A stretch of 33,687 nucleotides of DNA, taken from the NCBI GenBank assembly GCA_016784305.1, contig JADHUY010000004.1:1-33687 (forward strand). Direction: 5' to 3'. A program made the position numbers and the translations under genes. The stretch is from Parcubacteria group bacterium. Its GTDB lineage: Bacteria; Patescibacteriota; Minisyncoccia; Phycocordibacterales; JABMNX01. How positions within the stretch are numbered: the stretch's first letter is position 1; every line of letters starts with the position of its first letter. Below the pieces are notes generated by a model. It was not told the origin of the DNA. It was given only the letters and a program-made list of their open reading frames with translations, and searched no databases. Positions 1 through 33,687 of this stretch are shown one piece after another.

Positions 1-26
1 CTTGTACTCCATCCCCGGTACTTTAC

Positions 27-43
27 GAGACGCACTGCGTCTC
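27..43. repeat. Perfect short hairpin GAGACGC-ACT-GCGTCTC
   Basis: 7-bp perfect inverted repeat with 3-nt loop read directly; possible end of an upstream transcript. Confidence 0.5.
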
Positions 44-195
44 TGCGCACCTTTCCCATTTTTGGGTTTGTTGTGTATGCCATATACGTAAAGCTTACTA
101 AATTATCCGGTGGTGATTCCAAGGTAGTGAGATATTACGGTGCTATTGACTAGTTGGCAACCTAATGATACAAATAACAGAACAATATATAACTA

Positions 196-1224
196 ATGGC
201 AACACTTAGCTTTAAACCAAAAACCGTAACCAGCCAGCTTCTCGCTGTTCTTCCTGACCGCGCACGTGATGTTCTAATCAGTCGCTACGGTCTAGGCTCT
301 AAACCTGAAAAGATGACTCTTGAAGCTATTGGTAAGAAATATAGAATTACACGTGAGCGAGTGCGCCAAGTTGAAAACTACGCATTGGCTGGTATACGAA
401 AGTCAGACGATTTTTTAAAGGCGAAGGAGTGTTTCTCTGAACTTGAGGAAGTTATTGACTCGCTTGGCGGTGTGGTTTCAGAAGACGAACTACTCAATAC
501 TGTTTCAAAGGACAAGAGTATTCAGAACCAGGTTCACTTCTTATTGGTGCTTGGGGACACATTTACAAAAAAGAAGGAGGATACTGAATTTGGACACAGA
601 TGGTATGTAGATGAAGACCTTGCCGAGAATGTTCAAACCGCACTTCGTAACCTCTATAGTGGACTTTCAGATGACGATCTTATTCCAGAGTCAGAAATGT
701 TAAGCACGTTTCTAGATGAAGTAAAAAATCTAAATCAAAAATACAGAAATGAAGAGATTTTAATGAGATGGCTCTCGCTTTCAAAAGGTCTTGGTAAGAA
801 TCCACTAGGGGAGTGGGGTCTATCTGCATCCTCAAACGTAAAGGCAAAAGGGATGAGGGACTATGCGTATCTTGCTATTAAGCGACACGGGTCTCCGATG
901 CACTTTACAGAAGTTGCCAAATCCATTGCTGAACTTTTCAAACGCAAGGCTCATGTTGCAACTTGCCACAACGAGTTGATTAAAGATGCACGTTTCGTGC
1001 TAGTTGGGAGGGGACTATATGCGCTTACGGAGTGGGGCTACACTAGCGGAGTTGTAAAAGAAGTCATAAAAGATTTTTTGAGTGAAAACGGGCCATTAAC
1101 TCGTGAAGAGATAATTGATTTGGTTAGAAAGGAGAGATATGTTAAAGACAACACAATTTTAGTAAATCTTCAGGATTCATCTACATTTAAGAAGGACAAG
1201 CAGGGCCGGTATACTTTAGCGTAA
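196..1224 (+). CDS. Sigma-70 region 4-like HTH plus HARE-HTH domain DNA-binding protein
   Basis: N-terminal LEAIGKKYRITRERVRQVENYAL matches sigma-70 region 4; C-terminal half (SPMHFTEVAKSIAELFKRKAHVATCHNELIKDARFVLVGRGLYALTEWGY) resembles HARE-HTH. Confidence 0.8.
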   Translation: MATLSFKPKTVTSQLLAVLPDRARDVLISRYGLGSKPEKMTLEAIGKKYRITRERVRQVENYALAGIRKSDDFLKAKECFSELEEVIDSLGGVVSEDELLNTVSKDKSIQNQVHFLLVLGDTFTKKKEDTEFGHRWYVDEDLAENVQTALRNLYSGLSDDDLIPESEMLSTFLDEVKNLNQKYRNEEILMRWLSLSKGLGKNPLGEWGLSASSNVKAKGMRDYAYLAIKRHGSPMHFTEVAKSIAELFKRKAHVATCHNELIKDARFVLVGRGLYALTEWGYTSGVVKEVIKDFLSENGPLTREEIIDLVRKERYVKDNTILVNLQDSSTFKKDKQGRYTLA

Positions 1225-1290
1225 GATTGTTAACGATTTCTACAAAAGTGTTCATCCGTTTGAATGGATTTGTTGTATTATAAGTGATAC

Positions 1291-2631
1291 ATGGATGGTC
1301 CAATAAAAACTCTTGAAGGATTTGGAATAGCGCCAACTGTAGTTTTGCCGTTGGTGCTATCTGCTGTGCTTTATACTTCTCATAGAATTGTTCCAGAGTT
1401 TTTTGATGCCACATTCCGCTCGTTGATTGTTCTAGCACCTTTATGGTTCCCGATTGTTCTACTGATTGTATTTTGGAAGATTTGGGTTCCATACATTCGT
1501 TCGTATTGGATAATGCATGAGCAGGAACATATTCTTCTTGAAATACGCATTCCACGAGAGATTGTAAAATCACCACTTGCAATGGATACAATTATTACAA
1601 ACCTCCATGCTGGCTTTGGGGAGACTACCTTTATTGATAGGTATATTACTGGGAAAACACGCGCTTGGTTTTCACTCGAAATAGTCTCTATTGAGGGAGA
1701 AATTCATTTTTATATTTGGACTAGAAAATATCTGAAAAACTTTATTGAAGCGCAAATATATGGGCAGTATCCAGATATGGAAATAAAGGTTGTAAATGAC
1801 TATGCATCTGAACTTGGCTATAATCCGGAGGAACATATGTTGTGGGGATGTGACTTTATGCTCCCTGAAAAAGACGCGTACCCAATAAAAACTTATGTGG
1901 ATTATGGTCTGACGGATGACCCTAAAGAAGAACTCAAGGTTGATCCCATGTCTGGTTTTTTTGAATTTCTTAGCAAGATGGGTCCTGGTGAGCAAATTTG
2001 GTTTCAAATGCTTATCAGGGTTAATAAGGGGTCGCGCCCAGAAGATAAAATATTTAAGCCGGGATTTCCGTTTGGGCATACCACTACATGGGAAAAAGAA
2101 GCGCACGAAGAAATTGAGAAGATTAGGCTTGATGCTTCTCCAGAGATACCAGATTTTAGCGACCCAAGTAAAATGTCTCGCGGTTTCCCAAACCCAACTC
2201 CTGGGCAAGTTGAGAAGTTAAAAGCCATTGATAGGACTCTTGGGAAAATTGCGTTTGATGTAGGAATGCGAGGGATATACTTAGCAAAGAAGGAGAACTT
2301 CAATGGTACAAATATACCTGGATTGCTATTATCATTTAGACAGTTAAATACTGTTAATTTTAACACTGTAACTCCAACTAGATGGCATATGTTTACTGAC
2401 TACCCATGGCAGGACTTTATGGGTATAAGAGAAGAGCGCATTAGAAAAAGAGTCTCAGATGCGTACAGACGTCGCTCATGGTTTCATGCACCGTATAAGA
2501 CAAAATCCTATGTGATGAGTAGCGAGGAGATTGCTACTATATTTCACTTTCCAGGTGCGGTTTCTGAAGCACCAAACCTACCGCGTATAACTTCAACTCG
2601 TGGTGAAGCTCCGGCTAATCTGCCAACATAA
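1291..2631 (+). CDS. Conserved membrane-anchored protein of unknown function (CPR-type)
   Basis: 446-aa ORF with N-terminal hydrophobic segments and a long soluble domain; TATTAT box 10 nt upstream. Confidence 0.7.
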   Translation: MDGPIKTLEGFGIAPTVVLPLVLSAVLYTSHRIVPEFFDATFRSLIVLAPLWFPIVLLIVFWKIWVPYIRSYWIMHEQEHILLEIRIPREIVKSPLAMDTIITNLHAGFGETTFIDRYITGKTRAWFSLEIVSIEGEIHFYIWTRKYLKNFIEAQIYGQYPDMEIKVVNDYASELGYNPEEHMLWGCDFMLPEKDAYPIKTYVDYGLTDDPKEELKVDPMSGFFEFLSKMGPGEQIWFQMLIRVNKGSRPEDKIFKPGFPFGHTTTWEKEAHEEIEKIRLDASPEIPDFSDPSKMSRGFPNPTPGQVEKLKAIDRTLGKIAFDVGMRGIYLAKKENFNGTNIPGLLLSFRQLNTVNFNTVTPTRWHMFTDYPWQDFMGIREERIRKRVSDAYRRRSWFHAPYKTKSYVMSSEEIATIFHFPGAVSEAPNLPRITSTRGEAPANLPT

Positions 2632-2632
2632 G

Positions 2633-3643
2633 ATGAGAGAAATATTTAACGACAACTTAAACAAAGTTCACGGAACAGCCCGCAATTGGCTTAGTGACGA
2701 TAGAAATAAATATATTACTCTAGGTTTTTTTGTGGTTGGTGCACTTTCGTTAATACACGTTTTGTTTTTAAGCGCACCAGAGAAGTTCCCTGTGCAAAGC
2801 ACCGTTTCAATTGAAAATGGTGTAACGCTTGGGGAGGTGGCAACGCAGTTTAAAGAGGATAACGTAGTCCGTTCAGATTTGCTTCTTAAACTGTTCGTTG
2901 TTCTTTTGGGTGGAGATAGAAATGTTATGGCTGGGGAATATTACATGGGTGTGCATCAAAGTGTGTTTAAAATTGCAAGAAGGATGACCTCCGGTGCATT
3001 TGAGCTTGACCTAGTTTCAATAAGCATCCCAGAAGGTGCAACAATTGCCGATATGGCAATTATATTTAGTAGAAGGCTTCCAGAGTTTGATGCAGATAGA
3101 TTCATCTCTATAGCAGGGGATGAAGAGGGCTACTTGTTTCCTGATACATATTTCTTTTTCCCAAATACGACTGACATACAAGTGATAGACGTGATGCGAG
3201 AGACATTTAAACAAAACATTGAAAGCATAAGCTCGGAGATTGAAGCTTTTGGTGAGCCTGTGGAGGACGTAATTATAATGGCATCAATCTTAGAGAAAGA
3301 GGCACGACGCCTGCAAACTAAGAGAAAAATTTCAGGGGTGCTTTGGAGGAGAATCTCAATAGGGATGCCTCTTCAGGTTGACGCAGTATTCCCTTACATC
3401 ATTGGTAAAAATACATTTGAATTAACTCTTGAGGATCTTAGAAACGAATCTCCGTATAACACTTATGTACACAAAGGTCTTCCACCAGCTCCAATTGCCA
3501 ACCCAGGACTTTCTTCAATACTTGCTGCGGTGACCCCTATCCCGAGCGACTACCTTTTTTACTTAGCAGACAGAAATGGAATAACACACTATAGTGCCAC
3601 ATTTGAGGAGCATAAAAAGAAAAAGAGACTTTACTTAAACTAG
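2633..3643 (+). CDS. mltG: Endolytic transglycosylase MltG (YceG-like)
   Basis: Motifs ISIPEGATIADMA, GYLFPDTYFF, ASILEKEA, SPYNTYVHKGLPPAPIANPGLSSILAA; start codon follows the previous stop directly. Confidence 0.93.
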   Translation: MREIFNDNLNKVHGTARNWLSDDRNKYITLGFFVVGALSLIHVLFLSAPEKFPVQSTVSIENGVTLGEVATQFKEDNVVRSDLLLKLFVVLLGGDRNVMAGEYYMGVHQSVFKIARRMTSGAFELDLVSISIPEGATIADMAIIFSRRLPEFDADRFISIAGDEEGYLFPDTYFFFPNTTDIQVIDVMRETFKQNIESISSEIEAFGEPVEDVIIMASILEKEARRLQTKRKISGVLWRRISIGMPLQVDAVFPYIIGKNTFELTLEDLRNESPYNTYVHKGLPPAPIANPGLSSILAAVTPIPSDYLFYLADRNGITHYSATFEEHKKKKRLYLN

Positions 3644-3678
3644 CTTGTTTTAAAGCAAGGAGTGCGGTATTTAATAGC

Positions 3679-4737
3679 ATGGAAAAAAAAGGCAAAAAAG
3701 TATTTGTTGGCTTAAGCGGTGGTGTAGATTCATCCGTAGCCGCAGCTCTCTTGAAAGATAGAGGTTATACGGTTGAAGGTGTTTTCATAAAGGTGTGGCA
3801 GCCTGCGTTTTTGAAGTGTTCATGGCCTGAAGATAGGCTTGATGCTATGAGAGTCTGTGCAGTCTTAGGGATTCCGTTTAGGACACTGGATTTAAGTAAT
3901 GAGTATAAAAAAGAAGTCGTGGATTATATGATATCTGAATATAAGGTCGGCAGAACCCCAAACCCTGATGTTATGTGCAATAGGTATATTAAGTTTGGAA
4001 AATTTTTGGAGTATGCTCTTAAGGAAGGTGCTGATTACATAGCGACTGGTCACTACGCTCGTGTGACTATAAAAGAAGATGAGTTATTTTTGCAAAAAGG
4101 AGTGGATGAAAAAAAAGACCAGTCTTACTTTTTATGGACGCTTACGCAAAATGATTTAAAGCATGTTCTGTTTCCTATTGGTGACGTAATAAAGTCTGAC
4201 ACTAGAAAACTGGCTATGCAGTTTAAGCTTCCAACTGCTACAAAAAGTGAGAGCCAAGGGCTATGCTTTTTAGGCGAAGTTAATCTAAAGGAGTTTCTTA
4301 GCGAGTTTATTGATATTTCCGTCGGCGACGTTCTGTCGGAAGACGGTAATGTTATTGGCGTGCATGACGGGGCGATTATTTATACGTTGGGACAAAGACA
4401 TGGTTTTACAATTTTAAATAAAGAAGAAAGGGAGAGACCACACTATGTTGTATCTAAAGATATTAAAAGTAATACGATTACTGTCTCAGAAAGCGTAGCA
4501 GAAACTCAAAATAACGAATATATAAGCTTGATTAAAACGAATTGGATTAATGCTATTCCGGATCTAAATGTCAATTATTTTGCTAAAATTCGCCATCAAG
4601 GGGCTAGTTTAGTTTGTAACGTATTTGAGAATGGTGCAAAGGTAAAGTTTCTAGGGAAAGCAGATGCTGTGGCGTGCGGGCAGTCCATTGTTATTTATGA
4701 TGAAGAGGTGTGTATAGGTGGAGGGGTTGCAAATTAG
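3679..4737 (+). CDS. mnmA: tRNA-specific 2-thiouridylase MnmA
   Basis: PP-loop VGLSGGVDSSVAA; PNPDVMCNRYIKFG and SQGLCFLG cysteine motifs; YTLGQRHGF. Confidence 0.95.
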   Translation: MEKKGKKVFVGLSGGVDSSVAAALLKDRGYTVEGVFIKVWQPAFLKCSWPEDRLDAMRVCAVLGIPFRTLDLSNEYKKEVVDYMISEYKVGRTPNPDVMCNRYIKFGKFLEYALKEGADYIATGHYARVTIKEDELFLQKGVDEKKDQSYFLWTLTQNDLKHVLFPIGDVIKSDTRKLAMQFKLPTATKSESQGLCFLGEVNLKEFLSEFIDISVGDVLSEDGNVIGVHDGAIIYTLGQRHGFTILNKEERERPHYVVSKDIKSNTITVSESVAETQNNEYISLIKTNWINAIPDLNVNYFAKIRHQGASLVCNVFENGAKVKFLGKADAVACGQSIVIYDEEVCIGGGVAN

Positions 4738-4759
4738 TTTTGCGTGCTATTATATTTTC

Positions 4760-5194
4760 ATGAATGATGACTTACTTGAAACATCAAAAGCCTTTATGGG
4801 GATTCTTATTCTCATTGCTGTTGGGATATTTTTGTATTTTTCATTTGAGAATATCTCTAGCAAAGAAATGACAATGGGGAGTGAGAGTGGTCTGGTGGTA
4901 AAGCATCTTTTTGAAGGAGATGTGCACACGGTGGTTGGTACAGTAGACTTGCCAACTCCATGCCACAGGTTGCGTACCGAGGTCAGTGTTGCAGAAAGCA
5001 ATCCAGAAACTGTCACAATAGTACTTACTCCAGAAACAGAGGCAGAACTTTGTGCTCAAGCCGTCACACCGCAGACATTTCTAGCATCGTTTCAAGCTAG
5101 TGTCGGAGCTAGTATATATGCAAGGGTAAATGGAGTTAACGCACCACTTGAAATTATTGAAGTCTCAAAGAAAGAGGACTTGGAGTCTTTTTAA
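4760..5194 (+). CDS. Hypothetical protein with N-terminal transmembrane segment
   Basis: Start set at 4760, 7 nt after TGCTATTAT extended -10; hydrophobic ILILIAVGIFLYFSF. Confidence 0.6.
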   Translation: MNDDLLETSKAFMGILILIAVGIFLYFSFENISSKEMTMGSESGLVVKHLFEGDVHTVVGTVDLPTPCHRLRTEVSVAESNPETVTIVLTPETEAELCAQAVTPQTFLASFQASVGASIYARVNGVNAPLEIIEVSKKEDLESF

Positions 5195-5196
5195 CT

Positions 5197-6057
5197 ATGG
5201 TAAATAAGAAAGATTCTATTCTCATCACAAAAGCTGATGGTGAGAAGGAAATGTTTAGTTACGAAAAGTTAGCCAGCTCTTTAATGCGTGCTGGAGCAGA
5301 TAAAGGGGTGTCTAAAGAAATTGCTGAGGAAATATCTTCAACGTTGATAGAGGGTATTACAACAGAACAAATTTATAGAACAGCATTTGCGCTTTTGAAG
5401 GAGAGGGAGAAGCAGCCAGCCGCAGCGATGTACTCACTCAAACGAGCTGTACTTGATCTTGGTCCAAGCGGTTTTCCATTTGAAGATTTTGTTTCTGAGA
5501 TTTATAGAGCTAAAGACTATAAGGTTTTGACTGGTACCATGATTGAAGGTAAGTGTGCGGAACACGAAGTAGACTTACTTGCGCACTCTGATAATCATGT
5601 ATTTACAGCTGAGGCAAAGTTTCACAACAGGCTTGGATTTAAAACAGATTTAAAAGTCGCACTTTATGTACACGCAAGAACTGACGATATAAAAAACAAT
5701 AGAGAACAACACGAGAAAATATATCAGATAGATGATGGGTACTTAATTACAAACACAGGTTTTACTAGTAGCGCAAAGAGATACGCGAAATGCGTGGGAC
5801 TTAAGCTAGTCGGATGGAATTATCCAGAAAACGGTGGGCTTCAGGATTTAATATCAGAGACTGCGCTTCATCCGATTACATGTCTCACAACTCTTTCAGA
5901 CGAAGAGAAAAGGAAGCTTATGGATGGCAAAAACGTACTTTGTAGGTCAATAACCGATGGGCATGAACTATTACTAGAACAGGGAATATCGCCTAAAAGG
6001 GCTGAAAACATAATGAAAGAGGCGTCAGTATTGTGTCAAGCGGGTACTGGGGTGTAG
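5197..6057 (+). CDS. ATP-cone domain protein fused to Mrr/PD-(D/E)XK-like nuclease domain
   Basis: N-terminal ILITKADGEKEMFSYEKLASSLMRAGA resembles ATP-cone; C-terminal EVDLLAHSDNHVFTAEAKFHN has a D..ExK-like core. Confidence 0.75.
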   Translation: MVNKKDSILITKADGEKEMFSYEKLASSLMRAGADKGVSKEIAEEISSTLIEGITTEQIYRTAFALLKEREKQPAAAMYSLKRAVLDLGPSGFPFEDFVSEIYRAKDYKVLTGTMIEGKCAEHEVDLLAHSDNHVFTAEAKFHNRLGFKTDLKVALYVHARTDDIKNNREQHEKIYQIDDGYLITNTGFTSSAKRYAKCVGLKLVGWNYPENGGLQDLISETALHPITCLTTLSDEEKRKLMDGKNVLCRSITDGHELLLEQGISPKRAENIMKEASVLCQAGTGV

Positions 6058-6068
6058 AATTCCGGTAT

Positions 6069-6584
6069 ATGAAATTTATACATTCTCAAACCTTTAAAAC
6101 TGCTTCCGGTTTTATTGCAGGTTTTATAGTAGGGGGAGGAATAGTTTGGTATTCAACTTATCAAATTGATGTCGTGCCTGAAGTTATTGATGATGTTGTT
6201 ATTGAAGTAAGCAGTGAACCAATTGTTGGGAAATCAGATATTGCAATTAATAAAGAGCTAAGTAAGAATTCTGCAATTTTAGTAAAGAATCAGCCATCTG
6301 GAGATAGTGTTGCGATTGATAAGGTCGTACTTGAAGAAGATGGCTGGGTCGTCATCCACGAGGGAACAGAAGGAAGCATTGGGAATGCACTAGGTGCAGT
6401 TAGGCTTGATGCTGGGGAGTATAGTGTTTCAGTTGAGCTTCTTCGCGCCACTATTGAAGGCCAAATATATCGCGCAGTACTTTACAGAGATGATGGTGAC
6501 AGAGAATTTAGTTTGGATTCTGACTTTCCGTTTATGGACTCAAGTGGTGGTCCGGTTGTGACCATGTTTATTACTAGTAACTAA
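6069..6584 (+). CDS. Membrane-anchored protein with DUF7282-like C-terminal domain
   Basis: Single N-terminal hydrophobic segment; DGWVVIHEGTEGSIGNALGAVRLDAGEYSVSVELLRATIEGQIYRAVLYRDDGDREF resembles DUF7282. Confidence 0.6.
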   Translation: MKFIHSQTFKTASGFIAGFIVGGGIVWYSTYQIDVVPEVIDDVVIEVSSEPIVGKSDIAINKELSKNSAILVKNQPSGDSVAIDKVVLEEDGWVVIHEGTEGSIGNALGAVRLDAGEYSVSVELLRATIEGQIYRAVLYRDDGDREFSLDSDFPFMDSSGGPVVTMFITSN

Positions 6585-6585
6585 T

Positions 6586-7086
6586 ATGGAGATATTTATT
6601 CCAAGCTCAACTTTAATTGTTTTTGGTCAGCTACTACTAGCAACATTCCTTGGAATGCTCCTTGGAACAGAGTGTTCGGTTATTGCTGGAAAAGGTGCTG
6701 GCACTAGGACTTTTGCACTAGTTGCTCTTGGCGCATGTCTCTTTACTGTTGTTTCAGTTTTGGTTACATCTGGGTATATTGGTGTAGTTAATTTTGATCC
6801 AATGCGTCTCACGGCTGGAGTCATAACTGGAATCGGATTTCTCGGAGCTGGTGTAATTATATTTAGAGATGACATGCTAAAGGGCCTTACTACTGCTGCA
6901 GGTTTGTGGGTCTCAGCTGCAATTGGAGTTTCAGTTGGCTTTGGACTCTATTCAATAGCAATATTTACAACTTTCTTAACACTTTTAGTATTCACTGGAA
7001 TTTGGTTCGTAGAGAATAACTTAGTTACGTGGACGAAAAATCTCCGTAAAATCGGGCATTTGAAGTTTACTAAGAAAAGCGATTAA
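6586..7086 (+). CDS. MgtC/SapB family membrane protein
   Basis: GTRTFALVALGACLFTVVS, GVITGIGFLGAGVIIF, LTTAAGLWVSAAIGVSVGFGLY. Confidence 0.88.
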   Translation: MEIFIPSSTLIVFGQLLLATFLGMLLGTECSVIAGKGAGTRTFALVALGACLFTVVSVLVTSGYIGVVNFDPMRLTAGVITGIGFLGAGVIIFRDDMLKGLTTAAGLWVSAAIGVSVGFGLYSIAIFTTFLTLLVFTGIWFVENNLVTWTKNLRKIGHLKFTKKSD

Positions 7087-7096
7087 AGCTCTGTGC

Positions 7097-7102
7097 TATA
7101 AT
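7097..7102 (+). promoter_or_regulatory. Extended -10 promoter TGCTATAAT upstream of PD-(D/E)XK gene
   Basis: TATAAT at 7097-7102 preceded by TGC; start codon at 7110. Confidence 0.6.
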
Positions 7103-7109
7103 CGTACTA

Positions 7110-7940
7110 ATGGCGATATATAATCCAGACAGAGGAAGCGCGTGGAACTATGGAGGTGGTAAGTGGCGACTGTCGCGCTCCAAAATAGATCTTTTTGTTT
7201 CATGCCCACGGTGCTTTTATTTAGATAATAAACTAGGTACTAAAAGGCCACCTGGGTACCCGTTTAATCTAAATATCGCCGTAGATACTCTTTTAAAAAA
7301 GGAGTTTGATATTCACCGTAAAGCACAGACGCCGCATCCTCTCATGAAGGAAAATGGTATTGACGCGATACCATTTCAGCACGCCGATATTGACTTATGG
7401 CGCGATAACTTTAAGGGCGCACAGTATAAGCATGAGCCAACGGGTCTAGTAGTTTCTGGTGCTGTAGATGATATTTGGGTCAAACCAAATGGTGAATTGA
7501 TAATCGCTGATTATAAGGCGACTAGTAAAAATGATGAAGTTAATCTAGATGCAGACTGGCAAGATGGGTATAAACGTCAGATGGAGGTTTATCAGTGGCT
7601 CTTTAGGAGAAATGGATTTAAGGTTTCAGACACTGCTTATTTTGTTTATGTAAATGGAAGGACGGACGTAGACACATTTGATGGGAAACTTGAATTTGAT
7701 ATTAAGGTTCTCCCATACACAGGAAGCGATGAGTGGGTTGAACCGAAGCTTTTTGAGATTAAAGAATGCCTAGAGAGCGATGCTATACCAAAGCCAAGTT
7801 CTACCTGTGAATATTGTCCGTATAGGGAAGTTGCGGGTAAGAAGCTACAGAGGTTATTTTTAGAGTGTAAGGTAATAAAGAGAGAAGATGTGCCAGAAAG
7901 TGATGCATCAAAGGAGTCTCCAACAAAAACTCTTTTTTAA
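7110..7940 (+). CDS. PD-(D/E)XK nuclease superfamily protein (RecB/Cas4-like)
   Basis: SRSKIDLFVSCPRCFYLD; GAVDDIWVKPNGELIIADYKAT; QMEVYQWLFRRNGF; C-terminal CEYCPYRE. Confidence 0.85.
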   Translation: MAIYNPDRGSAWNYGGGKWRLSRSKIDLFVSCPRCFYLDNKLGTKRPPGYPFNLNIAVDTLLKKEFDIHRKAQTPHPLMKENGIDAIPFQHADIDLWRDNFKGAQYKHEPTGLVVSGAVDDIWVKPNGELIIADYKATSKNDEVNLDADWQDGYKRQMEVYQWLFRRNGFKVSDTAYFVYVNGRTDVDTFDGKLEFDIKVLPYTGSDEWVEPKLFEIKECLESDAIPKPSSTCEYCPYREVAGKKLQRLFLECKVIKREDVPESDASKESPTKTLF

Positions 7941-7941
7941 T

Positions 7942-8190
7942 ATGTTTAGAGAAAAAGTATTAAGAATAGTAAAAGGTATACCAAAGGGGGAAACTATGAC
8001 CTATAAGGAGGTAGCGAAGCTTGCTGGTTCTGAGAATGCATCTCGCGCAGTTGGAACCATTATGAAGGCAAGTTACGATACTGCAGTGCCGTGCCATAGG
8101 GTTATTAAGTCAGATGGAAGTCTTGGTGAATATAACCGAGGCACAGATTTAAAGGAGAAGAGGCTTAGGCAAGAAGGTGCAATAAAATAG
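7942..8190 (+). CDS. MGMT-family (6-O-methylguanine-DNA methyltransferase) DNA-binding/active-site domain protein
   Basis: 83 aa; IPKGETMTYKEVAKLAG and VPCHRVIKSDGSLGEYNRG with PCHR active-site motif. Confidence 0.88.
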   Translation: MFREKVLRIVKGIPKGETMTYKEVAKLAGSENASRAVGTIMKASYDTAVPCHRVIKSDGSLGEYNRGTDLKEKRLRQEGAIK

Positions 8191-8192
8191 TC

Positions 8193-8795
8193 ATGGATAG
8201 GGGTAAGAAGGAGGATCTGATGCATACCGTTAAAGATGAACTAGTCGGGCTTGAGGCTTCACCGTTATATGCATATCGCATAGAAAATGATAACTTGCCG
8301 GTTGTTGGAGAGGGGGATTGTGATGCAAACTTGATGTTCGTGGGTGAAGCACCCGGCAAAAACGAAGCAAAGAGCGGAAGGCCGTTTTGTGGGGCCGCGG
8401 GTAAGATTTTAGATGAATTGCTTTCTTCAATTGGAATTGACCGAGATTTAGTCTATATTACGAATATAGTTAAAGACCGTCCGCCAGAAAATAGAGATCC
8501 AACTACAGAGGAAATAGAGCTTTACGGCACATTTCTAGATAGGCAAATTGAGATAATTCAACCTAAAGTTATAGTTCCACTAGGGCGTTATGCCATGAAC
8601 TATATTATGACTAAATTTGATCTTGAGGATAAAATTGAGCCAATAAGCTTTGCTCACGGCAAAGAGTATGGTGCAAAAGTATTTTTTGAGGATATAAAAA
8701 TTGTCCCGATGTATCATCCAGCTGCCACTATTTACAACCGCTCCCTTGGAGATACATTGTTTGAGGATTTTATGACATTAAAGAAGTTTATATGA
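8193..8795 (+). CDS. Family 4-like uracil-DNA glycosylase lacking Fe-S cysteines
   Basis: MFVGEAPGKNEAKSGRPFCGAAGK, VYITNIVKDRPPENRDPT, YHPAATIYN. Confidence 0.88.
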   Translation: MDRGKKEDLMHTVKDELVGLEASPLYAYRIENDNLPVVGEGDCDANLMFVGEAPGKNEAKSGRPFCGAAGKILDELLSSIGIDRDLVYITNIVKDRPPENRDPTTEEIELYGTFLDRQIEIIQPKVIVPLGRYAMNYIMTKFDLEDKIEPISFAHGKEYGAKVFFEDIKIVPMYHPAATIYNRSLGDTLFEDFMTLKKFI

Positions 8796-9361
8796 AATAC
8801 ACACCAAGACTTGAAGAAGCAATAAAGACAGCTACGAATTTGCACCGCAACCAGAGGCGCAAGAGTGGTAAAGATTTACCATACGTTTCTCACTTATTTT
8901 CTGTTGCAATAATTCTCTCAGAATACACAGAGGACGAAAACGTTATTATCGCTGGGCTTTTGCATGATGCATTAGAGGATACAGAGTACACAGCAGAACA
9001 GCTAGAGGAAAATTTTGGAACCAGAGTTAAAGAAATAGTTTTAGACGTAAGTGAGACAAATGTAGAAGACGGAGAGCCCGTGCAATGGAAAGAGAGAAAG
9101 ACTGCGTACATTGAGCATTTAAAGGTGGCATCAGAAGAAGCTCTTCTCGTGTCTGTTGCGGATAAGATTCACAACCTTCGTTCAATTCTTGACGGTTTGG
9201 AGGAGTTTGGGATGGAATTTCTTAGCACATTTTCAACGGGACCAGAGTTGCAACTTTGGTACAACGAATCGGTATATGGAATATTAAAAGAACGTTCTAA
9301 GAGCGACATGGTTAGACTATATGGCGAATTAATTGAAAAAGCTAAGATAGCATTTAAGTAA
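8792..9361 (+). CDS. HD-domain phosphohydrolase (single-domain RelA/SpoT hydrolase-like)
   Basis: YVSHLFSVAIIL, IAGLLHDALEDTEYTAEQLEENFG; ATGA overlap with previous gene. Confidence 0.85.
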   Translation: MKYTPRLEEAIKTATNLHRNQRRKSGKDLPYVSHLFSVAIILSEYTEDENVIIAGLLHDALEDTEYTAEQLEENFGTRVKEIVLDVSETNVEDGEPVQWKERKTAYIEHLKVASEEALLVSVADKIHNLRSILDGLEEFGMEFLSTFSTGPELQLWYNESVYGILKERSKSDMVRLYGELIEKAKIAFK

Positions 9362-9362
9362 T

Positions 9363-11114
9363 ATGAAAACTGATTGGAATTTAAAGCTATTGTACAAATC
9401 AGTAAAAGATCCAGCCATAGAGCGGGACGTGCGTGCATTTGAGTTGGCAAGTGAGAGATTTGCAAATAAGTACAGTGGAAAGGATTTTACAAAAAGTGAG
9501 GGTGTGCTGTTTTTGGCACTAAAGGATTCCGAGAAACTTTTAGAGTCATCTACTTCTGCAACTCGTGCATATATGTATTTTATGTATAGGCGTGAGTTAA
9601 ACAGCCAAGATTCTTCTTCAGAGTCTATGTTAAACAGGTTGACGGATCGGCTTACAAAGGCGGGCAATAGAACTATTTTCTTTGACCTTAAGATTGGAAA
9701 GGTTAATAAAGTAATGCAAAGGAAGTTTTTAAATAGTAAAAGACTTGCTGACTATAGATATCTTCTAGAGAGGGCTTTTGAAGAAAGTAAGTATCAACTT
9801 ACGGAAGCAGAGGAAAAGATACTTAGCTTAAAGAGTCTCCCTGCAAATTCTATGTGGATAGATGGTGTAGAAAAAGTAGTTTCAAAACAAACTGTTCGAT
9901 TTAAGGGCAAGGATCTACCAATCGCAGAGGCAATAAATATGGTGTCTATGCTTCCTGTTAAGGAGAGGAGGAAGCTGATGAAAAGCACCTTAGAGGCATT
10001 AAAATTGGTGAGTGACTTTTCGGAGAGTGAGATAAACGCAGTTTTTACTAACAAAAAAATAAACGATGAACTGCGTGGGTTCAAAAAGCCATACAGCGCA
10101 ACAGCTCTTTCATACGAGAATGACGAGAAAAGCGTTGAAATGCTTGTAAAAACAGTTACCAACAACTTTGCAGTAAGCAGAAAGTTTTTTGAGTTAAAAA
10201 AGAAGCTTTTGAATCTTACAGAACTTACGTACGCGGATAGGGCTGTTGGCATTGGGAGTACCGCGAAGAAAATCCCGTATAAGAATGCGTATAAAATAGT
10301 CTACGATGCATTTAAGGAGTTTGGGGTTGAATATTCAGATACTTTAGAGAGGATGTCTAAAAATGGACAAATAGATGTTTATCCTAAGAAGGGTAAGGGT
10401 GGAGGAGCGTTTTGCTCAAGCAGTATTGGACTTCCTACTTTCGTATTTCTGAATCAAGTTAACTCTTTTGACTCTTTGATGACGTTGGCGCATGAGATGG
10501 GTCACGCTATTCATGGAGAACTTTCAAAAGAGCAAAAGCCGATATATCAGGAGTACACAACCTCTGTGGCTGAAACAGCTAGCACATTTTTTGAAGAGGT
10601 TGTTTTTGATGCGGTCTTTAAGACCTTGAGTAAAAAAGATCAGATAATTGCGCTACATGATCATATACAAAGTGATATTGCGTCTATATTTAGGCAAATT
10701 GCATTCTTTAATTTTGAGAATGAATTACATAATCTAGTTAGAAGTGCGGGTATGGTGCCAAAGGAGGATATTGCCAAGCTTCTTAACAAGCATATGGGCG
10801 CGTATATGGGTAAAGCAGTGAGCATAACTGATTTAGATGGATATTTCTTCGTAACAGTTTCTCATTTTAGACGGCCGTTTTACGTTTACTCATATGCATA
10901 TGGTCAGCTTATAAGTAAGGCACTCTTTGCAAGATGTAAAGAAGATAAAAAATATGGATCTGAAGTACGGAAGTTTCTTTCAGCTGGTGGAAGTAAGAAT
11001 CCAAAAGACATATTTGGAGACATTGGTATAAACACAAATTCATCGAAAATATTTCAAGATGGAATAAAGAAAATTGAAGAGGATATAGATAAACTAAAGA
11101 AGCTAGCGGGCTAG
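9363..11114 (+). CDS. M3 family oligoendopeptidase F-like metallopeptidase
   Basis: LAHEMGHAIHGELSKEQKPIYQEYTTSVAETASTFFEE (HExxH plus distal E). Confidence 0.93.
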   Translation: MKTDWNLKLLYKSVKDPAIERDVRAFELASERFANKYSGKDFTKSEGVLFLALKDSEKLLESSTSATRAYMYFMYRRELNSQDSSSESMLNRLTDRLTKAGNRTIFFDLKIGKVNKVMQRKFLNSKRLADYRYLLERAFEESKYQLTEAEEKILSLKSLPANSMWIDGVEKVVSKQTVRFKGKDLPIAEAINMVSMLPVKERRKLMKSTLEALKLVSDFSESEINAVFTNKKINDELRGFKKPYSATALSYENDEKSVEMLVKTVTNNFAVSRKFFELKKKLLNLTELTYADRAVGIGSTAKKIPYKNAYKIVYDAFKEFGVEYSDTLERMSKNGQIDVYPKKGKGGGAFCSSSIGLPTFVFLNQVNSFDSLMTLAHEMGHAIHGELSKEQKPIYQEYTTSVAETASTFFEEVVFDAVFKTLSKKDQIIALHDHIQSDIASIFRQIAFFNFENELHNLVRSAGMVPKEDIAKLLNKHMGAYMGKAVSITDLDGYFFVTVSHFRRPFYVYSYAYGQLISKALFARCKEDKKYGSEVRKFLSAGGSKNPKDIFGDIGINTNSSKIFQDGIKKIEEDIDKLKKLAG

Positions 11115-11123
11115 CTAGCATGA

Positions 11124-11129
11124 TATAAT
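11124..11129 (+). promoter_or_regulatory. Extended -10 promoter TGATATAAT
   Basis: TATAAT 6 nt before ATG at 11136. Confidence 0.55.
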
Positions 11130-11135
11130 CCTCCC

Positions 11136-11357
11136 ATGGACTTACTATTTTGGGGACTTACGCTTGGGGTTGTTGGAAAAGTGCTTCTCGGCTTTACGGT
11201 GATTTCTGTGCATTTAAAAATAGTTAAGGAACATAAAATAGATAGATTGGTTTTAAAAGAAATGCGAAAAGAGCGTAACTTGGCTATTTTAGGTATTTTG
11301 TTTATTGTTGTAGGGTATGTTCTTGAGCTTATGTTTTACGGTTACTTGGCAATTTAG
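11136..11357 (+). CDS. Small two-TM membrane protein
   Basis: 73 aa, two hydrophobic stretches; preceded by promoter. Confidence 0.55.
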   Translation: MDLLFWGLTLGVVGKVLLGFTVISVHLKIVKEHKIDRLVLKEMRKERNLAILGILFIVVGYVLELMFYGYLAI

Positions 11358-11378
11358 AGCATTTGAAGGGTATTTATC

Positions 11379-13250
11379 ATGACATTAGAAGAAGTAAGAA
11401 ATAAATATTTTGAATTTTTTGAGAAGCATGGGCATGCGCTTGTTCCGTCTGCTCTACTTACTCCAGAGAATGACCCCACAACGCTTTTTGTTGGCTCTGG
11501 TATGCAACCGCTTTTGCCGTACCTACTCGGAGAGAGGCACCCAAAAGGAGTTCGTATTGTAAACTCTCAAAAAGCATTTCGTGCTGAGGATATTGAGGAA
11601 ATAGGGGACAACAGACACACCACATTTTTTGAGATGCTTGGAAACTGGTCGCTTGGCGACTATTTCAAGGAAGAGCAGTTGCCGTGGTTTTTTGAATTTT
11701 TAACTAGTGAGCTTGGGCTCTCTCCAGATAAGCTCTACGTTACAGTTTTTGCAGGAGATGAAAGTAATGGCATACCAAAAGACGAAGCGTCGGTAGTAAT
11801 TTGGAAAAAGCTTTTTAAAGAAGCGGGGATTGAAGCAAGTGATGTGTTCATTGGCTCGGAGGAAGATGGATACAAAAAGGGAATGAAGGAGGGCGAGCGG
11901 ATTTTCTATTACGACGCCAAGAAGAATTGGTGGAGCAGGGCTGGCGTGCCAGAGAATATGCCAGTGGGCGAGCCGGGCGGGCCTGACTCGGAAGTTTTCT
12001 ATGACTTTGGGACAAAGCACGACAAGAGCTTTGGCGAGCACTGTCATCCAAATTGCGATTGTGGACGCTTTGTAGAAATAGGGAATTCTGTCTTTATGGA
12101 GTACATAAAGAAGGAAGATGGAAGTTTTGAGAAACTAGCGCAGAAAAATGTGGACTTTGGCGGTGGACTTATACGCATTACTGCCGCAGCAAACGAGGAC
12201 AGTGACGTATTTAATGTGGACGTCCTTAACGTCATTATTGAGCATATTTCAAAGCTCTCTGGGAAGTCGTATTTAGATGCTGAGAATAAAAAATCGTTTC
12301 GTGTAATAGCTGACCATATACGAGCGGCTATATTTATGATTGTGGATGGCGTAGTGCCAAGTAATACCGATGCGGGCTATTTTGTAAGGCGCCTTATAAG
12401 GCGTGCTGTGCGGCATATGGATAAACTAGGGGTAGATAAAGAAACGCTTCACACGGTAGTGGCACCTGTGGCGGATGTGTATAAAGCACAGTACCCAGAG
12501 CTTTTGAATAAGAAAACAGATATTGAAAGAGAGATTTCACTTGAAGAGGAGAAGTTTAGAGAAACGCTAAAGAAAGGACTAAAACAGCTTGAGAAAGCAA
12601 AGGACGGCAAACTTTCTGGCAAGGAGGCATTTGTACTTTTTTCAACGTATGGATTTCCTCTGGAGCTCACTCTAGAGCTAGCTCCAGAGCTTAACATTGA
12701 GGTAGATGTTGAGGGCTTTAAGAGTGAGATGGTGAGTCACCAAGAGCTATCTCGCGTGGGGGCAGAGCATAAGTTTAAAGGAGGGCTCTCTGATGGCGGG
12801 GAGGTTACGACAATGCTACATAGCGCTACGCACTTAATGCTTGCGGGGCTCCGCAAATATTTAGGAGACGGCGTGCACCAAGCTGGCTCAAATATAACTT
12901 CAGAGAGGACACGCTTTGACTTCACGCATCCTGAAAAAGTAGATAGAGAAACACTTGATAAGGTAGAGGGTTATGTAAACGATGCCATCGTGGATCACGC
13001 CAAAATGGAGCTTATAGAAATGCCAAAAGAAGAAGCGAAAAATAGTGGCGTAGAGGGAAGCTTTTGGGAGAAGTATCCAGACACTGTGCAGGTTTATACG
13101 ATAGTAGCCGACGACGGCACCGTATGGTCTCGCGAGCTATGCGGTGGCCCACACGTCAAAAATACAGCTGATATAAAAGGCACTTTCAAAATCACAAAAG
13201 AAGAGTCATCTTCTGCGGGGGTGAGGAGAGTTAAAGCTGTGTTGCAATAG
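11379..13250 (+). CDS. alaS: Alanyl-tRNA synthetase, short form without DHHA1/C-Ala
   Basis: RNKYFEFFEKHGH, GSGMQPLLPYLLGERHP, editing motifs HSATHLM and CGGPH; ends at SSAGVRRVKAVLQ. Confidence 0.95.
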   Translation: MTLEEVRNKYFEFFEKHGHALVPSALLTPENDPTTLFVGSGMQPLLPYLLGERHPKGVRIVNSQKAFRAEDIEEIGDNRHTTFFEMLGNWSLGDYFKEEQLPWFFEFLTSELGLSPDKLYVTVFAGDESNGIPKDEASVVIWKKLFKEAGIEASDVFIGSEEDGYKKGMKEGERIFYYDAKKNWWSRAGVPENMPVGEPGGPDSEVFYDFGTKHDKSFGEHCHPNCDCGRFVEIGNSVFMEYIKKEDGSFEKLAQKNVDFGGGLIRITAAANEDSDVFNVDVLNVIIEHISKLSGKSYLDAENKKSFRVIADHIRAAIFMIVDGVVPSNTDAGYFVRRLIRRAVRHMDKLGVDKETLHTVVAPVADVYKAQYPELLNKKTDIEREISLEEEKFRETLKKGLKQLEKAKDGKLSGKEAFVLFSTYGFPLELTLELAPELNIEVDVEGFKSEMVSHQELSRVGAEHKFKGGLSDGGEVTTMLHSATHLMLAGLRKYLGDGVHQAGSNITSERTRFDFTHPEKVDRETLDKVEGYVNDAIVDHAKMELIEMPKEEAKNSGVEGSFWEKYPDTVQVYTIVADDGTVWSRELCGGPHVKNTADIKGTFKITKEESSSAGVRRVKAVLQ

Positions 13251-13254
13251 CAAA

Positions 13255-13344
13255 ATTTATGGAAGTAAACGAGAAGGTATATGAGGGAACAAAGTTACTT
13301 TTTAGGCGTTTAAACAACTTTTTCCATAAATGGGCTACCTTCTC
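13255..13344. other. Interleaved inverted repeats (candidate pseudoknot RNA)
   Basis: ATTTATGGAA 13255-13264 pairs TTCCATAAAT 13322-13331; GAGAAGGTA 13271-13279 pairs TACCTTCTC 13336-13344; arms interleave. Confidence 0.45.
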
Positions 13345-13358
13345 TTACTCTGTTTGGA

Positions 13359-13781
13359 GTGATAATGCCCATATTTGTGACTGTATTGCTTTATCAAAAA
13401 GATGTAAAAGACTTCAAGGAAAATATTGAACTAGCATTTGTAATAGAGAGTTGTCTAAACTTTGACACGGGAGCCCTTTTGCAATCAGGTAAAATGGGCG
13501 AGATCTATCAATTCAATCGACAGTATCATACAGATTTTTACAGAGAAAATTGGCCTCAATTAATAGAACTAATTAACAAAAGAAATATATCTCCAACGTA
13601 TCTACTTGGGGCAGTTCATCAAATGGAAACTGCTAATAGTATATTAATCAATAATTCTTATATTCCTAGCAACGATCTTACTCTGGCAGCCAGCACGACA
13701 GAGTACTTTTTTCAAAAACTTGAATTTACTCGTGAAGGTTGCAAAAACTACATAATTCCATTTTCATTTTCCAACTATTGA
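13359..13781 (+). CDS. Hypothetical protein
   Basis: 140-aa ORF with no recognised motif; in an otherwise non-coding interval. Confidence 0.4.
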   Translation: MIMPIFVTVLLYQKDVKDFKENIELAFVIESCLNFDTGALLQSGKMGEIYQFNRQYHTDFYRENWPQLIELINKRNISPTYLLGAVHQMETANSILINNSYIPSNDLTLAASTTEYFFQKLEFTREGCKNYIIPFSFSNY

Positions 13782-13829
13782 TCTAAACAACCACCCACCC
13801 GCGAGCTTACCTATCAGGCGGTAGTTCTA

Positions 13830-13855
13830 AACTAGTCCAGTATACTGTACTAGTT
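13830..13855. repeat. 26-bp quasi-palindrome AACTAGTCCAGTATACTGTACTAGTT
   Basis: Symmetric about 13842.5 with one mismatched pair. Confidence 0.7.
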
Positions 13856-13906
13856 AGCTGTCTCTTCTCAAGAAGAAATGTTCGATAAACTCGTTAATTC
13901 CCCAAG

Positions 13907-13955
13907 AACCACCAATCTCGTTTTCTACTCCATGGAGTAGAAAACGAGAGTGGTT
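13907..13955. terminator. Long hairpin built on a perfect 32-bp palindrome, followed by A/T run
   Basis: CTCGTTTTCTACTCCATGGAGTAGAAAACGAG (13917-13948) is perfectly palindromic; outer arms AACCAC/GTGGTT extend it; ATTTT follows. Confidence 0.6.
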
Positions 13956-14115
13956 ATTTTAATGTAAATTGCTTAGAAAGACTTACACGAGAAAGGGGTC
14001 GCCAATGGCGATCTTTCTTGTCAAAATCTTATTTGAGCTTACATTTACAAAACATCGCAGTCAGTCACTTTTAAAGTGGCAAACATGCCATGTGGAAGTT
14101 ATAATAAACGCGATT

Positions 14116-15300
14116 ATGCGAAAGTTTTTTGGAAATACAACAAAACCTCCTAGCATTGCACTTTTTGATATTGGCAGTGGAAGTGTTGGTGCAGCGGTTG
14201 CTAAATTTGATCACTCTGGACGGCCAACTATTGTTTATTCAACACGTAGAGCCCTTCCAGTTTTAGAGGAATTAAGCGTTGATAGGCTACTTTCACATAC
14301 CTTAAATGCAATACGCTCTGTAGGGCATGACGTTGTTATGAGCGGGTACTATGCAGATGGGACAACCGAGCCTCTTGGCGTATTGTGTACGGCTTCTTCT
14401 CCGTGGAGCGCGATAGAGCCAATCACAGTTGCCTCTGAAGGGGTAGAAAAAGAAATTACAGATGACCTTCTGGAGGACCTGACTGAGCGCGGCAGACAAT
14501 CTATTATTGAAGCCCTACAAGGTAGGGATGACGGAGCGGGAATGAACTTAGTTGAGGAAGTGACAGTTAGAACTCGCTTTGATGGGGTTGAGCCAGTGGG
14601 AGTTCAGCCAAAGCGTGCGCAAAAAGTGGACGTGTCACTTCTTCAGGGGTTCATCTCAAAGAGATTTCACGAGAAGGCGGAAGCGGCTTTGGAAGAAGTC
14701 TTTGGTGCAACACCTGTGGTTATACAAACTTCAATGCTTCCGTTATTTCTAGTTGCAAGGGATGTTTATCATGGCGCAGAGGACTTTCTTTTGGTGGATA
14801 TTTCCGGTGAAGTGACAGATGTAGTTTTGGTAAACGGCGGAATGGTTTCAGGCAGTGCGTCTTTTCCAATTGGAAAGAATTCTGTGGTGAGGAGTGCGGC
14901 AAGTGTAGGTGGCGTTGTGACGACCGACTCACTTTCAAATTTGCGCCTTCGCGTAAAGGGGCGCGACAGTCGAGTGCCTTCAATGCAAAGAATTCAACAA
15001 CTCCAAAGTGCGAGGGAGTGGGGGACGGCATTTAATGAGGTCTGCTCTAACCTTGGAATAATAGATGTTCTTCCAAATACAGTAGTTATCCATGCCGACT
15101 CGGATATGGTGGATTGGTTTGCAAGCCAAATATCTTCCTCCAGATTCGCACCTCTAACCAGAAGCAAAGCAGACCTCGTAAGCCGTTATATAGCGGAAGA
15201 CGTCCCAGGCAGGCTGTGTGATTTTGAGGGTGGAAATATGGGACGCGACCCCGGGCTCGCTATTATTGCCCTTTATTATCAAAGACGGCTTTTGGCCTGA
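14116..15300 (+). CDS. Actin-fold PilM/FtsA-like (SHS2) protein
   Basis: IALFDIGSGSVGAAVAKF, DFLLVDISGEVTDVVLVNGGMV; start placed after TATAAT (14100-14105). Confidence 0.7.
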   Translation: MRKFFGNTTKPPSIALFDIGSGSVGAAVAKFDHSGRPTIVYSTRRALPVLEELSVDRLLSHTLNAIRSVGHDVVMSGYYADGTTEPLGVLCTASSPWSAIEPITVASEGVEKEITDDLLEDLTERGRQSIIEALQGRDDGAGMNLVEEVTVRTRFDGVEPVGVQPKRAQKVDVSLLQGFISKRFHEKAEAALEEVFGATPVVIQTSMLPLFLVARDVYHGAEDFLLVDISGEVTDVVLVNGGMVSGSASFPIGKNSVVRSAASVGGVVTTDSLSNLRLRVKGRDSRVPSMQRIQQLQSAREWGTAFNEVCSNLGIIDVLPNTVVIHADSDMVDWFASQISSSRFAPLTRSKADLVSRYIAEDVPGRLCDFEGGNMGRDPGLAIIALYYQRRLLA

Positions 15301-15344
15301 TATTTTAAGGAACCGACGCTTGTGCTATAGTGCTATTAATAAAT

Positions 15345-16640
15345 ATGGCAGGAGAATTTAAAGACATTGTGCCCCCAAACGTTCGCTCTATAAGAAAGGT
15401 GTCTGTTTCTAATTCGCGTCCCCAAAGGATGGGTGCTAAGAAAGCAAGTGCAGGCAGTGAAAGTCAAAGTGCAAACAAAGCGACAGGCGGTGGCTCTCGC
15501 AGAAGGTCTCCGCGCTTTGGTGTGTGGGCAATAGCTGTCGGTTCGGTTCTTATATTAGTTCTTGCATTTTCATATATTTTTTCTGGTGCGAAAGTTGTAG
15601 TAACTCCAAAACAAAGGACGGTAATAGTGGATGGAGATTTTGAGGCATACAAAAATGCTGGATTTGGCGAACTTGCCTATGAGATAATGACAGTAGAGCG
15701 CTCACTTTCAAAGGCGGTCACAGCAACGGGGGAAGAGAGTGTTTCGGAGAAAGCATCAGGGCAAATTATAGTCTACAACGACTACAGTTCAGCGAATCAG
15801 CGCCTAATAACTAATACGCGCTTTGAGACACCGGATGGCTTGGTGTATAGAATAAATAAGCCAATTGTTGTGCCTGGCCAGAAAAAGGTGGACGGTAAGC
15901 TTGTACCTGGAAGTGTTGAGGCTACAGTTTATGCTGACAGTGCTGGAAAAAAGTATAATGTCGGATTAACAGATTTTGTAGTCCCTGGATTTAAGGGTGA
16001 CCCTCGCTTTGATTCATTTTATGCACGTTCTAAATCCTCCATGACGGGTGGTTTTGAGGGTGTTAAAAAAACAGTTGATAAATCAGACGAAGCTTTAGCG
16101 AGGAGCGAACTCCAAGAAGATTTAAGTGAGCAACTTAGAGACGATGCTAAATCACAGAAGCCAGAAAACTTCTACCTCTTTGATAATGCAACATTTATTG
16201 AATTTGAAGCAGGTCAAACCGAGGCAAGCGGGAGCAATGCGAAGGTGGTAGAGAAGGGGACTCTTTATGGGGTTTTATTTGAAAAGGAAGCGTTTTCTAA
16301 ATTTCTTGCCGAGGAAACCATTGGGGACTTTGAGAGCACGGATGTGCTAGAGCTTCTAACGACCGACAATTTACAGCTGACTTCAGCAGAAGGCTCTGTA
16401 CCGTGGAGCGAAGAAAGCTTTACGTTTAAGCTAGGTGGAAATGGCTATTTAATATGGGTGTACGATGAGGGCCAGCTTCAATCTGATCTTGCTGGTAAGT
16501 CAAAAGGTGCTATTGAGACAGTGCTTTCAGGATACCCAAGCATATCAAGCGCAAACGTTGTTGTAAGGCCTTTCTGGAGGCGTTCATTCCCTGACGAGGC
16601 TGATAAAATTAAAATAGAAAGGACTATAACAGCGCCTTGA
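15345..16640 (+). CDS. Single-pass membrane protein, baseplate J-like domain family of CPR
   Basis: TM segment VWAIAVGSVLILVLAFSYIF after a basic N-terminus; long beta-rich extracytoplasmic region; TGCTATAGT box upstream. Confidence 0.6.
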   Translation: MAGEFKDIVPPNVRSIRKVSVSNSRPQRMGAKKASAGSESQSANKATGGGSRRRSPRFGVWAIAVGSVLILVLAFSYIFSGAKVVVTPKQRTVIVDGDFEAYKNAGFGELAYEIMTVERSLSKAVTATGEESVSEKASGQIIVYNDYSSANQRLITNTRFETPDGLVYRINKPIVVPGQKKVDGKLVPGSVEATVYADSAGKKYNVGLTDFVVPGFKGDPRFDSFYARSKSSMTGGFEGVKKTVDKSDEALARSELQEDLSEQLRDDAKSQKPENFYLFDNATFIEFEAGQTEASGSNAKVVEKGTLYGVLFEKEAFSKFLAEETIGDFESTDVLELLTTDNLQLTSAEGSVPWSEESFTFKLGGNGYLIWVYDEGQLQSDLAGKSKGAIETVLSGYPSISSANVVVRPFWRRSFPDEADKIKIERTITAP

Positions 16641-16666
16641 CGAAGTGTCTAGAAAACTGTTAGGAT
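16637..16666 (+). promoter_or_regulatory. Promoter of infA-ribosomal operon: TTGACG-N18-TAGGAT
   Basis: -35 16637-16642, -10 16661-16666 with TG extension; infA ATG at 16679. Confidence 0.6.
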
Positions 16667-16678
16667 ACGTGAACCTAA

Positions 16679-16903
16679 ATGGAGGATAAACAAGAAAAGG
16701 AAAAGGACGAGGCTGTGCCCGCTACTGTGGAAGAGGCACTGCCAAACACTCTGTTTAAGGTTACCCTTGAGAGTGGTGAGGAGCTTCTCACATATCTCGC
16801 AGGAAAAATGCGAATGCATCGTATTAAAGTATTAGTGGGTGATAAAGTGCTCGTTGAGTTAGAGCCGTACGGAGGGAAAGGTAGAATTGTGAGGCGCTTA
16901 TAG
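16679..16903 (+). CDS. infA: Translation initiation factor IF-1
   Basis: [53 protein letters not shown]. Confidence 0.95.
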
Positions 16904-16953
16904 TGTTTACGAATTAGTTACGCCGCCACACTGTCTAATAGCGCTTTTTTTGT

Positions 16954-17070
16954 ATGAAAGTTAAAACATCAGTTAAAAAAATGTGCACGTCGTGCAAAAG
17001 CGTAAGGCGTAAAGGACGCCTGTATGTGGTTTGTTCAGGCAATCCACGACATAAACAAAGACAAGGTTAA
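16954..17070 (+). CDS. rpmJ: 50S ribosomal protein L36 (missing from ORF track)
   Basis: [38 protein letters not shown]; CxxC..C..H zinc motif; infA-rpmJ-rpsM synteny. Confidence 0.95.
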
Positions 17071-17100
17071 TTACCCCAGCCGTAGTTTTGCAAAACATAT

Positions 17101-17250
17101 ATGAATTTTAAGAACATAAATAGGAAAACAAAAGTAGCCCGCTTCGCAAACGAGGAGGGTGCTATTCGCACACGCGGGCCACGAGGTAGTGTGGGAGAAA
17201 AACTACAGCGGGGTCTAATATTTACTAAGTTCACTTTGTTCACTAACTAA
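17101..17250 (+). CDS. Possible 49-aa basic small ORF or leader preceding rpsM
   Basis: MNFKNINRKTKVARFANEEGAIRTRGPRGSVGEKLQRGLIFTKFTLFTN*, ends 7 nt before rpsM. Confidence 0.3.
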   Translation: MNFKNINRKTKVARFANEEGAIRTRGPRGSVGEKLQRGLIFTKFTLFTN

Positions 17251-17257
17251 ATTTAAG

Positions 17258-17638
17258 ATGCGTATTTCAGGTATTACAATTCCAGAAGACAAAAGGCTTG
17301 AGATTGGACTCACTGCTGTTTATGGGATTGGGCGAGTTCGTGCTAAAGATATTTTAAATGAAACGAAGGTGGACATTGGCAAGAGGCCAAAAGATTTAAG
17401 TCCAGATGAGGAGACGGCGGTTCGCCAAAGGGTAGAAGAGTTTCGTATTGAGGGAGAGCTTCGTCGCGAAGTTTCTGGAAATGTAAAGAGGCTGAAGGAC
17501 ATAAATGCTTACCGAGGGGACCGTCATAGTAGAAAGCTTCCAACAAGAGGCCAGAGGACAAAGACTAATTCACGAAGCGTTCGTGGAAACGTTAGAAAGA
17601 CCATGAGTTCTGGTAGACGAAAGACAGACAAGAAATAA
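17258..17638 (+). CDS. rpsM: 30S ribosomal protein S13
   Basis: MRISGITIPEDKRLEIGLTAVYGIG; RGDRHSRKLPTRGQRTKTNSRSVRG. Confidence 0.96.
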   Translation: MRISGITIPEDKRLEIGLTAVYGIGRVRAKDILNETKVDIGKRPKDLSPDEETAVRQRVEEFRIEGELRREVSGNVKRLKDINAYRGDRHSRKLPTRGQRTKTNSRSVRGNVRKTMSSGRRKTDKK

Positions 17639-17639
17639 T

Positions 17640-18074
17640 ATGGGTAAGAAAAGAATTATAAAAAAAAGTGGTAGCGGAATGAATTCAGGGCTAAAGAATC
17701 GCTCACTTTCAAAAACTCCAAAGAAAAAGCTAGACGTAGGAACTCTCCACGTACATGCAACTTATAACAACACTAAGATGCTTCTTTCTGACAAATCTGG
17801 AAACACAGTAATGTGGTCTTCAGCTGGATCCCTCGGGTTTGCAGGGTCACGTCGTGGAACACCGTTTGCTGCTGCCAAAGTTGGAGATGTAATTGGAGAG
17901 AAAGCCACCGCCATAGGAGTAAAGGAGGTAGACGTTGTTATAAAAGGAGCTGGTGCTGGAAGAGAATCCGCATTACGTTCATTTTCAGGAAAGGGCATAG
18001 GTATTTCAAAAATCATGGACATGACACCAGTACCATTTAATGGCCCACGACCCAAAAAGGTTAGACGAGTATAA
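17640..18074 (+). CDS. rpsK: 30S ribosomal protein S11
   Basis: GTLHVHATYNNTKMLLSDKSGNTVMWSSAGSLGFAGSRRGTPFAA. Confidence 0.96.
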   Translation: MGKKRIIKKSGSGMNSGLKNRSLSKTPKKKLDVGTLHVHATYNNTKMLLSDKSGNTVMWSSAGSLGFAGSRRGTPFAAAKVGDVIGEKATAIGVKEVDVVIKGAGAGRESALRSFSGKGIGISKIMDMTPVPFNGPRPKKVRRV

Positions 18075-18076
18075 AT

Positions 18077-18688
18077 ATGATAGTTAAATCAAAATATAAA
18101 CTAGCGAAGAGGCTCGGAGCAGAAGTGTTTGAAAAAACTCAAACGCCAAAGTTTGCCGCTTCTGTTGCAAGACGAAAGACTAAAATTGGAAAGAGGCCTC
18201 GCGCGCTTTATGATTTTGGGCGACAACTTATTGAGAAGCAGAAAGTTCGCTATACATACGGTATTTCAGAAAGGCAGTTTTCAAAGTACGTTAAAGATGT
18301 TACAGCAAGCCACAGTAGAGATACTCTTTCAGAGCTTTTCCAGAAAGTGGAGATGAGAACTGACAACATTGTGTACCGATTGGGCTTTGCGAAAACTAGA
18401 CGATTGGCTAGGCAAATGGTTACACACGGTCATATCACAGTAAACGGCAGAAAGATGTCCGTCCCTTCTCACAGAATAAACCTTAAAGATGTTGTAGCTG
18501 TCCGCGAGTCCAGTAAAAATAAGCCACTTTTCACATTAAACACAGAGAGGATGGATGAATATAATCCGCCAAAGTGGGTTAAATCTGATACCAAAAAGCT
18601 CTCCGGAGAGGTACTAGAGCTTCCGGTTTACAGCACAGTAGATAATCATTTTGATTTGGCACAAGTGCTTGAGTATTACAGTAGATAA
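18077..18688 (+). CDS. rpsD: 30S ribosomal protein S4
   Basis: KQKVRYTYGISERQFSKYV; RLGFAKTRRLARQMVTHGHITVNGRKMSVPSHRI. Confidence 0.96.
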   Translation: MIVKSKYKLAKRLGAEVFEKTQTPKFAASVARRKTKIGKRPRALYDFGRQLIEKQKVRYTYGISERQFSKYVKDVTASHSRDTLSELFQKVEMRTDNIVYRLGFAKTRRLARQMVTHGHITVNGRKMSVPSHRINLKDVVAVRESSKNKPLFTLNTERMDEYNPPKWVKSDTKKLSGEVLELPVYSTVDNHFDLAQVLEYYSR

Positions 18689-18710
18689 TTTATTCATTAA
18701 TAATTTTAAT

Positions 18711-19691
18711 ATGTCAGACTACAACGTATCATTACCATCAAAGCCAAGGATAGTATCCGAAGAGGAATTTGCTGGAACATATGAGATAGATGGACTTCAC
18801 CCAGGGTATGGACACACCCTTGGGAACTCACTTCGTCGTATTATTCTTTCCTCTCTTCCTGGGGCTGCAATAACGTCAGTTAAGATTGACGGTGTCCAGC
18901 ACGAATTTTCAACAATTGAGGGGGTTAAGGAAGACATTATTACAATTCTTCTTAATCTTAAGAGGGTACGACTTCAAATGTTAACTGAAGACCCACAAAC
19001 TCTTACCATTTCATCCAAAGGGGCACAAAATATTACAGCCGGAGATATAGTGCTTCCGGGACAAGTAAATGTTTTGAACGAAAACCAACACATCGCTGAG
19101 GTAACTGACAAGAATAAGTCTCTTGAAATTGAGCTTGTTGTAGAAAAGGGTCTTGGATACATTCCTAAGGAAGTACTTCAAAAAGAAAGAGTAGACATTG
19201 GGGCTATTTCACTTGACGCAATTTTCACACCAATTCGACGTGTTAACTATGAAGTAGAGAACATGCGTGTTGGGGACAGGACTGACTTCAACCGTTTGCG
19301 TATCTTCATTGAAACTGACGGAACCGTAATGCCAAAAGAGGCATTAGAGCGTGCGATTGAAATAATGATAAATCAATTAAGGTCTATCGTTGGGTTTAAG
19401 GAGGAAGAATTAGTACTTCCTGAAACCACAGTTGAGGAAGAGTCAACGTCTACGGGCTCTGAGGATGGCGAGAAGAAGCAAGAATTAGATAAAGAGTTTA
19501 TGAAGACTCGTATAGATTCTCTTGACCTTACGCCTCGTACTATAAATGCATTAAACAAAGCTAACATTAGAACTGCCGGTGGACTTGTAAGAAAGAGGGA
19601 GGAAGACATCCTTTCCATTGAAGGGCTTGGACAAAAGGGTCTTCAGGAGGTAAAAAGAGCGTTATCTAACTTTGGGGTGACACTTAGATAG
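18711..19691 (+). CDS. rpoA: RNA polymerase alpha subunit
   Basis: GYGHTLGNSLRRIILSSLPGAAITSVKI; C-terminal helix-hairpin-helix domain. Confidence 0.96.
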   Translation: MSDYNVSLPSKPRIVSEEEFAGTYEIDGLHPGYGHTLGNSLRRIILSSLPGAAITSVKIDGVQHEFSTIEGVKEDIITILLNLKRVRLQMLTEDPQTLTISSKGAQNITAGDIVLPGQVNVLNENQHIAEVTDKNKSLEIELVVEKGLGYIPKEVLQKERVDIGAISLDAIFTPIRRVNYEVENMRVGDRTDFNRLRIFIETDGTVMPKEALERAIEIMINQLRSIVGFKEEELVLPETTVEEESTSTGSEDGEKKQELDKEFMKTRIDSLDLTPRTINALNKANIRTAGGLVRKREEDILSIEGLGQKGLQEVKRALSNFGVTLR

Positions 19692-19699
19692 CACATAAC

Positions 19700-20053
19700 A
19701 TGAAGAATTATAAGGCACACAGAAAGTTTGGACGAGTAAGAAAGCAAAGGACAGCCCTTATGCGTTCTCTTGCTCGCTCCCTTATTCTTTATGGAAAAAT
19801 AGAGACTACAGAGGCTAAAGCAAAAGAGTTAAGGCCGTTTATCGAAAAACTTATAACAGCAAGCAATAAAGGGACTCTCGCTGCCCGTAGACTTATCTCA
19901 ACTCGTCTAGGCGGTGAGTCTCACGCGTCAAAGAAACTTTCAAACGACGTTGCACCACAATACAAAGAAAGAAATGGAGGGTACACCAGGATAACTAAGC
20001 TTGGTCCAAAATCACATGACGCACGAGAGACTGCTAGCATTGAATTTGTTTAG
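19700..20053 (+). CDS. rplQ: 50S ribosomal protein L17
   Basis: HRKFGRVRKQRTALMRSLARSLILYGKIETTEAKAKELRPFIEKLIT. Confidence 0.95.
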   Translation: MKNYKAHRKFGRVRKQRTALMRSLARSLILYGKIETTEAKAKELRPFIEKLITASNKGTLAARRLISTRLGGESHASKKLSNDVAPQYKERNGGYTRITKLGPKSHDARETASIEFV

Positions 20054-20061
20054 AAATTGTT

Positions 20062-20415
20062 ATGAATGAAATGAAATACGAAATTGACGCAACAGGGAAG
20101 AAGTTAGGGCGAGTCGCAACTGAAGCGGCGCATGTTCTGCTTGGTAAAGGAAGCGTGAATTTTGCCAAAAACGTCTCCGCGGATGTTGATGTTCGTATCA
20201 TGAACGCATCTAAGCTTGATATTAATGATAAAAAAATGGATCAGAAAGAGTATCAAAGGTACTCTGGACACCCCGGGGGTCAGAAGATTGAGACGGCACG
20301 AAAAATTGTAGAGAAGAAAGGCTACAGAGAGCTTGTACTAAAGGCAGTGTATGGAATGCTTCCTGCAAACAGGCTTAGAAAGGAAAGACTAAAAAAGTTA
20401 ACTGTGAACAACTAA
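20062..20415 (+). CDS. rplM: 50S ribosomal protein L13
   Basis: DATGKKLGRVATEAAHVLLGK; YRELVLKAVYGMLPANRLRKERLKKL. Confidence 0.93.
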   Translation: MNEMKYEIDATGKKLGRVATEAAHVLLGKGSVNFAKNVSADVDVRIMNASKLDINDKKMDQKEYQRYSGHPGGQKIETARKIVEKKGYRELVLKAVYGMLPANRLRKERLKKLTVNN

Positions 20416-20416
20416 T

Positions 20417-20815
20417 ATGGCAACGGAAAAAGACAGATACATAGAAGCAGTAGGGCGAAGAAAGACCGCGGTTGCTCGTGTGCGCATCACTAAAGATATA
20501 AAGAAAAATATTGTTATAAATGAACAAGATTTTAAGGAGTACTTTGATACTTCAAAGGAGCAAAGAACAATAGAAGAGGCTTTTCTACAATCTGAAGAAC
20601 CATTTTCTGTATCAGCTAAAGTTATGGGTGGAGGTAGTACTGCACAAGCTGAAGCGGTACGCCACGGTGTTGCCAGAGCACTCGTTAAACACAATGCAGA
20701 ATTAAGAGGTACTCTAAAGAAGGCAGGCTTCCTTAAGCGAGACCCAAGAACTAAGGAGCGAAAGAAATTTGGACTAAAGGGCGCAAGGCGTGCTCCTCAG
20801 TGGTCAAAGCGATAA
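20417..20815 (+). CDS. rpsI: 30S ribosomal protein S9
   Basis: AVGRRKTAVARVRI; C-terminal RRAPQWSKR. Confidence 0.95.
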   Translation: MATEKDRYIEAVGRRKTAVARVRITKDIKKNIVINEQDFKEYFDTSKEQRTIEEAFLQSEEPFSVSAKVMGGGSTAQAEAVRHGVARALVKHNAELRGTLKKAGFLKRDPRTKERKKFGLKGARRAPQWSKR

Positions 20816-20816
20816 T

Positions 20817-20844
20817 TTGAAAATTAAGTAAAATATACTATAAT
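20817..20844 (+). promoter_or_regulatory. Sigma70-type promoter TTGAAA-N16-TATAAT upstream of grpE
   Basis: TTGAAA 20817-20822, TATAAT 20839-20844. Confidence 0.7.
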
Positions 20845-20851
20845 TTTCCGA

Positions 20852-20901
20852 ACCCCGTTAAATTTGGCAAGGCGGGGCGCCTTAGGCGCATTTAACAGGG
20901 T
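20852..20901 (+). promoter_or_regulatory. Structured leader hairpin of grpE-dnaK-dnaJ
   Basis: ACCCCGTTAAAT/ATTTAACAGGGT (one mismatch) enclosing GCGCC-TTA-GGCGC. Confidence 0.6.
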
Positions 20902-20947
20902 GCAAGAATTTCTAACTTCACTTATCTTTCACTAAGAAATAACTAGC

Positions 20948-21520
20948 ATGCCAAAGGGAAAAAAAGACAAAGGAAATATTGACAATACTCTTGAAACAGG
21001 CCATAATGATGTGGTCTTTGAAGAGGAGGACGTAAGTCCCAAAGATACTGTAGCTAAGCTACGTAGGCGCTTGGCTGACTGCCAGAAGGAGAAGCAGGAG
21101 TATCTTGATGGCTGGCAAAGAGCTCGGGCTGACGCTATGAATGAGAAGAAAGATTGGCTTTCACTTAGTGAAAGAATTAAAGACAAGGCTATTGATGAAA
21201 TTCTTTTTTCACTTGTTCCAGCACTTGATAGTTTAGACAGTGCTATGCAAGGCGGCGCGTGGGATAGTGTGGATGAAAGTTGGAAGACAGGAATCACACA
21301 CGTTCATACACAATTTCTTAATACACTTCTCCAATATGGAATAGAGACTATTGGCGAAGTCGGCGAAGAATTTGACCCAACACTTCACGAATCAATGAGT
21401 ACTGAAGATACAGATGGTGTGGGTGTAAATAACTCGGTCGTCAAAGTATTGCAGAGAGGGTATAAAAAAGATAATAATATTATTCGTCCGGCGAAAGTTG
21501 TAGTCGGTAATAGTAAATAA
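20948..21520 (+). CDS. grpE: Nucleotide exchange factor GrpE
   Basis: [39 protein letters not shown]; adjacent to dnaK. Confidence 0.92.
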
Positions 21521-21525
21521 GCAAT

Positions 21526-23472
21526 ATGGGAAAGATTTTAGGAATAGACTTAGGAACAACAAACTCCGCAATTGCTGCGGTTGTTAATGGTGAGCCAACA
21601 ATAATTGAGAATTCAGAAGGAAACAGGACCACTCCTTCGGTTGTTACTGTTTCTAAAACAAATGAACGCCTTGTAGGAGTACTAGCCAAAAGGCAGGCGG
21701 TTACAAACCCTAAAAATACAATTTATGGAATTAAGAGATTTGTAGGGCACCGGTTTGAGGATGCCGAAGTGCAGAGAGATACTGGCACAGTGCCATATGA
21801 AATAAAGAAGGGGCCAGACGGAGGTGTACTTGTCAATTTAAATGAAAAGGACCAACGCCCAGAAGAGATTTCCGCAATGATTCTTCAAAAGCTAAAGACG
21901 GACGCCGAAACAAAGCTTGGAGAGAAAATTACAGAAGCTGTGATTACAGTTCCAGCCTACTTTAACGATGCACAAAGAAAGGCCACAAAAGATGCTGGGC
22001 AGATTGCGGGGCTCACTGTTATGAGAATTATAAATGAGCCTACAGCTGCAGCTTTGGCGTACGGCTTTGATAAAAAGAAGGATGAGCAAATCGTAGTCTT
22101 TGACTTCGGGGGAGGAACTTTTGATGTTTCTGTCCTTGAGGTAGGGGACGACGTTATAGAAGTAAAGTCTACTGATGGAGATTCTCACATGGGTGGGCGT
22201 GACATTGATCAGAAAGTTATAAAATGGATAGCATCTGAGTTTAAAAAGGAAAGTGGCATTGATGTAACCACTGACTCATTGGCGCTTCAGAGGCTTGATG
22301 AGGCTGCTGAGAAAGCCAAAATAGAACTATCCACTGCAAACGAGAGTGAGATAAACATTCCATTCATTACTTCAGATGCCACTGGTCCTAAGCATCTTCT
22401 ACTAAAGCTTACCCGCGCAACACTTGAAGACCTGTCTGGAGAGTTTATTGACCGTTCAATTGAAATAACAAAACGTGCAATTGAGGCATCACCATTTAAA
22501 ATAGCTGATATAGATGAGGTTATTCTTGTGGGGGGGCAAACCAGAATGCCAGCAATATTTAATAAAGTTAAAGAACTTTTTGGCAAAGAGCCAAATAAGT
22601 CTATTAACCCAGATGAAGTTGTAGCGCTCGGTGCAGCTATTCAAGCAGGAATCCTTCAAGGAGATGTAAAGGACGTACTTCTTCTTGATGTTATCCCTCT
22701 GTCACTTGGTCTTGAAACACTAGGGGGTGTAGCTACAAAACTTATAGAGCGAAACACTACTATTCCAACATCTAAGTCTCAGACGTTCTCAACTGCAGCA
22801 GATAATCAGACTTCTGTTGAAGTGCATGTTGTGCAAGGCGAACGTTCACTTGCAACGGATAATAAAAGTTTAGGGCGCTTTATACTTGATGGTGTGCCAC
22901 CATCTCCACGTGGGGTCCCACAGATTGAAGTTTCATTTGATATAGATGCAAATGGAATATTAAGTGTAAAAGCAAAAGATAAAGCATCTGGAAAGGAACA
23001 GTCTATACGCATTGAAGCTAGCTCTGGACTAAGTGATGAAGAAATCGAAAAGATGAAGACTGACGCAGAAGCACATGCTGAAGATGATAAGAAGAAAACA
23101 GAGCTAATAGAGACTAAAAACCTTGCCGAGCAACTCGCTTACACCGCAGAGAAGGCGCTCAAAGACGCTGGGGATAAAGTACCTACTGATGTAGTAAATG
23201 ACATTGAAGAGAAAATAAAAACACTACGAGAGGTAAAAGACAAAGATTCTGTAGAAGAAATAAAATCGGCTACGGAGGCACTTTCCACTTCAATGCAGAA
23301 AATCGGAGAAATAATGGCTAATGCTCAAAAAGAGACTGAAGCCGAAGGGAGTCCATCTAGCGAGGAAGCGGGAAATGTTACAGATGCTGAATTTTCAGAG
23401 GAAGATGGTAAAGACCAAAATCCATCTGATGCAGAAGAAGCTAAAGATGGTGAGGAAAATTCAAAGAATTGA
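21526..23472 (+). CDS. dnaK: Molecular chaperone DnaK
   Basis: [46 protein letters not shown]. Confidence 0.97.
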
Positions 23473-23478
23473 TTTTAA

Positions 23479-23494
23479 TCTACTCCAGAGTAGA
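23479..23494. repeat. Small palindrome TCTACTCCAGAGTAGA in the dnaK-dnaJ gap
   Basis: Inverted repeat; core resembles the 32-bp palindrome at 13917. Confidence 0.55.
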
Positions 23495-23502
23495 ATAACG
23501 GG

Positions 23503-24570
23503 ATGCAAGAAAAAGATTACTACAAAGTTTTAGGGGTTGATAAAAAGGCGAGTAAGGCCGACATTAAAGGAGCCTTTAGAAAGCTCGCTCACGAACATCA
23601 CCCAGATAAGAAAAGTGGAAATGAAGCTAAGTTCAAAGAGTTGAGCGAAGCTTATTCAGTGCTTTCCGATGACAAGAAAAGAGCCGAATATGACGCATAC
23701 GGGCGAGTATTCTCTGGCGCTGATGGTAATGCAGGTGCTGGAGCTTCCGGTTTTGGCTTCTCTGGCTTTGAGGGCGCTTCGGGGTTTCAAGACTTTGATA
23801 TTGGGGACATATTTGGCGATATTTTTGGTGGGGGACGCGAAAGGCAGAGGCGCGGGCGCGACATATCTATAGATTTGACGTTATCGTTTCGCGACGCAGT
23901 CTTTGGAGTGGAGCGTAAGATTTTAGTTACAAAGACTTCAACATGTGATTCATGTGACGGGGCTGGTGCTGAGAAAGGAAGCGAGATGGAGAATTGTGGG
24001 GCATGTAATGGGAAAGGGCAGGTCCATGAGACAAGGAGGTCACTTTTGGGTACGTTTACTAGTGTTAGGACATGTGGAGCGTGCAATGGAAGTGGCAAAA
24101 TACCGAAGGTAAAATGTAAAACTTGTCATGGTCACGGAGTACTAAGAAAAGAGCATGAAATCTCGATTGCTATTCCATCTGGAATAAACGACGGAGAAAT
24201 GATTCGTCTTTCTGGTAGTGGGGAGGCTATTCAGGGAGGTGTCTCGGGTGACCTTTATGTAAAAATACATGTGGAGGCTCATAACAAATTTAGAAAGGAG
24301 GGAAGTAACATCGCTACCGAGCTTTCTGTGAAATTAACAGATGCGCTTCTAGGAAGTGAATACACAGTAGACACTCTTGATGGGAACCTAAAAGTTAAAA
24401 TTCCAGCTGGAGTGGCAGTGGGGGAAGTACTTAGAATACGCGGAAAGGGAGTACCAAATAAAGGTGGTTCTCGTGGAGATTTGCTTATAAAAATACAAGT
24501 ACCTCTTCCAAAGAAGCTATCTCGCGCTGCAAAAAAGATAATTGAAGAATTAAAGGCTGAAGGAGTTTAA
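23503..24570 (+). CDS. dnaJ: Molecular chaperone DnaJ
   Basis: J-domain with HHPDKK; G/F-rich region; CxxCxG zinc repeats. Confidence 0.96.
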
Positions 24571-24652
24571 ATGTATCATTTTTATAGTGTCTAGTTTATT
24601 AAGGCCGAAAGAGGAAATATAAGACAGCACTTTCTTTGAAGTAAAAGTGGCG

Positions 24653-24687
24653 TAAACCAGCAATTCTCTATGCCAATTGCTGGTTTA
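24653..24687. repeat. Hairpin A: TAAACCAGCAATT-CTCTATGCC-AATTGCTGGTTTA
   Basis: 13-bp perfect inverted repeat. Confidence 0.8.
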
Positions 24688-24792
24688 AACTTTTGCATCT
24701 AAAGTCTGTCTAAAGTTAAACCTTAGACACTTTAGACAAGTTGGGAAGCTCTTTGGTAATTAGACGTGAATGGCTTCTTAAATTCAAACACG

Positions 24793-24829
24793 CTAAACCA
24801 GCAACCTGCTATGCAGATTGCTGGTTTAG
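24793..24829. repeat. Hairpin B: CTAAACCAGCAAcCTGC-TAT-GCAGaTTGCTGGTTTAG
   Basis: 12-bp plus 4-bp stem with one internal mismatch; same stem sequence as hairpin A. Confidence 0.8.
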
Positions 24830-24891
24830 TTCCACCAGACAGCACTAATTAGAGCTTTAATTTAAGGCGTATTTTTGGTATTATCTTTACT

Positions 24892-25833
24892 ATGTCAGAG
24901 CGAAAACGTCTATTTACAGGGCTTCAGCCATCAGGAGCACTTCATATTGGAAACTACTTTGGAACTGTAAAGCCGTTTCTTCTGATGTACGAAAGCTACG
25001 AAAGCTTTCTGTGTGCAGTGGACTACCATGCACTAACTACGATAAAGGATCCTAAGGAGCTTGAGAAGAATACTTTTAATATTGTGGCGGCATACCTAGC
25101 GTCAGGTGTTGACCCAGAGAAAGCCGTTATTTTCAAACAGTCTGATGTGTCAGAGCACACAGAGCTTGCGTGGATACTTGAGTGCCAAGTGACAGTGCCA
25201 TTTCTTATGCAGGCACATTCCTATAAGGACAAAACAGCACAAGGAATTGAGCCAAGTGCTGGACTCTTTAACTATCCAATGCTAATGGCCTCTGACATCT
25301 TGCTATACGATGCAGAGGTGGTGCCAGTTGGGGAAGATCAAAGACAACACATTGAGTACACAAGGGAAGCTGCTGGAAAGTTTAATAATCTTTATGGCGA
25401 GACGTTTAAATTGCCAAAAGAGCATATATCAAAAGACGTAGGGGTCGTGCCGGGTACTGATGGCAGGAAAATGAGCAAGAGCTATAAAAACACAATTCCA
25501 CTTTTTGGGTCAAAAGACGAAATAGCAAGCGCGGTAATGAGTATCGTTACGGACTCAACAGGTGAGCGACCGGAAAATGTTTTTGCGATTCATAAACTTT
25601 TCAAGCCGGAAAGTGAGCTGACAGCACTTTATAAGGAGAATAAGAATAAGTATAAAGAGTTGAAAGAGGCGCTAATTGAAGATATTGAGACTGTGCTAAC
25701 GCCAATGCGGGAGAGACGAGATAGCATAACTGAAACCGAAGTTAAAAGTGTACTTGAAACAGGAGGTAAAGTGGCAAAAGAAATTGCGTCAAAGAAGATG
25801 GCTGAAGTAAGAGAGAAAATAGGAGCTAACTAA
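24892..25833 (+). CDS. trpS: Tryptophanyl-tRNA synthetase
   Basis: TGLQPSGALHIGNYFG; RKMSKSYKNTIPLF; TGTDGRK context. Confidence 0.96.
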   Translation: MSERKRLFTGLQPSGALHIGNYFGTVKPFLLMYESYESFLCAVDYHALTTIKDPKELEKNTFNIVAAYLASGVDPEKAVIFKQSDVSEHTELAWILECQVTVPFLMQAHSYKDKTAQGIEPSAGLFNYPMLMASDILLYDAEVVPVGEDQRQHIEYTREAAGKFNNLYGETFKLPKEHISKDVGVVPGTDGRKMSKSYKNTIPLFGSKDEIASAVMSIVTDSTGERPENVFAIHKLFKPESELTALYKENKNKYKELKEALIEDIETVLTPMRERRDSITETEVKSVLETGGKVAKEIASKKMAEVREKIGAN

Positions 25834-25840
25834 TATAAGT

Positions 25841-27139
25841 ATGGAGAGAACTTACATAAAAGAATTAAATGATTTGGTCGGGAGTGAGGTCAGTGTGTCC
25901 GGCTCTGTTTCTGTAAGGCGTGACCATGGTAAGCTTATTTTCTTTGATTTAAGGGACAGGACCGGTTTTGTGCAGGCTGTTGTGACTCCTAAAGTAAGTG
26001 CGCACACCACGGCAAGCATGATGCGACCCGAGTGGGTTGTAGAGGTCGTTGGTACAGTGAACGCGCGACCTGAAAACATGATAAATAAGGAGCAACCACA
26101 AGGCAGTGTTGAGCTTAAAGTTGAATCAATAAAAGTGCTAAATAAAGCGCAAGAGCTTCCGTTTGAAATTGATACTGAGCTTAACCTAGATACATATCTT
26201 GACTACATGCCACTGTCGCTTCGCTCTAAAGAAGCACAGAGAGTATTTAAGACACAAGCCAAAATAACTAAGGCGTACAGAGAAATCCTCAACGAGAAGG
26301 GTTTTACGGAGTTTCAGACTCCAAAACTTGTTGGAGGCGACGCTGAAGGCGGCGCTAACGTTTTTAAAGTTGAATACTTTCACGACCACAACGCCTATCT
26401 CGCCACGAGCCCGCAGTTATACAAACAAATAATGGTAGGAGCTCTTGAAAGAGTATTTTCTGTCGGCACAGTTTTTAGAGCTGAAAAGCACAGCACTACT
26501 AGACATACAAATGAGTATACAAGTCTGGACGCAGAATTTGGTTTTATAGAGGACCATAAAGACGTGATGAGTGTTCTCAGTGATGTGATGAGGCACATCG
26601 CGATAGCTGTAGAGGATGTTTCAGAGCTTAAAATCCCTAAAGAGATTCCTACAATAAAATTGCGTGAAGCACTAAAGCTTATTTCAAAGGAAACTGGAGA
26701 GGATTGTGTAGATGAGCCTGACTTAGAGCCAGCGCATGAGAGATGGCTTTCAGAATACGCGTTAAGTAAATTTGATTCAGATTTTATCTTTATTACTCAC
26801 TACCCAGTCTCTAAACGACCCTTTTACACGTACGAAGATGAGAATGACGAAGGGTTTACAAAGAGCTTTGATTTATTGTTTAGGGGAGTTGAGATTACAA
26901 CTGGCGGACAGCGTGTACACGAATACGACACGCTTGTGCGAAAGCTCAAAGAAAAAGGACTGAAGGAAGAGGATTTTTCGTTTTACTTGCAAACATTTAA
27001 GTATGGAATAGCACCGCATGGCGGGTGGGGAATGGGACTAGAGCGGCTTACCCAAAAGGTACTGAACCTAGACAATATAAAAGAAGCTACATTGTTCCCT
27101 AGAGAGATTAACAGAATAGACACTTTATTGTCAGAATAG
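25841..27139 (+). CDS. aspS: Aspartyl-tRNA synthetase, archaeal-type (probably nondiscriminating)
   Basis: 432 aa without the bacterial GAD insertion; GVEITTGGQRVHEYDTLV, GIAPHGGWGMGLERLTQKVLNLDNIKEATLFPRE. Confidence 0.85.
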   Translation: MERTYIKELNDLVGSEVSVSGSVSVRRDHGKLIFFDLRDRTGFVQAVVTPKVSAHTTASMMRPEWVVEVVGTVNARPENMINKEQPQGSVELKVESIKVLNKAQELPFEIDTELNLDTYLDYMPLSLRSKEAQRVFKTQAKITKAYREILNEKGFTEFQTPKLVGGDAEGGANVFKVEYFHDHNAYLATSPQLYKQIMVGALERVFSVGTVFRAEKHSTTRHTNEYTSLDAEFGFIEDHKDVMSVLSDVMRHIAIAVEDVSELKIPKEIPTIKLREALKLISKETGEDCVDEPDLEPAHERWLSEYALSKFDSDFIFITHYPVSKRPFYTYEDENDEGFTKSFDLLFRGVEITTGGQRVHEYDTLVRKLKEKGLKEEDFSFYLQTFKYGIAPHGGWGMGLERLTQKVLNLDNIKEATLFPREINRIDTLLSE

Positions 27140-27140
27140 T

Positions 27141-28541
27141 ATGAAAATAAAATTTAGCGAGACAAAAGCAGAGAAACTAGCAAAACAAATCACAAAAATA
27201 GAACTAATAGAGGGAACACTTTCAAAGATTGTTGAAGATAAAGAAGGTGTTGTCCAGATTAAAATTGGGATTGGAAAGAGGGCAGACATAACTCAAAGGC
27301 GCCTAAGGATAGTAGTGCGCAAGATGGTAAGAATTGCTAAGGCGAATAAACAAAAGAAAATATCATTTGACTTTGACTCATTTCAATTCAAGAGTCTCTC
27401 TCAATTAAAAGCATTCGAGTTGGCATCACTTATTGCTGAAAATATGGACATGGCAAACTTTGAGTTTACAAAGTTTAAAACAGAACCCAAGGAGGGGTGG
27501 CTAGATGTTGAGGAAGTGACGGTGTGTGGAAGTTTTCCTAAAAGCATAAAAGACGGTTTTACGCGCGGGCAGACTGTCGCTCATGGAGTAAATAGCGCCA
27601 GAGATCTAGCAAACACGCCTGGGGGTGATATGACTCCCGCACTATTGGCTCTATCAGCAAAATCTCTAGTTAAAGGGCTAAATGTCTCAGTAAAGATTCT
27701 CAGCGAAAAAGACATGGAGAAGCTTAAGATGGGGGCAATACTTGGTGTAGCTCGTGGCTCTGACGAAGAAGCAAAGTTTATTGTCATGGAGTATTGGGGG
27801 GCGGTCAAGTCTAAAGCCCCTTTAGTTTACATCGGTAAAGGTGTCACATTTGATTCAGGGGGGATAAACATAAAACCAGGCGACGGTGCTACCGATATGA
27901 AGATGGACATGGCAGGAGGCGCTGTTGTAATAGGAGCAATTTCAACAATTGCGAAGCTTAAGTTGAAACAAAACGTTGTTGCGTTAATTCCAGCAGTTGA
28001 AAACATGGTTTCCGGTGCAAGCTATAGGCCAGGGGATGTGCTTACTTCTATGTCTGGCAAAACCATAGAAGTTTTAAACACAGATGCAGAAGGGCGTGTG
28101 GTTCTAGCTGACGCACTAACATACTCTAGAAAGTATAAACCAGCATGCGTTATTGACGTCGCCACTCTTACCGGCGCAGTACTTATTGCGCTAGGACAAC
28201 ACGCATCAGCAGTCTTGACTGCTGATGAAAAGCTACGAGATAGCTTAGTAAAATTGGGAGAGGAGAGCGGGGACTATATGTGGCCGCTTCCATTATGGGA
28301 GGAGTATGCAGAATATACTAAAGGCCAGTTTGGTGATGTTGCAAACATACCGCTTAGCAACTCACGTTACGGCGGAGTGATAAATGGTGGGATGTTTCTT
28401 AAGCAGTTTGCAGGTGGCCTAAAGTGGGCGCACATAGATATGGCCTCACGTATGACAACTATAACGAGTGACCAGTTAGCACCAGGTGCCGCTGGTGAAC
28501 CAGTTAGACTTCTCGTTAAGTTCGCAGAAGAATATAAATGA
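27141..28541 (+). CDS. pepA: M17 family leucyl aminopeptidase
   Basis: GKGVTFDSGGINIKP, NTDAEGRVVLADAL, YRPGDVLTSMSGKT. Confidence 0.95.
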   Translation: MKIKFSETKAEKLAKQITKIELIEGTLSKIVEDKEGVVQIKIGIGKRADITQRRLRIVVRKMVRIAKANKQKKISFDFDSFQFKSLSQLKAFELASLIAENMDMANFEFTKFKTEPKEGWLDVEEVTVCGSFPKSIKDGFTRGQTVAHGVNSARDLANTPGGDMTPALLALSAKSLVKGLNVSVKILSEKDMEKLKMGAILGVARGSDEEAKFIVMEYWGAVKSKAPLVYIGKGVTFDSGGINIKPGDGATDMKMDMAGGAVVIGAISTIAKLKLKQNVVALIPAVENMVSGASYRPGDVLTSMSGKTIEVLNTDAEGRVVLADALTYSRKYKPACVIDVATLTGAVLIALGQHASAVLTADEKLRDSLVKLGEESGDYMWPLPLWEEYAEYTKGQFGDVANIPLSNSRYGGVINGGMFLKQFAGGLKWAHIDMASRMTTITSDQLAPGAAGEPVRLLVKFAEEYK

Positions 28542-28555
28542 GTCCCATTAGAGGT

Positions 28556-28561
28556 TATAAT
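28556..28561 (+). promoter_or_regulatory. -10 box TATAAT upstream of the uORF/scpA
   Basis: TATAAT read directly 25 nt before the uORF start. Confidence 0.5.
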
Positions 28562-28585
28562 GGTTGTAAATTGAATAATCTGCAT

Positions 28586-28681
28586 ATGAGTAAAAACATC
28601 AATCTAACTGTCTTTACTAAAGTAACAAATGGATGCTACGGAGTCGCTTCCTACCTACCTGCCGGAAAGGCAGGTCTCTAA
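28586..28681 (+). CDS. Upstream ORF copy 1 (31 aa) ending 4 nt before scpA
   Basis: MSKNINLTVFTKVTNGCYGVASYLPAGKAGL*; indel-free homology to 33130-33225. Confidence 0.65.
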   Translation: MSKNINLTVFTKVTNGCYGVASYLPAGKAGL

Positions 28682-28685
28682 CAGG

Positions 28686-29414
28686 ATGAGTAGTTCTGGG
28701 TACATTGTAAAAACTGAAGTTTTTGAAGGTCCATTTGATTTACTTTTACAACTCATTGAGAAGAGGAAACTATTTATAAATGACCTTTCTCTTGCCCAAG
28801 TCACTGATTCATATCTAGCTCATATAAAGGAACAGAAACGCTCAGTTGGCGAGACAGCAAATTTTATTTTGGTTGCTTCAACTTTACTTTTAATCAAATC
28901 TAAATCTTTGCTTCCAGCACTGGAGCTAACAGATGACGAGGAGAGAAGCATAGAAGACTTAGAATACAGGCTTAAGCTGTACAAGCTCTTTAGAGATATT
29001 TCTATTCAGGTTAATATGCAGTTTGGGAAAAACCCACTTTTTGAAGGTGGAGAGAGACGTGAGAAAGTAATAGTTTTCTCTCCAGGGAACGATATATCAG
29101 CCACTAGTCTAATATTGTCATTAAAACAAGTTCTAACAGCAATTCCTTTAAAGGTTTTTGTGCCAGAGGCGGCTATTAAAAAAGTGGTAAGTCTGGAAGC
29201 CACGATTGAACAATTGGCAGATAGAGTTACGAAGGCTATCTCTATTAGTTTCAGAGACTTTGCTGGGATTGATAAAAATGACAAACTTCAAGTCGTAGTT
29301 AGTTTTCTAGCTATGCTTGAGCTTATAAAGCAGGGGATAATAAATGTTACGCAAAGCAATAGATTTGATGATATAACGATGGAGTCAGACGACGTTTCAA
29401 TACCAAAGTATTAA
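28686..29414 (+). CDS. scpA: Segregation and condensation protein ScpA
   Basis: YIVKTEVFEGPFDLLLQLIEKRKLFINDLSLAQVTDSYLAHI; followed by scpB. Confidence 0.93.
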   Translation: MSSSGYIVKTEVFEGPFDLLLQLIEKRKLFINDLSLAQVTDSYLAHIKEQKRSVGETANFILVASTLLLIKSKSLLPALELTDDEERSIEDLEYRLKLYKLFRDISIQVNMQFGKNPLFEGGERREKVIVFSPGNDISATSLILSLKQVLTAIPLKVFVPEAAIKKVVSLEATIEQLADRVTKAISISFRDFAGIDKNDKLQVVVSFLAMLELIKQGIINVTQSNRFDDITMESDDVSIPKY

Positions 29415-29415
29415 T

Positions 29416-29982
29416 ATGGATTTAGCAAATAAAATTGAAGCCGTTCTTTTCTTTAAAGGAGAGCCGATTAAAGCAACTGAACTTGCAAAACTCTTTAAAG
29501 TAGATATATCTGATGTGGAGTCTGCAATTAAAACATTACATGATTCATTAACTGGAAGAGGTGTGACCTTGCTCCAAAAAGATGGGTCATACGCACTTAG
29601 AACATCGGCGGATGCTTCAGATGTGGTAGAGAAGTTGAGGAAAGATGAATTTTCAAGAGATATAGGCAAAGCTGGACTTGAGATAATATCAATACTTTTA
29701 TATAAGGGTCCTACACCACGTTCTGAAATTGACTATATCCGTGGGGTTAACTCCACCTTTACACTGCGCACCTTATTGATACGCGGGTTAGTAGAGAGAG
29801 TGGTAAATCCAAGTGATGCAAGAAGCTTCCTCTACAAGCCATCATTTGAACTATTGGCTTTTCTTGGTATAAGTAGGGTTGAAGACTTGCCGGATTATAC
29901 CCAAATGAAGGGAGAAATCGCCAAACTTGAAGATAGATTAAACGATGAAATAGAAGATGGGAATGAGACAACCACAACTTAG
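29416..29982 (+). CDS. scpB: Segregation and condensation protein ScpB
   Basis: NKIEAVLFFKGEPIKATELAKLF; ALEIIS-like AGLEIISILLYKGPTPRSEIDYIRGVNS. Confidence 0.93.
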   Translation: MDLANKIEAVLFFKGEPIKATELAKLFKVDISDVESAIKTLHDSLTGRGVTLLQKDGSYALRTSADASDVVEKLRKDEFSRDIGKAGLEIISILLYKGPTPRSEIDYIRGVNSTFTLRTLLIRGLVERVVNPSDARSFLYKPSFELLAFLGISRVEDLPDYTQMKGEIAKLEDRLNDEIEDGNETTTT

Positions 29983-30913
29983 CGAAAGAGATTCAAAAAT
30001 ACTTGGACTCGTTGTACTTACCGCAATAGTAGGTGTGCTTGGATTTTCTATGAACAAATACGGTTCTAGTAAAGTAGAGATCACAATACTTGATAAACCA
30101 GCGATTGTAAGCCCATTTGAAGGTGTTAAAGTTGAGGCCAAATCTGCTTATGTGTGGGACGTAAATAACAGAAGAATGCTTTTTGGAAAAAATGAGGAAG
30201 CCCAACACCCACTTGCTTCACTTACAAAAATAATGACAGCACTAATTGCACTTGAAAGTGCCCCTGGTAATTCCTTAATTACGATTGGAAAAAATTCAAT
30301 AGAAACAGAGGGCGATAGCGGTTTGCTGGAAGGTGAGAAATGGGCTCTGTCAAACCTACTTGAGTTTACTCTTATTGTCTCTTCAAATGATGGTGCGCAC
30401 GCCGTTGCATCTGCCATTAGCTCACTTAGCGACAAGTCAGATATTCAAACCACCGTGGAAGAGGTTACATTTGTAAATAGAATGAATACTCTAGCTACTG
30501 AAATCGGACTGGTCCAGACATACTTTTTAAATGAGACAGGGCTAGACACGAATCTATCTGTTGGTGGAGGATATGGTTCTGCTAGAGATGTGGCGAGACT
30601 TTTTGAGTACGCAATATCTAAATCTCCACATTTAATTGAAGCAACTTCATATGGTGAACTTCCTTATAACTCATCAGCAAACGAAATGATTGTCGCAGAA
30701 AATACAAACGAGGCAATTGAAAATATTTCTGGCGTAATGGGATCTAAAACTGGTTTTACTGATTTGGCAGGCGGAAACTTAGTAATCGCGTATGACGCTG
30801 GGCTAAATCACCCTATAATCATTTCGGTATTAGGCTCTAGTGCGGATGGGCGATTTGATGATGTTTCAAAACTTGTGTCTGCAAGCCTTAAAGCTGTTGG
30901 ACAGAGCCTTTAA
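29957..30913 (+). CDS. Serine-type D-alanyl-D-alanine carboxypeptidase
   Basis: SLTK, SSNDGAH and KTGFTDLAGG penicillin-binding motifs. Confidence 0.92.
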   Translation: MGMRQPQLSERDSKILGLVVLTAIVGVLGFSMNKYGSSKVEITILDKPAIVSPFEGVKVEAKSAYVWDVNNRRMLFGKNEEAQHPLASLTKIMTALIALESAPGNSLITIGKNSIETEGDSGLLEGEKWALSNLLEFTLIVSSNDGAHAVASAISSLSDKSDIQTTVEEVTFVNRMNTLATEIGLVQTYFLNETGLDTNLSVGGGYGSARDVARLFEYAISKSPHLIEATSYGELPYNSSANEMIVAENTNEAIENISGVMGSKTGFTDLAGGNLVIAYDAGLNHPIIISVLGSSADGRFDDVSKLVSASLKAVGQSL

Positions 30914-30928
30914 AGAAGTGATTTTAAT

Positions 30929-31987
30929 ATGGTAATTGATATAGTAAAAGTAATACTTCCAGCTGCGCTGGCATTTTTTATTGGTATCTCAATTACTCCA
31001 ATACTTACAACATATTTGTATAAACATAAAGTTTGGAAATCCAATCCAGGTAAAATCGCTCTTGATGGAAAAGATGCTATTGAATTTAACAAGATACACA
31101 AAGAGCGTGAGGGACGCACTCCACGAATGGGTGGAATAATGATATGGGGTAGCGTCATACTAACCACCTTCCTTATATGGGGTATTTCTAGGTTATTCCC
31201 GACAGAGACTACAATAAAACTTGACTTCATTAGTCGAGACCAAACTTGGATTCCACTCTTTACGCTTGCGTTTGGAGGCGTAGTTGGCTTTGTAAATGAT
31301 TTATTAGATGTACGAGGAGAGTCTAACGGACTTGCCCTCTCAAAACGTTTACTTGCAGTTGTCGCCATGTCTGCAGTTATTGGGTGGTGGTTTTACTCAA
31401 AACTAGAAATCACGTCTGTGGGTATTCCATTTGATGGGGCACTTTCAATTGGTTGGCTTATAATTCCGTTTTTTGTGATTACAGTTTTAGCACTTTATGC
31501 AAGTGGAGTAATAGATGGCATTGACGGGCTATCTGGTGGAGTGTTCGCTTCTATATTCTTAGCTTATGCAGGAATAGCTTTCTATCAGCAACAAATAAAC
31601 CTAGCGGCATTTGCTGCTACCGTTGCAGGGGCACTTCTGGCATTTCTTTGGTTTAACGTTCCCCCCGCTCGCTTTTGGATGACTGAAACAGGAACAATGA
31701 GTCTTACTCTCACCATTGCGGTTCTGGCATTTATGACAGATAGTCTAGGTGGGGGATATGGGATAGCGGTACTTCCGATAATCGCATTCCTGCTCGTGGC
31801 TACAGTTTTATCAGTGATTATTCAAACTCTTTCCAAAAGATTTAGAGGTAAGAAAGTTTTTTTAGTTGCGCCACTTCATCATCACTTTGAGGCTATAGGT
31901 TGGCCGGGGCACAAAGTTGCGATGCGATACTGGATTTTAAGCATAATCTTCGCCTTCTTGGGAGTCATTATTGCACTTGCGGGATAA
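30929..31987 (+). CDS. mraY: Phospho-N-acetylmuramoyl-pentapeptide-transferase
   Basis: TPRMGGIMIWG, GVIDGIDGLSGG, MTETGTMSL, APLHHHFEAIGWPGHKVAMRYW. Confidence 0.95.
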   Translation: MVIDIVKVILPAALAFFIGISITPILTTYLYKHKVWKSNPGKIALDGKDAIEFNKIHKEREGRTPRMGGIMIWGSVILTTFLIWGISRLFPTETTIKLDFISRDQTWIPLFTLAFGGVVGFVNDLLDVRGESNGLALSKRLLAVVAMSAVIGWWFYSKLEITSVGIPFDGALSIGWLIIPFFVITVLALYASGVIDGIDGLSGGVFASIFLAYAGIAFYQQQINLAAFAATVAGALLAFLWFNVPPARFWMTETGTMSLTLTIAVLAFMTDSLGGGYGIAVLPIIAFLLVATVLSVIIQTLSKRFRGKKVFLVAPLHHHFEAIGWPGHKVAMRYWILSIIFAFLGVIIALAG

Positions 31988-31991
31988 ATCT

Positions 31992-33083
31992 ATGATAAAG
32001 GTTGATAGAACACTTCTAATACTTACCATCATGCTAGTCGTTGGTGGATTTTTTATTTTTACCTCCGCATCACTAGGTCTTCTTGCAAGGGAAGGGGCGA
32101 GATTTTCATCCGTTGCATTTAGTCAAATTATTTTTGGTATGCTTTTTGGGTCTATTTTACTCATCGTAACTTCAAATATTCGCTACAGGAAATGGAGGAC
32201 CTACGCACTTCTCATATTTGGGCTCTCTGTCGTTTCAACATTTCTGGTCTTTGTTCCAGGATTGGGATTTGAGGCAGGTGGAGCAAAGAGGTGGCTTTCT
32301 GTGGGTTCATTTTCCATACAACCAGCAGAGTTTCTAAAGATTGGTTACGTAATTTACTTATCCGCATATCTTTCAAGTAACCGCGCCAAGACTGCAACTT
32401 TCCTACACGGTCTTATTCCATTTTTAGGGATAACCGCAGTCGCTGCAGTACCACTTCTTCTTCAGCCAGATACTGGAACTCTTTTGGTACTTCTTTCAGC
32501 TGGCACTGCAATGTTTCTTGTCGCCGGGGCGCGTCTGCGAGATTTACTTGCAACAGCATTAATTCCTATTGGTGGGGTATTAATTCTTGCCATATCAAGG
32601 CCATACGTTAGAGACAGACTGATGACGTTTCTTGACCCGTCAGCCGACCCTCTCGGAACCGGATATCAAATCCAACAATCACTAATAGCTATTGGTTCTG
32701 GACAATGGTTTGGCCGTGGGTTCGGTCAAAGTGTTCAGAAATTTAATTTTTTACCTGAACCAATTGGAGATTCGGTTTTTGCGGTATTTTCAGAGGAATT
32801 CGGATTCCTTGGCGCATTTATACTAGTATCACTTTTTTTGGCGTTTGCTTTCCGGGGCTTAAAAATAGCCTCCCAAGCCCCAGATTACTTCGGTGGACTA
32901 CTTGTCGTAGGGGTTGTTATACTTATTGTGTCGCAGTCATTTATAAATATTGCTTCAATGTTGGCTGTTCTTCCTCTTACAGGCCTTCCACTAGTATTTA
33001 TAAGTCACGGCGGGACGGCATTGTTTTTCGCACTTGGCAGTATTGGTATAGTTTTAAACGTATCAAAATATAGAAAAACATAA
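31992..33083 (+). CDS. ftsW: FtsW/RodA family peptidoglycan polymerase
   Basis: GGAKRWLSVGSFSIQPAEFLKIG, PDTGTLLVLL, FNFLPEPIGDSVFAVFSEEFGFLGA, GLPLVFISHGGTAL. Confidence 0.93.
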   Translation: MIKVDRTLLILTIMLVVGGFFIFTSASLGLLAREGARFSSVAFSQIIFGMLFGSILLIVTSNIRYRKWRTYALLIFGLSVVSTFLVFVPGLGFEAGGAKRWLSVGSFSIQPAEFLKIGYVIYLSAYLSSNRAKTATFLHGLIPFLGITAVAAVPLLLQPDTGTLLVLLSAGTAMFLVAGARLRDLLATALIPIGGVLILAISRPYVRDRLMTFLDPSADPLGTGYQIQQSLIAIGSGQWFGRGFGQSVQKFNFLPEPIGDSVFAVFSEEFGFLGAFILVSLFLAFAFRGLKIASQAPDYFGGLLVVGVVILIVSQSFINIASMLAVLPLTGLPLVFISHGGTALFFALGSIGIVLNVSKYRKT

Positions 33084-33129
33084 ATTCCGGTAGAGATAGC
33101 AAGTGGTTATTGGCAAGAATAATAAACAT

Positions 33130-33225
33130 ATGAGTAATAGCATTAAATTAGTCAATTTTATTAAAGTAATGACCGGAAGCGATAGAGTCGCCTCCCACCT
33201 GCCTGCCGAAAGGACAGGCCTCTAA
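33130..33225 (+). CDS. Upstream ORF copy 2 (31 aa) ending 4 nt before murG
   Basis: MSNSIKLVNFIKVMTGSDRVASHLPAERTGL*; indel-free homology to 28586-28681. Confidence 0.65.
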   Translation: MSNSIKLVNFIKVMTGSDRVASHLPAERTGL

Positions 33226-33229
33226 CGAG

Positions 33230-33687
33230 ATGAAAATAGTTTTTACAGGAGGCGGGACTGGTGGGCATTTCTATCCAATCATAGCAGTGGCACAATCAGT
33301 TAACGCAATAGTGGCAGAAAGGAAGCTTCTTAAGCCGGAGCTATATTACATTGGTCCTAGCCCATATAACGAGCGAGCACTTTTTGAAAACAACATTGAA
33401 TTTAAGCAAAGCCCAGCCGGCAAAATGCGTCGCTACTTTTCAATAAAAAATATCTTTGATTCTATAAAAACTTTCTTCGGAATAATAAAAGCGGTATTTC
33501 AAATCTTTTCAATTTATCCAGACGTAGTCTTTAGTAAAGGTGGCTATGCGAGTTTTCCAACCGTGCTTGCAACAAAGTTGTTCCGGATACCTCTTATTAT
33601 TCATGAATCCGACGCATCAGCTGGTCGCGTTAATAAGTGGGCGAGTACGTTTGCAAAAAAGGTTGCAGTATCGTACCCAGAAGTGGC
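33230..33687 (+). CDS. murG: MurG (UDP-GlcNAc transferase), truncated by window end
   Basis: MKIVFTGGGTGGHFYPIIAVAQ; DVVFSKGGYASFPTVLATKLFRIPLIIHESDASAGRVNKWAS. Confidence 0.95.
   Translation, partial: MKIVFTGGGTGGHFYPIIAVAQSVNAIVAERKLLKPELYYIGPSPYNERALFENNIEFKQSPAGKMRRYFSIKNIFDSIKTFFGIIKAVFQIFSIYPDVVFSKGGYASFPTVLATKLFRIPLIIHESDASAGRVNKWASTFAKKVAVSYPEV

Follow-up and report, generated by a model that had tools for sequence, protein, structure and literature searches.

Repeats in the start codons of murG and scpA of a Parcubacteria group bacterium are probably internally deleted copies of a mobile element that encodes a GIY-YIG nuclease

The window (the whole stretch of 33,687 nucleotides analysed here, from contig JADHUY010000004.1) carries two copies of a short repeat, one directly before murG and the other directly before scpA. 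In the murG copy, a 31-codon upstream open reading frame (uORF) at 33130-33225, MSNSIKLVNFIKVMTGSDRVASHLPAERTGL*, is followed by CGAG and the murG ATG at 33230; the scpA copy likewise holds a uORF of 31 codons (28586-28681, MSKNINLTVFTKVTNGCYGVASYLPAGKAGL*) that ends 4 nt before the scpA ATG at 28686. A first-pass annotation of this DNA had described the murG uORF, its spacer and the similar scpA copy, all of which are present in the sequence, and had placed the upstream edge of the repeated unit beyond the uORF start. The unit is in fact wider still, starting in the final bases of the upstream gene and ending immediately before the start codon (33085-33229 and 28543-28685), and its ends are inverted complements of each other. 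The two copies are identical at 85 of 117 positions in an ungapped alignment (73%) and are mutual best matches in a whole-genome BLAST search (E 9e-14), and the motif GTCGCNTCCNACCTNCCTGCC occurs only in these two places (0.00 expected from shuffles). The features of both copies, and two sites in the window that lack the element, are as follows:

28538..28542, + strand: left target-site duplication of the scpA copy, ATGAG; contains the pepA stop TGA
28543..28685, + strand: short mobile element in the scpA start codon, 143 bp; scpA of the same-genus genome G001 is without it
28586..28681, + strand: uORF of the scpA copy; its frame is open back to the ATG of the left duplication at 28538 (MSPIRGYNGCKLNNLHMSK...)
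28686..28690, + strand: right target-site duplication of the scpA copy, ATGAG; the scpA start
33080..33084, + strand: left target-site duplication of the murG copy, now ATAAA, read as mutated from ATGAA; contains the present ftsW stop TAA
33084..33097, + strand: 5' arm of the closing inverted repeat of the murG copy, from the covariance-model match and arm pairing
33085..33229, + strand: short mobile element in the murG start codon, 145 bp, with its ends set against the empty site in G001
33130..33225, + strand: uORF of the murG copy, read from frame statistics as a decayed element frame; its TAA lies within the 3' arm
33216..33231, + strand: 3' arm of the inverted repeat of the murG copy; contains the uORF stop and extends into the murG ATG
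33230..33234, + strand: right target-site duplication of the murG copy, ATGAA, from duplication statistics; the first bases of murG
16954..16958, + strand: empty site, the rpmJ start ATGAA without an element; occupied in G001
31992..31996, + strand: empty site, the ftsW start without an element; occupied in G001

An additional palindrome resembling ACCTGCC..GGCAGGT sits at an identical place in the scpA and murG copies and is missing from a third copy before topA, which suggests that one of the two window copies gave rise to the other within this lineage. Palindromes of the CCTGCC..GGCAGG type (28655-28675 and 33198-33219 in the window) were also seen in elements of another genome of the set, G016 (L303 1580-1800), and possibly represent another small repeat. 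The gene call for scpA in the window starts inside the element.

The short element is about 120-147 bp long and is bounded by terminal inverted repeats, with 14-bp arms (consensus ATCCCGTTAGAGAT and ATCTCTAACGGGAT) that pair at 95-100% per position across 109 copies. A search of the window's own genome (G000) with the murG copy returned a third, partial match, the topA copy, in which the outer arms, ATCCCGTTAGAG and CTCTAACGGGAT, are perfect inverted complements of each other, and an arm search added copies upstream of gatA and of two other genes, one NAD(P)H-oxidoreductase-like and one of the RND efflux type. Trained on four own-genome copies, a covariance model matched about nine copies in G000 (topA, gatA, gltX and others), seven in G001, and 15-22 in each of six closely read genomes from other families of the order; in most of the remaining genomes, G002, G004 and G005 of the same family among them, it gave no match or weak ones only. 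About 100 further copies lie in relatives. An exact-arm pattern occurs in 29 of 147 genomes of the order and a version with slightly shorter arms in 17 of 290 genomes across the phylum, against none of the 147 and one of the 290 for the reversed control pattern. Their sizes, mostly 0.4-1.2 Mb at high completeness, and their gene content indicate that these genomes belong to Patescibacteria/CPR. The exact-arm pattern favors well-kept arms, and the outer ten pairs appear near-invariant partly because the search selected such arms, so the independent evidence for pairing comes from the inner four pairs: these positions, which the search pattern did not include, are paired in 342 of 348 cells, compared with 294 (maximum 316) when partners were shuffled within genomes. 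Copies within one genome are related, and all such counts are of non-independent events. The exact-arm element was not found in the viral contigs scanned. Exact DNA patterns of the uORF motif gave chance matches only in relatives, genome contigs and viral contigs, and a search of relatives with the uORF peptide returned nothing convincing; the element is conserved in its ends and not in its peptide. Tandem copies occur, and in G095 (L233-L242) about half of the short copies, read by eye, are inverted relative to the following gene.

All but one (78) of the 79 distinct exact-arm copies in the regions read have an ATG on exactly one side; the search pattern was blind to genes and strand and ended at GGGAT, the next base, G, completing the ATG. 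Seventy of the 79 lead into open reading frames of at least 60 amino acids, and the remainder mostly into short genes or tandem copies. The target genes, named by eye from their N-termini, include topA (in several families), murG, ftsW, secE, ssb, metK, ksgA, ruvC, atpB, gltX and dnaJ, as well as genes for ribosomal proteins S4, S10, S21, L9, L31, L35 and L36. The 4-6 bp preceding the element repeat the first bases of the downstream gene, forming a target-site duplication of the form ATGNN (e.g., ATGAG at scpA, ATGGA at gatA, ATGTA at ssb and ATGG at rpsJ of G014). Where the left ATG lies five bases before the element, bases 4-5 also match the gene in 69 of 73 copies (shuffle mean 42.7, maximum 53), and in the class with four-base duplications 14 of 15 match.

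Empty sites within the genus point the same way. In G001, murG starts directly on the ftsW stop (aaatcATGAAGATAG), whereas the window reads aaaacATAAA, element, ATGAAAATAG at this place, a comparison that implies that the left duplication changed from ATGAA to ATAAA and now provides the ftsW stop. Conversely, ftsW and rpmJ are empty in G000 and filled in G001 (tttttttgtATGAAAGTTAAAAC versus tttttttatATGAA-element-ATGAAAGTCAAAAC), so that within one genus the empty sites are reciprocal: murG and scpA in G001, ftsW and rpmJ in G000. Target-site duplication and insertion polymorphism with empty sites, both marks of MITEs (miniature inverted-repeat transposable elements), are found here, and the duplications together with the reciprocal empty sites indicate that the murG "leader" is an insertion and not an inherited regulatory cassette. 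The first-pass annotation had suggested that the unit could be a leader cassette tuning the amount of MurG, a reading that the comparison does not bear out, since G001 is without the unit at murG and scpA, carries it elsewhere, and target-site duplications flank it.

A search allowing wider-spaced arms found two elements of about 285 bp with the same ends, before tal in G067 and before murG in G016. This full-length form, about 280 bp with inverted-repeat ends, contains one gene, for a GIY-YIG nuclease: the G067 protein matches PF01541 (Pfam E 6e-18), and a match to the UPF0213 protein PDB 1zg2 has E 7e-5. At the tal and murG loci, the protein (MNPVRD...) starts at the left ATG, the target gene's own, and its frame ends on a TGA overlapping the restored ATG of the next gene. 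GIY-YIG proteins of this type occur in 95 of the 147 genomes of the order, and about ten of 30 loci read have the same or closely related ends, a start-codon position and duplications; full-length forms were seen at the start codons of tal, murG, ftsW, xth and others, and G001 has one between pheS and pheT. In some full-length elements the ends have changed yet remain complementary to each other (CCCGTACG/CGTACGGG). Purifying selection acts on the protein (median dN/dS 0.18 over 30 usable pairs; 2018/1503/3688 differences at codon positions 1/2/3), and the catalytic residues Y16, R24 and E62 are invariant at 14 loci. Among further GIY-YIG loci, 24 of 32 have flanking inverted repeats of at least 10 bp, about 15 of them clearly above the shuffled maximum, to which 10-bp repeats lie near and 12-22 bp repeats do not. 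GIY-YIG genes at L355, L365, L367 and L347 lie between inverted repeats of 13-22 bp that differ in sequence from the present ends, and are probably sister subfamilies with other targets. No full-length partner with the present ends was found in the window's own genome (92% complete); its one GIY-YIG locus read has no flanking inverted repeat, and a group I intron lies close to that open reading frame (L348 229-478).

The short copies look like internal deletions of the full-length element. The distance from the ATG to the motif ACGGAAAC in G016 is 94-95 nt both in the long form and in the short forms that retain it, and the short forms are without about 157 nt of the nuclease gene. In G001, the inner hairpin of the short copies (GGAAGCG..CGCTTCC) matches the long form at two places that lie apart. 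Internal deletion of a longer element with the same ends, a further mark of MITEs, is present in this 157-nt gap. Given this relationship, the uORF is best read as a remnant of the nuclease frame. In the scpA copy this frame remains open from the left ATG, and 20 copies in all have a frame running from the left ATG as far as the TAA. A uORF of at least 15 codons that starts with ATG and ends at a TAA 4 nt before the gene occurs in 51 of 87 non-redundant copies, compared with 6.6 expected from dinucleotide-shuffled sequence and 7 when the reverse complement is read; in a further 7 of 109 copies the uORF ends in an ATGA overlap. There is no recognisable uORF in 31 of 109 short copies, and coupling therefore cannot be the sole route to translation of the gene. 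The peptide itself is under no purifying selection (116/101/104 differences at codon positions 1/2/3 among the copies of one genome) and thus is not a sensed leader peptide, but retention of an intact uORF in many copies makes an effect on translation of the next gene plausible. Sequence around the start codon is covered by the closing helix, the inner pairs of which co-vary. Taken with the uORF enrichment and the unconserved peptide, this start-covering, co-varying helix favors sequence-independent coupling, in which translation of the uORF likely promotes translation of the downstream gene. Of 91 copies, 40 have a -10-like TANNNT 3-11 nt upstream of the element, most commonly at 6-7 nt, compared with a mean of 25 after shuffling, and transcripts may accordingly start at the element.

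Several candidate identities were rejected. An amino-acid attenuator with a leader peptide is ruled out by the lack of a third-position excess and of peptide selection noted above. No known Rfam cis-regulatory RNA matches in the window or at six element loci searched at E up to 1, where the only hits were tRNAs and two sub-threshold matches in one locus. Integron attC sites were dropped because the GTTAG/CTAAC arms face the opposite way.

We conclude that the repeat is probably a short derivative, with an internal deletion, of a mobile element whose insertion target is the start codon. The sequences show that insertion duplicates 4-6 bp from the ATG of the target gene onward, and the duplicated ATG lets the element take the gene's former start as its own (MNPVR...); the element frame ends at the second ATG or 4 nt ahead of it, and the host gene continues to start at this second ATG. 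Short forms retain the ends, the inner hairpin and, in most cases, a frame that is open as far as the gene. The GIY-YIG nuclease may cut the target and drive movement of full copies and, in trans, of short ones; we infer this role from its conservation between the ends, and the long form is presumably autonomous. Ribosomes translating the frame may open a helix that would otherwise mask the gene's start codon and re-initiate there, which could be why insertions in genes such as murG, topA and secE (essential in most bacteria) are tolerated. Counting against this overall reading are the failure to find a full-length partner in the own genome, the short copies with no recognisable uORF, the inverted copies in G095 and the established roles of GIY-YIG nucleases.

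Alternatively, these could be ordinary MITE-like elements moved by a conventional transposase encoded elsewhere, with the GIY-YIG gene a captured passenger. We consider this rather unlikely: the anatomy (inverted ends, a short direct duplication, deletion derivatives) fits, as does the failure to see, in the own genome, a GIY-YIG partner that shares these ends. However, GIY-YIG genes recur with inverted flanks of many different end sequences, and purifying selection on the protein argues against a passenger. Furthermore, inspection by eye between matching ends found only the GIY-YIG gene and no transposase-like or other open reading frame, and at 13 loci whose ends are unpaired or widely spaced none resembling a transposase was seen. 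The possibility that two leaders resemble each other by chance, to which the modest identity would be congenial, has a negligible probability, being refuted by the genome-wide E value, the roughly nine own-genome copies and the approximately 100 in relatives.

Two further explanations, both improbable in our judgment, concern the RNA. A vertically inherited cis-regulatory leader (an attenuator or translation-coupled switch) controlling housekeeping genes would account for the arm helix over the start codon with its compensatory changes, for uORF enrichment, and for the recurrence of the same genes (topA, murG, secE, L31) across families. Nevertheless, target-site duplications and reciprocal empty sites within the genus already refute an inherited origin of the element, and tandem copies, the two orientations in G095 and the lack of peptide selection and of an Rfam match add to the case against it. 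The other holds that the element is trimmed from the mRNA, for instance by RNase III cutting the long stem to leave a nearly leaderless mRNA, with the uORF irrelevant. The 14-bp closing helix and further stems would suit such processing, the -10-like TANNNT would allow transcripts to start at the element, and rRNA intervening sequences cut by RNase III have been discussed for CPR (PMC11270868); yet trimming would not need a uORF that is over-represented and strand-specific. Trimming by RNase III, though improbable, is nevertheless a serious alternative.

MITEs such as MITEAba12 (PMC6382973) and pneumococcal BOX and RUP (PMC3049150) resemble the present element: they are short, non-coding or nearly so, multicopy, with inverted ends and short direct duplications, and derive from a longer coding element. 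In contrast to them, nearly every copy here occupies a start codon and re-creates it, the gene of the longer relative is for a GIY-YIG nuclease and not a transposase, and an open frame into the gene is often kept. IStrons (PMC4227781) are likewise mobile elements with a built-in device that renders insertion into a gene harmless, but there the device is self-splicing, whereas here it would be translation coupling at the restored start codon. GIY-YIG homing endonucleases and UPF0213 proteins share the same small catalytic domain; homing, however, needs a homologous allele, and the copies here, in many unrelated genes whose insertion sites share only ATGNN, do not fit a homing endonuclease element.

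The nearest published observation is that of uncharacterised GIY-YIG insertions in CPR rRNA genes, which fit neither group I nor group II introns and were judged by the authors not to spread by homing, alongside many other insertions of <200 bp without an open reading frame (PMC11270868). One GIY-YIG locus here is comparable: at L343 1501-1749, a GIY-YIG open reading frame with a flanking 20-bp inverted repeat lies within a 23S rRNA gene. Some of those rRNA insertions may belong to the present family. Start-codon targeting and deletion derivatives were not found described in that paper, the main text of which does not contain the words inverted repeat or start codon. No description of the element family was found in open-access literature on inverted repeats, MITEs and uORFs in Patescibacteria.

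GIY-YIG nucleases have established roles in nicking or homing and are not known to act as transposases. There is perhaps an even chance that the family constitutes a new class of element, one whose sole protein is a GIY-YIG nuclease of about 90 amino acids, which targets start codons, borrows and then returns the host ATG, and has short derivatives that, moved in trans, cover housekeeping-gene 5' ends throughout a phylum of bacteria with reduced genomes. If so, a widespread mobile element of a few hundred bases hits the start codons of essential genes without killing the cell, and GIY-YIG nucleases become candidates for transposition and not for homing only. Such an element would also explain spurious N-terminal extensions in gene calls, as at scpA in the window, and would offer an identity for some of the uncharacterised GIY-YIG and short insertions in CPR rRNA genes (PMC11270868).

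Two other features were observed in this genome. A GcrA-like open reading frame, recognised by eye, lies upstream of topA (L062 1706-2194, - strand). In the dnaJ-trpS interval of the window, two 35-bp near-palindromes unrelated to the element (24653-24687 and 24794-24828; TAAACCAGCAA...TTGCTGGTTTA) stand 141 bp apart.
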